Source: Acidobacteriota bacterium
GTDB taxonomy: Bacteria > Actinomycetota > Acidimicrobiia > Acidimicrobiales > RAAP-2
Length of the DNA stretch: 58,815 nt
NCBI GenBank assembly: GCA_018971385.1
Contig: JAGXAY010000004.1
Coordinates: 1 to 58,815 of the forward strand
Direction: 5' to 3'
The notes under the pieces were generated by a model that was not told where the DNA came from, searched no databases, and saw only the letters and a program-made list of their open reading frames with translations. The translations under genes and the position numbers were made by a program. This document shows positions 1-58,815 of this stretch, in pieces (positions within the stretch are counted from its first letter, which is position 1; each line of letters starts with the position of its first letter).

Positions 1-255
1 GCCTGGACGGTCACCCAGCTCGGGGCGCGCTGCGAGTACCGGTTTCAGTCGCCGGCGCCGCGTAACGGGGGAGAGTCGGTGGCGAGCGCCAACGGCCCCC
101 TCGAGGACTACCTCCACCTCTACGGACTGAACCGGGGGGTCATGATCACCCCCTTCCACAACATGGCGCTCATGTGCCCGGCGACCACCCCCGCTCACGT
201 GGCCCTCCACCAGGAGGTCTTCAGCGCGGCCCTCGACGAACTCGTGGCTCCCTAG
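1..255 (+). CDS. C-terminal part of a class III aminotransferase, glutamate-1-semialdehyde aminomutase-like (5' end outside window)
   Basis: An open frame runs from base 1 to a TAG at 253-255 and gives 84 residues. The stretch NRGVMITPFHNMALMCP and the preceding DYLHLY resemble the C-terminal domain of PLP-dependent class III aminotransferases of the glutamate-1-semialdehyde 2,1-aminomutase group found in actinobacteria. The catalytic lysine and PLP-binding residues would lie upstream and are not visible. The exact substrate cannot be told from the tail; true HemL and related aminotransferases share this end. The next gene begins 23 bases later behind its own -10 box, so the two are probably separate transcripts. 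Confidence 0.65.
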   Translation, partial: AWTVTQLGARCEYRFQSPAPRNGGESVASANGPLEDYLHLYGLNRGVMITPFHNMALMCPATTPAHVALHQEVFSAALDELVAP

Positions 256-266
256 GGGGACTTTCC

Positions 267-272
267 TAGACT
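267..272 (+). promoter_or_regulatory. -10 box of a leaderless promoter for obg
   Basis: TAGACT fits the TANNNT -10 consensus and lies six bases before the ATG at 279. That spacing places the transcription start at or next to the start codon, so the mRNA would be leaderless. No convincing -35 is seen, and no Shine-Dalgarno sequence fits between box and start. Confidence 0.6.
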
Positions 273-278
273 TGACCC

Positions 279-1658
279 ATGTCCGGATTCGTTGACGCCG
301 CCCAACTACACGCCAAGGCGGGAAACGGCGGGGCCGGGTGCATCTCCTTTCGCCGCGAGGCCCACGTCTCGAAGGGCGGTCCCGACGGGGGGGACGGAGG
401 GCGCGGCGGGGACATCTGGCTCGTCGCGGACCACAACATGGCCTCCCTGCTCGGATTTGTCGAGCACCCCTTTCGCCGGGCGACCGACGGACAGAACGGC
501 ACCTCGAAGCGTCAGCACGGTTCGCGCGGGCGTGATCTCCTGGTGTCGGTGCCGGTCGGCACCACGGTGCACACGTTGGATGGCGAGATGCTCGTCGATC
601 TCGCCGAACCCGGGGACCGGTGGCGCGCCGCCGAAGGGGGCGAGGGGGGGATGGGTAACGCCCGATTCCTCTCCAACAAGCGCCGGGCGCCGGCCTTCGC
701 CGAACAGGGCGAGTTCGGAGAGGAACGCTGGTTCAACCTCGAGTTAAAGCTCCGCGCCGACGTGGCCCTCATCGGTTTTCCGAACGTCGGCAAGTCCACC
801 CTCATCTCCACCGTCTCGGCGGCTAAACCCAAGATCGCCGACTACCCCTTCACCACGCTCGTGCCCAACCTCGGAGTGGTGCGAGTGGGTCAGCGAGCGG
901 GCAAACCGGGGGAGGCGACCGAGTACGTGATGGCCGATATTCCGGGACTCATCGAGGGCGCGGCCGAGGGGCGGGGTCTCGGCCACTCCTTCCTGCGCCA
1001 CGTCGAGCACGCCCGGGTCCTCTGCGTCCTCCTCGACCTCTCCCCGACTCGACCGAGTGACCCCGACGTTCAGTTGTCGACTCTGCTCGACGAGCTCGGC
1101 CGCTACCAGCCCGATTTGCTGGAGCGCCCCCGCGTCGTCGTGGGTTCGAAGGGTGACGTCTCGGACGCCCCCTACGACGGACTGGTGATCTCCGCCGTGA
1201 CCGGTGAAGGGGTGGAACTGCTGGCGGCCCAACTGGCCGAACGGGTCGCCGAGGCTCGGGCCGCCCAGAGTCTCGAGGGTCTCGGTCGAGTCGTGGTGCA
1301 CCGCCCGGTCTCGGAGGAGATCTCCGCGGAGCGCACCGGCGAGGGCTGGTGGCGCATACACGGTCGTCGGGCCGAGCGAGCGGTGCGTTTTCAGGACCTC
1401 ACCGACGACGGGGCGCTCGCCGAGGCGGTGGCGCGACTTCGGGAACTGGGTATTGATCGACTCCTGCAGCGTGCGGGTGCTCGCGACGGGGACGTCGTCG
1501 AGATCGGCCCCGTCTCCTTCGAGTGGTGGCGAGACGAGGTGGGGGCGGGACTCGACCGGGGCGACCACCACCGCACGACTCGCCGGGAACGCCGGGCGCG
1601 CCGCGCCCGCGACGGGGCCTGGCCCGAGGACGAGCCCGTGGTCGAGGACGAGTCGTGA
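279..1658 (+). CDS. obg: Obg/CgtA GTPase, ribosome assembly and stress factor
   Basis: The product is a 459-residue cytoplasmic GTPase that in this family binds the 50S subunit during assembly and has been linked to (p)ppGpp response. The order is classical: a glycine-rich Obg fold (about residues 1-160, with GGPDGGDGGRGGD), the G domain with P-loop GFPNVGKS at 166-173 and the DIPGLIEGA G3 region, then an OCT domain in the last third. The tail after about residue 430 is strongly charged (Arg-rich, then acidic), an actinobacterial-style extension. The ATG at 279 is chosen because of the -10 box directly before it. The stop overlaps the GTG of proB by four bases, so the two are translationally coupled. 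Confidence 0.95.
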   Translation: MSGFVDAAQLHAKAGNGGAGCISFRREAHVSKGGPDGGDGGRGGDIWLVADHNMASLLGFVEHPFRRATDGQNGTSKRQHGSRGRDLLVSVPVGTTVHTLDGEMLVDLAEPGDRWRAAEGGEGGMGNARFLSNKRRAPAFAEQGEFGEERWFNLELKLRADVALIGFPNVGKSTLISTVSAAKPKIADYPFTTLVPNLGVVRVGQRAGKPGEATEYVMADIPGLIEGAAEGRGLGHSFLRHVEHARVLCVLLDLSPTRPSDPDVQLSTLLDELGRYQPDLLERPRVVVGSKGDVSDAPYDGLVISAVTGEGVELLAAQLAERVAEARAAQSLEGLGRVVVHRPVSEEISAERTGEGWWRIHGRRAERAVRFQDLTDDGALAEAVARLRELGIDRLLQRAGARDGDVVEIGPVSFEWWRDEVGAGLDRGDHHRTTRRERRARRARDGAWPEDEPVVEDES

Positions 1659-2719
1659 GCCGACTCGTCGTCAAGGTCGGAACGAGCTCGGTGACCGACT
1701 CCTCCGGCGGGGTGGACGAGGACGTCCTGCGTCACATCGCGCAGGACGTCGCCGAGCGACGTCGTGGCGGTGATCAGATCGTCCTCGTGACCTCGGGAGC
1801 TATCACCGCGGGGTGGGCCGAGGTGGGCGAGGGGCGCGACCGACCCCAGGACTCCCGACTCCTCCAGGCGGTCTCGGCCGTTGGTCAACCCCGACTGATG
1901 GACGCCTGGCGACGGGCCTTCGGGGCCCAGGGCGTGGCGGTGGGCCAAGTACTCCTCTCACCCCTCGACTTCGCGGACCGCGCCCAGTACCTGCACGCCC
2001 GTGAGACTCTCTCGGCCCTCGACGAACTGGGTGTGGTCGCCATCGTGAACGAGAACGACGCCGTCGCCGACGAAGAGATTCGCTTCGGGGATAACGACCG
2101 ACTGGCCGCCCTCGTCGCGAACATCGTCAAGGCCGACACCCTCGTGCTCTTGACCGACACGCCGGGACTGCTGACCGGGGATCCGAGGCGTAGTCCGGAC
2201 GTGACCCTCATCGAGGAGGTGAGTGAGGTGGACGACGATCTGCGGGCCCTCGCCGGATCCTCGAGCTCCGGGGTGGGAAGCGGGGGTATGGCGTCCAAGC
2301 TGTCGGCCGCCCGCATGGCCACGTGGTCGGGGGTCGCCACGGTCATCGCCCCGGCACGTCATTCGTCCCCCGTCTCGCGGGCGGTCTCGGGAGAGCCGGG
2401 AGTGGGTACCGTGTTTCACCCCCGCCGGGCGGGCCTCAGCGCGCGCCGGGCCTGGATCGCCTTCGCCGTCTCCTCCCGTGGTCGTCTCTACATCAACCAG
2501 GGGGCCCTGCAGGCGATTGAACACCACGGTCGCAGTCTGTTGCGCGTCGGCGTCGAGCGCTCCGCGGGAGAGTTCCGGGCGGGCGAGGCGGTCGAGGTCC
2601 GCGGACCCGAGGACCAACTCGTCGCGAAGGGTCTCGTGCGCGTCGACGCCGACCAACTCTTCAGCGGTGACGACGTCGTCGTCCACCGCGACGACCTCGT
2701 GCTGTTGCGAGCCGGATGA
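1655..2719 (+). CDS. proB: Glutamate 5-kinase with C-terminal PUA domain
   Basis: This gene encodes the first enzyme of proline synthesis: ATP phosphorylates glutamate to glutamyl 5-phosphate in the cytosol. The protein has 354 residues, close to the family norm. The amino acid kinase domain begins with VVKVGTSSVTD and contains TSGAITAG, NENDAV and FGDNDRLAALVA. The last roughly 85 residues form a PUA domain. The frame is open further upstream inside obg, but the GTG at 1655 is chosen because the N-terminus MSRLVVKVGTS matches the family and forms a GTGA overlap with obg. Together with the next gene it supplies two of the three proline pathway steps. Confidence 0.94.
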   Translation: MSRLVVKVGTSSVTDSSGGVDEDVLRHIAQDVAERRRGGDQIVLVTSGAITAGWAEVGEGRDRPQDSRLLQAVSAVGQPRLMDAWRRAFGAQGVAVGQVLLSPLDFADRAQYLHARETLSALDELGVVAIVNENDAVADEEIRFGDNDRLAALVANIVKADTLVLLTDTPGLLTGDPRRSPDVTLIEEVSEVDDDLRALAGSSSSGVGSGGMASKLSAARMATWSGVATVIAPARHSSPVSRAVSGEPGVGTVFHPRRAGLSARRAWIAFAVSSRGRLYINQGALQAIEHHGRSLLRVGVERSAGEFRAGEAVEVRGPEDQLVAKGLVRVDADQLFSGDDVVVHRDDLVLLRAG

Positions 2720-2729
2720 GCCGGCTCGG

Positions 2730-2735
2730 TACGCT
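2730..2735 (+). promoter_or_regulatory. -10 box of a leaderless promoter for proA
   Basis: TACGCT fits TANNNT and ends six bases before the ATG of proA at 2742. It lies in the 22-base gap after proB, so proA probably has its own leaderless transcript in addition to read-through from obg-proB. Confidence 0.5.
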
Positions 2736-2741
2736 GGTCGG

Positions 2742-3971
2742 ATGAACGACGCACTGCGTGATCAGGGCCTCGCGGTCAAGCGAGCGGCGCGCGACCTCGC
2801 GACCACCAGCAACGAGAGACGCTCGAACGTCCTTCGTCGGGTCGCGGACGACCTCGATCACCGCCGGGACGACCTGCTCGAGGTGAATCGGGCGGAGCTC
2901 GCGCGCTACGTGGACGAGGGGGCCGGGCGGGACCGGCTCACCCTGACCCCGGCGAGGATCGACGCCATGGTGGAGGCGCTGCGCGCCGTCGCGGCCGAAC
3001 CTGACCCGCTCTTTGAACTCGTGGACGAACGTCGTCGACCGAACGGCCTCCTCGCGCGCCGGGTGCGCGTGCCCCTCGGTGTGGTGGGTGTCGTCTACGA
3101 GAATCGTCCGAACGTCACCTCCGACGTCGCCGGACTCTGCATCAAGTCCGGTAACGCGGCGTACCTGCGCGGATCGGCCAGCGCCCTCGACTCCAACCGT
3201 TTCATCGTCGCCCTGTTTCGAGCGGCGCTCGAGGCGGAGGGGCTCTCCCCCTTCGCCGTCACGCTGGTCGACGACGTGAGCCACGAGACCGCCGCCCAGT
3301 TCATGGGACTGGTCGGCATCATCGACTGCCTCATTCCCCGCGGCGGGCCGAGTCTGATTCGGGCGATGCGCGAGCACGCCCGGGTGCCCTACGTGCTGGA
3401 CGGGGACGGGAACTGCCACGTCTACGTCGACGCCCCGAGCGACCTCGAGCAAGCCGTCGCGATTGTGGTGAACGCCAAGACCTCCCGGCCCGGGGTGTGC
3501 AACGCGGCCGAGACCCTTCTCGTCCACCGCGACGTTGCTCCCACCGTCCTACCCCGTGTGCGCGAGGCCCTTTTCGGGGTCGAGCTGCGGGGCGACGAGG
3601 CGACGCGGGCCCTCATTGACGCGACACCGGCGACGGAGGAGGACTACGCCCGGGAGTTCCTCGACCTCATTCTCGCCGTGCGGGTGGTCGACTCTCTCGA
3701 GGAGGCCATGGAGCACGTCGCTCGCTACGGCACCGGCCACTCCGAAGCCATCGTCACGAGTGACCCCGAACACGCCGAGACGTGGATCCGCGGGGTGGAC
3801 GCGGCCGCGGTCGTGGTGAACGCCTCGACGAGATTCGTCGACGGGGGAGAACTGGGACTCGGCGGCGAGGTGGGAATCTCCACCCAGAAACTGCACGCCC
3901 GCGGACCGATGGGCCTGCGGGAGCTGACCTGCGTGAAGTGGGTCCTCCTCGGCGAGGGGCAGGTTCGATGA
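2742..3971 (+). CDS. proA: Glutamate-5-semialdehyde dehydrogenase (gamma-glutamyl phosphate reductase)
   Basis: The enzyme reduces glutamyl 5-phosphate with NADPH to glutamate 5-semialdehyde, the second step of proline synthesis. The product has 409 residues, the usual size. The aldehyde dehydrogenase fold is visible: VPLGVVGVVYENRPNVT near residue 105, LRGSASALDSN, LIPRGGPSLI, and the catalytic cysteine in SRPGVCNAAETLL. The C-terminus has the ProA-typical STRFVDGGELGLGGEVGIST. The ATG at 2742 is supported by the -10 box before it; the longer open frame upstream overlaps proB and carries no homology. The stop shares ATGA with the following ATPase gene. Confidence 0.95.
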   Translation: MNDALRDQGLAVKRAARDLATTSNERRSNVLRRVADDLDHRRDDLLEVNRAELARYVDEGAGRDRLTLTPARIDAMVEALRAVAAEPDPLFELVDERRRPNGLLARRVRVPLGVVGVVYENRPNVTSDVAGLCIKSGNAAYLRGSASALDSNRFIVALFRAALEAEGLSPFAVTLVDDVSHETAAQFMGLVGIIDCLIPRGGPSLIRAMREHARVPYVLDGDGNCHVYVDAPSDLEQAVAIVVNAKTSRPGVCNAAETLLVHRDVAPTVLPRVREALFGVELRGDEATRALIDATPATEEDYAREFLDLILAVRVVDSLEEAMEHVARYGTGHSEAIVTSDPEHAETWIRGVDAAAVVVNASTRFVDGGELGLGGEVGISTQKLHARGPMGLRELTCVKWVLLGEGQVR

Positions 3972-4897
3972 GCGCGCTCGATCCCCGTCAGGCCCTCGCC
4001 GAGCGACTCGGCATCGAGGTCCCGGCCCCCCGGTTCGACTCTCCCGCCCAGGTGGGCGACCTGCTCGCCGGCGTCGACTATCTCCCCTCGTCGGAGATCG
4101 CCGCCGTGACTTTCCTCGCCGACCGACTCGCGAAGCCCGTCCTCGTCGAGGGACCGGCCGGAACGGGCAAGACCGCCCTCGCGGCCGCCGTGGCCGCGGC
4201 GACGGGGTCGCGGCTCATCCGCCTGCAGTGCTACGAGGGACTGGACGAGTCGAAGGCCCTCTACGAGTGGAACTACCGCAAGCAACTCCTGCGTATTCAG
4301 GCGGGCCGGCGGGCCGACGAGACGGCGTCGTGGAGTGATCTCGAAGAGGACATCTTCTCCGACGACTTCCTCCTTACTCGACCCCTGCTCGAGGCGATTA
4401 CCGCACCCGACCCCGTGGTGCTGCTCATCGACGAGGTGGACCGGGTCGAAATCGAGACGGAGGCCCTCCTCCTCGAAATCCTCTCGGAGTACCAGGTGTC
4501 GATCCCCGAGCTCGGGACGGTGCGGGCTCGGCAGATCCCCATGGTCTTCTTGACCTCGAACGCCACGCGAGAACTCTCCGAGGCGCTCAAGCGGCGCTGC
4601 GTCTTTCTCCACGTGGGCTACCCCGACCCCGAACGGGAACGGGACATCGTCACGACCCGGGTCCCCGGTATCGCGACCCAACTAGCCACCCAGATCGCCC
4701 AGATGGTGTACTCCCTGCGCCAGCTCCCGTTGCGTAAAGCCCCCTCGGTCTCGGAGACTCTCGACTGGGCGCGAACCCTCGTCATCCTCGGTCACGAGGA
4801 ACTCGGTCCCGACGTCGCCGCCGAGACCCTCCACGTCTTGTTGAAGTACCAGAGTGACATCGCCGCCGCTCACGAGGCTCTCCTGTCGGGGGAGTAA
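3968..4897 (+). CDS. MoxR-family AAA+ ATPase (CoxD-like)
   Basis: The product is a 309-residue cytosolic AAA+ protein. Walker A GPAGTGKT lies at 62-69 and Walker B LLLIDEVDR at about 152-159, followed by a TSNATRELSEALKRRC segment that carries the sensor 1 asparagine and the arginine-finger region. MoxR ATPases act as chaperones that remodel or load metal centres together with a VWA partner. The VWA gene follows with no gap, the same pairing as CoxD-CoxE of the CO dehydrogenase maturation system. No dehydrogenase subunit is in the window, so the client is unknown. The ATG at 3968 overlaps the proA stop as ATGA. A second, unrelated-looking MoxR gene lies at 56852. Confidence 0.88.
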   Translation: MSALDPRQALAERLGIEVPAPRFDSPAQVGDLLAGVDYLPSSEIAAVTFLADRLAKPVLVEGPAGTGKTALAAAVAAATGSRLIRLQCYEGLDESKALYEWNYRKQLLRIQAGRRADETASWSDLEEDIFSDDFLLTRPLLEAITAPDPVVLLIDEVDRVEIETEALLLEILSEYQVSIPELGTVRARQIPMVFLTSNATRELSEALKRRCVFLHVGYPDPERERDIVTTRVPGIATQLATQIAQMVYSLRQLPLRKAPSVSETLDWARTLVILGHEELGPDVAAETLHVLLKYQSDIAAAHEALLSGE

Positions 4898-6274
4898 GTG
4901 TTCGATCTCCTCAGTCGGTTCATTGCCGAGTTGCGGCGGGTGGGCCTCCCCGTCTCCCTGAGCGAGCACGTGGACGCGGCCTCGGCGATGGAGGTCATCA
5001 GCATCGGCGAACGGGAGACCTTCAAGTCGGTGCTCGCCGCCACTTTGGTGAAGGACTCGACCTACCGCGACGCCTTCGACACCGCCTTCGAGGTCTACTT
5101 CGCCGGTCGCCAGGAGGGCGACCTCGACCTCGGTCCCGGGGGCGACTCGGGGACGTCGCCGGCGGGACCGGAGCGAAGCGAGAAGGAGTGGAGCGAGGAC
5201 CTCGTCGACGCGCTCGCCGAGGAGAACGAGCCGGCGCTGCGGGACGCGGCGCGCGGGGCGGTCGAGCGTTACGCCGGCTTCGAGAGGGGCCGTCCCGTCG
5301 GGGGGGCGTACTACCGCTACCGGACCCTGCGCCACCTCGACCTCGACGCCGTCACCGAGCGACTGAGCGCCCTCGAGCTCATTGGTCCCACCGACAACGA
5401 GTTGGTCGAGAAACTCAACCGCGACGAGGCCGAGCGGCGGGTCTCCCACTTCGAGGACCTCGTCGACCAGGCGATCCTCGAACGCCTGGTGGAGGACCGG
5501 GGGGCCGAGGCGGTCGCCGACTCCACGCGAGAGACGCTGCCCGAAGACGTCGACGTGATGCACGCGACGCGCGACGAGTTGGCCGACCTCGAACGCGCCC
5601 TCGCCCCTCTCAGTCGAAAACTCGCCTCCCGTTTGGCCCGCCGGCGTCGCCGTCGCCGTCGGGGTCCGCTCGATATGCGCCACACCGTGCGCGCGTCGCT
5701 CTCGACCGGGGGGGTCCCGCTCGACATCAAGTTTCGCCCACCCCGTCCGGCCAAGCCCGACCTCGTCGTCCTCGCCGACATCTCGGGATCGGTCGCGTCC
5801 TTCGCGCGCTTCACTCTCCACCTGGTGCACGCCATCTCGGAGGAGTTCTCGAAGGTCCGGAGCTTCGTCTTCGTAGACGGGGTGGACGAGGTCACGCGTT
5901 TCTTCGCCGAGACCGACGACCCGGGGGTGGCCGCCCAGCGCATCGCCACCGAGGCCGACGTCGTGGCCTTCGACGGACACTCCGACTACGGTCGGGCCCT
6001 CGAGCGCTTCGTGGAGATGCTCGGCGCGGACGTCACTCGGCGCACGACCGTCCTCATTCTCGGGGACGCCCGGTCCAACTATCACCCGGCGCGTCCCGAG
6101 TTCTTGGCCGACCTGCGAGAGAGGGTGAAGGCCATCTACTGGCTCAATCCCGAGCCGCGGGGGTACTGGAACAGCGGAGATTCGGTGATCGCCCTCTACG
6201 AACCCCACTGCGAGGAGGTGCTCGAATGTCGAACGTTGCGTCAGCTGGAGGAGTTCGTGAGTTCCCTGCCGTAG
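4898..6274 (+). CDS. VWA domain protein of the CoxE type
   Basis: The protein has 458 residues, with a helical, highly charged N-terminal half and a von Willebrand A domain in the C-terminal half. The metal-ion-dependent adhesion site starts with DISGS at 294-298 (DxSxS) in VLADISGSVASF, and a later ILGDARSNY segment fits another MIDAS loop. A basic run of arginines (about residues 243-254) precedes the domain. It has no signal peptide or membrane segment. The GTG at 4898 follows the ATPase stop directly, so the two are almost certainly co-translated and work together as an ATPase/VWA remodelling pair. The substrate is unknown. Confidence 0.85.
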   Translation: MFDLLSRFIAELRRVGLPVSLSEHVDAASAMEVISIGERETFKSVLAATLVKDSTYRDAFDTAFEVYFAGRQEGDLDLGPGGDSGTSPAGPERSEKEWSEDLVDALAEENEPALRDAARGAVERYAGFERGRPVGGAYYRYRTLRHLDLDAVTERLSALELIGPTDNELVEKLNRDEAERRVSHFEDLVDQAILERLVEDRGAEAVADSTRETLPEDVDVMHATRDELADLERALAPLSRKLASRLARRRRRRRRGPLDMRHTVRASLSTGGVPLDIKFRPPRPAKPDLVVLADISGSVASFARFTLHLVHAISEEFSKVRSFVFVDGVDEVTRFFAETDDPGVAAQRIATEADVVAFDGHSDYGRALERFVEMLGADVTRRTTVLILGDARSNYHPARPEFLADLRERVKAIYWLNPEPRGYWNSGDSVIALYEPHCEEVLECRTLRQLEEFVSSLP

Positions 6275-6927
6275 TGCCGCTGGGGTATCGGACGAGTGGA
6301 CCAGCGCCGACGGGGACGCGAATCGTTCTATTGCGCCACGGGGAAGCGCGGTGCAACGTCGACGGCGTCGTCGGGGGCCACTCGGGCTGTCGGGGGTTGA
6401 CCGAACGGGGCCGGCGCCAGGCCGAACGACTGGGCTCGCACCTCGCCGACTGGTTGGCGCCGGGAGCGCTCTACTGCTCGGCGCTTCCTCGCGCGAGAGA
6501 GACCGCGGACGCCCTGCCCCTCGAGCAGTGGGGACTTGTCCCCCAGGTCTCTCACGACTGGTGTGAACTCGAACCCGGGGAGGCGGACGGACTGACCTGG
6601 GATCAGGTGGAGGCCCGGTACGGATCGGCGGGTCTCGAGGATCCGAGCGCTCCCTTCAGTCCGGGCGGTGAGTCCCGCCGGGAGTTCTTCGCGCGGGTGC
6701 GAGAGGCGCTTCTTTCGACGTCGGCCCGTCACCCGGGAGACGTCGTCGTCGTCGCCTGTCACGGGGGGGTCATCGAGCAGGCCGTGGCGCTCGCCCTGGG
6801 CTTCGACGAGAGTGCGCGACTCCTGCTTCGCACCGAGCACTGCTCGTGGACGGAACTCGACGTGGCCGCCGGGGAGATTCGACTCCTCAGTTACAACGAG
6901 CGGGTGCGGGTTCCCACGGCGGACTGA
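6226..6927 (+). CDS. Histidine phosphatase (phosphoglycerate mutase-like) family protein
   Basis: The product has 233 residues from this ATG. The catalytic signature LLRHGEA has its phospho-accepting histidine at residue 38, and the second histidine is in [11 protein letters not shown]. The family includes phosphoglycerate mutases and many phosphatases, and the substrate cannot be assigned here. The ATG at 6226 is chosen because AGGAGG stands at 6213-6218 with proper spacing, although it overlaps the VWA gene by 49 bases. A GTG at 6274, touching the VWA stop, would give 217 residues and is the alternative. The 3' end runs 37 bases into the convergent aroG gene, so the two mRNAs are antisense at their ends. 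Confidence 0.82.
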
Positions 6928-8264
6928 AGGAGTTCCGAGACGTGGAAGGCCATGTCGAGGCTCTGGGAGCCGTTCAGTCGCGGATCGCAGATCGAGGTGT
7001 AGTTGAGTTCGAGGTCGCTCTCGTTCAACTGATCGCCACCGCCGAGACACTCCGTGACGTTGTCCCCCGTGAGCTCGACGTGCAGACCCCCGGGCCAGGT
7101 GCCGAGTGACTGGTGAACGCTGAAGAACTGGGCGACCTCGGTGAGAACGTCGTCGAAACTCCGGGTCTTTTGTCCCCCGACCGCCTTGAAGGTGTTGCCG
7201 TGCATGGGGTCACAGGCCCACACCACCGACGCTCCCTCTTGGCTCACGCGCTCGATCAGGCTCGGCAGGTGGTCGAGCACGCGGTCGCGACCCATGCGCG
7301 AAATGAGCGTCAGTCGCCCGGGCACGTTCTGCGGGTTGAGCGTCTCGATGAGGCGCGCCAACTGGTCCGGCGTCGTGGACGGGCCGACTTTCAGTCCGAG
7401 GGGGTTCTTGATGCCCCGGGCGAACTCGACGTGAGCGCCGTCGAGGTCCCTCGTGCGATCGCCGATCCAGAGCATGTGGGCCGAGCAGTCGTACCAGTCA
7501 CCCGTGAGGGAGTCTTGACGGGTGAGGGCCTGCTCGTAGGGGAGGATCAGCGCCTCGTGGCTCGTGTAGAAGTCGACGCTCGAGAGGGAGTGGTCGTCGT
7601 CGAGGTCGACTCCGCAGGCTCGCATGAAGTTGAGGGCGCGGTCGATGTCGTCGGCCAACACCTCGTAGCGCTTGCCCTCGGGGGACTGGGCGACGAACTG
7701 TTGGTTCCAGGCGTGCACTCGGCTGAGGGCGGCGAAGCCTCCGGTGGTGAAGGCCCGCAGCAGGTTGAGGGTGGCCACGCTCTGGTGGTAGGCGGCGAGT
7801 AGGCGGTCGGGGTCGGGGCGGCGAGCCTCGGGAGTGAACTCCTCGGAGTTCACGATGTGACCGCGAAAGGCGTCGAGGGTGACTCCGTCGCGTTCCTCGG
7901 TCGGGGTGGAGCGGGGCTTCGCGAACTGGCCGGCGATACGGCCGACTTTCACGGTCGGCACTCCCGAGGCGTAGGTGAGGGCGACGGCCATCTGCAAGAT
8001 GACCTTCAACTTGTCCCGAATGAAGTCGGCCGATCCCTCGTGGAAGGACTCGGCGCAGTCTCCGGCCTGCAGGAGGAAGGCGCGACCCTCGGCCGCCGCG
8101 CCGAGTTGGCTCGCCAACCGACGGGCCTCGCCGGCGAAGACGAGCGGGGGCTTCGCGGCGAGCTCGGCCTCCACGCGCTCGAGGTGCGCGAGGTCGGGCC
8201 AGGTGGGGCTCTGGGTGAGGGGGCGGTCACGCCAACTACGTGGGCTCCAGGGGGTCGGGCTCAT
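6891..8264 (-). CDS. aroG: Class II 3-deoxy-7-phosphoheptulonate synthase (DAHP synthase)
   Basis: The enzyme condenses phosphoenolpyruvate and erythrose 4-phosphate, the entry step of the shikimate pathway. The 457-residue length and motifs are those of the plant/actinobacterial class II type: [11 protein letters not shown] near residue 85, [37 protein letters not shown] split by conserved turns, and [11 protein letters not shown] near the C-terminus. The ATG at 8264 lies six bases after a TAGCCT -10 box, so a leaderless transcript is likely. It is transcribed alone, divergently from nadD and convergently with the phosphatase gene. Confidence 0.94.
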
Positions 8265-8270
8265 ACGACC

Positions 8271-8276
8271 AGGCTA
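8271..8276 (-). promoter_or_regulatory. -10 box of a leaderless promoter for aroG
   Basis: On the minus strand this reads TAGCCT, six bases before the ATG at 8264. The plus strand carries the nadD -10 box 57 bases away, so aroG and nadD are driven by back-to-back promoters in an 81-base gap. Confidence 0.6.
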
Positions 8277-8332
8277 GAGGGTGCGTCAGGGGTCCTCCAC
8301 CACGTCGAACCAGCGCACCGGCGTGCTCGGCG

Positions 8333-8338
8333 TAGGCT
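8333..8338 (+). promoter_or_regulatory. -10 box of a leaderless promoter for nadD
   Basis: TAGGCT lies seven bases before the GTG at 8346. The bases between (GAGAGGA) also resemble a weak Shine-Dalgarno sequence, so either leaderless or very short-leader translation is possible. Confidence 0.6.
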
Positions 8339-8345
8339 GAGAGGA

Positions 8346-8912
8346 GTGAGCACCCGAGTCGGACTCTTCGGGGGCACCTTCGACCCCCCCCACCACGGCC
8401 ACGTTGCGGCGCTGCGGGCGGCGTGGGCGACGGGGCTCTTCGATCGGATTGAGGTCACGGTGGCGGGCGACCCGTACCAGAAGTCGGCCGGTCGGGTCGT
8501 GCACTCGGCTCTCGATCGTTTGGCCATGGCCCACGAGGCCTTCGATTCACTCGACGGCGTAGTGGTCTCGGACCGTGAAGTGCGCCGCATCGGGCCGAGC
8601 TACACCATCGACACCGTTCGCGAACTTCTGGCCGAGGGGTGCGACGTGGACCTGCTCGTCGGAGAAGATCTGCTCTCCTCACTCGACTCGTGGCGGGGGG
8701 CGAACGAGCTCGCCCAACTCGTTCGCGTCGGAGTGGTTCCCCGACCGGGTTCCGTTCCCCGGGCTCTCGAGGGCTGGCGTACTTACGTGGTGCCGATGAT
8801 TCCGGTGGATCTCTCGAGTACCCGGGTTCGCGACGCCCACCAGCACCACGAAGCCCTCGACGACTTCGCTCCGGCGCCGGTTATCTCCCTTTTTCGCGAA
8901 CTCGACGAGTAG
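8346..8912 (+). CDS. nadD: Nicotinate-nucleotide adenylyltransferase
   Basis: NadD transfers AMP from ATP to nicotinate mononucleotide, giving deamido-NAD in NAD synthesis. The 188-residue product starts MSTRVGLFGGTFDPPHHGHV; GGTFDPPHxGH (residues 9-19) is the nucleotidyltransferase signature. SYTIDTVREL and the C-terminal SSTRVR are also typical of the family. The frame is open far upstream through the aroG antisense region, but the GTG at 8346 gives the correct N-terminus and has a -10 box seven bases before it. The linkage to rsfS downstream is common in bacteria. Confidence 0.93.
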   Translation: MSTRVGLFGGTFDPPHHGHVAALRAAWATGLFDRIEVTVAGDPYQKSAGRVVHSALDRLAMAHEAFDSLDGVVVSDREVRRIGPSYTIDTVRELLAEGCDVDLLVGEDLLSSLDSWRGANELAQLVRVGVVPRPGSVPRALEGWRTYVVPMIPVDLSSTRVRDAHQHHEALDDFAPAPVISLFRELDE

Positions 8913-8915
8913 AGT
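8910..8915 (+). promoter_or_regulatory. -10 box overlapping the nadD stop codon, for the 56-residue gene
   Basis: TAGAGT begins with the TAG stop of nadD and ends seven bases before the ATG at 8923. It matches the leaderless arrangement of other genes here and supports the small gene as a real transcription unit with rsfS. Confidence 0.45.
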
Positions 8916-8922
8916 GGGGCCG

Positions 8923-9093
8923 ATGGCGGTCCGAGCGTTCGAGTGGAGCCACGACGAACCCGTCGTGTTGAAGGTGGTGGCCCCGACGCGTCGGGACTTA
9001 CGCCGGGCTCGTCAGCGCTACGCCGCCGTAGCTCTGGGAGCGCTCGGTCTCCCCTTCGTGATCGCGGTTGTCGTGATCGGAGTCGTGCACTGA
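8923..9093 (+). CDS. Small single-pass membrane protein of unknown function
   Basis: The ATG at 8923 opens a 56-residue frame ending in TGA at 9091-9093. The first 32 residues are polar and basic toward the end (RRDLRRARQRY), followed by one hydrophobic segment of about 22 residues (ALGALGLPFVIAVVVIGVV) ending in a final histidine. By the positive-inside rule the N-terminus should face the cytosol. I do not recognise a family. It fills the gap between nadD and rsfS, with 10 bases before it and 20 after it, and a -10-like box before the start. Codon use resembles its neighbours. Confidence 0.6.
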   Translation: MAVRAFEWSHDEPVVLKVVAPTRRDLRRARQRYAAVALGALGLPFVIAVVVIGVVH

Positions 9094-9113
9094 GCGAGCG
9101 CCCCCGTACCCCG

Positions 9114-9473
9114 ATGCCGGAGTTCAGTGCCGCCCTGTGTGAGGGGGCCCTGCGAGGCATCGACGAGAAGTTGGGGGTGGACCCGGTGATCCTCGACGTG
9201 CGGGGCCTGATCGACGCCTTCGACGCGATGGTGATCTGTCACGGTCGCAACGATCGTCAGGTGAGAGCCATCGCCGAGGAGATTGAACGTCAGATCGACG
9301 TGGCCGAGTCGGTCAAGCCACTGCGCGTGGAGGGCTGGGCGAGTGCGGAGTGGATCGCCCTCGACTACGGCGACGTGGTCGTGCACGTCTTCGACGAGCC
9401 GGTACGTGAGTACTACGACTTAGAGCACCTCTGGCGAGGAGCTCGCGCCGAGCGTCCCCTCCCGAAGGTCTAA
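9114..9473 (+). CDS. rsfS: Ribosomal silencing factor RsfS (Iojap family)
   Basis: The 119-residue product binds ribosomal protein L14 in this family and blocks 30S-50S joining when nutrients are scarce. The fold is recognisable: VILDVRGLIDAFDAMVIC in the first third, then RQVRAIAEEIE, and the closing segment WIALDYGDVVVHVFDEPVREYYDLEHLW, whose core GDVVVHVF and YYDLE is diagnostic. The ATG at 9114 is the only start that gives the expected length. The TAA is interlocked with the stop of the convergent lipoprotein gene (shared CTAA), which leaves no space for a terminator. Confidence 0.92.
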   Translation: MPEFSAALCEGALRGIDEKLGVDPVILDVRGLIDAFDAMVICHGRNDRQVRAIAEEIERQIDVAESVKPLRVEGWASAEWIALDYGDVVVHVFDEPVREYYDLEHLWRGARAERPLPKV

Positions 9474-10054
9474 GTCGCCGACGAGGGCGCGAGCCAGGTT
9501 CGCGCCTCGGCGAGCGTGACGGTGGCGACGGTGAGAGACCCTTCGGGCACGGTGAGCGGTTCGTGGTCCACCTCAATACTGAGTGACTGCACCGGCCCCC
9601 AGGCGGCCGCACTGAGGAGGAGCTGAGCCGCCGCGATCGTGCGGGAGCGTCCGGTGACGAGAGCGAAGGGTGCGGAGACCTCCACGACGAGTCGGGTGCC
9701 CTCGAGTTGAACGGACAGCAGTTGACTGTCGGACGGGACTCGAGTTCCGAGTCCCTGGGCCGCCTCCGCGGTGGTCAGACCCGCGGGGAGCTGGGACAAC
9801 ACCGCCGCCAGGGTGGCCGGAGCGGGGACGAGGCGAGCGACCGGAACGAGGAATCCCGAGGCCGTGAGGAAGTAGACCGAGCGGTGGGTGTAGACGATGC
9901 GCTGGGACGGTGAGAACGGCAACGTCGGCGCGAGGAGGTCGAAGGGAATCGTGCCGTCGGGTTGAGTACTGATCGGAGTCGTCGAGACCAGGGTGCACCC
10001 GCTGAGGGCGAGGCCCGCGAGAAGCAGCAACCCGACTCGACGGAGGGCGCTCAC
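9470..10054 (-). CDS. GerMN-domain lipoprotein, shortened LpqB-like protein
   Basis: The 194-residue product has a lipoprotein signal: a basic start, a leucine-rich core and a lipobox LSGC with the cysteine at residue 20. The mature part fits one GerMN domain (VYFLTASGFLVPVAR, then LPAGLTTAEAAQGLGTRVP). It is the last gene of an mtrA-mtrB operon, exactly where actinobacteria carry lpqB. LpqB is normally about 580 residues, with GerMN followed by a large propeller domain. Here only the GerMN part exists and the gene ends against rsfS. The GTG overlaps the stop of the kinase gene (GTGA), so synthesis is coupled. The likely role is an extracytoplasmic modulator of the kinase. Confidence 0.8.
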   Translation of the reverse strand: MSALRRVGLLLLAGLALSGCTLVSTTPISTQPDGTIPFDLLAPTLPFSPSQRIVYTHRSVYFLTASGFLVPVARLVPAPATLAAVLSQLPAGLTTAEAAQGLGTRVPSDSQLLSVQLEGTRLVVEVSAPFALVTGRSRTIAAAQLLLSAAAWGPVQSLSIEVDHEPLTVPEGSLTVATVTLAEARTWLAPSSAT

Positions 10055-11430
10055 GTCGCCTCCCCTCTCGCCAGTCGGACGACGAAGCGCGATCCCCCGG
10101 ACGGGGCGGCCTCGACCCAGATATCGCCCCCCATGGCCCGGACGTGCTCGCGCGCGAGCGCCAGTCCGATACCGGAACCGGTCACCCCGGCCCGATCGGA
10201 GGCGGCGCGTCCGCGATGGAATCTCTCAAAGACCGCCTCCCGTTCATCCTCGGGAATACCGGGTCCGTCGTCGTCCACGACAACCTCCGGCCCGGTCTCG
10301 CTGGAGCGCACCGTGACGAGAGTGACGCCCTGGGCGTAGCGCTGGGCGTTCTCGAACAGGTTGGCGAGCACCCGTTCGAAGCGTCGACGGTCGACGAGGA
10401 CGAGGGGTGAGTCGCCCTCGTTGCGCACGGTGACCTCCCCGATCTCGAGACGGCGTCGCACCGACTCCACCGCGTAGCGGGTGAGAGTGGCGAGGTCGAG
10501 AGTCTCCAGTTGAAACTCGAGAACTCCGGCGTCGGCCTTCGATATCTCCAGCAGATCTTCCACGAGTCGTTGGAAGATGCGCACGTTGGTGGAGAGCACC
10601 GCCACGCTCTGGGCCGCCTCGGGGGTGAGGTCGTCTCGTTGAGCCTCGAGGAGGGAGATCGCCGTCACGAGGGAGGTGAGGGGGGTACGTAGTTCGTGGG
10701 ACACGTCGGCCGCGAAACGAGTGTCACGCTCGATGCGCTGGGCCAGTTGATCGACCATGGTGTTAAAGGCGTCGACGAGGGACTCCACTTCACTCCCGCC
10801 CCCGCGCGTGGTGACTCGGATGGAGAGGTCCCCGCCGGCCACGTCGTGGGCCGCCGCGGCCGCGGCCACGAGGGGGGCGGTCGTGCGTCTCGTGGCCCAC
10901 GCGGCGATGACGCTCCCGACGAGGGCCGTGGCGAGCGCGCCGAGGGCGACGAGCCAGAGCAGGGTTTCGAGGGTGGAGGTGGTGTCGGCGAGGTTGAAGA
11001 CTTCGTACATCTGGGCGGACACCGCCGGGATGGGTACTCCCACGAGGTAGCGGGCTTGGCCGGCGACGGAGGTGACTCCCGTCACCACGTGGTCGAGGTC
11101 CACGAGACGGATGGCCGACGAGGGCACGAAGGTCAGGGCGGCCTGGGGTCGAGCGACTTGCCACTCACCGTCGACGCGAACAAAGACCTGGGAGTTGGCG
11201 GTTTGCTGGAGGGCGGTCGCCGCGGCGGCGATCTCTTCGGGATGGGCCGCGAGGGTGGCGCGAAAAAGGGCGGCGTTGGCGTAGGCCTGGCGACGATCGG
11301 ACCGCTCCTGCTGGGCGAGGGTGAGGTGGCGCGTGGCGAGCAGAGTGATGGCCCCCGTCAGACTGGTGAGGGAGACCGCGGTCACCACCAGTACGACGAC
11401 GAGACGAAGCCGCAGGGTGGTGCGACCCAC
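10051..11430 (-). CDS. mtrB: MtrB-like sensor histidine kinase
   Basis: The 459-residue membrane kinase has a first membrane helix at about 9-32, an extracytoplasmic sensor region of about 120 residues, a second helix at about 156-178, a HAMP linker, a HisKA domain with phospho-accepting histidine 245 in [11 protein letters not shown], and a HATPase domain with the N box LFENAQRY, G1 DDDGPGIP and G2 GSGIGLALA. Gene order (regulator, kinase, GerMN lipoprotein) identifies it with MtrB, which in other actinobacteria links cell-wall synthesis and division to gene expression. The GTG at 11430 overlaps the regulator stop by one base. The sensor domain is too divergent to name a ligand. Confidence 0.87.
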
Positions 11431-12104
11431 TAGAACACCAACTTGTACCCCAACCCGCGAACCGTGAGGAGGTGCTCGGGGGCCGCCGGATCGGCCTCGA
11501 TTTTGACGCGAAGGCGGCGCACGTGCACGTCGACCAACCGAGTGTCCCCGAAGTAGTCGTAGTGCCAGACTCGCTCGAGGAGGTCCTCGCGGGAGAGCAC
11601 CTTGCCGTCCATTCGGGCGAGTTCGATCAGGAGGCGAAACTCCGTGGCCGTGAGGTGCACCTCGTGACCCTCGGCGTCGAGAACCACGCCTTCGGCGGGC
11701 GAGACGCGCAGCGGACCCACGCGAAACTCCGGGGCCACCTGGTCGGGGCGTCGACGCAGGTGCGCCTTCATCCGAGCGAGGAGTTCGGGGGCGGCGAAGG
11801 GCTTGGTCACGTAGTCGTCGGCGCCCGCCTCGAGCCCGGCCACCACGTCACGCGTGTCGTCGCGCGCCGAGACCACCAAGATGGGAACGTCGCTCTTGCG
11901 GCGCAGGCGCCGGGTGGCTTCGAGGCCGGAGAGGCCCGGCAACATGATGTCCACCAGACACAAGTCGGCGCCGAGTCGCTCGAAGTCCGCCAGGGCGTCT
12001 TCGGCGTTGGCGTGGGCGGTGACGTCGTAGCCCTCACGAGTCAGGAGCAGAGCGAGAGTGGAACGGATTCCCTCGTCGTCGTCAATAACCATGATGCGTG
12101 GCAC
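11430..12104 (-). CDS. mtrA: MtrA-like OmpR-family response regulator
   Basis: The 224-residue DNA-binding regulator has a receiver domain with the acidic pocket DDD at 8-10, phospho-acceptor Asp52 in LVDIMLPG, and Lys101 in DDYVTKPF. The C-terminal winged-helix domain contains [15 protein letters not shown] and [15 protein letters not shown] and ends [10 protein letters not shown], as in MtrA. The GTG at 12104 has GGGAGG a few bases upstream, so translation uses a leader. It heads the operon with the kinase and lipoprotein genes. A dyad at 12141-12159 between its promoter and that of xerC may be an operator. Confidence 0.88.
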
Positions 12105-12124
12105 GGTGACCTCCCTTCGGGCTC

Positions 12125-12130
12125 ACCTTA
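12125..12130 (-). promoter_or_regulatory. Putative -10 box for the mtrAB-lipoprotein operon
   Basis: On the minus strand this reads TAAGGT, about 20 bases before the GTG of mtrA, which leaves room for a short leader with the Shine-Dalgarno GGGAGG. The -35 region would fall within or next to the dyad at 12141-12159. Confidence 0.4.
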
Positions 12131-12140
12131 CTCAGCCGGT

Positions 12141-12159
12141 AACGTCCACCACGGACGTT
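12141..12159. promoter_or_regulatory. Dyad between divergent mtrA and xerC promoters, candidate operator
   Basis: AACGTCC at 12141-12147 and GGACGTT at 12153-12159 form a perfect 7-base inverted repeat with a 5-base centre. The symmetry continues with CCGG on both outer sides (12136-12139 and 12160-12163), with one extra T on the left. It lies between the two -10 boxes, where a bound dimer could affect both genes. The protein is unknown; autoregulation by the adjacent MtrA is one possibility, though OmpR-type regulators usually prefer direct repeats. Confidence 0.4.
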
Positions 12160-12169
12160 CCGGTTTCGG

Positions 12170-12175
12170 TACCCT
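12170..12175 (+). promoter_or_regulatory. -10 box of a leaderless promoter for xerC
   Basis: TACCCT lies seven bases before the GTG at 12183, the same geometry as several other genes in the window. The dyad at 12141-12159 would cover the -35 position. Confidence 0.45.
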
Positions 12176-12182
12176 TACGATT

Positions 12183-13076
12183 GTGACCGCGTACGACGAG
12201 ATCGGTGCCGCGTGGGAACTCGAGGAGTTCGCGCGCTCCCTCGGGGCAAGGGACCGTTCGGCCCATACGGTGCGGGCCTACCGGGGAGATCTCGTCACCC
12301 TGGTCGACTGGGGGGGCCTCGACTCCCCGGACCTCGTCTCTCTTGCGACGCTGCGGGAGTTTCTCGCCGACCGGCTCGATCACGGCGACAGTACGGCGAC
12401 TCTCACCAGACGGCGCGCCGCCCTTCGGACCTACTTCGACTGGCGGGTGGAGTCGGGTCGCCAGTCCGAGTCGCCGGCCCGGCGCCTCTCGGCACCCCGC
12501 GCGAAGAGGCGTCTGCCCGATCTCGCCACTCGCGACGATCTGGAACGTTTGCTCGACGCTCCGTGGGAGGACGACCCGTGGGCCCGGCGCGACCGCGCGG
12601 TGGGCGAGATTCTCTACGGATCGGGTCTGCGGGTGAGTGAACTCTGCGGACTGGCCGTGGGCGACCTCGACCTCGACGAGGGGTGGTTGCGCGTACTCGG
12701 TAAGGGGCGTAAGGAGCGGGTCGTCCCCCTGCACCCCCGGGGCGTTCACGCGGTGGGGGAGTGGCGTCGAGTCCGGGCCCAGGTGGCCGGCGCCGACGCC
12801 GGCGAGTCGCTCTTCGTCAATCGACGCGGTCGGCCTCTCGGTCCCCGAGACGTCCATCGCCTCCTCGAGCGTCGTCTGGGGCGACCGCTTCATCCCCACG
12901 CCCTACGCCACACGTTCGCCACCCACCTCCTCGAAGGCGGAGCGGACCTGCGCGTGGTGCAAGAGATGTTGGGTCACGCCAACTTGTCGACCACCCAGAT
13001 CTACACCCACGTGTCCAAATCCCACCTCCAGTCCGTCCATCGCGTGACCCATCCCCGGGGTGGGGCCCTCGACTAG
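12183..13076 (+). CDS. xerC: Tyrosine recombinase XerC/XerD family
   Basis: The 297-residue recombinase has an N-terminal SAM-like core-binding domain (to about residue 105) and a catalytic domain with all expected residues: Arg150 (GSGLRVSEL), Lys174 (GKGRKERV), His239-x-x-Arg242, His265 (LGHANLST) and the nucleophile Tyr274 (IYTHV). The family resolves chromosome dimers at dif in concert with FtsK, and an ftsK gene lies at 38065. Its place directly before rpsB is the usual actinobacterial context, which argues for the housekeeping Xer protein rather than a mobile-element integrase. The GTG at 12183 follows a -10 box. Confidence 0.9.
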
Positions 13077-13079
13077 ACT
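13074..13079 (+). promoter_or_regulatory. -10 box of the rpsB operon promoter, overlapping the xerC stop
   Basis: TAGACT starts with the TAG stop of xerC. A transcript starting about seven bases downstream would have a leader of roughly 106 bases before the GTG of rpsB, containing the hairpin at 13119-13159. The -35 is not clear. Confidence 0.45.
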
Positions 13080-13118
13080 GTGTCGGCTGTCTCAGGGCGA
13101 GACGGCGTGTTAGAGAAA

Positions 13119-13159
13119 CCCCGCGGTTTGGTCCGGTCACCTTCGGGTGCTTCGCGGGG
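13119..13159 (+). promoter_or_regulatory. Nested hairpin in the rpsB leader
   Basis: CCCCGCG (13119-13125) pairs with CGCGGGG (13153-13159). Inside, CACC (13138-13141) and GGTG (13146-13149) close a TTCG tetraloop. No T-run follows, so it is not an intrinsic terminator. It stands 32 bases before the rpsB start and could be a site for S2 feedback or mRNA stability. Confidence 0.5.
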
Positions 13160-13191
13160 GTTAGAACCGAACGAAACGGAAGAGGAATATC

Positions 13192-13911
13192 GTGGCTCTC
13201 GTCACTCTGCAGGAACTGTTGGACGCCGGTGTGCACTTCGGGCACCAGACCCGGCGTTGGAACCCCAAAATGCGCCGATTCATTCTCGGCGAGCGCAACG
13301 GGATCTACCTCATCGATCTGCGCAAGACCCTCGTGGGCATCGAATCGAGCTACGCCTACGTGCGTGACTTGGTGGCCCAGGGTGGCACCATCTTGTTCGT
13401 GGGGACGAAGAAGCAGACCCAGGGACCGGTGGCGGACTACGCCGCGGCCTGCGGAATGCCGTTCGTCAACCAGCGTTGGCTCGGCGGAATGCTGACCAAC
13501 TTCTCCACCGTGGCCGGGCGCGTGAAGCGCATGATGGAGTTGCGCGCCATGGAGCGTGCCGGCGACTTCGAGGGCATGCCGAAGCGCGAGGCCCTGCGCC
13601 ACCAGCGCGAACTCGAGAAGCTGAACCGCAACCTCTCCGGTATCGCGGGACTCGACCGCGTGCCCGACGCCGTCTTCGTCATCGACACGAAGAAGGAGCA
13701 CATCGCCGTCACCGAGGCCCGCAAGTTGGGTCTGCCGGTCGTGGCCGTCGTCGACACCAACTGCGACCCGGACGTGATCGACTACGTCATCCCGGGTAAC
13801 GACGACGCCATTCGCTCCGGTGCGCTCCTGTGCCGCCTCATCGCCGAAGCGGTGGTCGAGGGTCGGTTTATCCGCCAGAATCGTCCCACCGTGGCCGCGA
13901 AGGCCTCGTAA
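13192..13911 (+). CDS. rpsB: 30S ribosomal protein S2
   Basis: The 239-residue product is S2. It begins with the family stretch [20 protein letters not shown] and contains [22 protein letters not shown] and [23 protein letters not shown]2 sits on the back of the small subunit head and, in other bacteria, represses its own rpsB-tsf operon. The GTG at 13192 has GGAAGAGGA at a proper distance. The gene opens the long operon that runs at least to ispG. The leader hairpin before it is a candidate control site. Confidence 0.97.
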
Positions 13912-13964
13912 GTCGCCTCACCCCATTTTCGACTCGTTACTCAAAGTTAAGGAGAGTTCACAAG

Positions 13965-14756
13965 GTGTCCTACACCGCTAAGGACGTACAGAAGCTTCGC
14001 CAGACCACCGGCGTGGGAATGATGGACGCGAAGAAGGCCCTCGACGCCACGGACGGGGACTTCGACGCCGCCGTCAAGCACCTCCGGGTGCAGGGTCTCG
14101 CCTCGGCCGCCAAGCGGGCCGAGCGTGAAGCCAGTGAGGGAGCCATCGCCGTCGTACGCGACGGACGGGCCGCCGCCCTCGTCGAGCTGCGCTGCGAGAC
14201 GGACTTCGTCGCGAAGTCGGACGACTTCACCTCCCTCGCGGACGAGATGGCCGCGCGGGTGGCCGCCGACGGGGAAGGGGCCGTGGCCGAGTTCCAGGAG
14301 CGCATCGAGACTCTGCTCACGACGCTCAAGGAGAACATCTCGGTGGGTCGCGTCATTCGCCTGGTCGCCGGGGAGGGTGAGGTCATCAACACCTACCTCC
14401 ACCAGCAGTCGGACCGCGGCGTCAACGGGGTAATCGTCGTGGTGAACGGCGGGGACGACGAGTTGGCGCACGACATCTGCGTCCACGCCGCCTTCGCCAA
14501 GCCGGCCTACCTCCGTCGTGACGACGTGCCCGCCGAGGAGATCGACCGGGAGCGCCAGACCGTCGAGGAGATCTCTCGTAATGAGGGTAAGCCCGAGGCC
14601 GCTCTCCCGAAGATCATCGAAGGTCGTCTGAACGCCTGGTTCAAGGACCGGGTCCTCCTGGAGCAGCCCTACGTGAAGGACGAGAAGCAGTCGGTCGAGC
14701 AGTTCATCGCCCCGGCCACCATTCGCGCGTTCGCCCAGGCCTTCATCGGAGCGTAG
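13965..14756 (+). CDS. tsf: Elongation factor Ts
   Basis: EF-Ts exchanges GDP for GTP on EF-Tu. The 263-residue product has the N-terminal UBA-like domain with KLRQTTGVGMMDAKKAL and the TDFVAKSDDF motif of the core, and ends with the expected helical region. AAGGAG at 13949-13954 serves the GTG at 13965. The 53-base gap after rpsB has no terminator, so the two are co-transcribed as in most bacteria. An earlier start inside rpsB is possible by frame but gives a non-homologous N-terminus. Confidence 0.96.
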   Translation: MSYTAKDVQKLRQTTGVGMMDAKKALDATDGDFDAAVKHLRVQGLASAAKRAEREASEGAIAVVRDGRAAALVELRCETDFVAKSDDFTSLADEMAARVAADGEGAVAEFQERIETLLTTLKENISVGRVIRLVAGEGEVINTYLHQQSDRGVNGVIVVVNGGDDELAHDICVHAAFAKPAYLRRDDVPAEEIDRERQTVEEISRNEGKPEAALPKIIEGRLNAWFKDRVLLEQPYVKDEKQSVEQFIAPATIRAFAQAFIGA

Positions 14757-14760
14757 ATCC

Positions 14761-15471
14761 GTGCGTCGCATGGTCCTCAAGCTCTCGGGAGAGGCACTCG
14801 CGTCTTCGGCGAGCGACGAGACCATCGACGCGTCGACCGTTCACTTTCTCGCCACCGAGATCGCCCGCGCCATGGATGCGGGCGATCTCGAGTTGGCGGT
14901 CGTGGTGGGTGGCGGCAACATCTGGCGAGGGGCCAAGGGTGAACTCGCCGGAATGAACCGGGCCAGTTCCGACTTGATGGGCATGCTCGGCACGGTGATT
15001 AACTCGCTCGCCCTGCAAGACGCCATCGAACGACACGGTCGAGCGACCCGGGTGATGTCGGCGCTCGAAATGGACCAGGTGGCCGAGCCCTACATTCGTC
15101 GTCGCGCGGTGCGGCACCTCGAAAAGGGGAGAGTCGTCATCTTCGCGGCCGGGATGGGTAACCCGTACTTCACCACCGACACTCCGGCGGCCCAACGAGC
15201 CGCCGAAATTGAGGCGGACATCGTTCTGAAGGGTACCCACGGTGGCGTCGACGGCGTCTACGACTGCGACCCGCGTCAGTTCCCCGAGGCCACGCGCTAC
15301 GAACGAATCTCCTTCGATGAGGTGATCGCGAAGAATCTGCGCGTCATGGACATGACGGCCATCACCTTCTGCAAGGACAACCACTTAGCCCTGCGGGTTT
15401 TCGACGTCATGGCACCGAATAACCTCAGTCGCGCACTTCGGGGTGACGCCGTCGGTACGCTGGTGAACTAA
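14761..15471 (+). CDS. pyrH: UMP kinase
   Basis: PyrH phosphorylates UMP to UDP, feeding pyrimidine nucleotide and cell-wall precursor pools. The 236-residue amino acid kinase fold protein starts with VLKLSGEALA, then has VVVGGGNIWRG, GTPAAQ-like TDTPAAQRAAEIEAD and the MDMTAITFC segment near the C-terminus. The GTG at 14761 comes five bases after the tsf stop, with GGAG at 14749-14752. Its stop shares one base with the start of frr. Confidence 0.95.
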   Translation: MRRMVLKLSGEALASSASDETIDASTVHFLATEIARAMDAGDLELAVVVGGGNIWRGAKGELAGMNRASSDLMGMLGTVINSLALQDAIERHGRATRVMSALEMDQVAEPYIRRRAVRHLEKGRVVIFAAGMGNPYFTTDTPAAQRAAEIEADIVLKGTHGGVDGVYDCDPRQFPEATRYERISFDEVIAKNLRVMDMTAITFCKDNHLALRVFDVMAPNNLSRALRGDAVGTLVN

Positions 15472-16040
15472 TGGAAAACGAACTCGTTGAAATCATGCTG
15501 GAAGAGACCCGGGAGAAGATGGCCCGCGCCATCGAGCACGTGAAGCACGAGTTCGCCTCGGTGCGCACCGGCCGCGCCAGTGCGTCCCTCGTCGAGAACC
15601 TCACCGTCGAGTACTACGGCACCGAAGCCCCCCTCAAGCAGTTGGCCGGTTTCTCGGTGCCCGAGTCCCGCCTTCTCGTGGTCTCGCCCTACGACAAGGG
15701 CTCCCTCGGCGCGATCGAGAAGGCCATCGGCAACGCCAATCTCGGACTCAATCCGAGTAACGACGGGAACGTCATCCGACTCAACTTTCCGGCCCTCACC
15801 GAGGAGCGTCGTCGCGACTTCGTCAAGCTGGTGAAGCAGAAGGCCGAGGACGGCAAGGTTGCGGTGCGCGGTGTGCGCCGTCACGCCCGCCAGGAGATCG
15901 ACACCCTCGAAAAGGATCACGGTCTGCCGAAGGACGAGGTCGAGCGGCTCGAGAAGGTTCTCGACAAGATGACCCAGGACGAAGTGGCGACCATCGACGG
16001 CCTCCTCGCCCACAAGGAACAGGAACTTCTTGAGGTCTGA
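15471..16040 (+). CDS. frr: Ribosome recycling factor
   Basis: RRF with EF-G splits the post-termination ribosome. The 189-residue product matches the family in length and motifs: VRTGRASASLVENL, YYGTEAPLKQLA, IRLNFPALTEERRRDFVK, and VRRHARQEIDTLEKD. The ATG at 15471 uses the last A of the pyrH TAA, giving tight coupling. The 3' end overlaps the TTG start of cdsA by eleven bases. Confidence 0.96.
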   Translation: MENELVEIMLEETREKMARAIEHVKHEFASVRTGRASASLVENLTVEYYGTEAPLKQLAGFSVPESRLLVVSPYDKGSLGAIEKAIGNANLGLNPSNDGNVIRLNFPALTEERRRDFVKLVKQKAEDGKVAVRGVRRHARQEIDTLEKDHGLPKDEVERLEKVLDKMTQDEVATIDGLLAHKEQELLEV

Positions 16041-17346
16041 GGACGGCACCCTGGACGAGCCCACGGGCGAGGTCCCGGTGGTGAGCCCCTTCGACACTCG
16101 AGTGCGGGTGACCGGAGCGGAAGTGGCCCACGCCACCGGCGAGGTGCCCCGGGTGGATCCGACGACACTCCTGCAGCCCTGGACCGACGCCCCGACGGGT
16201 CAAGTACCGATCGTCGTCGCTCGCGATCAGGCCGACGCGGTCGACCCGTGGTCCAACATCCCCGCCCCGTCGTGGCGTGAAGGGGAAGCGGACTGGACCG
16301 CCCACGACGAGAGTTTTGACGCGTCCTTCCTCGGAGTTGATCCCGTGGCCCCGGTGGAGACGCCGAGTTCGTGGGCCCAGACCGCTCCCGACGCCGAGTC
16401 GGACGAGGAGGAGCTGCGCTTCGACGAGGTGCGTCGTCCCGCACCGGTGGACGAGCCCCAACGTCAGTGGCGCACCCGACACCACCAGCGCAGTAACCCC
16501 CTGGAGGGGCGCGCCGTGCGATCGGGGGGTAACCGCAGCGTCGCCCTGGCGACTCTCACCGGCATCGCCCTCGTGGTGGTCGTCCTGGCGATCTTCTACG
16601 CCGGACCCGTCGCCGTGGCGGTGCTGGTCACCGTGGTTCTCGCCCTCGGAGCGGCGGAGGTCTTCGCCGGCTACCGGGCCGCGGGCGCCCATCCCGCCAC
16701 AATCCTCGGAATTGCCGCGGTCGTCCTGCTGAGTGTGGGCGTGTACGAGAAGGGCCCCTCGGCCGTCGCCCCCCTCGCCACCCTGCTCATCGTCTTCGGG
16801 TTCGTGTGGTACCTGAACGCGGAAAAGACGGTCGACGTCGTCGACGGGTTCGGTGTCACGGTGTTCGTGTTCACCTGGGTGGGCGTTCTCGGGACCTCGG
16901 CGATGGCGATGATCTCGCCCCACGCCTACGTTGGTCGACACGGACTGGCCTACACCCTCGCCACGATTCTGCTCACCGTCGCGAACGACTCGGGGGCACT
17001 CTTCGTGGGTCGCTGGTTCGGCAAGCGTCCCCTGAACGCCCGTCTCTCTCCGAATAAGACGATTGAGGGTGTTGTGGGCGGCACCCTCGCCACTCTGGTG
17101 GTGGGGGCGCTCGTCGTGCCGCTGTCCAGTCCCTGGACCATGCGCCTCGGTCTCGAAGCCGCCATCGCCATCAGCGTCGTCGTACCCCTCGGCGACCTTC
17201 TCGAGTCGATGGTGAAGAGAACCCTCGGCATCAAGGACTTCGGGCGAGTTCTGCCCGGACACGGGGGAGTGATGGACCGTATCGACGGCCTCCTCTTCGC
17301 GCTGCCCACGATGTACTTCCTGACGCACCTCCTGCACCTGGGCTGA
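16030..17346 (+). CDS. cdsA: Phosphatidate cytidylyltransferase with long N-terminal repeat extension
   Basis: CdsA makes CDP-diacylglycerol from CTP and phosphatidic acid in the membrane. Of 438 residues the last 280 form the multi-helix enzyme, with VANDSGALFVGRWFGKRP, LSPNKTIEG and the signature LGDLLESMVKR, KDFGRVLPGHGGVMDRIDG. The first about 155 residues are an acidic, cytosolic extension with three repeats: TGEVPVVSP, TGEVPRVDP and TGQVPIVVA. The chosen start is TTG at 16030, overlapping frr, with AGGAAC just before; a GTG at 16081 is an alternative that would remove the first repeat. The family is usually 270-300 residues, so the extension is unusual. Confidence 0.9.
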   Translation: MRSEDGTLDEPTGEVPVVSPFDTRVRVTGAEVAHATGEVPRVDPTTLLQPWTDAPTGQVPIVVARDQADAVDPWSNIPAPSWREGEADWTAHDESFDASFLGVDPVAPVETPSSWAQTAPDAESDEEELRFDEVRRPAPVDEPQRQWRTRHHQRSNPLEGRAVRSGGNRSVALATLTGIALVVVVLAIFYAGPVAVAVLVTVVLALGAAEVFAGYRAAGAHPATILGIAAVVLLSVGVYEKGPSAVAPLATLLIVFGFVWYLNAEKTVDVVDGFGVTVFVFTWVGVLGTSAMAMISPHAYVGRHGLAYTLATILLTVANDSGALFVGRWFGKRPLNARLSPNKTIEGVVGGTLATLVVGALVVPLSSPWTMRLGLEAAIAISVVVPLGDLLESMVKRTLGIKDFGRVLPGHGGVMDRIDGLLFALPTMYFLTHLLHLG

Positions 17347-17348
17347 CC

Positions 17349-18509
17349 GTGAGCCAGCCGCGCCGCGTGGCGGTGATGGGAGTGACCGGCTCGATCGGAC
17401 GCCAGAGCCTGGACGTGTTGCGTCGCGCCGATCAGTTCGAACTGGTCGCGGTGTCGGCCGGTCGACGTCTCGACGACCTCGTTGCGATCGTGGAGGAGTT
17501 TCGGGTGCCCCGCGTGGGCGTGCCCGACGAGGCGAGTGCGCGCCACCTCGCCGAGCGACTGGGTTCCGGAGTCGAGGTGGTGGTCGGTGACGCCGGGCTC
17601 GTCGAACTCTGCCGTGACGCCGACGTCGTGGTGAACGCCGTCGTGGGTTTCGCGGGACTTCCCGTCACGCTCGCCACCCTCGAGGCCGGTCGACGACTGG
17701 CCCTCGCCAATAAGGAGTCGTTGATTGCGGCGGCCCCCCTGGTCGAACGGGTCCGTTCAACGCCGGGGGCGGAGATCTGGCCGGTCGACTCCGAACACTG
17801 CGCCCTGCACCAGTGTCTCGTGGGTTCCTCCGAGGAGCCGACCCGTCCCGACGTGGAGCGACTCTGGATTACGGCGTCCGGGGGGCCCTTTCGGGGATAC
17901 GGGGCGGAGGAGTTGGCCGCCGTGACTCGAGAGGCGGCGTTGCGCCACCCCACGTGGCAAATGGGCCCGAAGATCACGGTGGACTCCTCCACGCTCATGA
18001 ACAAGGGACTCGAGGTCCTCGAGGCCTCCGCGCTCTTTCACGTCGAGGTCGATCGGATCGGCGTGGTGGTGCACCCCCCGTCCATCGTTCACTCCATGGT
18101 GGAGTACGTCGACGGATCGGTCCTCGCGCAGTTGAGCGCACCGGACATGAGACTCGCGATCGCCTACTGCCTCGGGGCGCCCGAACGACTAGCCCACCAC
18201 TGGGGCCGCCTCGATTTCACCAAGCCTCTCCACCTCGACTTCGAACCACCTAACCGGGAGCTCTTTCCCGCTCTCGACCTCGCCTACGACTGCGCGCGGC
18301 GCGGTGGGGCGGCGCCGGCGTGGTTGTCGGCGGCTAACGAGGTCGCCGTCGAGGCCTTTCTCGAGGGGCGTCTGGCCTGGCGAGACATTATTCCCCTGGT
18401 CGCGGCCACTCTCGAGCACTTCGAGGAGGGTCCCCTCGAGTCGGTGGAGCAGTTGCGCGAGGAGGACGCGCGGGCTCGCTCGCTCGCTCACGGTAGTCTG
18501 CCTCGGTAG
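17349..18509 (+). CDS. dxr: 1-deoxy-D-xylulose 5-phosphate reductoisomerase
   Basis: Dxr converts deoxyxylulose phosphate to methylerythritol phosphate with NADPH, the committed step of the MEP isoprenoid route. The 386-residue product has the NADPH-binding start VAVMGVTGSIGRQSLDVL, then ALANKESLIAA, PVDSEHCALHQCL, ASGGPFRGY, and the MNKGLEVLEA and PPSIVHSMVEY metal/substrate regions. The GTG at 17349 lies two bases after cdsA. The methyltransferase gene rlmN, often placed between cdsA and dxr in actinobacteria, is absent here. Confidence 0.96.
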   Translation: MSQPRRVAVMGVTGSIGRQSLDVLRRADQFELVAVSAGRRLDDLVAIVEEFRVPRVGVPDEASARHLAERLGSGVEVVVGDAGLVELCRDADVVVNAVVGFAGLPVTLATLEAGRRLALANKESLIAAAPLVERVRSTPGAEIWPVDSEHCALHQCLVGSSEEPTRPDVERLWITASGGPFRGYGAEELAAVTREAALRHPTWQMGPKITVDSSTLMNKGLEVLEASALFHVEVDRIGVVVHPPSIVHSMVEYVDGSVLAQLSAPDMRLAIAYCLGAPERLAHHWGRLDFTKPLHLDFEPPNRELFPALDLAYDCARRGGAAPAWLSAANEVAVEAFLEGRLAWRDIIPLVAATLEHFEEGPLESVEQLREEDARARSLAHGSLPR

Positions 18510-19768
18510 TGAGTACCCCCCGCTCTAGCACCCGGTCCGTCGTGACCTTCCTCGTCGGCCTCGCGCTCGTGATCGCGGTCGCGGTCGGGGCCTTCGGCTG
18601 GGCCCTCCCTCTCGTTATCTTGAGCGTTCTCGCCATCGTGATGTTCCACGAGTTTGGGCACTACCTCACCGCCCGTCTCTCGGGGATGCAGGTCACCGAC
18701 TTCTTCGTGGGTTTCGGGCCACCCCTCTGGTCGATGACCCACCGCGGTACGCGCTACGGCGTGCGGGCCATCTGGGCCGGAGGATACGTGAAGGTGCCCG
18801 GGATGTCGTGGGACGACGCGGTCGATCCCGCACTCGAGCCGCGCACCTATCGGGCGGCGACCTACCCGCGCAAGGTCCTCTTCGCCTCGGCCGGATCGCT
18901 CATGCACCTGATCATGGCCCTCCTGCTGGCCTTCTCCGCCCTGGTCTTCGTGGGAGCGGCTTCGCCGACCTCGATTGGCGTCGCCGGATTCGTCACGTTC
19001 GACCACGGTGTCGCGAACGCCGCGCGCGTGGCGGGACTGAAGGCCGGCGACCAAATTGTGTCCATCAACGGACACCAGCACCCCACCATCAGTGAGATTG
19101 TGGCGAACGTTCAGGCGGCCCCGAACGGCTCCGTCACGCTGGTGGTCTTGCGGGCGGGACGGGACGTCACCCTCGTGGCCCACCCGCTCAACGGGCAGTC
19201 GTTGCGCGTGGGCGGCCAGCCCGTCACGTCCTCCAAGGTTCCCGTGGGCTACCTCGGCATCGACCTGCGCGAACTGACGACCACGACGCCGGTCCTGAGC
19301 GCGATTCCCCAGTCGTTCTCGCTGGTGTGGCACACCCTCACCGAAGCGGTCGCCTCCATCGGCCACGTCTTTTCGCCGAGCGAGTTCGTCACGCTCTACC
19401 ACCAGGTGACGACGCCGGCGCTCGCCGCTCAACCCTCCCAGCAGGCCAAACGCCCGGTGTCGATCGTGGGCGTGGTCCGCGTGGCGGACCAGGCGGTGCA
19501 GTCCAACGTCGGCGCCTTCTTGCAGATTCTGGTGGTCCTCAACATCTTCGTGGGGGTCCTCAATATGCTGCCCCTTCTCCCGCTCGACGGGGGGCACGTG
19601 GCGGTCGCGACCTACGAACGACTGCGCCGTCGTCGGGGGGTGCCCTACCGGGCCGACCTGCGCAAGATGATGCCGGTGGTCTACGCCTTCGTCACCGTCC
19701 TTCTTGTGCTCTTCGCCTCGACGCTCTACCTCGATATTGCCCACCCCATCGCTAATCCGTTCCGCTAG
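18509..19768 (+). CDS. rseP: Site-2 intramembrane metalloprotease (RseP/Rip1 type)
   Basis: The 419-residue membrane protease cuts anti-sigma factors or other single-pass substrates inside the membrane. The zinc site HEFGH is at 47-51 in the second helix, and the second motif LLPLDGGHVAV near the C-terminus supplies the third ligand. A PDZ domain spans about 165-250 (RVAGLKAGDQIVSINGH). Four membrane helices are visible. The GTG at 18509 overlaps the dxr TAG by one base. The dxr-rseP-ispG order is typical of actinobacteria. Confidence 0.93.
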   Translation: MSTPRSSTRSVVTFLVGLALVIAVAVGAFGWALPLVILSVLAIVMFHEFGHYLTARLSGMQVTDFFVGFGPPLWSMTHRGTRYGVRAIWAGGYVKVPGMSWDDAVDPALEPRTYRAATYPRKVLFASAGSLMHLIMALLLAFSALVFVGAASPTSIGVAGFVTFDHGVANAARVAGLKAGDQIVSINGHQHPTISEIVANVQAAPNGSVTLVVLRAGRDVTLVAHPLNGQSLRVGGQPVTSSKVPVGYLGIDLRELTTTTPVLSAIPQSFSLVWHTLTEAVASIGHVFSPSEFVTLYHQVTTPALAAQPSQQAKRPVSIVGVVRVADQAVQSNVGAFLQILVVLNIFVGVLNMLPLLPLDGGHVAVATYERLRRRRGVPYRADLRKMMPVVYAFVTVLLVLFASTLYLDIAHPIANPFR

Positions 19769-19794
19769 TCGTTCGACGCGGTGTCTCGTCCGGG

Positions 19795-19800
19795 CAGAAT
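19795..19800 (+). promoter_or_regulatory. Possible -10 box for ispG
   Basis: CAGAAT lies six bases before the GTG at 19807. It deviates from TANNNT at the first base but has the leaderless spacing seen elsewhere in the window. Confidence 0.3.
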
Positions 19801-19806
19801 AGAACC

Positions 19807-21042
19807 GTGGATATCTCCTCAACTCTCCTGACCCCGCGCCGCGCGACCCGACAGATTCACGTGGGTCGCGTCGCCGTCGGTGGTGACGCTCCGATCTCCG
19901 TCCAGTCGATGACGACCACCAAGACCTCGGACGTGGAGGGCACTCTCCAGCAGATCTACGCCCTCGCGGCGGCCGGGGCGGACATCGTGCGCTGCACCTG
20001 CAACGACGCGGCGGCCGCGGAGGGCTTGGCCCAGATCGTCCCGCGTTCCCCGGTGCCCCTCGTCGCCGACATTCACTTTCACGTCGAGATGGCCCTCGCG
20101 GCCCTCGAAGCGGGCGTGCACGGACTGCGGCTCAACCCCGGCAATCTCCGCAAGCCCTCCGAGATCAAGTTGGTGGCCTCGGAGGCGAAGGACCGGGGCG
20201 TACCTATTCGCATCGGAGTGAACGCCGGATCGCTGCACCCCGAGATCTACGAGCGCTTCGGGGGCGCGACGCCGGAGGCCCTCGTCGAGTCCGCCCGTCT
20301 CGAACTGGAGTACTTCCGGGAGGTCGACTTCGAGGACGTGAAGATCTCGGTGAAGGCCTCGTCGGTCGCCACCATGATCGCCGCCTACCGTCTCGCCTCG
20401 GAGACCTTCGACCACCCCCTCCACCTCGGAGTCACCGAGGCCGGACCCCTGCCCGGTGGCCTCCTCAAGGGAACGGCCGGCATCGCGACCCTTCTCGCCG
20501 AGGGTATCGGGGACACCTTGCGCTACTCCCTGACGGCCGATCCGGTCGAGGAGGCCCGCGCCGGGCGCCAACTCCTCGAAGCTCTCGGCCTGCGGGAGCG
20601 TCGGGGCCTCGACCTCATTGCCTGTCCGAGCTGCGGACGCACCGAGATTGACGTCATCGCAGTCGCCACCGAAGCCCAAGAGGCCCTGTCGGAGATGAAC
20701 ATCCCGATTCAGGTGGCGGTCATGGGGTGCGTGGTGAACGGACCCGGAGAGGCCCGACACGCCGACCTCGGTATCGCCGCGGGTCGTCGCCGGGGCCACC
20801 TGTTCATTCGGGGTCAGATCGTTCGCGTCGTGCCCGAAGCCGAGATGGTTTCCGCCCTGGTCGAGGAGGCTCAGCGCATCGCCGACGAGGGGGTGGAGGC
20901 CCGTCTCGCTCGTCGGGACCTCGCCGCCGCGGCGCTCGCCGAGGAGGATCGAGCGCTCCTGCTCGACGAAAAGGGCCTCGACGCCAACGCCGCTAACCTC
21001 ACCATCGAGCGCATACGGCGCCGGACTCAGGGACAAGGGTAG
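19807..21042 (+). CDS. ispG: 4-hydroxy-3-methylbut-2-en-1-yl diphosphate synthase (IspG/GcpE)
   Basis: IspG reduces methylerythritol cyclodiphosphate with an iron-sulfur cluster, a late step of the MEP route whose first committed enzyme (dxr) lies nearby. The 411-residue product has a TIM barrel starting at IHVGRVAVGGDAPISVQSM and the C-terminal cluster domain with Cys273 and Cys276 (CPSCGRTE), Cys308 (MGCVVNGPGE) and Glu315. The GTG at 19807 is 38 bases after rseP with a possible -10 box between. Electrons would come from a ferredoxin or flavodoxin not in the window. Confidence 0.95.
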   Translation: MDISSTLLTPRRATRQIHVGRVAVGGDAPISVQSMTTTKTSDVEGTLQQIYALAAAGADIVRCTCNDAAAAEGLAQIVPRSPVPLVADIHFHVEMALAALEAGVHGLRLNPGNLRKPSEIKLVASEAKDRGVPIRIGVNAGSLHPEIYERFGGATPEALVESARLELEYFREVDFEDVKISVKASSVATMIAAYRLASETFDHPLHLGVTEAGPLPGGLLKGTAGIATLLAEGIGDTLRYSLTADPVEEARAGRQLLEALGLRERRGLDLIACPSCGRTEIDVIAVATEAQEALSEMNIPIQVAVMGCVVNGPGEARHADLGIAAGRRRGHLFIRGQIVRVVPEAEMVSALVEEAQRIADEGVEARLARRDLAAAALAEEDRALLLDEKGLDANAANLTIERIRRRTQGQG

Positions 21043-21047
21043 GTCGC

Positions 21048-22520
21048 ATGGCGAAGTGGTGGCGTACGTTAGGTAGCGCCGTGGGTGTCGGGGTGCTGAG
21101 TATCGCGGGACTGGTCGTGGGGCCCCTGACGGCCGGGGCTTCGGGTTCCTTCGCCATCGCGCTCACGACTCCGGCGTCCCAAACGGTCCAGGGACTCGCG
21201 ACGATCGACTTCACGGTGAGCGTTCCCTCGGCCGACACCGTCCACCAGGTCTGCTTCGCCGTGAACGGTAATTCCTCGCTCATGTCGAACGCCGGGGCCA
21301 CCATCATCTTCTCCAACAATCTGCAGAACCAGGCCGCCCTGAACAGCCAGTCCTGCTACACCAACATCGACGCGGGGGGCACGAAGGCGGTCGCCCAGAA
21401 CATCACCTTCGACGTCCAGGCCGACACCACGCCGTGGCCGAACGGAACCTACGCCGTCTCGATCGCCGTGACCGACGCCTCGGGTCGTACCGAGTCCGGC
21501 CCCGTGACGACCCTCGTGACGAAGAATCCCGCTCCGACGGTGCGCTGGACCTCGCCCCCCGGCACCGTCGCCGGGAAGACGACCATCAGTTTCGCCACGG
21601 ACGCCGCGCGCCCGGGAACCTCCCACATCGCCGAGGTCTGCTTCGTCGTCAACAACAACCCGAAGAAGTTACGGGGCAGCTACATCAAGGTGACCTACTC
21701 CAACGGGGGGTACTGGACTCAGCTGATTCCGGGGGCCATCGGTGACCACCCCGGCCTCCAGACGCCGACCAACGCCTGCATCGCCAACATCGACTCGACG
21801 AGTCCCCAGAACTTCATCGGTGAGTCGAACTCGATCACCGGGCTCGTGACCCTCGACACCACCTCGTGGGGTAACGGTTCGTACCAGATTGTGCCGATCG
21901 TGACCGACTCCATTGGTCGTTCGGTCACCGGTCCCGCCCTGCGCCTCACGGTGAGAAACCTCGGTCCCTCGGTGTCGTGGGGGGTCCACCCCAGTTCCAT
22001 CTCCACGAAGACCGTCTTTCACCTGAACGCCGCCGCGAGTTCGACGGGCACCTCCAACCTCAACATGATCTGTCTCGACACCCCGGGACACCCCGGTCTG
22101 CTCTCCCAGGACCTCGCCTACGTGGACTTCATCAACGGGGGGCGGCGCCAAGTCTTCTTGACCTCGACGGGCTGTCTGCCCCAGACGGTGAGTGCGGTGC
22201 CGAACTCGCCCTTCGTGTCCGGTCTCGACGTGACCGTGAACCCCGAGAACTGGAAGAGCGGGCGTTTCACTATTCAGCCCACCGTCTGGGACACCAACAA
22301 TCGTCACAGCGTGGGCGCGACCATCGGGGTCACCTACCAGGCCCCGAAGGCCCTCGCCCCCCACGTCATCCGGACGTTCTGCAACACCTCGGAGAAGATC
22401 ATCACGACGACCCAGGGGACTCAGTACCGCTGGACCTACGTGTACGTCTACGTGTGGTCGAACTACAACGTGACGCAGAGTCCGGCGAACTTCTCCCTCG
22501 GACAAACCCGGCCCTGCTAG
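21048..22520 (+). CDS. Secreted protein with three Ig-like repeats and four cysteine pairs, unknown function
   Basis: The 490-residue product is not a family I recognise. A Sec signal peptide covers about residues 1-32. Then come three related units of 120-140 residues (about 33-158, 163-303, 309-430), each with a cysteine pair (69/103, 198/244, 342/376) and a later W-x-x-G-x-Y/F motif (PWPNGTY, SWGNGSY, NWKSGRF), as in beta-sandwich domains. The last 60 residues hold a tyrosine- and tryptophan-rich strand (YVYVYVW) and a fourth pair, Cys445 and the C-terminal Cys490. Asn, Thr and Ser are abundant. There is no lipobox, sortase motif or membrane anchor. It starts five bases after ispG, with AAGGG before the ATG, so it is co-transcribed with that gene. 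Confidence 0.75.
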   Translation: MAKWWRTLGSAVGVGVLSIAGLVVGPLTAGASGSFAIALTTPASQTVQGLATIDFTVSVPSADTVHQVCFAVNGNSSLMSNAGATIIFSNNLQNQAALNSQSCYTNIDAGGTKAVAQNITFDVQADTTPWPNGTYAVSIAVTDASGRTESGPVTTLVTKNPAPTVRWTSPPGTVAGKTTISFATDAARPGTSHIAEVCFVVNNNPKKLRGSYIKVTYSNGGYWTQLIPGAIGDHPGLQTPTNACIANIDSTSPQNFIGESNSITGLVTLDTTSWGNGSYQIVPIVTDSIGRSVTGPALRLTVRNLGPSVSWGVHPSSISTKTVFHLNAAASSTGTSNLNMICLDTPGHPGLLSQDLAYVDFINGGRRQVFLTSTGCLPQTVSAVPNSPFVSGLDVTVNPENWKSGRFTIQPTVWDTNNRHSVGATIGVTYQAPKALAPHVIRTFCNTSEKIITTTQGTQYRWTYVYVYVWSNYNVTQSPANFSLGQTRPC

Positions 22521-22528
22521 GACCCGGG

Positions 22529-22534
22529 TAGTCT
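22529..22534 (+). promoter_or_regulatory. -10 box for proS
   Basis: TAGTCT lies 26 bases before the GTG of proS, giving a leader of about 19 bases that contains the Shine-Dalgarno GAGGAG at 22551-22556. The -35 is not evident. Confidence 0.4.
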
Positions 22535-22560
22535 GACGGGCACTGAATCCGAGGAGCATC

Positions 22561-23970
22561 GTGGCCCAACCGTCCGTTCTGACCCCCCAGGGGGAGGACT
22601 TTCCCCGCTGGTACCAAGACGTGGTGCAAAAGGCCGAGATGGCCGACAACGGCCCGGTGCGCGGGACCATGGTGATTCGTCCCTACGGCTACGCCATCTG
22701 GGAGCGCATTCAGCGCGAGATGGACGACCGCATCAAGGCCGCCGGGGCCCAGAACGCCTACTTCCCGTTGTTCATCCCCGAGAGCTACCTCCACCGCGAG
22801 GCCGAGCACGTGGAAGGTTTTTCGCCCGAGCTCGCCGTGGTGACTCACGCCGGGGGGGCGGAGTTGGCCGAGCCGGTCGTCGTGCGACCCACCTCGGAGA
22901 CGGTCATCGGGGAGTTCATGGCCAAGTGGATTCAGTCCCACCGGGACCTGCCCCTGCTCCTCAACCAGTGGGCCAACGTCGTGCGCTGGGAGCTGCGCCC
23001 CCGTCTCTTTCTGCGCTCCTCGGAGTTCCTCTGGCAGGAGGGCCACACCGCGCACGCGAGCGCCGAGGACGCCTCGCGTTACGCCACCCTGATTCACCTC
23101 GAGGTCTACAACGACTTCCTCGAACAGGTCCTCGCCCTCCCGGCGATCGTGGGGATTAAGCCGCCGAGCGAGCGGTTCGCCGGGGCCGTCAACACGATGA
23201 CCTGTGAGGGCATGATGCGTGACGGCAAGGCGCTTCAACTGGCCACCTCCCACGAGTTGGGTCAGAACTTCGCCAAGGCCTTCAACATCGTCTTTCAGGG
23301 TGACGACGGCGAGTCCCAGTACTGCCACACCGCCTCGTGGGGGGCGTCCACTCGCCTCGTGGGTGGACTCATCATGGCCCACGGCGACGACCGGGGTCTG
23401 CGGGTGCCGCCCCGCCTCGCCCCCTGGCAGGTCGTGGTGGTCGCGGTGCGCGACGACGACGAGGTCCTCCACGGGGCGCGAGAGATTGCTCGCGAACTCC
23501 TCGAGTCCGGCGTGCGCTCCCACCTCGACACCGGCCGGGGCAGTTTCGGCCGCCGGGTGACCGACTGGGAGATTAAGGGCGTGCCCCTCAGGGTCGAGGT
23601 GGGTCCCCGCGACCTCGCGAGCGGACAGGTAACCCTCGTTCGACGGGACGGGGGAGAGAAGATCAGCGTGGCCCGCGCGGAGATGGTGAGCGTGGCGCGT
23701 CGCCTCCTCGACGAGATGCACGACGAGTTCTACCAGGAGGCCCTGGCGTTCCGGGAGTCCCGGACCGTCACCGTCGCGAGCGTGGACGAGGCCCTCGAGG
23801 GGGCCCAGAACGGCTTCGCGCGAGTGCCCTGGGACCTCCTCGACGAGGCGGCGGAGGCCCGCTTGAAGGCCGACGCGGTAACCGTGCGCTGTCTCGTTCG
23901 GGCCGACGGAACCCTGCCCCTCCACGAGAAGGAGCCCGATCTCGTTGCCGTCGTGGCTAAGTCATACTAA
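22561..23970 (+). CDS. proS: Prolyl-tRNA synthetase, archaeal/eukaryotic-like type
   Basis: ProRS charges tRNA-Pro with proline. The 469-residue length and lack of the roughly 180-residue editing insertion mark the archaeal/eukaryotic-like type rather than the E. coli type. Class II motifs are visible: motif 1 around GTMVIRPYGYAIWERIQ, the TSE loop VVRPTSETVIGEF, motif 2 RWELRPRLFLRSSEFLWQEGHTAH, and motif 3 with GLIMAHGDDRGLRVPP. The anticodon-binding domain follows, and the protein ends in a C-terminal tyrosine (AKSY), a feature of this type. The GTG at 22561 has GAGGAG upstream. The proline pathway genes proBA are at the other end of the window. Confidence 0.95.
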   Translation: MAQPSVLTPQGEDFPRWYQDVVQKAEMADNGPVRGTMVIRPYGYAIWERIQREMDDRIKAAGAQNAYFPLFIPESYLHREAEHVEGFSPELAVVTHAGGAELAEPVVVRPTSETVIGEFMAKWIQSHRDLPLLLNQWANVVRWELRPRLFLRSSEFLWQEGHTAHASAEDASRYATLIHLEVYNDFLEQVLALPAIVGIKPPSERFAGAVNTMTCEGMMRDGKALQLATSHELGQNFAKAFNIVFQGDDGESQYCHTASWGASTRLVGGLIMAHGDDRGLRVPPRLAPWQVVVVAVRDDDEVLHGAREIARELLESGVRSHLDTGRGSFGRRVTDWEIKGVPLRVEVGPRDLASGQVTLVRRDGGEKISVARAEMVSVARRLLDEMHDEFYQEALAFRESRTVTVASVDEALEGAQNGFARVPWDLLDEAAEARLKADAVTVRCLVRADGTLPLHEKEPDLVAVVAKSY

Positions 23971-24015
23971 AGCAGCGACCCTCGAGAGACCTTTATTTCT
24001 TCCCTCCTGACCTGG

Positions 24016-24021
24016 TAGACT
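24016..24021 (+). promoter_or_regulatory. -10 box for the rimP-nusA-infB operon
   Basis: TAGACT in the 153-base gap after proS is the best -10 candidate; a weak -35 (TTTATT, 23992-23997) stands 18 bases upstream. Transcription would start near 24028, before the terminator hairpin at 24061-24087, so the operon would have an attenuator-like leader. Confidence 0.45.
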
Positions 24022-24030
24022 GTCCCCTAC

Positions 24031-24054
24031 AGTCCGCTGGAGGACGCCTGGACT
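24031..24054 (+). promoter_or_regulatory. Leader hairpin with alternative partner before the rimP terminator
   Basis: AGTCC (24031-24035) can pair with GGACT (24050-24054), or its GTCC part can pair with GGAC at 24042-24045. Two mutually exclusive stems directly upstream of an intrinsic terminator are the layout of a transcription attenuator, but the stems are short. Confidence 0.35.
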
Positions 24055-24060
24055 CGTGAT

Positions 24061-24087
24061 GCGCGGGCCTTTTGGCCCGCGCTTTTT
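24061..24087 (+). terminator. Intrinsic terminator between proS and rimP
   Basis: GCGCGGGCC (24061-24069) and GGCCCGCGC (24074-24082) form a perfect 9-base-pair stem with a TTTT loop, followed by TTTTT. It is the only textbook rho-independent terminator in the window. It ends proS transcripts and, if the promoter at 24016 is used, also lies in the leader of rimP-nusA, whose ATG is 36 bases downstream. Confidence 0.88.
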
Positions 24088-24123
24088 CGTTGTCGGCGTT
24101 CAGATGGAGGAGAGGAGGCGACA

Positions 24124-24651
24124 ATGGAGTTCACCGAGACCTTTCGGGACCTGCTACGCCCCCTCGACCTCGAACTCTACGACATCGACTTCTCCGCGGG
24201 AACCCTTCACGTCACCGTGCGGGCGGCCGACGGCCTCGACGTGGAGCGCTTGAGCGACGCCACCCGAGTCCTGTCGAGGTGGCTCGACGAGAACGACCCC
24301 ATCGAGGGCCGTTACGTCCTCGACGTCTCGAGCCCCGGTCTCGAGCGCCGCCTACGCACGCCGGAACACTTCGCGGGGGCGATCGGTGAAGTGGTGACCC
24401 TTCGGGAGCGACGCAGTGGTGAGGCCACCCGTCGACTCCAGGGGGTGCTTCGTTCGGCGAACGGCACCACCGTCACCCTGGAGGACGCCCAGGCGGGACT
24501 CGTCGAGGTCGTCCTCAGCGAGGTCGAGCGGGCCCGCACGGTGTTCGAGTGGGGCCCCACTCCGAAGTCCACCGGGCCCCAATCGAAGAAGTCCTCCGGC
24601 GCCGGCTCCAAGGCCGCGTCACCTCGTCCTACTCCGAGCCCGAAAGGTTAA
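24124..24651 (+). CDS. rimP: Ribosome maturation factor RimP
   Basis: RimP helps assemble the 30S subunit. The 175-residue product has the two-domain layout: an N-terminal alpha/beta domain with LELYDIDF and the loop VLDVSSPGLERRL, then an SH3-like domain with GVLRSANGTTVTLED. The last about 35 residues are a Ser/Pro/Lys-rich tail without homology. AGGAGAGGAGG directly before the ATG at 24124 is a strong Shine-Dalgarno region. It is followed by nusA after three bases. Confidence 0.92.
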   Translation: MEFTETFRDLLRPLDLELYDIDFSAGTLHVTVRAADGLDVERLSDATRVLSRWLDENDPIEGRYVLDVSSPGLERRLRTPEHFAGAIGEVVTLRERRSGEATRRLQGVLRSANGTTVTLEDAQAGLVEVVLSEVERARTVFEWGPTPKSTGPQSKKSSGAGSKAASPRPTPSPKG

Positions 24652-24654
24652 GCC

Positions 24655-25806
24655 ATGGCCAACTTTGAGTTTCTCGAGGCGCTGGGTCAAATCGCCCGCG
24701 ACCAGAACATCGACGAGGGGGAGCTGTTGATGGCTCTCGCCAACGCGCTCCTCGCCGCCTACAAGCGTCGTCCCGACTCGGCCGAGGACGCCGAGGTGGA
24801 GATCAATCCGGAGACCGGTGAGATCAAGGTCTGGGGTCTCGAACTCGACCTCGAGGGCAACGTGGTTCGCGAGTGGGACGCCACGCCGGACGACTTCGGT
24901 CGTATCGCCGCCCAGACCGCCAAGCAGGTTCTGATGCAGCTCATTCGGGACATCCAGCGTCGCCAGATGTACGAGGAGTTCGCTAACCGCGAGGGAGACA
25001 TCGTCTCGGGCACTGTTCAGCAGAACGACAACCGCTACACCCTGCTCGACCTTGGTCGGGTGGAGGCGTTGTTGCCCCAGGCGGAGCAGATCGCCTTCGA
25101 GCGCTACGAGCACGGCGCCCGCATCAAGGTCTACATCGTCGAGGTGCGAAAGACCAACAAGGGCCCCCAGATCGTCGTGAGTCGGACTCACCCGGCCCTC
25201 GTCGCGAAGCTCTTCGAGATCGAGGTGCCCGAGATCGCCAACGGCATTGTCGACATTCGCGCCATCGCTCGGGAGCCCGGACACCGCACGAAGATCGCCG
25301 TGGCCTCGAACGACACGATGGTCGACCCCGTCGGGGCCTGCGTCGGGGCTCGCGGTTCGCGCGTCCGCAACATCACGAACGAGCTGCGCTCCGAGCGCAT
25401 CGACGTCGTCCCCTTCTCCGACGACCCCGTCGAGTTCATTCAGTCGGCCCTCCAACCCGCCCGGGTGCGCGAGGTGCGCCTCGACGAGGCCGAGGGCGTG
25501 GCGACCGTCATCGTGCACGACCAGCAACTCTCGCTGGCCATCGGTAAGGAGGGGCAGAACGCCCGACTCGCCGCCCGTTTGACGGGGTGGCGCATCGACA
25601 TCCGCTCCGAGAACGAGGACACCGAGGACGAGGTCACCGAAGAGGTCTGGACCGACGGTGACGTGGTGGTCGAGGAGGTCACGGCGAGCGCCGACGGCGT
25701 GAGCGTGGAGGACGTGGTCGCCCGCGACGCCGAAGGTCACGAGGCCGAGGTGCTCGTCGTGAGCGACGAGTCCGACGGGGCCGAGAGCGACGGAGGGGAC
25801 CAGTAA
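24655..25806 (+). CDS. nusA: Transcription elongation/termination factor NusA
   Basis: NusA binds RNA polymerase and nascent RNA and modulates pausing, termination and antitermination. The 383-residue product has the N-terminal domain (FEFLEALGQIARDQNID), the S1 domain (GDIVSGTVQQNDNRYTLLDLG), KH1 (VDPVGACVGARGSRVRNI) and KH2 (LAIGKEGQNARLAARLTGW). After about residue 320 an acidic tail replaces the C-terminal repeats of proteobacterial NusA, as usual in actinobacteria. In other bacteria NusA affects its own operon, which is relevant to the terminator-containing leader before rimP. Confidence 0.96.
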   Translation: MANFEFLEALGQIARDQNIDEGELLMALANALLAAYKRRPDSAEDAEVEINPETGEIKVWGLELDLEGNVVREWDATPDDFGRIAAQTAKQVLMQLIRDIQRRQMYEEFANREGDIVSGTVQQNDNRYTLLDLGRVEALLPQAEQIAFERYEHGARIKVYIVEVRKTNKGPQIVVSRTHPALVAKLFEIEVPEIANGIVDIRAIAREPGHRTKIAVASNDTMVDPVGACVGARGSRVRNITNELRSERIDVVPFSDDPVEFIQSALQPARVREVRLDEAEGVATVIVHDQQLSLAIGKEGQNARLAARLTGWRIDIRSENEDTEDEVTEEVWTDGDVVVEEVTASADGVSVEDVVARDAEGHEAEVLVVSDESDGAESDGGDQ

Positions 25807-25826
25807 CCTCTCCGGAGCGCACCTGC

Positions 25827-26069
25827 GTGGCCTGCCGGCGCCGTCGGCCGGATCACGAGTTGGTGCGCCTCGGCCGAACTTCGGACGGCGACGTCATCGT
25901 CGGACGGGGACCCGGTCGGGGGGCGTGGATCTGTCCGAGCGAGGAGTGTCTCGCCCGACTTCGACGGAGCGCTCTGGAGCGAGCGTGGCGCTCGACGATC
26001 TCGGAGGAGGCCGTCGAGCGAGTGCGCGAACGAGTGGGGACCCAAATCCCCGGAAGTGTGAAAGAATAG
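25827..26069 (+). CDS. ylxR: YlxR/RnpM-family RNA-binding protein, start codon uncertain
   Basis: The 80-residue product from the GTG at 25827 shows the YlxR fold: a basic N-terminus, ELVRLGRT, GRGPGRGAWICPSEECL and a basic helix. The family is a small RNA-binding protein reported to regulate RNase P in Firmicutes. The conserved actinobacterial start RTCVxCR is encoded at 25818-25838, so its first half lies before this GTG. No ATG, GTG, TTG or CTG exists in frame for at least 27 codons upstream. Either the N-terminus is cut here or translation begins at a non-standard codon. It is placed between nusA and infB, as in most bacteria. Confidence 0.75.
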   Translation: MACRRRRPDHELVRLGRTSDGDVIVGRGPGRGAWICPSEECLARLRRSALERAWRSTISEEAVERVRERVGTQIPGSVKE

Positions 26070-26111
26070 ACAACTGTCGCCGCGTCGCGGGGACAGAGGC
26101 AAAGGTGCGTT

Positions 26112-28733
<2,622 letters not shown>

Positions 28734-28736
28734 GTC

Positions 28737-29093
28737 ATGGCCCACTCGTCGGGGCACCACCCCTATCCACGTTCGGCACGCATCAACCAGATCATCCGTG
28801 AGGTGGTCTCGGAGGAGCTCGTCCGGGTGGCTGACCTCGACGAGCGGTTGGGTTTTGTCACCGTGACCGGGGTGGAGGTCTCGGGGGATATGCGACACGC
28901 CGTCGTCTACCTCGACACCCTCTCCCCGTCGGCGGCGGAGGTGCTCGCCGAACGTCGGGGCCAGATTCAGGGATCCCTCAACGCTCAGACCCGGATGAAA
29001 CGGACGCCCAAACTGGTATTCGAGGCCGATCCGGCCATCTCGTCCGGGGAGGCGGTGGAGGAGATTATCCGGCGCCTGCGCGAGCGTGAGTAG
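28737..29093 (+). CDS. rbfA: Ribosome-binding factor A
   Basis: RbfA assists late 16S rRNA maturation. The 118-residue KH-like protein has RSARINQIIREVVSEEL at the start, then GFVTVTGVEVSGDMRHAVVYLDTL and the C-terminal TPKLVFEADPAIS. The ATG at 28737 comes three bases after infB. The stop region overlaps truB by eight bases. Confidence 0.94.
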   Translation: MAHSSGHHPYPRSARINQIIREVVSEELVRVADLDERLGFVTVTGVEVSGDMRHAVVYLDTLSPSAAEVLAERRGQIQGSLNAQTRMKRTPKLVFEADPAISSGEAVEEIIRRLRERE

Positions 29094-29988
29094 GACCGAG
29101 CGACCGGCTGACGTGGTCGGAGTACTCCTGATTGATAAGCCCTCGGGTCTCACGAGTCACGACGTCGTCGCCCGGTTACGTCGAGTACTGCGGACCTCGC
29201 GGATCGGTCACGCCGGTACTCTCGACCCCCTCGCCACCGGACTGCTCGTCGTCGCGGTCGGGCCGGCGACTCGACTCCTCCGTTTCGCCCAAGCCGAGAC
29301 CAAGCGCTACCTCGCCCGGGTCCGCTTCGGCGCGGCCACCGACTCACTCGACGCCGACGGAGTCGTGATCGAGGAGACGTCGGACGTTCTGCGAAGCCGG
29401 GACCAGGTGGCCGACGCCGGTCAGCGGTTCCTCGGCGTGACTCGTCAAGTTCCCCCGATGGTCTCGGCGGTGAAGGTCGGGGGACGTCGACTCCACGAAC
29501 TGGCGCGCCAGGGGGTCGAGGTGGAGCGACCGGAGCGCGAGATCACCGTCACCCACTTCGGGGTGAGCGCGACGGAGAGTCCCGTCGAGTGGGATCTCGA
29601 CATCACCTGCTCGAGCGGGACCTACGTACGCGTGCTCGCCGCTGATCTCGCGCGGGAGCTCGGGACTCTCGGGCACCTCGTCGCCCTCCGACGACTGGCG
29701 AGCGGAGTGCACGACGTGGCGAACGCCCTAACCTTGACCGCGGTGGAAGAGTCCGAGAGTCCTCGCGAGCACCTGCTCGCCGCCGACGTCTTGGTGCAGG
29801 GTCTCGCGCGGGTGAGTCTCACGGAAGCTCAGGCGACGGCCATGCGCCGGGGACAACGCGTGACGTTGGAGTCCTCCGACGACGGGCCCCTCGCGGCGTT
29901 TGATTCGGCGGGCGCGCTCGTGGGCGTGCTGCAGTCGCGGCGCGACTACTGGCAGCCCGACGTGGTGTTCTCGGGGGCCGTCTCGTGA
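29086..29988 (+). CDS. truB: tRNA pseudouridine-55 synthase
   Basis: TruB makes pseudouridine 55 in the T-loop of tRNAs. The 300-residue product starts with VVGVLLIDKPSGLTSHDVV and has the catalytic aspartate 47 in HAGTLDPLATGLL, followed by KRYLARVRFGAATDSLD and the SGTYVRVLAADLA motif. A C-terminal PUA-like region is short. The GTG at 29086 lies inside rbfA and reads in another frame. The 3' end shares GTGA with ribF. Confidence 0.94.
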   Translation: MSRTERPADVVGVLLIDKPSGLTSHDVVARLRRVLRTSRIGHAGTLDPLATGLLVVAVGPATRLLRFAQAETKRYLARVRFGAATDSLDADGVVIEETSDVLRSRDQVADAGQRFLGVTRQVPPMVSAVKVGGRRLHELARQGVEVERPEREITVTHFGVSATESPVEWDLDITCSSGTYVRVLAADLARELGTLGHLVALRRLASGVHDVANALTLTAVEESESPREHLLAADVLVQGLARVSLTEAQATAMRRGQRVTLESSDDGPLAAFDSAGALVGVLQSRRDYWQPDVVFSGAVS

Positions 29989-30932
29989 GAGTGACCCGAT
30001 ACGACTCCGAACTCGCTCGCCCCAGTGTGGTGGCGATCGGGGTCTTCGACGGGGTCCACCGGGGCCATCAGCAGTTGATTCGCCGGGTCGTCGAACGAGC
30101 CCGCGAGTGGGAGTGCGTGTCCTCGGTCGTGACCTTTGATCCCCACCCCGGGGCGGTCGTGTCCCCGAACGGGGGACCCGAACTGCTCGCGACCCTCGAC
30201 CAGCGTCTCGAGTCCTTCGCGCAACTCGGGGTCGACCAAGTGAGAGTCATCGACTTCACTCGGGATATCGCCGGCCAGAGTGCCGAGGAGTTCGTGGATG
30301 AGGTTCTCGTCACCCAACTCGGGGCGCGAGGCGTCGTCGTGGGGGATGACGCCCACTTCGGACGGGGCCGGGAGGGCAATCTCGAGCTGCTGCGCCGGCT
30401 CGGCGGCTTGCGAGGATTTGACGTGGAGTCGGCCGGGGCGATCGGGGAAGAGCAGCGGTTCTCGAGCTCCCTCGTGCGCGACCTCCTCCGCGACGGGGAG
30501 GTCGCGGAGGCGGCTCACGTCCTCGGACGCCCCTTCATCCTGCGCGGACTGGTGGCCCACGGGGACGCGCGCGGGCGCCAAATCGGCTTTCCGACGGCCA
30601 ACCTCGAGACCCAGGTTCGCCAAGCCCTGCCCCAACTCGGCATCTACGCCGGACTGAGCAAAGTGGGTGAGGAGTGGATCGCCTCGGCGATCTCGGTGGG
30701 GACGCGACCCCAGTTCTACGACGGGGCCCGACCCCTCGTCGAGTCTCACCTCATCGACTACCGGGGCGACCTCTACGACACCGAGATGGACGTGGCGTTT
30801 CTCGCCCGCCTCCGGGCCGAAGCCCGCTTCTCCTCGCTCGACGCGTTGGTGGAACAAATGGGTCGAGACGTCGACGACGCCCGGCGAATCGCCGAAAACT
30901 TCGGTTCTCGCTCTCCCGACCTGCTAGGCTAG
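29985..30932 (+). CDS. ribF: Bifunctional riboflavin kinase/FMN adenylyltransferase
   Basis: RibF makes FMN and FAD from riboflavin. The 315-residue product has an N-terminal FAD synthetase domain with [14 protein letters not shown] (HxGH type) and [12 protein letters not shown]-like [14 protein letters not shown], then the flavokinase domain with [12 protein letters not shown]. The GTG at 29985 overlaps truB by four bases. The stop overlaps a -10 box of rpsO. Flavin supply would serve the FAD-type reductase at 37243, among others. Confidence 0.94.
30925..30930 (+). promoter_or_regulatory. -10 box for rpsO-pnp
   Basis: TAGGCT ends at the first base of the ribF stop codon. A transcript starting near 30937 would have a leader of about 75 bases before the ATG of rpsO. 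It suggests that rpsO-pnp can be transcribed separately from the infB operon. Confidence 0.4.
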
Positions 30933-31011
30933 GAACTCGGTCAGCGACGCTGGCTGTGTGAGTTGTCACGTGGCGACTCGCAACGTGACCCAACTCAGTA
31001 AGGCACTACGA

Positions 31012-31269
31012 ATGGCTGAGAAGCAGCAGATCATCCAGGACTACCGCAAGCACGAAACGGACACCGGCTCGCCCGAGGTTCAGATCGCCATCTTGACGTC
31101 CCGCATCTCTCATCTCACCGAGCACCTGAAGGTCCACAAGGGTGATCACCACACCCGTCGCGGACTCATGAAGCTCATCGGACAGCGCCGTCGCTTGCTC
31201 GACTACGTCCAACGGGGCGACGTCGAGCGTTACCGCGAACTGATTGGTCGTCTCGGCATTCGTCGCTAG
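31012..31269 (+). CDS. rpsO: 30S ribosomal protein S15
   Basis: S15 is a primary binder of 16S rRNA. The 85-residue product has the family core: [47 protein letters not shown], and the final [12 protein letters not shown]. The ATG at 31012 gives the standard N-terminus [11 protein letters not shown], and AAGG stands a few bases before it. It is followed by pnp with a structured gap, the conserved rpsO-pnp arrangement. Confidence 0.96.
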
Positions 31270-31276
31270 CCGAACT

Positions 31277-31293
31277 GCGGGGGAGTCCCCCGC
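31277..31293 (+). promoter_or_regulatory. Hairpin after rpsO
   Basis: GCGGGGG (31277-31283) pairs with CCCCCGC (31287-31293) around a 3-base loop. No T-run follows. It probably protects the rpsO 3' end or marks a cleavage site between rpsO and pnp. Confidence 0.55.
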
Positions 31294-31340
31294 GCATCTC
31301 ACGGGCGCTGGACGCCAGTGGAGAATCGTCGCGCGTCGAA

Positions 31341-31379
31341 GGTTGCTCACTGGGTTCCGGGTTCGGGGGTGAGACAACC
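31341..31379 (+). promoter_or_regulatory. pnp leader stem-loop, possible RNase III/PNPase autoregulation site
   Basis: GGTTGCTCAC (31341-31350) pairs with GTGAG-A-CAACC (31369-31379), ten base pairs with one bulged A and an 18-base loop. The Shine-Dalgarno AAGGAG follows at once (31380-31385). In other bacteria PNPase represses itself through an RNase III-cut stem-loop at this place; that mechanism is inferred here. Confidence 0.6.
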
Positions 31380-31391
31380 AAGGAGTATCCC

Positions 31392-33833
31392 ATGACTGAC
31401 GCGATTCGCGTGAGTAGTCCCCTGACGGGAACGGACAAGACCCTGTCGTTCGAGGCCGGAGAGTTGGCCCAGTTGGCCGACGGCGCCGTTCTCGCGCGCC
31501 TCGGCGACACCATCGTCCTCGCGACCGTCACCGCCGCGCGCCACGTACGGGAGGGAATGGACTTTTTCCCCCTGACCGTGGACATCGAGGAGCGCAGCTA
31601 CGCCGCCGGAAAGATCCCCGGGTCCTTCTTCCGCCGCGAAGGCAAGATCTCGGACCAGGCCGTCTTGATCTGCCGACTCATCGACCGTCCGCTGCGCCCG
31701 TCCTTCCCGAAGGGCTTTCGTAACGAGGTCCAGGTCGTCGGAACGGTCTTCAGTGCCGACCAGCAGAACCCCCACGACATCCTGGCGATTAACGCCGCCT
31801 CGGCCGCCCTCATGCTCTCCGGTATCCCCTTCGAGGGACCGATCGGTGCGGTGCGCATGGCCTACACCACCGACGGCGAGTGGATCGCCCACCCCACCTA
31901 CCAGCAGGGTGACGAGTCGGTCTTCGAGTTGGTCGTGGCCGGTCGGGCCCTCACCGACTCGGTCGAGTCCGACGTCGCCATCATGATGGTGGAGGCGGGC
32001 GGCACCGAAGGGTCCTTCGAGCGCTACGCCGAGGGTGCCCCCAAGGTCTCCGAAGAGGTTCTCGCCGCCGGTCTCGAAGCCTCCAAGCTCTGGATCCGCG
32101 AGTCGGTCAATCTCCAACGCGAACTGGTGCGCGAGTTCGTCGCCGCCCGTGGTCCGATCGAGATGATGCCCTACCAGGTGCAGGCCGACTACGGCGACGA
32201 CGTGATGGAGCGGGTCCGTGAAGTGGGCGAAGCCCGCCTCGCCGAGGCCAACCGCATCACCACGAAGGCCGCCCGTCAGGCCGCCCTCGACGAGGTGAGC
32301 GCCGCGATTACCGCCGAGTTGGTGGAGTTCGCCGACCGCGCCTCCGAGATCAAGGCCGCGGTGAAGTCACTCACGAAGAAGTTGGTGCGCCAGCGCATCA
32401 CGAACGAGGGAGTGCGCATCGACGGCCGGTCGACGACCGACATTCGCCCCCTCTCGGCCAAGGTCGACCTCTTCCCGATGACCCACGGTTCGGCGCTCTT
32501 CCAGCGCGGCGAGACCCAGGTCGTGAACGTCACCACCCTCGGTATGCCCCGCATGCAACAGCAGATCGACTCGATCTCGCCCGACGAGTTCCGTCGCTAC
32601 ATGCACCACTACAACTTCCCGCCGTACTCGACGGGTGAGACCGGTCGCGTGGGGGCGCCGAAGCGTCGCGAAATTGGACACGGCATGCTCGCCGAACGCG
32701 CGCTCATCCCCGTGCTGCCGAGCCCCGAGGAGTTCGCCTACGCCCTGCGCGTGGTCTCCGACGTGATGCAGTCGAACGGTTCGACCTCCATGGCGTCGGT
32801 CTGTGGCTCGACTCTGTCGCTCATGGCGGCCGGTGTGCCGATTAAGGCTCCCGTCGCCGGTATCGCGATGGGCCTCGTCTACGAGAACGGCACCTACACC
32901 ACCCTGACCGACATCCTCGGCGCCGAGGACGCCTTCGGTGACATGGACTTCAAGGTGGCCGGCACCGCCGACGCGGTGACCGCGCTACAGCTCGACACCA
33001 AGATCGACGGACTGCCCGCCGACGTGCTGGCTCGCGCCCTGCACCAGGCGAAGGAGGCCCGTCTCGCGATTCTCGACGTCATCACCTCGACGATTGCCGA
33101 GCCCCGCCAGAGTGTCTCCGACGTCGCTCCGAAGATCGTGTCTCTCGAGATTCCGATCGACAAGATCGGTGAGGTCATCGGACCGAAGGGGAAGGTCATC
33201 AACACCCTCCAGCAGGAGACCGGCGCCGACATCACCGTCGACGACGACGGCATGGTCGGTACCGTCACCATCGGGGCGAAGGACGGCCGCGCGGTCGAAG
33301 AGGCCAAGCGTCGTATCTCCCTGATCCTCGATCCGCCGAGTGCCGAAGTCGGGGCGACCTACCAGGGCCGCATCGTCAACATCGCCAAGTTCGGCGCCTT
33401 CGTCAACATCCTCCCGGGTCGCGACGGACTCCTCCACATCTCGAAGATGTCACCGCTCAACGGCGGTAAGCGCATCGGTGAGGTGAGCGACGTGGTCGAA
33501 CTCGGCCAGGCCATCGAGGTCAAGGTGGACGACATCGATCCCCAGGGCAAGGTCTCTCTCTCCCTCGTGGGCTACGAACTGCCTGAGGGTGCCGACGGAG
33601 GGTTCGAGGCGCCCCGCGAGCGTGCCCCCCGTGAACGAGACCGCGACCGCGACCGTGACCGTGACCGTGACCGCGCTCCGCGCGAGCGTGGGCCCCGGAC
33701 CGAGTCGCCGAGCGCGTCGAGCTTCGAGGACTCCTTCGAGGCCGAGCTCGCCGCCGAGATCGGTGACCTCGGTCCCGCATCCTCGGCGATGCCCGACGAC
33801 GGTCCCCGCGGACCGCGCCGCCGCCGCCGTTAA
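31392..33833 (+). CDS. pnp: Polyribonucleotide nucleotidyltransferase (PNPase)
   Basis: PNPase degrades RNA 3' to 5' with phosphate and can add tails. The 813-residue product has two RNase PH domains separated by a helical domain (second core with FQRGETQVVNVTTLGMP and GSTSMASVCGSTLSLMAAGVPI), then KH (KIGEVIGPKGKVINTLQ) and S1 (ATYQGRIVNIAKFGAFVNILPG) domains. The C-terminus carries an Arg-Asp repeat encoded by a hexanucleotide repeat and an Arg-rich end, likely disordered and RNA- or protein-binding. It is followed by dapB after its own promoter; a processing peptidase gene often found there is missing. Confidence 0.96.
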   Translation: MTDAIRVSSPLTGTDKTLSFEAGELAQLADGAVLARLGDTIVLATVTAARHVREGMDFFPLTVDIEERSYAAGKIPGSFFRREGKISDQAVLICRLIDRPLRPSFPKGFRNEVQVVGTVFSADQQNPHDILAINAASAALMLSGIPFEGPIGAVRMAYTTDGEWIAHPTYQQGDESVFELVVAGRALTDSVESDVAIMMVEAGGTEGSFERYAEGAPKVSEEVLAAGLEASKLWIRESVNLQRELVREFVAARGPIEMMPYQVQADYGDDVMERVREVGEARLAEANRITTKAARQAALDEVSAAITAELVEFADRASEIKAAVKSLTKKLVRQRITNEGVRIDGRSTTDIRPLSAKVDLFPMTHGSALFQRGETQVVNVTTLGMPRMQQQIDSISPDEFRRYMHHYNFPPYSTGETGRVGAPKRREIGHGMLAERALIPVLPSPEEFAYALRVVSDVMQSNGSTSMASVCGSTLSLMAAGVPIKAPVAGIAMGLVYENGTYTTLTDILGAEDAFGDMDFKVAGTADAVTALQLDTKIDGLPADVLARALHQAKEARLAILDVITSTIAEPRQSVSDVAPKIVSLEIPIDKIGEVIGPKGKVINTLQQETGADITVDDDGMVGTVTIGAKDGRAVEEAKRRISLILDPPSAEVGATYQGRIVNIAKFGAFVNILPGRDGLLHISKMSPLNGGKRIGEVSDVVELGQAIEVKVDDIDPQGKVSLSLVGYELPEGADGGFEAPRERAPRERDRDRDRDRDRDRAPRERGPRTESPSASSFEDSFEAELAAEIGDLGPASSAMPDDGPRGPRRRRR
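33639..33674 (+). repeat. Hexanucleotide repeat encoding (Arg-Asp)n in pnp
   Basis: Six tandem copies of GACCGY encode an alternating Asp-Arg run near the C-terminus of PNPase. Such repeats can change copy number by slippage without shifting the frame. Confidence 0.85.
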
Positions 33834-33872
33834 CTCTCCTGCGAGGGGCCGTCGGGTAGTACCGGCGGCCCC

Positions 33873-33878
33873 TACAGT
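33873..33878 (+). promoter_or_regulatory. -10 box of a leaderless promoter for dapB
   Basis: TACAGT lies six bases before the ATG at 33885, in a 51-base gap after pnp. No Shine-Dalgarno sequence is seen, so a leaderless transcript is likely. Confidence 0.55.
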
Positions 33879-33884
33879 AGAACG

Positions 33885-34652
33885 ATGATCAGAACACTCC
33901 TCGTCGGCGGAGCCGGTCGGATGGGCCAAGCGCTCGGGGAGGGTCTGTCCGCCCTCTCGTCCGTGGACGTGGTCGGTCTCGTCGATCCCCACGAACCGGC
34001 CCGCCTCTTCTCGGCCCCCCACTTTCGTTCCCTCGAGGACGTCTCGGTAGCCGTCGACGCCGTCGTGGACTTTTCTCGTCCGGACTCGGTCGTGCTTTCG
34101 GCCGACTGGTGCGCGAGTCACGGCGCCGGACTCGTGGTCGGGACGACGGGACTGAGCGACGAGCAGCGTTCTCGCCTCGAACGGGCGGGGGAATCGGTCG
34201 GGGTGATTCTCGCCGCCAACTTCTCCCTCGGCGCCGTGTTGTCCGAGCGCTTCGCCGCCATGGCCGCCCCCTTCTTCGATCGCGTGGAGATTGTGGAACT
34301 TCACCACGACGGCAAGGTGGACGCCCCTTCCGGTACCTCTCTCGTCACGGCTCGGGCCATTCGCGAGGCTCGTGAGCGAGCCGGGCGAGTGACGGCCCCG
34401 GAACCGACGGAGCGCTTCACTCTCGAGAGCGCGCGGGGGGCCGACGCGGGGGGTGGCGTGAGAATTCACTCCGTTCGCCTCCCCGGACTCGTCGCCCACC
34501 AGGAGATCCTTTTCGGGGGTCCGGGGGAGGGGCTCACGATTCGTCACGACTCCTTCGACCGCCAGAGTTTCGTCCAGGGCGTCGCCCTCGCTCTCGCCCA
34601 CGTGAACGATCAGCCGGGGTTCTTTAGCGGTATCGACCACTTGATCGGGTGA
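33885..34652 (+). CDS. dapB: 4-hydroxy-tetrahydrodipicolinate reductase
   Basis: DapB reduces hydroxytetrahydrodipicolinate with NAD(P)H, the second step of the diaminopimelate branch. The 255-residue product has the nucleotide-binding start LLVGGAGRMGQAL, VDFSRPDSV, GTTGLS, and the catalytic segment ELHHDGKVDAPSGT with the histidine pair and lysine, and ends with LPGLVAHQEILFGG and HDSFDR. All parts are present. It belongs with dapA downstream; each has its own -10 box. Confidence 0.95.
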   Translation: MIRTLLVGGAGRMGQALGEGLSALSSVDVVGLVDPHEPARLFSAPHFRSLEDVSVAVDAVVDFSRPDSVVLSADWCASHGAGLVVGTTGLSDEQRSRLERAGESVGVILAANFSLGAVLSERFAAMAAPFFDRVEIVELHHDGKVDAPSGTSLVTARAIREARERAGRVTAPEPTERFTLESARGADAGGGVRIHSVRLPGLVAHQEILFGGPGEGLTIRHDSFDRQSFVQGVALALAHVNDQPGFFSGIDHLIG

Positions 34653-34681
34653 GATCACCCGGAGGAGACGGGGCCCCCTGG

Positions 34682-34687
34682 TAGTTT
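34682..34687 (+). promoter_or_regulatory. -10 box of a leaderless promoter for dapA
   Basis: TAGTTT lies six bases before the GTG at 34694, in the 41-base gap after dapB. The arrangement repeats that of dapB. Confidence 0.55.
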
Positions 34688-34693
34688 TAACGA

Positions 34694-35590
34694 GTGGATA
34701 CTCCTCGCTTTGGTCGTGTTCTGACCGCGATGGCCACTCCCTTCGACGAACGAGGTGAGTTGGACCTCGACGGTGCGGCCGACCTCGCCCGTCACCTGGT
34801 GGCCGCCGGTAACGAGGGGCTGGTGGTCGCCGGATCGACCGGGGAGGGCAGTTCTCTCAGTGATCAGGAGAAGTTGGACCTCTTCTCCTGCGTCGCCGCT
34901 GCGGTGAGCGTCCCGGTGCTCGCCGGCACGTCCTCGCCCGATACCCGACACTCGGTGGAGCTCACTCGACGAGCCTCCTCGACGGGAGTCGCCGGTATCC
35001 TCGCCACCACGCCGGCCTACGCCCGTCCCTCCCAGTCGGGCCTGCGCGACCACCTCGTGGCCCTCGCCGAGGCGACCGATCTCCCGGTGATGCTCTACGA
35101 CATTCCGGTGCGCACCGGCCGAAAGATTAAGGCGGGGACGACCCACGAGATCGTGAAGCGCTGCCCGAACGTCCTCGCCCTCAAAGACGCCTCCGGTGAA
35201 CTGGTGGCCGCGGGGGAGTTGGCCTACCAGACGAGGGGGCGACTCGATCTCTACAGCGGTGACGACTCGTTGACCCTGGCCTTCCTCGCTCTCGGAGCGG
35301 TCGGGGTCGTCTCGGTGGCCGGCCACTGGGCCGCCCCGGAACTTCGCCGCCTCGTCGACTCCGTGGTCGAGGGCGATCTCGACACGGCGAGGGAGATGCA
35401 CCATCGCCTGGCGCCCAGTTTCGAGGTGGAGACGAGCGAGGAGTACCCGAATCCGGTCCCGACCAAGGCCGCTCTGCGCTGCCTCGGCTGGCCCGGGGGT
35501 GAGTGTCGCGCCCCGCTCGGACGGGGCGACGCCGTGATTGAGGAGAGGGTCGGACGAGTGATTGCGGATTTGAGAGCGCGGCGTGGCTAA
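34694..35590 (+). CDS. dapA: 4-hydroxy-tetrahydrodipicolinate synthase
   Basis: DapA condenses pyruvate and aspartate semialdehyde. The 298-residue TIM-barrel protein has the Schiff-base lysine 164 in LALKDASG and the proton-relay tyrosine 135 in MLYDIPVRTG. The usual asparagine after that tyrosine is aspartate here. GSTGEGSSLS near residue 47 is the substrate-binding loop (normally TTGE). The GTG start fits the -10 box. The 3' end overlaps the RNase J gene by eight bases, coupling wall precursor and RNA decay genes, as in other actinobacteria. Confidence 0.95.
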   Translation: MDTPRFGRVLTAMATPFDERGELDLDGAADLARHLVAAGNEGLVVAGSTGEGSSLSDQEKLDLFSCVAAAVSVPVLAGTSSPDTRHSVELTRRASSTGVAGILATTPAYARPSQSGLRDHLVALAEATDLPVMLYDIPVRTGRKIKAGTTHEIVKRCPNVLALKDASGELVAAGELAYQTRGRLDLYSGDDSLTLAFLALGAVGVVSVAGHWAAPELRRLVDSVVEGDLDTAREMHHRLAPSFEVETSEEYPNPVPTKAALRCLGWPGGECRAPLGRGDAVIEERVGRVIADLRARRG

Positions 35591-37241
35591 ATCGGACGTG
35601 GTACGGGTGACCTTTCTCGGAGGGCTCGGGGAGATCGGTCGTAACTGCCTCGCCCTCGAGTACCGGGGTCGTATCGTTGTCGTGGACGCGGGGTTGATGT
35701 TTCCCGAACCGGATATGTACGGCGTGGACCTCATCCTGCCGGACTTTCGGTGGTTGGTCGAGCGTCGTGACCGCGTCGACGCGGTGGTGCTCACTCACGG
35801 ACACGAGGACCACACGGGATCGTTGCGCTACCTCCTCCAGGACGTCAACGTCCCGGTCTACGGTTCGGCCCTGACCCTCGGCTTCGCCCGTCACCGTCTC
35901 ACCGAGGCCAAGGTCGCGGGACTGGAGTTCATCGAGGTCGAGGACCACGAACGCCGGCGCATCGGCCCCTTCGAGGTGGAGTTCCTTCCGGTCACCCACT
36001 CGGTGCCCTCCGCCCACAGTCTCGTCTTTCACACCGAACTCGGAGCGATCGTGCACTCCGGGGACTTCAAGTTGGACCAGAACCCGATTGACGACCGGCG
36101 CACCGACCTCGCCCGGTTGGCCGCGCTCGGTGACGAGGGGGTGGCCCTCCTGCTCGCCGATTCGACCAACGCCGAGGAGCCTGGTTTCACGCCCTCGGAG
36201 AGTTCCGTCGGGGTAGCGCTGCGTCGCGTGTTTCTGGAACGCCCGGAACGACGCATGGTCGTCGCCTGCTTCGCCTCCCACGTTCACCGGATTCAGCAGA
36301 TCGCCGACGTCGCGGTGGCCCAGGGGAGAAAAATCGCCCTCATGGGTCGCTCCATGGAGGCCAACGTCAAGTTGGCGCGAAAGCTCGGCCTCCTCCACAT
36401 CGAGCCGGCCGATCTCGTGGACATCGAGAACATCTCGCGGTACCAACCGGGGGAGATCTGCGTGATCTGCACCGGGGCCCAGGGCGAACCCCTGGCCGCT
36501 CTCTCCAAGCTGGCCCGGGGGGATCACAAGTCCTTCGAGGTGGGTGAAAAGGACACCGTCGTTCTCAGTTCCCACCCCATTCCCGGTAACGAGTGGTCGG
36601 TGGGACGGGTCATCGACGACCTCCACCGGGCCGGTACCGAGGTCATCGACTCCTCCCGCGAACCGGTGCACGCCTCCGGTCACGCCCGTCAGGGTGAACT
36701 GCGCACCTACCACCAGTTACTGCGGCCGCGAAACTTCGTGCCGGTCCACGGCGAGTACCGGCACATGGTGCACCACGCCCGTCTGGCCGAGGGGATGGGG
36801 CTCGACCCCCGGCACGTCATCGTCTGCGAGGACGGCGATCAAATCGAACTCTCGGCCGCCGGTATCCGACGCTGCGGTCAGGTGCCGGCCGGATTTCACT
36901 ACATCGACGGCACGGCCGGCGACCTCGACGAGCGGCCCCTCGAAGAGCGGCGCATGTTGGCCGAGTTCGGCGTCGTCCTCATCAGCGCCGGAGTGCACGC
37001 CGAGCGGGGGGAGATCTCCCAAGCGGTGCGGGTCTCGACCCGGGGCTGGTTCGAGGGGGACGACCACCAGGTCGTCACCCACATCACCGAAACGGTGCGA
37101 GAAGCCCTCGACGAGGCCCTGCGCGACGGCGTACGCGACGACGGAGCCCTCTCGAAGGTGGCCCAACGCGCGGCCGGCCGACTCCTCGGGCAGCGCTACC
37201 GGCGTCAACCGGTACTGCTCGTGAGCGTCGCCGTTATTTAG
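35583..37241 (+). CDS. rnj: Ribonuclease J
   Basis: RNase J is a zinc-dependent endo- and 5' exonuclease for mRNA and rRNA. The 552-residue product has the metallo-beta-lactamase motif LTHGHEDHTG at 71-79 (His72, His74, Asp76, His77), SGDFKLDQ, the beta-CASP region with CFASHVHRIQQI and MGRSMEANV, and YRHMVHHARLAE, VHGEY in the exonuclease site. A C-terminal domain of about 100 residues follows. The GTG at 35583 lies in dapA. The stop is one base from the stop of the convergent flavoprotein gene. Confidence 0.95.
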   Translation: MAKSDVVRVTFLGGLGEIGRNCLALEYRGRIVVVDAGLMFPEPDMYGVDLILPDFRWLVERRDRVDAVVLTHGHEDHTGSLRYLLQDVNVPVYGSALTLGFARHRLTEAKVAGLEFIEVEDHERRRIGPFEVEFLPVTHSVPSAHSLVFHTELGAIVHSGDFKLDQNPIDDRRTDLARLAALGDEGVALLLADSTNAEEPGFTPSESSVGVALRRVFLERPERRMVVACFASHVHRIQQIADVAVAQGRKIALMGRSMEANVKLARKLGLLHIEPADLVDIENISRYQPGEICVICTGAQGEPLAALSKLARGDHKSFEVGEKDTVVLSSHPIPGNEWSVGRVIDDLHRAGTEVIDSSREPVHASGHARQGELRTYHQLLRPRNFVPVHGEYRHMVHHARLAEGMGLDPRHVIVCEDGDQIELSAAGIRRCGQVPAGFHYIDGTAGDLDERPLEERRMLAEFGVVLISAGVHAERGEISQAVRVSTRGWFEGDDHQVVTHITETVREALDEALRDGVRDDGALSKVAQRAAGRLLGQRYRRQPVLLVSVAVI

Positions 37242-37242
37242 C

Positions 37243-38007
37243 TCACTCGTCCTTGAGCGGTTCGCCCTGATCGCGGTTGGCGAGACCCACCCGGAAGTAC
37301 GCCTTGTGGGAGATGGCCGATTCGGCGAGACCCCGGTCGAGGAGGGCCGAGCGCACGACGCGCGTCGCGTGGAACTCGGCGAACACGTAGGCGTGACCCT
37401 CGTCGGCTGGTAGCTCGAGGGAGGCGAGCGCGGCGAGGAGGCCGGCGGGGTCGTTCGCGGAACGTCCGGCGCGGTCGACGAAGACTCCCGTCACGCCGAG
37501 CTCGTCGGAGAAGGAGGTCGTGACGGCGTCGGCGGGGTCCTCGGTCTCGACGACGAAGAGGGCGCGTCCGGGCGTCTCGATGCTCTCGGCGAGTGAGTAG
37601 AAGGCCCCGAGGGCGCTGATGTGACCGACGAAGAGGTGCCAGTCGGCGAGGGGGTCGAGAAAGATTTTTCCCCGGGGGCCGACGACGTCCACCCGGGAGC
37701 CGAGATCCGCCTCGCGGGCCCAGGCCGCACCGGGCCCGTTGTGGGTGGACTGAATCCAGAGATCCATCGTTCCGGCCGCGGGGTCGACGCGCCGAACGCT
37801 GTAGCGGCGACGTAGAGACGGGCGCCCCTCATCGACCAGGATCATCACGTCCTGTCCGGGCCGACCGGCGAGGGCCTCGACGTCACCCTCCAGGGTGACC
37901 TGGACGAGGGAGGGACTGACGTCGGTACGCCCCACGAGGGTCGCGACCCGGGCGTGAGCTCCGGTGCGTTCGGCGAGCTGCAGGGAGGAGTCGAGGGGGT
38001 TGGTCAT
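37243..38007 (-). CDS. Siderophore-interacting protein-type FAD/NAD(P)H reductase
   Basis: The 254-residue product resembles ViuB/SIP flavoproteins, which reduce ferric siderophores in the cytosol to release iron. The FAD-binding barrel contains GQDVMILVDEG and RRRYSVRRVD (the RxYS-type flavin motif), followed by VDVVGPRGKIFLDPLADWHLFVG and the SIP C-terminal domain with YVFAEFHATRVVRSALL and KAYFRVG. The ATG at 38007 is chosen because a TAACGT box stands seven bases upstream and the N-terminus then fits; the open frame beyond it is antisense to ftsK. No siderophore transport genes are nearby. Confidence 0.8.
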   Translation of the reverse strand: MTNPLDSSLQLAERTGAHARVATLVGRTDVSPSLVQVTLEGDVEALAGRPGQDVMILVDEGRPSLRRRYSVRRVDPAAGTMDLWIQSTHNGPGAAWAREADLGSRVDVVGPRGKIFLDPLADWHLFVGHISALGAFYSLAESIETPGRALFVVETEDPADAVTTSFSDELGVTGVFVDRAGRSANDPAGLLAALASLELPADEGHAYVFAEFHATRVVRSALLDRGLAESAISHKAYFRVGLANRDQGEPLKDE

Positions 38008-38014
38008 TTCGTTT

Positions 38015-38020
38015 ACGTTA
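38015..38020 (-). promoter_or_regulatory. -10 box of a leaderless promoter for the SIP-type flavoprotein
   Basis: On the minus strand this reads TAACGT, seven bases before the ATG at 38007. The ftsK -10 box lies 31 bases away on the other strand, so the promoters are back to back. Confidence 0.5.
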
Positions 38021-38050
38021 GAAGAACCGGGACCCCGGGGTGGACTCCGG

Positions 38051-38056
38051 TAAATT
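38051..38056 (+). promoter_or_regulatory. -10 box of a leaderless promoter for ftsK
   Basis: TAAATT lies eight bases before the GTG at 38065. An overlapping TTAACT is a further AT-rich candidate. No Shine-Dalgarno sequence is present. Confidence 0.5.
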
Positions 38057-38064
38057 AACTCTTT

Positions 38065-40506
38065 GTGGCAACTCCTCGACGAGCGTCCTCGTCTCGCTCC
38101 GCTCGACGGACCCCCTCTCGTTCCCGCGCGGCCGAGGTTCCCGAGTCCATCTGGTCTCGGCACCGCCGCGACGTCCTGATTCTCGTCCTCGGCGTCCTCG
38201 GCGTTCTCGTCCTCCTCGCCCAGCTGGGGGCCCTCGGAGCCCTCGGACACCCCCTCACACTCGGGTTGAAGTACCTGCTCGGGGTGTCGCGCATCGTGAT
38301 CCCGCTCCTGCTCATCGCGCTCGCCCTGGCCCTCCTGAGCCGCCGGGTCGACCTGGAGCGAGCCCGTTTCGGCTGGGGCATCGGGTTAGCCCTCGTCGCG
38401 GTGAGTGGTCTCGGGGACGTCCTCGCGGGACGGCCCTCCCTCTCGGCCTCGGCGGCCCGTCTCGGCGGGGCCGGCGGGTGGCTCGGCGTCCTCGCGGGGG
38501 GTGGCCTCGCTCGCCTCGTGGGATCACTCGGGGCCGTCGTGATTCTTTCGGCCGTTCTCCTCGTCGCGATCATGGTGGGGGCCTCCCTCGGACTACGCAC
38601 CCTCCTCTCGGGCCTCTTTCGGGGAGTTCGTTTCTCCCTCCGTCACCTCGGACGGTGGTGGGTCGCGCGACCGAAGAGTTCGGAAGAGGAGGACGTCGAC
38701 GGCGACGAGGAGGAGATCGAGGAGGCCCCGCCCGAACCCCGGCGTCGACGAGAGCGCCCCCGACCCCCGCGAGCCGCCCTCGAGGAGGCCGTCGAACCGG
38801 ACGAGGAGATAGACGCCTACGACCCGTGGGAGCACGCCGACTCGGCTCCCCACACCACTCGTTCGGTGGTCCCCGAACCGGGGGAACCCGACGAGGAGCA
38901 AGAGGAAGACTCGCCCGTTCACGAGGAGTACGACTTCAGCGCCGAGGTGGAAGATCCGGGCGAGGTGGTGGTGCCCGAGAGTCACCGGGACGGGGGTGAG
39001 GCGACGGAGTGGGAGTTACCCCCACTCGGACTCCTCCAGCGCACCCGGGCCCAGGCCCAGGACCGCGCGGTCATCGAGGCGGCGGGACGGGACCTGGTGT
39101 CGGCCCTCCAGGCTCACGGGGTGGACACCCACCTCATTGGATTCACGGTGGGTCCGACGGTCACCCGCTACGAGTTGGAGCTCGGTCCGGGCGTGAAGGT
39201 CGCTCGGGTGACTTCGCTCAACAAGGACATCGCCTACGCCATGGCCAGTCCCGACGTCCGCATTCTCGCCCCCATCCCCGGACGCTCGGCGATCGGAGTC
39301 GAGGTGCCCAATCGCCAGCGCGCCCTCGTCGCCCTCGGGGACCTCCTCTCCTCCGAGGAGGCGCTCGCGAGCACTCACCCCCTCGACGTGCCCATCGGGC
39401 GCGACATCGCGGGAAAGACGGTGGTGGTCAATCTCGGCGAGATGCCCCACGTGCTGATCTCCGGGGCGACCGGCGCGGGAAAGAGTTCCTGCATCAACTC
39501 CCTCATCACCTCGCTCGTCATGCGGGCCAGTCCCGATCAGGTGCGCCTCATCCTCGTGGACCCGAAACGGGTCGAGCTCGGTCAGTACGGTGACCTGCCC
39601 CACCTCCTCGCTCCCGTGGTCGTGGACCCGAAGAAGGCGGCGGGCGCTCTCGCCTGGGCGGTGAAGGAGATGGAGCGTCGTTACGACATCCTCGCGGCCA
39701 GCGGCACGCGCGACATCACCGGATACCAGCAAGCCCTCGCCCGCGGGGATATTCAGGTCCCCCCCTCGGCCGCCCGGCTCGTCGCCGAGAGTCTCGCCGA
39801 GGCGACCGGTCTCGAGCCCGACGTCGAGGAGGACCGCCCCGAGACCCTGCCCTACATCGTGATTGTCGTCGACGAGCTGAACGACCTGATGATGGTGGCG
39901 GCCCGCGACGTCGAAGAGTCGGTCGTTCGTATCGCCCAGATGGCTCGCGCCGTCGGAATTCACCTGGTTCTCGCCACGCAACGTCCGAGTGTGGACGTCA
40001 TCACCGGGGTTATCAAGGCCAACGTCCCCTCGCGCATGGCCTTCGCGGTGTCCTCCCTCGCCGACAGTCGGGTCATCTTGGACCAGGCCGGTGCGGAGCG
40101 CCTCATCGGTAAGGGTGACATGCTGCTCGTGACGGCGTCGAGCAACATCGCGCGGCGGCTCCAATCCCCCTGGGTCTCCGAAGAGGAGGTTCGTCGGGTG
40201 GTGCAGTACTGGCGCGCCCAGGGCGGAACCACCGAGACGGTCGTGGCGCTCGACGCCCGAGGTGGACGGGGGGCGGAGTCGGGGGACGAGGACGACGACG
40301 ACGGACTCCTGCGTCGGGCCCGCGAGCTCGTCATTCGCACGCAGTCGGGGTCGACCTCCATGCTGCAGCGCAAACTACGAGTGGGCTTCGCCCGCGCCGG
40401 GCGACTCATGGACGAACTCGAGAATCAGGGAGTCGTCGGACCGGGTGACGGGTCGAAGGCCCGCAAAGTCCTCATCTCGCCGGACGAGCTCGACGACGGT
40501 TTTTAG
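38065..40506 (+). CDS. ftsK: DNA translocase FtsK/SpoIIIE
   Basis: FtsK pumps chromosome termini through the closing septum and activates Xer recombination. The 813-residue product has a basic N-terminus, about four membrane helices (to about residue 190), an acidic and proline-rich linker (about 210-320), an alpha domain, and the motor domain with Walker A GATGAGKSS near 467 and Walker B IVIVVDELNDLMM. The latter differs from the usual DELADLMM by one residue. TQRPSVDVITGVIKANVPSR is diagnostic. The C-terminal winged-helix gamma domain (SMLQRKLRVGFARAGRLMDELE) reads orienting sequences. It probably works with the Xer protein at 12183. Confidence 0.95.
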   Translation: MATPRRASSSRSARRTPSRSRAAEVPESIWSRHRRDVLILVLGVLGVLVLLAQLGALGALGHPLTLGLKYLLGVSRIVIPLLLIALALALLSRRVDLERARFGWGIGLALVAVSGLGDVLAGRPSLSASAARLGGAGGWLGVLAGGGLARLVGSLGAVVILSAVLLVAIMVGASLGLRTLLSGLFRGVRFSLRHLGRWWVARPKSSEEEDVDGDEEEIEEAPPEPRRRRERPRPPRAALEEAVEPDEEIDAYDPWEHADSAPHTTRSVVPEPGEPDEEQEEDSPVHEEYDFSAEVEDPGEVVVPESHRDGGEATEWELPPLGLLQRTRAQAQDRAVIEAAGRDLVSALQAHGVDTHLIGFTVGPTVTRYELELGPGVKVARVTSLNKDIAYAMASPDVRILAPIPGRSAIGVEVPNRQRALVALGDLLSSEEALASTHPLDVPIGRDIAGKTVVVNLGEMPHVLISGATGAGKSSCINSLITSLVMRASPDQVRLILVDPKRVELGQYGDLPHLLAPVVVDPKKAAGALAWAVKEMERRYDILAASGTRDITGYQQALARGDIQVPPSAARLVAESLAEATGLEPDVEEDRPETLPYIVIVVDELNDLMMVAARDVEESVVRIAQMARAVGIHLVLATQRPSVDVITGVIKANVPSRMAFAVSSLADSRVILDQAGAERLIGKGDMLLVTASSNIARRLQSPWVSEEEVRRVVQYWRAQGGTTETVVALDARGGRGAESGDEDDDDGLLRRARELVIRTQSGSTSMLQRKLRVGFARAGRLMDELENQGVVGPGDGSKARKVLISPDELDDGF

Positions 40507-40510
40507 ATCG

Positions 40511-41740
40511 ATGAGTCTCTGGCGTCCCCCCTCCCACTCACCCCGTCGCGGGTTCTGGGCTCGTCTCTCCGGGTTTCTCGTCGGGTCGGGTCTCAGTAGC
40601 GCTCTCGTGGGCGCCATGGTGGTACCGCTCGCGGGACAACCCGGACAACTGCAGATGCTGCGTACCTTCTCGACGGCGTCACCGGCGACGGTGCTGCACT
40701 GGACACCCGGAGTGGAGAGCGCCCTCGTCATTCCCTCCCTCTCGGTGGCCCTCGACTCACCCGACGATCACGCGGTGCCCATCGCGTCGCTCACGAAGTT
40801 GATGACGGCGTTGGTGGTCCTCGAACGCCTACCCCTCGCTCTCGGAGAGACCGGACCCTGCCTCACCGTGACGGCGTCCGACGTCGCTCTGGAGCAACAC
40901 GACGTCCTGACCGATCAGTCGAACGCCGCCATCGCCCTCGGGGAGAGGTTGTGCGAGTCGACGCTGCTCGCCGGTCTCCTCATCCACTCGGCCTCCGACT
41001 ACGCCACCCTCCTCGCGCGCCTCGCCTACGGGTCGAGTGCGCTCACGCTCGCGCACATGAACGCGCTGGCGCACGTTCTCGGGCTGCGCGCCACGCACTA
41101 CGTTGACCTCTCCGGTTTCGATCCCGGGGACGTCTCCAGCGCACTCGATCAGGGTCGCCTGGCCAGCATTCTCATGACCTACCCCGTCGTTCGGTCCATC
41201 GTGGATCAACCGACGGTGACCCTGCCGGTGGCGGGAACTCTCGGGACGTACCAGCCCCTCCTGGGGACGAATCACGTAATCGGCGTGAAGTCCGGCCGCA
41301 CCTCGGCGGCCGGGGGAACTGACGTTCTGGCGATGGAGTTCCCGCTCAGTCCGAGCGTCACGAGCGTGGCCTACTCGGTGGTTCTCGGGGCGCAGGGAGG
41401 CGACCTCATCACTCCGGCCGCCCTCGACGCACTTCACCTGGTCCAGAGCGCACTCAGCGGAGTGCGCCAGGTGCGTCTCCCCACGGGGTCCCCGATCGCG
41501 AGGTTCGGGTGGCCGGGTTCGACGACGACCTTCGTCACCAGTGCTCCACTGAGCTTTAACTACTGGCCGCAGTGGTCGACGAGTAGGCCCGGTTTCGGAC
41601 TCGCCCTCCCCGCCCCGGGGCGACCGGTGAAGCCCGGCGAGGTCGTGGGTGAGGTGGTCGAGCCCTTCACCCACACCCACGTGCCGCTCGTCACCAGTGT
41701 CGCGGCGGCGCCACCGCCCTGGTGGCAACGCCTACGCTAG
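40511..41740 (+). CDS. D-alanyl-D-alanine carboxypeptidase-like protein (S11 family) with atypical SxN motif
   Basis: The 409-residue protein has one N-terminal membrane segment or signal anchor (about 17-40) and an extracellular S11 peptidase domain. The SxxK motif is Ser93-Leu-Thr-Lys96 in IASLTKLMTALVVL; the KTG-type triad is Lys260-Ser-Gly262. The SxN motif aligns to Ser160-Ala-Ser162, with serine in place of asparagine. It may therefore be a trimmed or non-canonical enzyme acting on peptidoglycan stem peptides, or a wall-binding relative. It starts four bases after ftsK and shares that transcript, in keeping with a division role. The C-terminal part (about 320-400) is a second beta domain. 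Confidence 0.8.
   Translation: MSLWRPPSHSPRRGFWARLSGFLVGSGLSSALVGAMVVPLAGQPGQLQMLRTFSTASPATVLHWTPGVESALVIPSLSVALDSPDDHAVPIASLTKLMTALVVLERLPLALGETGPCLTVTASDVALEQHDVLTDQSNAAIALGERLCESTLLAGLLIHSASDYATLLARLAYGSSALTLAHMNALAHVLGLRATHYVDLSGFDPGDVSSALDQGRLASILMTYPVVRSIVDQPTVTLPVAGTLGTYQPLLGTNHVIGVKSGRTSAAGGTDVLAMEFPLSPSVTSVAYSVVLGAQGGDLITPAALDALHLVQSALSGVRQVRLPTGSPIARFGWPGSTTTFVTSAPLSFNYWPQWSTSRPGFGLALPAPGRPVKPGEVVGEVVEPFTHTHVPLVTSVAAAPPPWWQRLR
41733..41738 (+). promoter_or_regulatory. -10 box of a leaderless promoter for thrB
   Basis: TACGCT ends on the first base of the preceding stop codon and lies seven bases before the GTG at 41746. It favours this GTG over one at 41722, which lies upstream of the box. 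Confidence 0.5.
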
Positions 41741-41745
41741 GTTCC

Positions 41746-42591
41746 GTGTTCGCCCGAGTTCCCGCCTCGAGCGCCAACCTGGGGCCCGGCTTTGACGCCC
41801 TCGGGCTCGCGCTCGCGAAGTACGTCGAAGTACGAGTCGAGCCCGCCGACACCTTCACCATCACCTCCTCGGGGGAGGGGGCGGGACGATTCGACTCCCC
41901 GGACCACCTGGCGGCGCGCATCGTTCACGACACTCTCGGCCACTGGGAGTTTGCGCTCCACGTGCACTCCGAGATCCCGGTCTCACGGGGTCTCGGATCC
42001 TCCGCGGCCCTCGCCGTCGCCGCGGCCGCGGCCGCCGGCCACGGGAGCCCGTTGGCGATCGGTACGCGGGTCGACGGCCACGCGGAGAACGCCGCCGCCT
42101 CGGTGCTCGGGGGGTTGGTCGTCGCTCGGGGACACGACGAGAACGTCGTGACTCGTCCCCTGGCCCTCGACCCCGCGTGGCGGGTCGTCGCGGTCGTGCC
42201 CGACGAGGAACTCTCGACCGACGCGGCTCGCCGGGTGCTACCTCGCGAGGTGCCCTTCGCCGACGCCACCGCCAACCTCTCGGCCCTGGGTTTACTCCTC
42301 GCGGGTCTCGCGGACCACCGCGCGTGGCACCCCTCGGCGACGAGCGACGTTCTCCACCAGCCCTATCGATCGGCCCTCCTGCCCTACTCCGACGACCTGC
42401 TCGAGGAGTTACGCTCGGCCGGGGCCGCCGGGTCCTGTTGGTCGGGTGCGGGCTCGACCATGCTCGCTTTCGTCGTGGCCGACACCAGTCCGGCGGTGGC
42501 GAGTGCGGCGGACGTCTTTCTCCACGAGCGAGGGGTTCCGGGGCGCGTGTGGGAACTCGAGGTCGACCGGACCGGTCTCGTCGTCTCGTGA
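41746..42591 (+). CDS. thrB: Homoserine kinase
   Basis: ThrB phosphorylates homoserine for threonine synthesis. The 281-residue GHMP kinase has VPASSANLGPGFDALGLAL at the start, the ATP loop SRGLGSSAALAVAAAAAA near residue 85, and a C-terminal SGAGSTMLAF motif. The GTG at 41746 fits a -10 box and the family N-terminus; a GTG at 41722 would add eight residues and overlap the previous gene. The homoserine dehydrogenase and threonine synthase genes usually found beside it are not here. The stop shares GTGA with a transporter gene. Confidence 0.92.
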   Translation: MFARVPASSANLGPGFDALGLALAKYVEVRVEPADTFTITSSGEGAGRFDSPDHLAARIVHDTLGHWEFALHVHSEIPVSRGLGSSAALAVAAAAAAGHGSPLAIGTRVDGHAENAAASVLGGLVVARGHDENVVTRPLALDPAWRVVAVVPDEELSTDAARRVLPREVPFADATANLSALGLLLAGLADHRAWHPSATSDVLHQPYRSALLPYSDDLLEELRSAGAAGSCWSGAGSTMLAFVVADTSPAVASAADVFLHERGVPGRVWELEVDRTGLVVS

Positions 42592-43454
42592 GCGCCCGCG
42601 CTCCCGCGCTCGGTGGAGCGGCTCTCGTCGTCGCCGGCGCGGTCTCGATTCAGACCTCGGCCGCCCTCGTGATCCCGGCCTTCGTTCACCTCGGCGCCGC
42701 TTCCACGAGTGCCTGGCGTTTCGCCTTCGGCGCCGTCATCTTGCTCCTGCTCACCCGTCCCCGCGTGGGGTCGTGGACGAGAGCGCAGTGGCGCGGCGCG
42801 ATCGTCATGGGGCTCTCGACCGCCTTCATGAACATGTGTTTCTACCAAGCCCTGGCCCGCATCCCCCTCGGCACGGCCGTGACCATCGAGTTCCTCGGCC
42901 CCCTCGCCGTCGCGGTGTTCGGGCGACACTCCTGGGTGAACGCGGCCTGGGCGATTCTCGGGGCCTTCGGGGTGGTGTTGCTCTCCCATCCCGGAGGAGG
43001 GGTGACCTTCGTCGGTGCGCTCTTCGCGCTCGGCTCGGGAGTCGGGTGGGGGGGCTACGTCTTCGCGTCCCACCGCGTGGGTGGAGACACCCCGGGATTC
43101 GCCGGTCTCGCGGTGGCGATGAGCGTGGCCGCTCTCGTGTCGGCCCCCTGGTCCCTCTCGCGGACTTCCGATCTCGCCCAGCACCCGGGACTCGCGTCAC
43201 GACTCGCCCTCGTGGCGGCGCTCTCCATCGTGGCCGGCTTCGCCGCGGAGATGCAGGCCCTACGCCTCGTGACCCCCGCCGTGGTGGGAGTCCTCCTCTC
43301 CTTCGATCCGGCCGTCGCCTTCGCGGTCGGGGCGATCGGACTCCACGAGCACGCCACGATCTGGGTCCTCACCGGCCTCGCGTGCGTGGTGGTGGCCGGA
43401 GTCGGCGTGACCTGGTCGAGTGCCTCGGTCGTCGCCCCCCGCGACGTGGGGTAG
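42588..43454 (+). CDS. EamA-type transporter, RhtA-like threonine/homoserine exporter candidate
   Basis: The 288-residue protein has about ten hydrophobic helices in two EamA repeats, the drug/metabolite transporter layout. The segment FYQALARIPLGTAVTIEFLGPLAVAVF resembles RhtA-type exporters, which move homoserine and threonine out of the cell. It overlaps thrB by four bases, and the partner enzyme uses homoserine, which supports an amino acid export role. The assignment of substrate is inference. The start is the GTG at 42588. Confidence 0.75.
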   Translation: MSARAPALGGAALVVAGAVSIQTSAALVIPAFVHLGAASTSAWRFAFGAVILLLLTRPRVGSWTRAQWRGAIVMGLSTAFMNMCFYQALARIPLGTAVTIEFLGPLAVAVFGRHSWVNAAWAILGAFGVVLLSHPGGGVTFVGALFALGSGVGWGGYVFASHRVGGDTPGFAGLAVAMSVAALVSAPWSLSRTSDLAQHPGLASRLALVAALSIVAGFAAEMQALRLVTPAVVGVLLSFDPAVAFAVGAIGLHEHATIWVLTGLACVVVAGVGVTWSSASVVAPRDVG

Positions 43455-43456
43455 TG

Positions 43457-43479
43457 CCCGGGGCCCGGGGCCCGGGGCC
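43457..43479 (+). repeat. Three tandem CCCGGGG heptamers before miaB
   Basis: CCCGGGG is repeated at 43457-43463, 43464-43470 and 43471-43477, followed by CC. The array is self-complementary and occupies the -35 region of the miaB promoter. It could fold in DNA or RNA, or bind a protein; no function is known to me. Confidence 0.7.
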
Positions 43480-43484
43480 GTTGG

Positions 43485-43499
43485 CCGTTAGGCTAACGG
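43485..43499 (+). promoter_or_regulatory. miaB -10 box within a perfect dyad
   Basis: CCGTTAG (43485-43491) and CTAACGG (43493-43499) form an inverted repeat around one base. The centre contains TAGGCT (43489-43494), a -10 box six bases before the GTG at 43501, so miaB is probably leaderless. A repressor could bind the dyad, but the symmetry may be accidental. Confidence 0.5.
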
Positions 43500-43500
43500 G

Positions 43501-44892
43501 GTGCCCGAGAGCCGTACTTTTGATATTCGCACCTTCGGGTGTCAGATGAACGAGCACGACTCGGAGCGTCTCGCCGGACTCTTCGTCGCCCGGGGCCTGC
43601 GCCCGGCCCAGCCGGACGAGATCGCCGACGTGGTGGTCTTTAACACCTGCACCATTCGAGAGAACGCCGACCTCAAGCTCTACAGCGCCCTCGGTCACCT
43701 GAAGGCCGAGAAGGCGCGTCGCCCCGACCTCCAGATCGCCGTCGGCGGCTGCATGGCCCAAAAGGACCAGGACCGCATCCTCGAGCGAGCCCCCTGGGTC
43801 GACGTGGTTTTTGGCACCCACAACCTCGCCGAAGCCCCCCGCCTGCTCGAACGGGCCCGAGTGGAGGGTCCCCTGGTCGATATCTGGCCCGCCCCGGACC
43901 CCGACGCCGCGCGGGACATGGCCCCGGCGCTCTACGCCGTGCGCGAGAGCGACTTCGCGGCGTGGATGACGATTCAGACGGGCTGTGACAACACCTGCGC
44001 CTACTGCATCGTGCCCTCGGTGCGCGGCGGGGAGATCTCGCGGCCTCTCGAGGACCTGGTGCGCGAGGCGGCGCTCTTGAGCGCGCGGGGCGTGAGCGAG
44101 ATCACCGTGCTCGGCCAGAACGTCAACTCCTACGGGCGAGACCTCACCGGGCGAAGCCCCCTCTTCGCCGAGTTGCTGCGCCGCCTGGGCGAGGTGGAGG
44201 GGTTGGAGCGAGTCCGTTTCACCAGCCCGCACCCGAAGGACCTGCGCGAGGACACCATCGCCGCGATGGCCGAGACGGCGAACGTCTGCCCCCAACTCCA
44301 CCTACCCCTCCAGTCGGGGAGCGACCGCACCCTCTCGCGGATGCGCCGGGGCTACACCGCGGAGCGCTACCTCACTCGCCTCGCGGCGGCCCGAGCGGCC
44401 ATTGCCGACCTCCACGTGACGACCGACATCATCGTCGGTTTTCCGGGAGAGACGGAGGAGGACTTTCGGGCCACTCTCGAGGTCGTCGCCGAGGCGGACT
44501 ACGACTCGGCCTACCCCTTCCAGTTCAGTCCTCGCGAGGGCACGAGAGCGGCGGACTACGTCGAGGAGTTCGTGCCCGCCGAGGTCGTGAAGGAGCGGTT
44601 CCTGCGCCTGAAGGAGGTGCTCGACCGGAGCGCTCTGCGCCACCACGAAGCCCGCGAGGGTCTCCTCGAAGAGGTGCTCGCCGAGGGTCCGTCGCGCACG
44701 AACGAGGCGGTCTGGAGTGGTCGCACTCGCCAGGGCAAGTTGGTCCACTTCGATCCGCCGTCCGGGCTGCGCCCCGGCGCCCTCGTCGAGGTCCGCGTTA
44801 CTCACGGCGCGCCGTACCACCTGCGGGGCACGGTCGAGGGGGTTCTTCGCCCCCCGCGGCACAGGACGCGACTGAGCGTGCTCGCCTCGTGA
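43501..44892 (+). CDS. miaB: tRNA-2-methylthio-N6-dimethylallyladenosine synthase
   Basis: MiaB adds a methylthio group to isopentenyladenosine 37 of tRNA. The 463-residue radical SAM enzyme has the N-terminal cluster cysteines in FGCQMNEHDSE, FNTCTIRENA and GGCMAQK, the SAM cluster motif CDNTCAYCIVP, RGGEISRP, and a C-terminal TRAM domain (GRTRQGKLVHFD). The GTG at 43501 is supported by the -10 box. The next gene, miaA, makes the substrate base and overlaps by four bases. Confidence 0.95.
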   Translation: MPESRTFDIRTFGCQMNEHDSERLAGLFVARGLRPAQPDEIADVVVFNTCTIRENADLKLYSALGHLKAEKARRPDLQIAVGGCMAQKDQDRILERAPWVDVVFGTHNLAEAPRLLERARVEGPLVDIWPAPDPDAARDMAPALYAVRESDFAAWMTIQTGCDNTCAYCIVPSVRGGEISRPLEDLVREAALLSARGVSEITVLGQNVNSYGRDLTGRSPLFAELLRRLGEVEGLERVRFTSPHPKDLREDTIAAMAETANVCPQLHLPLQSGSDRTLSRMRRGYTAERYLTRLAAARAAIADLHVTTDIIVGFPGETEEDFRATLEVVAEADYDSAYPFQFSPREGTRAADYVEEFVPAEVVKERFLRLKEVLDRSALRHHEAREGLLEEVLAEGPSRTNEAVWSGRTRQGKLVHFDPPSGLRPGALVEVRVTHGAPYHLRGTVEGVLRPPRHRTRLSVLAS

Positions 44893-45791
44893 TTCTCGAC
44901 GCGGCCCTCGTGGGGCCGACGGCGTCGGGCAAGTCCGAGGTCGCCCACCGAGTGGCTCGCGAGCGCGGTGACGTGGAGATCGTCAGCCTCGACTCCATGA
45001 GCGTCTACCGGGGGATGGACGTGGCGACGGCCAAGCCCAGCCTCGCCGAACGCTCCGAGGTGCCCTACCACCTCGTCGACGTCGTCGCCGCTTCGGAGGA
45101 GTTCAGCGTGGCCGACGCGCTTCGTCGAGTCCGCGCGATTCGCTCGGAGCGTCCGACGACGACTCTGCTCGGCGTGGGGGGAACGGGGCTCTACGCCCGG
45201 GCCATCATCGACGACTTCGACATTCCCGGGACCTACCCCGAGGTGCGCGCCGCCCTCGAGGCCGACGACGACCTCACGTCCCTCTACGACGAACTCCGCC
45301 AGCGCGACCCCCTCGCGGCGTCGCGCATGGAGCCGACGAACGCCCGTCGGGTTCGCCGCGCCCTCGAGGTCTGTCGGGCGACCGGGCGCCCCTTTAGCTC
45401 CTTCGGTCCCGGTCTGGTGGAGTATCCGGCGAGCCCCGTGGTCCAGGTCGGTCTCGTCCTCGAGACGAGTGAGTTGGACCGGCGCATCGAGGAACGACTC
45501 CGTGGATTCCTGGAGATGGGACTCCTGGAGGAGATCACCCGGCTCCTCGACGAGGGGGTGTCCCGGGTCGCTCTCCAGGCGGTCGGCTACAAGGAGTTCC
45601 TTCCGACGCTCTCGGGCGAGCGAACGACGGAGGAGAGCCTGGCCGAGGCCGTCCTCAATACGCGCCGCCTGGCCCGGCGCCAGTGGCGCTGGTTTCGTCG
45701 AGACCCCCGCGTGACCTGGTACTCCCGGGGAGTCGACGCCTACGACCACCTCGCGCGAGTGGGGCTCGCGCGCGCGAACGTGGGAGACTAG
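44889..45791 (+). CDS. miaA: tRNA dimethylallyltransferase
   Basis: MiaA transfers a dimethylallyl group to adenosine 37 of tRNAs that read codons beginning with U. The 300-residue product has the P-loop VGPTASGKSEVA near residue 9, SLDSMSVYRGMDVATAKPS, GGTGLYARA, and the C-terminal QAVGYKEF and TRRLARRQWRWFRRD. The GTG at 44889 overlaps the stop of miaB. The dimethylallyl donor links it to the isoprenoid genes dxr and ispG. Confidence 0.95.
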   Translation: MILDAALVGPTASGKSEVAHRVARERGDVEIVSLDSMSVYRGMDVATAKPSLAERSEVPYHLVDVVAASEEFSVADALRRVRAIRSERPTTTLLGVGGTGLYARAIIDDFDIPGTYPEVRAALEADDDLTSLYDELRQRDPLAASRMEPTNARRVRRALEVCRATGRPFSSFGPGLVEYPASPVVQVGLVLETSELDRRIEERLRGFLEMGLLEEITRLLDEGVSRVALQAVGYKEFLPTLSGERTTEESLAEAVLNTRRLARRQWRWFRRDPRVTWYSRGVDAYDHLARVGLARANVGD

Positions 45792-45795
45792 AGCC

Positions 45796-46566
45796 GTGGC
45801 TATCCGAACTCTGCAAAAGTGGCACGGCGCGGGCAACGACTTCCTGGTGGACGTGGTCGAGCACGGTAACGAGGGGTTCTGGACGCCCGAGCTAGCCCGC
45901 GAGGTCCTCGAGCGTCAGCGGGGTGTGGGTGGCGACGGTCTCCTCATCGCCTCGGTCGGTTCCGGACGGGGCGTGGGAATGATTCTCTTCAACGCCGACG
46001 GATCGCGGGCGGAGATGTCGGGCAACGGGATTCGCTGCCTCGTCGCGGCCGTGCGACGAGCGACCGGCCTCGAGGAGGACGAGGTGCGGGTCACGACCGA
46101 CGCGGGAGAGCGCCTGGTGCGTCTCCACCTCGACGGTGACGACGGTTTTGGTTCGGTCGAGATGGGTGAGGTGAGTGTCCTCCAGACCCCCGAGGGAGCT
46201 CTCGGCGCCGTGCGGGTGGGCAACCCCCACGTCGTCGTGGCCGCGCCCGACCACCTCGAGCTCGAGAGTCTCGCTCGTCGGGCCGAGGAGTTCTCCTCGC
46301 TCGTCGGGGGGGCCAACGTCGAGTTCATTCGCGAGCGCGAGGGCGGACTGGACCTCGTCGTTCACGAACGGGGCGTGGGCTGGACCCTCGCCTGCGGTAC
46401 CGGCTCGGTCGCCTCGGCCTACGTAGCCCACCACCTCGGATGGGTGGGCTCTAAGGTCGTCGTGCGCAATCCCGGAGGCAGCCTCGAGGTCTCTCTCGAG
46501 GGTGAGAGGGCGCGCCTCGCGGGACCGGTGAGCTTCGTCGCCAACGTGGAGTGGCTCGCTCGGTGA
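45796..46566 (+). CDS. dapF: Diaminopimelate epimerase
   Basis: DapF interconverts LL- and meso-diaminopimelate without cofactor. The 256-residue product has both catalytic cysteines: one in MSGNGIRCLVA and one in TLACGTGSVASA, with WHGAGNDFLV at the N-terminus and GNPHVVV in the middle. The GTG at 45796 lies four bases after miaA. Four other DAP genes lie within 13 kb on either side. The 3' end overlaps hflX. Confidence 0.95.
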   Translation: MAIRTLQKWHGAGNDFLVDVVEHGNEGFWTPELAREVLERQRGVGGDGLLIASVGSGRGVGMILFNADGSRAEMSGNGIRCLVAAVRRATGLEEDEVRVTTDAGERLVRLHLDGDDGFGSVEMGEVSVLQTPEGALGAVRVGNPHVVVAAPDHLELESLARRAEEFSSLVGGANVEFIREREGGLDLVVHERGVGWTLACGTGSVASAYVAHHLGWVGSKVVVRNPGGSLEVSLEGERARLAGPVSFVANVEWLAR

Positions 46567-47843
46567 CGTACCTGCCCCAGACGCTGATCGATCGGAGTTT
46601 CCGCGAGAAGATCGTGGTAGTTGGGGTGCTGTTGCCGGAGTTGTCCAGCGAGGAACTCGACCGACAACTAGACGAGTTGGAGTTGCTGATCGACACCGCC
46701 GGAGCGGACGTGGTGGCTCGAGTGATTCAGCGACGAGAGTCCCCGGATCCGGCGACCTTTCTCGGCTCGGGCAAGGTCGACGAACTCGCCGAACTCTGTC
46801 GGGCCGTCGACGCTGACACCGTCGTCTTCGAACAGGCCCTCACCCCGGGCCAACAGCGCAACCTCGAGAAGAAGTTGGGGCGAACGGCCATCGACCGCAC
46901 GGCCGTGATCCTCGACATCTTCGCCCAGAACGCCCGGACTCCGGAGGGAAAGGCCCAGGTCGAGTTGGCCCTCCTCGAGTACCGCCTGCCCCGTCTGCGC
47001 CGCGCCGGCGGGTCCCTCTCCCAGCAGGCCGGTGGTATCGGAACGAGGGGCCCCGGTGAGACCCAACTCGAGGTCGACCGTCGTCGTCTCGTGACCCGCA
47101 TCCACCAGATTCGCCGAGAGCTGCAGAACATCGACCGCACCCGCGACGTGCAGCGTCAGGGACGAGACCGCGGACGGCACCGGGAGATCACTCTGGTCGG
47201 CTACACCAACGCCGGCAAGTCCTCACTGTTGAACGCCCTGACCCAGGCGGACGTGCTCGCGGAGAACCGCCTCTTCGCCACCCTCGACCCCCGGACCCGT
47301 CAGCTCGCCCTCCCCGGTGGTGAGACCGTTCTCATGACCGACACCGTCGGCTTTATCTCCAACCTGCCCCACGAGTTGGTGGAGGCTTTCATGAGCACCC
47401 TGAAGTCGGTGCGACTCGCGGACCTGCTCGTTCACGTCGTGGACGCCTCGAGTCCTCACGCCGAACTCCAGATGAGCGCGGTGGCCGACGTGCTCGGAGA
47501 GATTGACGCGCTGGGTGTGCCCCAACTCGTGGTCTTCAACAAGGCCGACCTCGCTCCCGAACGGGCCGCGGAACTACTTCGCTATCACGACGGTTCCCTC
47601 GCGGTCTCGGCTCTGACGGGAGAGAACCTCAACGACTTGGTGGACACTATCGCCGCCCGACTTCGCCGCCGCGACCGCGTCGTGCACCTGCGCATTCCCT
47701 TCAACCGGGGCGACGTGCTCGCCGCCGCCCACCGAGAAGGTGAGGTCGTCTCGAGGCAGGACGAGGAACAGGGCTACGACCTCACCGTGGTCTTGGACGA
47801 GGTGGGGGCGGCGCGATTCGCCGAATGGAGAGTGAACGCGTGA
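46563..47843 (+). CDS. hflX: GTPase HflX
   Basis: HflX is a ribosome-binding GTPase that splits stalled or hibernating ribosomes. The 426-residue product has the HflX N-terminal domain (GSGKVDELAELC, LTPGQQRNLEKKLG, DRTAVILDIFAQNARTPEGK), the glycine-rich linker GIGTRGPGETQLEVDRR, and the G domain with VGYTNAGKSSLLNALT, TDTVGFISNLP and NKAD. The GTG at 46563 gives a GTGA overlap with dapF; a GTG at 46551 would add four residues. Confidence 0.93.
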   Translation: MTYLPQTLIDRSFREKIVVVGVLLPELSSEELDRQLDELELLIDTAGADVVARVIQRRESPDPATFLGSGKVDELAELCRAVDADTVVFEQALTPGQQRNLEKKLGRTAIDRTAVILDIFAQNARTPEGKAQVELALLEYRLPRLRRAGGSLSQQAGGIGTRGPGETQLEVDRRRLVTRIHQIRRELQNIDRTRDVQRQGRDRGRHREITLVGYTNAGKSSLLNALTQADVLAENRLFATLDPRTRQLALPGGETVLMTDTVGFISNLPHELVEAFMSTLKSVRLADLLVHVVDASSPHAELQMSAVADVLGEIDALGVPQLVVFNKADLAPERAAELLRYHDGSLAVSALTGENLNDLVDTIAARLRRRDRVVHLRIPFNRGDVLAAAHREGEVVSRQDEEQGYDLTVVLDEVGAARFAEWRVNA

Positions 47844-48955
47844 CCTTTAGTCCACCGCCCTACCCCTACGAACGGCTCGCCCGGGTGAAGGAGGCGGCTG
47901 CTCACCACGACGACGGCGCCATCGAGTGCTCCATCGGCACTCCCTGTGACCCCCCGGCCCCCGCGGTGCTGGAGGCCCTCGCTCGCGGTGACGGGGCTCG
48001 GGGGTATCCACCCTCGGCCGGCACGAGGGAGTACCGCGAGGCGGCGGGGGAGTGGATGAGGCGACGATTCTCCCTGGAAACGGCCCCCGCTCACCTGGCG
48101 GCCTGCGTGGGCACGAAGGAGTTCGTCGCCTCCCTCGCCGGATTTCTCCACCGGCGCTCGCCCGAACGGAACCTCGTTCTCTTCCCCGAGGTCAGTTATC
48201 CGACCTACGCCATGGGAGCGACCCTCGCCGGCCTCGAGTCCCGGGCCGTGCCGCTGCGCGACGGGGTCCTCGACCTCTCCTCGGTCACGCCCGCCGAACG
48301 CGATCGCGCTCTCGTGGTGTGGAGTAACTCGCCGTCTAATCCCACCGGTCGTCTCGACGACCTCGAGGCGGTGGCGACCTGGGGCCGTGAACACGGGGTC
48401 CTCGTCGCGAGCGACGAGTGCTACGCCGACTTCACCTGGCTCGGGCGCCCGCGCAGCATTCTCGAGCACGGCGTCGAGGGGGTGCTCGCGGTGCACTCGG
48501 TGTCGAAGCGTTCGAACCTGGCCGGGGTGCGCGCCGGGTTCTACGCCGGTGACCCCGGGGTGGTCGAGTACCTGCGTCTCGTGCGTCAGCACGCCGGCCT
48601 CATGGTGGCGGCCCCGGTCCAGGCCGCGGTGGCGGTCGCCTACGCCGACGACGAGCACGTGGAGAAACAGCGGGAACGGTACCGGGGGCGTCTCGATCGA
48701 CTCCGCGCGGCCCTGCTCGGAGTGGGCGTCGAGTGCGAGGAGCCGGAGGGGTCCTTCTACCTCTGGTGTCGCCACGACGAGCACGACGGGTGGAGTCTCG
48801 CTACCCGACTGGCCGACGTCTCCGGCCTCGTCACGAGTCCCGGGGAGTTCTACGGCTCCGGGGAGTCCGGACACGTCCGCATCGCCGTTGTTCAGCCTGA
48901 CGAACGACTGGAACTCGCAGCCCGCCGACTCGAGGAGCGTGCCGGCGACTTCTAG
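47840..48955 (+). CDS. dapC: N-succinyldiaminopimelate aminotransferase
   Basis: The 371-residue class I PLP aminotransferase matches the actinobacterial DapC type, which transaminates N-succinyl-2-amino-6-ketopimelate. PLP-binding features include SNSPSNPTGR, the aspartate in ASDECYADF, and the lysine in VHSVSKRSNLAG. Its place directly before dapD and dapE supports the assignment over other aminotransferases. The GTG at 47840 is chosen because GGAG stands nine bases upstream and GTGA overlaps hflX; an ATG at 47825 is possible. The last bases overlap the -10 box of dapD. Confidence 0.88.
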   Translation: MTFSPPPYPYERLARVKEAAAHHDDGAIECSIGTPCDPPAPAVLEALARGDGARGYPPSAGTREYREAAGEWMRRRFSLETAPAHLAACVGTKEFVASLAGFLHRRSPERNLVLFPEVSYPTYAMGATLAGLESRAVPLRDGVLDLSSVTPAERDRALVVWSNSPSNPTGRLDDLEAVATWGREHGVLVASDECYADFTWLGRPRSILEHGVEGVLAVHSVSKRSNLAGVRAGFYAGDPGVVEYLRLVRQHAGLMVAAPVQAAVAVAYADDEHVEKQRERYRGRLDRLRAALLGVGVECEEPEGSFYLWCRHDEHDGWSLATRLADVSGLVTSPGEFYGSGESGHVRIAVVQPDERLELAARRLEERAGDF

Positions 48956-48958
48956 CAT
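48953..48958 (+). promoter_or_regulatory. -10 box of a leaderless promoter for dapD
   Basis: TAGCAT begins with the dapC stop codon and lies seven bases before the ATG at 48966. It selects that ATG rather than the one at 48957, which overlaps the box. Confidence 0.5.
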
Positions 48959-48965
48959 GGTGGCC

Positions 48966-49790
48966 ATGCCCGATCTCGTTTCCCGGATTCAGTACTGGTA
49001 CAAGCACATCGCCGAGGTGACTCCGGAGAATATGGAGGTGCGACGAGACGTCGAGTTGGTGATCTCCCAACTGGACGACGGACAGGTGCGCGTCGCCGAG
49101 ATCAACGACTCCGGCGAGGTCGTGGTGCACGAGTGGGTGAAGCAGGCCATCCTCCTGCTCTTTCGGGCGCGGGGGATGACGGTGAGTGAGGCCGGACCTT
49201 TCGAGTACCACGACAAGTTGGAACTAAAGCACGACTACACCCGCCGCGGCGTAAGGGTTGTTCCGGGGGCGAGCGCCCGCAAGGGGTCCTTTCTCAGCCC
49301 GGGCGTCATTCTCATGCCGAGTTACGTCAATATCGGGGCGTGGGTCGGGCCGGGCACCATGGTCGACACCTGGGCGACGGTGGGTAGTTGTGCCCAGATC
49401 GGAGCCAACGTTCACTTGGCGGGCGGGGTGGGGATCGGTGGAGTCCTCGAACCGGCCAACGCCGTGCCCGTCGTGATCGAGGACGGGGCCTTCATCGGAT
49501 CACGGTGCATGGTGGTCGAGGGGGCCCGCGTCGGTAAGAACTCCGTCCTCGGAGCGGGAACGATCCTCACGCCCAGCATTCCGGTCATCGACGCGGCGAC
49601 GGGCGAAGAGATCTCACGGGGCTACGTACCCGACTACTGCGTGGCGGTCTCGGCGCAGCGTCGTCGAGAGTTTCCCGGTGGCGAGTTCTTCCTACCCTGC
49701 GTTCTCGTGGTACGTCGCCTCGACGAGGGTGAGTCCCACGACAAGGTCGCCCTGAACGCCATCCTTCGCGACCACGGTGTCGCCACGTGA
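48966..49790 (+). CDS. dapD: 2,3,4,5-tetrahydropyridine-2,6-dicarboxylate N-succinyltransferase
   Basis: DapD succinylates tetrahydrodipicolinate. From the ATG at 48966 it has 274 residues, the length of the E. coli enzyme, and its sequence resembles that type more than the longer mycobacterial DapD. The left-handed beta-helix is visible as hexapeptide turns (VNIGAWVGPGTMVDTWATVGSCAQIGANVHL in short units), followed by IEDGAFIGSRCMVVEGARVGKNSVLGAGT. The N-terminal helices include RRDVELVISQLDDGQVRVAE. It is coupled to dapE by GTGA. Confidence 0.94.
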   Translation: MPDLVSRIQYWYKHIAEVTPENMEVRRDVELVISQLDDGQVRVAEINDSGEVVVHEWVKQAILLLFRARGMTVSEAGPFEYHDKLELKHDYTRRGVRVVPGASARKGSFLSPGVILMPSYVNIGAWVGPGTMVDTWATVGSCAQIGANVHLAGGVGIGGVLEPANAVPVVIEDGAFIGSRCMVVEGARVGKNSVLGAGTILTPSIPVIDAATGEEISRGYVPDYCVAVSAQRRREFPGGEFFLPCVLVVRRLDEGESHDKVALNAILRDHGVAT

Positions 49791-50836
49791 GCCGACTGGA
49801 CCTCGTGGAGCGCCTCGTGCGGATTCCGTCGGTCTCGGAGTCCGAAGGCGCGATCGCCGACGCGGTGGCCGACGAGTTGTCGACGTTCAGCCACCTCTCG
49901 GTCACGCGCATCGGGGACAACGTGATTGCTCACCCGCACGTCGGGGACGCGGTGGTGCTCCTGGTCGCCCACCTCGACACGGTGCCGGGCGACGTGAGTG
50001 AGGTCCGTCGAGACGGGGACACGCTGACGGGCGTGGGGGCGTGTGATACGAAGGGCAGCGTCGCCGGACTCTTGGAGCTCGCTGCGACGAAATGGCCGGT
50101 CCCGGTCACGTACGTCTTCTACGCGCGCGAGGAGATCGCTCGGGCCCGTTCCGGTCTCCTCGAGATCCACGACGTCCGCCCCGACTTACTCTCGGCTCGC
50201 GTGGCCGTGGTGGGAGAGCCGACCCTCGGCGCCGTCGAGGCGGGGTGCCAGGGATCGCTCAGGGTCCGCGTTACTCTTCGGGGAGTCCGGGCTCATACCT
50301 CACGTCCCTTTATGGGAGTGAACGCGATTCATCGTCTCACTTCCGTCCTCGAACGAGTGGCTGACTGGGTGCCGCGCTCGGTCACCCTCGACGGAGTGGA
50401 GTTCACGGAGCAGCTCCAGGTGGTTCGCGTCGAGGGGGGAGTAGCGAACAACGTGGTCCCGGACTTGGCGACCCTCGTCGTCAACTTTCGCTTCGCCCCC
50501 GATCGCTCCGACGAGGACGCGGTGTCGTGGCTCCGTGACTTTCTCGGCGACACTCTCGCCCCCTCCGACCGATTCGAGGTGGACGACCTGGCCCCGGCCG
50601 CGCGACCCCACCTCTCACATCCCGACGTCGCGGACCTGGTTCACGTGAGCGGAACTCCCGCGCGGGCCAAAGTGGGTTGGACGGACGTCGCGACGTTGAG
50701 TGCGTGGGGGGTGCCCTCCGTCAACGTGGGGGCGGGTGATCCCCTGCTCGCTCACTCTCCCGAGGAGTGTCTTCGCGAGAGCGAGATGACCGACTACGTC
50801 ACCACGTTGCGCGAGTGGTTGGAGTCGCGTCGCTAG
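49787..50836 (+). CDS. dapE: Succinyl-diaminopimelate desuccinylase
   Basis: DapE removes succinate to give LL-diaminopimelate. The 349-residue M20 metallopeptidase has the zinc motif LLVAHLDTVPGD, GACDTKGSVAGLLEL, the YAREEIARARSG segment with the catalytic glutamate, GEPTLG, and the C-terminal HSPEECL. A dimerisation domain lies at about 160-265. The GTG at 49787 overlaps dapD. The TAG stop is interlocked with the stop of lexA through the palindrome CTAG. Confidence 0.92.
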   Translation: MSRLDLVERLVRIPSVSESEGAIADAVADELSTFSHLSVTRIGDNVIAHPHVGDAVVLLVAHLDTVPGDVSEVRRDGDTLTGVGACDTKGSVAGLLELAATKWPVPVTYVFYAREEIARARSGLLEIHDVRPDLLSARVAVVGEPTLGAVEAGCQGSLRVRVTLRGVRAHTSRPFMGVNAIHRLTSVLERVADWVPRSVTLDGVEFTEQLQVVRVEGGVANNVVPDLATLVVNFRFAPDRSDEDAVSWLRDFLGDTLAPSDRFEVDDLAPAARPHLSHPDVADLVHVSGTPARAKVGWTDVATLSAWGVPSVNVGAGDPLLAHSPEECLRESEMTDYVTTLREWLESRR

Positions 50837-51453
50837 TAGCGACGAAGGACGGAGATCACTTTCCCGTAGAGTTGCACGTCCTGAGCGTCGAACTCCATCG
50901 GCTCCATGCTCGAGTTTTCGGGCTTGAGGACGATCCGCGACCCCTGAGGGAAGTAGCGCTTGACGGTCGCCTCATCACCGGGAATACCCGCGATGACGAT
51001 GTCCCCGGAGTGCAGATCGTCCCGACGCTCGACGACGACGACATCGCCCGAGAGAATTCCGGCGTCGATCATGGAGTCTCCTCGTACGCGCAGGGCGAAG
51101 GAGTCGCCCCGTCCGGTGAACTCTTCGGGGAGGCTCATCATCTCGTGGTCGGTCTCTTCGGCCAGGACACCGGTACCCGCCGCCACCGCTCCTAAGAAGG
51201 GGATGTCCCGGGTCGCGCCGACGAGGGAGGGGCTGGGGTCCCACTGCACGGTGATGGCGCGGGGCTGCTTGGGGTTTTTGACGATGTAGCCGGCGCTCAC
51301 GAGAACGTCGATGTGATTCTTGACCGTGGCCGGACCAGCTAGTCCCACGTGGGCGGCGATCTCCCTAATCGTCGGGGGGAAGTTGCGCTCGCGCTGGCAC
51401 GCCACGATGTAGTCGAGAATCGCTCGGCGCATTGGAGTGAGTACTTCGGCCAC
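50833..51453 (-). CDS. lexA: LexA repressor, SOS regulator
   Basis: LexA represses DNA-damage genes and cuts itself when RecA is activated. The 206-residue product has the winged-helix N-terminal domain (TPMRRAILDYIVACQRERNFPPTIREIA in parts), the cleavage site Ala92-Gly93, the catalytic Ser127 in RGDSMIDAG and Lys165 in EATVKRYF. The GTG start at 51453 lies 15 bases after an SOS box, and a TAGACT -10 box lies between two SOS boxes, so it is autoregulated. It is convergent with dapE and divergent from livK. Confidence 0.95.
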   Translation of the reverse strand: MAEVLTPMRRAILDYIVACQRERNFPPTIREIAAHVGLAGPATVKNHIDVLVSAGYIVKNPKQPRAITVQWDPSPSLVGATRDIPFLGAVAAGTGVLAEETDHEMMSLPEEFTGRGDSFALRVRGDSMIDAGILSGDVVVVERRDDLHSGDIVIAGIPGDEATVKRYFPQGSRIVLKPENSSMEPMEFDAQDVQLYGKVISVLRRY

Positions 51454-51468
51454 GTGAGCCCCCTTTAT

Positions 51469-51482
51469 CGAACAGACGTTCG
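51469..51482. promoter_or_regulatory. SOS box 1 (LexA operator) upstream of lexA
   Basis: CGAAC-N4-GTTCG with centre AGAC is a perfect match to the operator consensus of Gram-positive and actinobacterial LexA. It lies 15 bases before the lexA start and just downstream of the -10 box, so bound LexA would block its own transcription. Confidence 0.88.
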
Positions 51483-51483
51483 T

Positions 51484-51489
51484 AGTCTA
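51484..51489 (-). promoter_or_regulatory. lexA -10 box
   Basis: On the minus strand this reads TAGACT. TTGTAT, 18 bases further upstream (about 51508-51513), is a candidate -35. The two SOS boxes flank this promoter. Confidence 0.6.
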
Positions 51490-51510
51490 CGTCGGGGGGG
51501 TCCCGTAATA

Positions 51511-51524
51511 CAAACACTTGTTCG
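51511..51524. promoter_or_regulatory. SOS box 2 between lexA and livK
   Basis: CAAAC-N4-GTTCG with centre ACTT differs from the consensus at one base. It overlaps the lexA -35 and stands 168 bases before livK. Cooperative binding with box 1 is plausible. Confidence 0.65.
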
Positions 51525-51691
51525 TAGATAGGTCGGGAGTGTGAATTTGAACGACCCCGGGACATAATTGCCCCACGGATTGACTCTTTCGTTGCTAGTC
51601 TCTGCGCAGGCCGAGTGGCCCCGTCGTCGAGACGTGCCTGATACCAGGGCGTCTCGACTGTCGTTAAAAAAATTCAAGGGGAGACAAACGA
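51525..51691 (+). promoter_or_regulatory. livK upstream region: AT-rich promoter candidates and leader hairpin
   Basis: CATAAT at 51563-51568 is the best -10 candidate; TTGAAC at 51547 is too near to be its -35. In the presumed leader, GTCGAGACG (51626-51634) pairs with CGTCTCGAC (51650-51658), with an inner CCTG/CAGG stem around ATAC. It is followed by an A-rich run and the Shine-Dalgarno AAGGGGAG (51677-51684). No T-run follows the hairpin, so it is not a terminator. It may stabilise a highly expressed mRNA or respond to amino acid supply; no peptide of leader type was found. Confidence 0.5.
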
Positions 51692-52864
51692 ATGCGTCGT
51701 TTGACAAAGACGGTGGCGGCGATCGCCTCCGGCTCGCTAGCGCTCTTGGCCGTTCCGGCCGTGGGTGTGGCGACGTCGGGTGCGGCACCGAAGCCCACCT
51801 ACACCATCGGTTACCAGGGACCGCTGTCCGGCGGTAACCAGCAGCTGGGTCTGAACATGGTGTTCGCCGTGCAGTTGGCGATTAATCAGGCCAACGCCTC
51901 GGGCAAGTTGCCCTTCGTGCTGAAGCTGAAGACCTTCGACGACCAGGGTGACCCGACGGTTGCTCCGTCGGTCGCGCAGAGCGCCGTGGCTAACAAGAAC
52001 CTCGTCGCCATGGTCGGCCCGGCCTTCTCCGGCGCCACCCAGGCCTCGATGCGTTACTACTTCGCTGCGTCGCTGCCCGTGGTGAGCCCGTCGGCGACTC
52101 GCGTGTCGCTCGCGCACGCCGGCTGGACGGACTTCTTCCGCGTTGTCGCTGACGACGGTGTGCAGGGTCCTGCGGACGCCAACTACGCCGTGAAGAAGTT
52201 GCACGCGAAGAAGGTCTACGTCGTGAACGACGCCAGCTCCTACGGAGCGGGCCTCGCCTCGGCGTTCGCCGCGACTGCGAAGGCTGACCACGCGTCGGTG
52301 ACCGCGGTGACCGTGCCCGGTACGGCCGCCTGCCAGAACGGAACGGCCTCGACCACGGAGTACAGCGCGGCCGCGATTGCCGCGAAGGCCTCCGGTGCGT
52401 CGTTGCTGTTCTACGGTGGTTACTACTGTGACCTCGGTCTGTTCCTGACCCAGCTGCACTCCGTTGGTTACAAGGGTGCCGTGATGTCGGGTGACGGAGC
52501 CAACTCGCCGTCGCTGATCCAGGGCACCACGCCCCACTCGGCGGCTAACGGTGTCTACCTGAGTTGCGCCTGCGCCCAGTCGACCAGCATGGCGTTCAAC
52601 GCTCAGTTCCAGGCCCTGTCCCACTTCAGCGCCGCGACCGCGACCTACGCTCCCGAGTCCTACGACGCGGCGAACGTGATCATTGCGGCGATGAAGTCGC
52701 TCAAGGTGATTAGCCGTAAGAACATCGTGGCGGCGTTGCACAAGATTCACTACATGGGCATGACCAAGGCGATCTCCTTCCAGCCTGACGGCAACATCGC
52801 GGGTGCCGCGATCTACGTCTCTCAGGTGAAGAACGGTCAGATCGTCCAACTCGGTCTCGAGTAG
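51692..52864 (+). CDS. livK: Branched-chain amino acid-type ABC transporter substrate-binding protein
   Basis: The 390-residue exported protein has a Sec signal peptide (about 1-31: basic start, hydrophobic core, GVATSGA end) and a type I periplasmic-binding fold: IGYQGPLSGGNQQLGLNMVFAVQLAINQAN, FDDQGDPTVAPSVAQS-like segments, PAFSGATQASMRYYFA, and YVVNDASSYG. It binds branched-chain or other amino acids, or related small molecules. There is no cysteine at the signal cleavage site, so the usual lipid anchor of Gram-positive binding proteins is missing. It heads the liv operon, and a strong hairpin after it could favour its expression over the membrane genes. AAGGGGAG precedes the ATG. Confidence 0.9.
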   Translation: MRRLTKTVAAIASGSLALLAVPAVGVATSGAAPKPTYTIGYQGPLSGGNQQLGLNMVFAVQLAINQANASGKLPFVLKLKTFDDQGDPTVAPSVAQSAVANKNLVAMVGPAFSGATQASMRYYFAASLPVVSPSATRVSLAHAGWTDFFRVVADDGVQGPADANYAVKKLHAKKVYVVNDASSYGAGLASAFAATAKADHASVTAVTVPGTAACQNGTASTTEYSAAAIAAKASGASLLFYGGYYCDLGLFLTQLHSVGYKGAVMSGDGANSPSLIQGTTPHSAANGVYLSCACAQSTSMAFNAQFQALSHFSAATATYAPESYDAANVIIAAMKSLKVISRKNIVAALHKIHYMGMTKAISFQPDGNIAGAAIYVSQVKNGQIVQLGLE

Positions 52865-52885
52865 TCGACCCTTCATAGCGGTACT

Positions 52886-52920
52886 CGTTGGGGCCGGGGG
52901 CTTTGCTCCCGGCCCCAACG
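52886..52920 (+). terminator. Strong hairpin between livK and livH, partial terminator or mRNA stabiliser
   Basis: CGTTGGGGCCGGG (52886-52898) pairs perfectly with CCCGGCCCCAACG (52908-52920), 13 base pairs. There is no T-run, so read-through is likely. In binding-protein operons such structures raise the level of the first gene over the rest; that is the inferred role. Confidence 0.6.
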
Positions 52921-52965
52921 TATCGGTAGTCCTATTTCCGCCACGTTCATAAGCCGGGGGAGCCC

Positions 52966-53934
52966 GTGATCGCCAGCATTTTGAGTTTTTGGTCCACCCA
53001 CTTCGCACTGATGAAGATTGAGTTTTGGTACCTCGTCGTCAGTGGGATTACCACCGGATTCCTCTACGGCATGGTGGCCGTGGGCTACACCATGGTGTAC
53101 GGCATCCTTCGCCTGATTAACTTCGCCCACTCCGAGATCTTCATGACCGGAGCCTTCGCGGGCTACTTTTTGATGCGGGAGTTCGTGGGGAATAACACCC
53201 CCAGCGGTGTGCAGAGCATCCTTCTCATCCTGGGGGGCATCGCGGTGGGCGCACTCGCGTCCTCATTGATGGCCGCCTTCGTACTCGAACGAGTCGCGTA
53301 TCGTCCGCTGCGTAAGCGCAAAGCGCCACCCTTGGCCTACCTGATTTCCGCCATCGGGGCCTCGTACTTCCTTCAGAATCTCGCGGGCAAGGAGTTCGGG
53401 CGTAACCCGATCGCCGTTCCCCAGCCCTACGGGAACGCCAACGTGTTCACCGTGTTCGGCGCTCCGTTCAACCAGTACGACCTGCTGGTGGTGATCGCCG
53501 GCATTCTCTCTCTCGTGGCTCTCGACATCATCGTCGGGCGTACCAAACTCGGTCGCAGCCTGCGCGCCGTCGCCCAGGATATGGAGACGGCGTCTCTCAT
53601 GGGCGTGGACATCGACCGAACCATCATGTTCACCTTCCTCATCGGGGGGGCCATGGCCGGAGCGGCCGGCTTCCTCTGGGGTCTTAACTCCAACGTCGGG
53701 TCGACGATGGGGTTCGTGCCCGGAATCAAGGCCTTCACCTCGGCCGTGCTCGGCGGAATCGGTAACTTGCGCGGGGCGATGCTCGGCGGAATGATTCTCG
53801 GGATCGTGGAGAACTTGGCCCAGCCCTTCGTCTCCTCGGCCTACATCGACGTGGTGGCCTTCGCCATTCTCGTGGGGCTCTTGATGTTCCGCCCGACGGG
53901 AATCTTGGGTGAGCGTCTCGGGCGGGTTGCCTGA
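52966..53934 (+). CDS. livH: Branched-chain amino acid-type ABC transporter permease LivH
   Basis: The 322-residue permease has about eight membrane helices. Typical LivH stretches are FLYGMVAVGYTMVYGILRLINFAHSEIFM near the start, RPLRKRKAPPLAYLISAIG, and the EAA-like loop DMETASLMGVDIDRTIMFTFLIG. It forms the channel with LivM. The GTG at 52966 follows GGGGGAG. The stop is overlapped by the livM start (TGATG). Confidence 0.93.
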   Translation: MIASILSFWSTHFALMKIEFWYLVVSGITTGFLYGMVAVGYTMVYGILRLINFAHSEIFMTGAFAGYFLMREFVGNNTPSGVQSILLILGGIAVGALASSLMAAFVLERVAYRPLRKRKAPPLAYLISAIGASYFLQNLAGKEFGRNPIAVPQPYGNANVFTVFGAPFNQYDLLVVIAGILSLVALDIIVGRTKLGRSLRAVAQDMETASLMGVDIDRTIMFTFLIGGAMAGAAGFLWGLNSNVGSTMGFVPGIKAFTSAVLGGIGNLRGAMLGGMILGIVENLAQPFVSSAYIDVVAFAILVGLLMFRPTGILGERLGRVA

Positions 53935-55271
53935 TGACGCCGGAACTGCGCGCCCGACTCGGTCGCTTAGCCAGCTTCTTCGCGATCGCCGCCCTCGTGG
54001 CGGTCATGACCGGACCCTCGGGGAGTAACGACTCACCCACTCTGGGCTTCACCCAGTCGTTCGCTCAGCCCTACAGTTACTTCGGGTTGTTTCGGGGTCA
54101 GCGCTGGATGGTGTTTTTGACCCTGGCGCTGGTGGTGCTCGGACTCCACACGCTCTGGCGTCGAGGCGGCTCGGGGGTTCGTAGTAAGGCGCAGTCCTTC
54201 CGTCAGACCTTCGATGCGCCGGGTCGACGTCGGACGAGTGCCCTCAGCGCCTTAGTGGTGGTGGCGGTGGTGGCCCTCCTCGTTCCCCACCTCATCACCA
54301 ACCCGGGTATTCAGAGCGGCATCGTGGAGCAGGTTCTGGCCTACGTCATTCTCGCTCTCGGTCTCAACGTGGTCGTCGGGTGGGCCGGCCTGCTCGACCT
54401 CGGTTACGTCGGTTTCTACGCGATTGGGGCCTACGTCACGGCCTGGATGACCGGTCGACTCCCAATCGCCGCACCCTTTCACCACCCAGTGAGTTCCTTC
54501 GCCGCTATTCCCGTTGCCATCGTCTTCACCATGCTGGCCGGGGTGATCCTGGGTGCGCCGACCCTTCGCCTGCGCGGTGACTACTTGGCGATCGTGACCC
54601 TCGGCTTCGGTGAGATCATTCTCGTCTTCTCTAACAATCTGACCAACGTGACGGGTGGAGCGCAGGGAACCAATCCCTATATTCCCTCCTTCACCTTCCG
54701 CATCGGGGGAATTAAGTACCTCTTCGGAAACGTGGGCTACTACTTCCTCGTGGCCGGATTTGTCGCCGCGACCATCGTGCTCTTTCGCCTCCTCGAACAC
54801 TCCCGCGTGGGTCGCGCCTGGACGGCGATTCGTGAGGACGAGGTGGCGGCCGAGTCCATCGGTATTAACCCGCTCAAGTACAAGGTGATGGCCTTCGCCA
54901 TTGGCGCCTCCGTCTCTGGTTTCGCCGGGGCGGTCACCGCCAGTCAGATCGGGGTCGTCTACCCGAACACCTTCTCCCTCTACTTCTCGGTGAACGTCCT
55001 CACACTCGTCATCTTTGGCGGTATGGGGTCGATTCTCGGGGTCATCGTCGGCAGCGTGCTCGTCCAGGGCATCGCCGTGTACTTACGTTTCTACCCGCCG
55101 TCGGGTTATCAGGCGAGTGACCTCTACATGTACCTCGGGGCCCTCCTCATCATGATGATGATCTACCGTCCGGCGGGACTGGTCCCCTCGAAGCGTCGAC
55201 GACGAGAGATCCGCCAAGCCGAGGCGGGTATTGGGCACGAGGGTGACGTCTTGTTGGGAGAACAGCCGTGA
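53934..55271 (+). CDS. livM: Branched-chain amino acid-type ABC transporter permease LivM
   Basis: The 445-residue permease is longer than livH and has about ten helices. The first about 110 residues include two hydrophobic segments and a soluble loop before the conserved core (YVILALGLNVVVGWAGLLDLGYVGFYAIGAY). The EAA-like loop ALREDEVAAESIGI is present here as IREDEVAAESIGINPLKYK, followed by IFGGMGSILGV. The C-terminus is cytosolic and basic then acidic. Both ends overlap neighbours, in keeping with operon expression. Confidence 0.93.
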   Translation: MTPELRARLGRLASFFAIAALVAVMTGPSGSNDSPTLGFTQSFAQPYSYFGLFRGQRWMVFLTLALVVLGLHTLWRRGGSGVRSKAQSFRQTFDAPGRRRTSALSALVVVAVVALLVPHLITNPGIQSGIVEQVLAYVILALGLNVVVGWAGLLDLGYVGFYAIGAYVTAWMTGRLPIAAPFHHPVSSFAAIPVAIVFTMLAGVILGAPTLRLRGDYLAIVTLGFGEIILVFSNNLTNVTGGAQGTNPYIPSFTFRIGGIKYLFGNVGYYFLVAGFVAATIVLFRLLEHSRVGRAWTAIREDEVAAESIGINPLKYKVMAFAIGASVSGFAGAVTASQIGVVYPNTFSLYFSVNVLTLVIFGGMGSILGVIVGSVLVQGIAVYLRFYPPSGYQASDLYMYLGALLIMMMIYRPAGLVPSKRRRREIRQAEAGIGHEGDVLLGEQP

Positions 55272-56074
55272 GCGATCTCGTCTTTGACGTGAAGAACGTG
55301 ACGCTGCGCTTCGGTGGCGTGGTGTCACTGAACGACGTGACCATGGAGCACCGTCGGGGGGAGATTCTGGCCGTCATTGGTCCGAACGGCGCCGGGAAGA
55401 CCTCCCTCTTCAACTCCCTCACCGGGGTCTATCGTCCCCAGGAGGGCACGATCACGTTGAGTGCGCGCGAGGGGCACCCCATCTCGGTGATTGGACGAGG
55501 TGCCCACCGCATCGCGGCGGCGGGCGTCGCGCGGACGTTCCAGGCGTCCCGTATGTTCTCCGCGCTCACCACCTTCGAGAACGTGAAGATTGGCGCGGAG
55601 TCGCACCGAGGTATTGGAGCGGTCGGCGCCATGCTCCGGGGTCCGGCGACGCGCCGGGACGAGAAGGCTTCCGACGACAAGACCATGGAGCTTCTCGAGT
55701 TCGTAGGACTGAAGGATCAGGCGAACGTTCTTTCCGCGTCACTCAGCTACGGGGCTCGCCGACGTCTGGAGATTGCTCGAGGGTTGGCGACCAGTCCGGT
55801 CGCCCTCCTCCTCGACGAGCCGGCGGCCGGGACGAACCCCGCGGAGAAGTTGGAACTCGCCAATCTGATTCGTCGCGTGCGCGACGAGTTGGGTGTCACG
55901 ATTCTCCTCATCGAGCACGACATGAAACTCGTCATGTCGGTGGCCGAGCGGCTCTACGTGCTGAACTTTGGATCGGTCATCGCGACGGGTACCCCGGAGG
56001 AGATTCGCGCCAACCCCGCCGTGATCGAGGCCTACCTCGGCAGCAGTGAGACTCAGACTTCGGAGGCTTCGTGA
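55268..56074 (+). CDS. livG: ABC transporter ATP-binding protein LivG
   Basis: The 268-residue ATPase has Walker A GPNGAGKTSLFN near residue 38, the LivG-type long insert after the Q-loop (ARTFQASRMFSALTTFENV), a signature motif degenerate to LSYGARRRLEIARGLA, and Walker B LLLDEPAAGTNP. It powers the importer together with LivF. The GTG at 55268 overlaps livM by four bases. A C-terminal Ser/Thr/Glu-rich tail is short. Confidence 0.93.
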   Translation: MSDLVFDVKNVTLRFGGVVSLNDVTMEHRRGEILAVIGPNGAGKTSLFNSLTGVYRPQEGTITLSAREGHPISVIGRGAHRIAAAGVARTFQASRMFSALTTFENVKIGAESHRGIGAVGAMLRGPATRRDEKASDDKTMELLEFVGLKDQANVLSASLSYGARRRLEIARGLATSPVALLLDEPAAGTNPAEKLELANLIRRVRDELGVTILLIEHDMKLVMSVAERLYVLNFGSVIATGTPEEIRANPAVIEAYLGSSETQTSEAS

Positions 56075-56814
56075 TGTTGACGGTAACGGACGCGGTCGTA
56101 CGCTACGGATCGATTACGGCCCTGCACGGCATCAGCTTCGAGGTCGCTCAGGGTGAGATTGTGACTCTGCTCGGGGCGAACGGTGCAGGTAAGTCGACCA
56201 CCCTGCGCATGCTCTCTGGACTTCACGCGCCCCAGGAGGGTCGGGTGGAGTTCGAGGGGCGAGACATCTCCCGTTTGAAGGCGCACGAACTCTCAAGTCT
56301 CGGTATCGCCCACGTGCCGGAGGGTCGTCGGATCTTTCCTCAAATGACCGTCGAGGAGAATCTCGACATGGGAGCCTTCACTCGTAAAGGGTCCTACGGA
56401 GACGACCTCGAGCGGATGTACGGCATGTTCCCTATTCTGAAGGATCGCCGCAAGCAACTGGGCGGCAACCTCTCCGGTGGCGAGCAGCAGATGCTGGCGA
56501 TTGGCCGGGCGCTCATGTCACGACCCCGCATGATTTTGTTGGACGAGCCCTCGATGGGTCTCGCCCCCATGATCATCGACCAGATCTTCCGGATTATCGC
56601 CGAGATTCGTGACGGGGGTATGACGGTGCTCGTGGTGGAGCAGAACGCCTCGCAGGCCCTCCGTTTGGCCGACCGGGGATACGTCATGGAGAACGGTCGC
56701 ATCGTCCTCGCCGACGACGCGAAGCGGCTTCTCGTCGACCCGCGAGTGCGGGCGGTCTACCTCGGCGAAGAGGTCGAGTCGGTGGAGAGTACGCCCGAGA
56801 CTTCCGGCGACTAA
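56071..56814 (+). CDS. livF: ABC transporter ATP-binding protein LivF
   Basis: The 247-residue ATPase has Walker A GANGAGKSTTLRML, signature NLSGGEQQMLAIGRALM, Walker B ILLDEPSMGLAP and the H-loop-region glutamine in VVEQNASQALRLADRGYVMENGR, all LivF-like. The start is GTG at 56071, sharing GTGA with livG; the ATG at 56074 is an equal alternative. A perfect hairpin follows the TAA directly. Confidence 0.93.
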   Translation: MMLTVTDAVVRYGSITALHGISFEVAQGEIVTLLGANGAGKSTTLRMLSGLHAPQEGRVEFEGRDISRLKAHELSSLGIAHVPEGRRIFPQMTVEENLDMGAFTRKGSYGDDLERMYGMFPILKDRRKQLGGNLSGGEQQMLAIGRALMSRPRMILLDEPSMGLAPMIIDQIFRIIAEIRDGGMTVLVVEQNASQALRLADRGYVMENGRIVLADDAKRLLVDPRVRAVYLGEEVESVESTPETSGD

Positions 56815-56815
56815 T

Positions 56816-56844
56816 CCTTCGACGACCGTTGTGGTCGTCGAAGG
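56816..56844 (+). terminator. Perfect 12-bp hairpin after livF that also covers the next Shine-Dalgarno
   Basis: CCTTCGACGACC (56816-56827) pairs with GGTCGTCGAAGG (56833-56844) around a 5-base loop. No T-run follows. It may end the liv transcript by a U-less mechanism, or protect its 3' end. Its right arm contains the AAGG of AAGGAG (56841-56846), the ribosome-binding site of the next gene, so folding would restrain that gene's translation. Confidence 0.6.
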
Positions 56845-56851
56845 AGAATGT

Positions 56852-57565
56852 GTGGATGAGTCCCTAGCGCCCTGTTGGAACGACGTCGTGGACGTCCTGG
56901 CGAGCGGCGTGCGACGCCTCTTGCTCTTCGGTCCGCCGGGACTCGGGAAGACCTACGCGGCCCTGCGGCTCGCGACCTCGGGGCCGGCGGAGCGACTGAC
57001 CTGCACGGAGGACTTGACCAGTGCGGAGGTCACCGGATCCTGGATGCCGGTCGGCTCGGGACGATGGGAGTGGCGCGAGGGTCCCGGCATCCGGGCCTGG
57101 CGCGCGAACGAGGGTCGGGGTGGTCGCCTCGTGGTGGACGAGGCCGACCGGGCGTCGGGTGACGCCCTCTCCACCCTCCTTCTCATCTGCGACTCGCCCG
57201 ATTCGGCCAGGTGGCGTCACCCCGAGTCCGGCGAGTGGGTGAAGCCCGGCGAGGAGTTCACCGCCGTGGTGACGACCAACTCACCGACGCTCGAGGAGAT
57301 CCCCGTCGCTCTGCGCGACCGCTTTCCGGTCGCCATCTACATCGACCGGCCCCACCCCGGGGCCCTGCAGAGCCTGTCGGAGGACCTCAAGGCCCCCGCC
57401 CTCGCCGGCGCGCTCGGTGGGGACGACCGCTACGTCTCCCTGCGTTCCTACTACGCCTTCGACGCCCTGCGCGCTCGCGTGGGGGCCGAGCGCGCCGCGT
57501 CTCTGGTCTTTGGTCCACGAGCCGAGGCGATCCTGGACGCCCTCACGATCGGTTCTCTCGGGTGA
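56852..57565 (+). CDS. Second MoxR-type AAA+ ATPase, small form
   Basis: The 237-residue product has Walker A GPPGLGKT at 27-34, Walker B LVVDEADR at 93-100, a sensor asparagine in TTNSPTLEE (Asn143) and the LRDRFPV arginine-finger region. It lacks the extended lid of longer MoxR proteins. The segment LTSAEVTGSWMPVGSG is typical for the MoxR/CbbQ branch. The GTG at 56852 is chosen because AAGGAG at 56841-56846 precedes it; a GTG at 56831 would lie in the hairpin loop. The stop overlaps the next gene by four bases, so the ATPase and the HExxH-VWA protein form a functional pair. Confidence 0.82.
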   Translation: MDESLAPCWNDVVDVLASGVRRLLLFGPPGLGKTYAALRLATSGPAERLTCTEDLTSAEVTGSWMPVGSGRWEWREGPGIRAWRANEGRGGRLVVDEADRASGDALSTLLLICDSPDSARWRHPESGEWVKPGEEFTAVVTTNSPTLEEIPVALRDRFPVAIYIDRPHPGALQSLSEDLKAPALAGALGGDDRYVSLRSYYAFDALRARVGAERAASLVFGPRAEAILDALTIGSLG

Positions 57566-58815
57566 GCCCGGTCTACCCGGAACTGGTGGGGGCGAGTCGG
57601 GGACTGCCCTTAGAGGGGGGCTGGCGAGTCGAGGAGGGATCGGCCCGTCGAGGAGACGCCTACTGCGACTTCCCCCGTCGTTCGCTGCGGGTACCGGTGG
57701 GGCCGGGGGAGCGCGAGAGATTGGTTCGAGCTCACGAGCTCATGCACCTACGGATCTCTCCCGACGCCACGGTGCCGGAGGGGCTCCTCACCTCCACCAC
57801 CGCGCGGGCCCGGGACTGCGCCGAAGAGTATCGAGTGAATCGGGCCCTCGGACTGCTCGGACTCGAGACGGAGTACTTGAGTGACGGGAGTGAACGCGAG
57901 GGTGGGCGACTTCTTGCCGAACAGGGCGACTGGACCGAAGCCGTGTGCTTCTACCTGGCCGTTCGGGGAACGGGTGGTGAGTCTAGCTACCTGAAGGGGA
58001 TCGCTCGAGTGCGCAGTCCCTGGGCGAAGTCGTTGCGGGAGATGGGGCGACGACTAGACGAACTCGACGCCGAGGTGGACCTCTCGGGCATGTGCGACGT
58101 GACCCTCGACGACGACGGGTGTCCGCGGGGGTACCGACTCTTTACGTTGCGAGTCGCGGAGTTGGCGACGAGAACCCTCCAGGCGGCGTCGCCCGAGGAC
58201 CTGGAGGACGTCAAGCGACTTCGCCGGTCCTTCGCCCCCGGGGCCCGTCGCGCGCCCTCCGGGGTCTTCGCCCCACTCGTGTGGCGTGACGTGGAGGGAG
58301 AGGGCGTCGATATCAGTCGGGGGCGCCGTCGGGGTCGGTCGAGTTGTTCCGGATCATCTCTGCGCTATCCCGTTCGACTGCTGACCGACCCCTACGCCCG
58401 GGCATTCTCTTCCGGATTTCGCCGGGGCGGGGGTGTGGTGATTCTGGACCAGTCCGGATCGATGGACTTGACTCGAGAGGACGTCGAGGGGGTCGCTCGT
58501 CGGGCCCCGGGCGCCTGGGTGATCGGGTACTCCCATCGCCCGGGCGATCCGGGGGTGACTCCCAACGCCTGGATTCTCGCCGGTCCACGGGGGGTGGCGC
58601 GGGATATTCCGAGTGGCAACGTCGGAAACGGAGTGGACGGACCGGTGCTCGAGTACGCGGTGCGGCTCAATCGTGGGGGCGGCCGAATCTACTGGGTCAG
58701 TGACGGCCAGGTCACCGACTCCCACGATCATCCGAGTGGGGACCTCAGCCGAGAGTGCGCACTTGTCCTGCTGCGCCACCGAATTACCCCCGTGCGCTCC
58801 GTCGCTGAGATCGGA
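57562..58815 (+). CDS. HExxH motif plus VWA-like domain protein, partial at window end
   Basis: From the GTG at 57562 the frame is open to the last base, giving 418 residues without a stop. The motif HELMH at 58-62 is an HExxH zinc-peptidase signature, and EEYRVN about 25 residues later could supply the third ligand as in gluzincins. The C-terminal part has a VWA MIDAS start DQSGSM at 296-301 in GVVILDQSGSMD, and a later VSDGQVTD loop. There is no signal peptide. The layout recalls the predicted metallopeptidase/VWA proteins of the DUF2201 (COG3864) group, which are linked to MoxR ATPases. Family membership is inferred and the end of the protein is missing. It is coupled to the preceding ATPase. 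Confidence 0.75.
   Translation, partial: MSPVYPELVGASRGLPLEGGWRVEEGSARRGDAYCDFPRRSLRVPVGPGERERLVRAHELMHLRISPDATVPEGLLTSTTARARDCAEEYRVNRALGLLGLETEYLSDGSEREGGRLLAEQGDWTEAVCFYLAVRGTGGESSYLKGIARVRSPWAKSLREMGRRLDELDAEVDLSGMCDVTLDDDGCPRGYRLFTLRVAELATRTLQAASPEDLEDVKRLRRSFAPGARRAPSGVFAPLVWRDVEGEGVDISRGRRRGRSSCSGSSLRYPVRLLTDPYARAFSSGFRRGGGVVILDQSGSMDLTREDVEGVARRAPGAWVIGYSHRPGDPGVTPNAWILAGPRGVARDIPSGNVGNGVDGPVLEYAVRLNRGGGRIYWVSDGQVTDSHDHPSGDLSRECALVLLRHRITPVRSVAEIG

Follow-up and report, generated by a model that had tools for sequence, protein, structure and literature searches.

A phage-type AAA+ ATPase and zincin-VWA gene pair is a fixed chromosomal feature of one bacterial genus

Introduction

The systems closest to the gene pair reported here were described in phages. 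Group 2.2 jumbo phages carry a MoxR gene adjacent to that of a vWA protein whose N-terminal domain is a metallopeptidase (ASV44729.1, ASV44728.2), and a role in virion assembly was proposed for the two products (PMC7824862). The architecture, as described there, matches that of our pair; whereas virion assembly was proposed for the jumbo-phage proteins, those neighbors of our viral homologs that could be annotated are replication-type genes. CobT-like proteins of Gordonia, Tsukamurella, and Rhodococcus phages (e.g., GMA7) also resemble our pair in having a C-terminal VWA domain and, where it was seen, an upstream ATPase gene, and six of six examined contain an N-terminal HExxH followed by a later E-[ED]-x-R motif. 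They differ in their size (600-860 aa), give no tblastn match to our protein, and show weak profile similarity to it. A related motif may also occur at the N terminus of bacterial CobT. Judging from these motifs, the CobT label on the Gordonia and Tsukamurella phage proteins may be misleading because L214 and L234-L238, which are annotated as CobT-like or hypothetical, have both the N-terminal HExxH and the later E-[ED]-x-R.

Proteins of DUF2201/COG3864 (PF13203 plus PF09967) likewise have a zincin-like domain followed by a VWA domain, and an AAA ATPase gene adjoins at least one example; their profiles, however, fail to match our protein. The RavA-ViaA, NorQ-NorD, and CbbQ-CbbO systems combine an AAA+ ring ATPase with a MIDAS VWA partner, as does our pair, although we know of no HExxH zincin domain in any of them. 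Minigluzincins such as selecase (4qhi) and jannalysin (4jix) share the small HExxH-plus-Glu protease fold; to our knowledge, neither these nor Wss1 contain a VWA domain. Wss1 cooperates with the AAA+ ATPase Cdc48 in clearing genotoxic conjugates (PMC4559962). Here we analyze a pair at the end of a 58,815-bp stretch of DNA (the window), which is a whole contig.

Results

The positions of the two genes, their motifs, and the neighboring features are compiled in Table 1. As the preliminary description had stated, the genes overlap by four bases (GTGA), with the GTG start at 57562 running into the TGA stop at 57563-57565. The second gene is truncated at its 3' end because the contig stops at 58815; compared with full-length relatives (about 443-458 aa; 444 aa in the closest, L032), ∼26 residues are missing, including a conserved FGRVG motif. 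A homolog of the zincin-VWA protein was present in 53 of 60 genomes sampled from the same genus, which argues against a chance origin of the gene pair and its motifs. Genomes without a homolog were mostly lower-completeness assemblies, with one that is 95% complete. Wherever the stretch had room, the ATPase gene lay directly upstream of the zincin-VWA gene in the genus loci, mostly with the same four-base overlap. The reading frames of the pair were intact genus-wide, assembly gaps aside, and two seemingly short copies were themselves such gaps. Single-sequence scanning of the genome contigs, a method that reaches close relatives only, returned one locus. A 9-base leader element, CGACCGTTG, was found about 6-17 bases 5' of the ATPase ribosome-binding site in same-genus loci; it was exact in 35 of 51 and had at most one mismatch in 48 of 51 (shuffled leaders, about 1%). 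The element was also considered as a regulon marker and rejected, its long form GCGACCGTTGNG occurring only three times in its own genome and never at the pair.

Table 1. Features of the gene pair and its surroundings in the window
Feature	Position	Strand	Remarks
lexA	50833..51453	-	Likely ancestral neighbor of the pair in the genus
Two LexA-box-like sites, GAACAGACGTTC at 51470 and AAACACTTGTTC at 51512	51470..51523	.	Between lexA and livJ
livJHMGF operon	51692..56814	+	Lies between lexA and the pair here; variable across the genus
Conserved leader element CGACCGTTG	56823..56831	+	5' of the ATPase ribosome-binding site; belongs to hairpin 56816-56844 in the window
AAA+ ATPase (AAA_5 type)	56852..57565	+	Genus and phage proteins conserve Walker A, Walker B, sensor-1 Asn, and the arginine-finger region
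Zincin-VWA protein gene	57562..58815	+	Encodes 418 residues up to the contig end, which truncates it at the 3' side; complete protein about 444 aa
HELMH, H58-H62	57733..57747	+	On helix 50-65 of the model
EEYRVN, E88-N93 (within C86-A-E-E-Y-R-V-N93)	57823..57840	+	Helix 81-98 carries E89, the best candidate for a third metal ligand
MIDAS motif 1, DQSGSM, D296-M301	58447..58464	+	From translation and conservation
DGQVTD, D381-D386	58702..58719	+	Conserved Asp of the VWA domain

Translation placed HELMH at H58-H62 and the MIDAS motif DQSGSM from D296 onward, in agreement with the residue numbers (near 60 and 296) given earlier. A possible third zinc ligand had been proposed within EEYRVN; a conserved Glu indeed lies there on the next helix, but the best candidate is E89, not E88, which is Asp in one genus protein, whereas E89 is replaced in none. 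H58, E59, H62, S66, P67, E89, R91, N93, DQSGSM, and DGQVTD were invariant in 46 aligned genus proteins, and all 49 full-length genus homologs had HExxH plus E89 intact. Both the DxSxS and the later conserved Asp are present, as expected of a VWA domain with a MIDAS. AlphaFold2 modeled the full-length relative L032 with a mean pLDDT of 90.8 (95.4 for the N-terminal part alone) and low confidence in the inter-domain linker (approximately residues 241-260). Examining the HELMH in a predicted structure had been suggested earlier; in this model, helix 50-65 carries HELxH and the following helix 81-98 carries E89, as in gluzincins. Sequence and model agree on the arrangement typical of that group, in which the Glu ligand sits on a helix that follows the HExxH helix. 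In fold searches with the N-terminal part, the top-probability protease matches were the minigluzincins named above, these being weak (0.35-0.54, E above 3), and no solved protease had a significant E-value. The VWA part also matched weakly, with the integrin alpha2 I domain (probability 0.92), ANTXR1 (0.85), and NorD among the matches and no E below 0.03. We conclude that the protein is probably an N-terminal zinc metallopeptidase joined to a MIDAS VWA domain and coupled to the AAA+ ATPase.

No Pfam or NCBIfam model matched the zincin-VWA protein, and the 46 genus members gave no convincing match to any VWA or metallopeptidase model. The preliminary description had filed the protein with the DUF2201/COG3864 type and suggested searches against PF13203 and PF09967; neither profile matched the protein or the 46 members at E ≤ 1, PF13203 had no match in the protein's own genome, and a profile comparison with DUF2201 aligned only the VWA parts, weakly (probability 63). 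Membership in DUF2201 was therefore rejected. CobT membership was rejected as well, PF06213 giving no match. The label "MoxR ATPase" was right in that the upstream gene encodes an AAA+ ATPase, which passed AAA_5 (PF07728) with 53.8 bits versus a cut-off of 22 (E 2.7e-14), but AAA_3 (PF07726), the model for MoxR proper, reached 16.8 bits versus a cut-off of 27. Sequence matches of the ATPase in the PDB include midasin and CbbQ. PHROG families 33218 (E 2.1e-23, VWA part only) and 16448 (E 6e-28) matched the two proteins, and the ATPase also matched phrog_249 (porphyrin biosynthesis). PADLOC reported no defense system at the pair.

Profile searching recovered 97 viral contigs with relatives of the zincin-VWA protein. 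Full-length homologs preceded by the ATPase gene were among them. The ATPase gene was adjacent for 63 of 68 distinct viral proteins, the others having no room (two) or long overlaps in crude gene calls (three). Terminase was present in 8 of the 19 viral contigs tested, including the four longest. Most neighbors of the viral homologs were without annotation, and those that could be annotated were of the replication type (primase, SNF2-type helicase). A viral protein in BFVD matched along its length by fold (E 5e-18). Neither the window protein nor the ATPase nor any of three viral homologs matched an isolate phage by tblastn; plasmids yielded no match either, and a profile search of 298 genomes of the order and 396 of the phylum returned no other host genus with the family. 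In an unrooted tree of 70 proteins, the genus formed a single clade (SH-aLRT 100) among the phage proteins. Within these samples, a pair otherwise found in uncultivated (tailed) phages is now a fixed chromosomal feature of one bacterial genus.

HExxH was kept in 49 of the 68 phage homologs, all 49 of which have E or D at position 89. Among the 19 homologs without HExxH, the acid at position 89 was also gone in 14, while that at position 88 was mostly retained; the MIDAS DxSxS was retained in 68 of 68. The tree requires at least six changes for each trait (HExxH and the acid at 89), and about six losses of the zinc site are counted in phages. Covariation of HExxH with E89 amounts to only about three independent pairs on well-supported branches; it is therefore suggestive, not significant by itself. 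Because the homologs lacking the zinc site keep the VWA domain, cleavage is not required for every function. Natural inactive variants, with the zinc site lost and the MIDAS kept, include L117, L118, L121, L124, L172, L186, L196, L199, L200, and L201 along with others.

LexA is the master regulator of the response to DNA damage. The gene order in the genus is lexA (reverse), the pair, a LysM protein, nrdR, PIG-L, and dinB; two sibling genera of the family have lexA, LysM, nrdR, PIG-L, and dinB in succession and lack the pair (one sibling contig begins after lexA). Another family of the order has lexA, LysM, and nrdR consecutive without the pair, and LexA-box-like sites, assigned as elsewhere in this study by sequence pattern, lie between lexA and LysM. 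Within the genus, nearly all genomes examined have two such sites immediately after the pair, ahead of LysM; two are also located beside lexA. The ATPase gene is divergent from lexA in at least 11 genomes (L005, L011, L013, L020, L027, L028, L030, L056, L059, L062, and L063), where both lexA-side sites are <200 bases from the ATPase start. In other genomes, including that of the window, livJHMGF or other genes intervene; genus-wide SOS control was considered but is not claimed because the lexA-side boxes are then kilobases away. Relative to lexA, the liv operon is found on one side in some genomes of the genus and on the other side in others (L034 versus L033). The earlier remark that a location after a liv operon gives no hint was thus incomplete: the pair sits in the lexA locus genus-wide, and the operon is a variable neighbor. 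We assigned the LysM protein by inspecting its sequence (no Pfam match at E 1e-4); by position and layout it is likened to the SOS division inhibitors YneA and ChiZ (PMC13396833). The genus neighborhoods contained none of the other phage genes that would be expected around a prophage, and no cobalamin genes among the conserved neighbors.

Discussion

With a probability of about 0.6, we read the locus as a phage-type AAA+/zincin-VWA remodeling protease pair, composed of a gluzincin-type domain, a short flexible linker, and a MIDAS VWA domain next to the ATPase, that was acquired once by the ancestor of the genus. The VWA domain would capture a client via its MIDAS metal, a ring formed by the ATPase would then remodel the complex, and the zincin domain, with its putative zinc ion, would make a limited cut in the client. 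The zincin-VWA protein is likely to be a working, if putative, protease. Acquisition most likely took place at the lexA/LysM intergenic site, and we infer its direction from phage to host; since the tree is unrooted, it would also accommodate transfer from host to phage.

The main rival is a remodeling chaperone pair of the RavA-ViaA, NorQ-NorD, or CbbQ-CbbO kind, whose zincin-like domain would be structural or client-binding and not a protease. Such a pair would fit with the retention of DxSxS in every phage homolog, including the 19 that have lost HExxH, with NorD among the weak VWA fold matches, and with CbbQ and midasin among the PDB matches of the ATPase. The intact HExxH and E89 of all 49 full-length genus proteins argue against it, since they include the catalytic Glu, which would be superfluous for a purely structural zinc site, and we regard the chaperone as possible but on the unlikely side. 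An ordinary, vertically inherited metallopeptidase-VWA member of DUF2201/COG3864 would share the domain order and have a comparable series of motifs, with HExxH preceding a helix that bears an acid and Asn. The failure of PF13203 and PF09967 to match, the alignment of VWA parts only, and the confinement of the family to one genus in the order and phylum samples make this origin very improbable.

A metal chelatase pair like CobS-CobT has hardly better prospects. The phrog_249 match of the ATPase and the CobT-like annotation of the distantly similar Gordonia phage proteins point toward it; PF06213 is without a match, a CobT-annotated phage protein (nickie) lacks HExxH, and cobalamin genes are missing from the conserved neighbors, so that we give this idea little credence. 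Least probable is a passive prophage remnant or an anti-phage defense pair, which the existence of phage relatives could suggest, but the conserved synteny with lexA, LysM, nrdR, PIG-L, and dinB, the lack of other phage genes nearby, the absence of a PADLOC system, and the intact frames across the genus, assembly gaps aside, speak against either. Returning to the remodeling protease pair, a more specific scenario is that the lexA locus took up a phage AAA+ metalloprotease machine, which would now act in the SOS response, e.g., by clearing a damage-related client or the neighboring LysM protein; we hold this to be rather doubtful.

The kind of pair is already known, its architecture having been described in jumbo phages (PMC7824862) and being present in the Gordonia-type CobT-like phage proteins. 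Our literature search did not find a genus-wide chromosomal form at the lexA locus, and this form appears to be undescribed. Couples of AAA+ and VWA proteins are widespread, few have known clients, and no tested function of zincin-bearing versions was found in the literature searched. Natural variants that have lost the zinc site allow the protease to be told apart from the remodeling function, and one functional hypothesis can be tested directly thanks to the position in the lexA locus. The chromosomal copy, kept genus-wide, suggests that a phage-type module can turn into a stable component of the cell.
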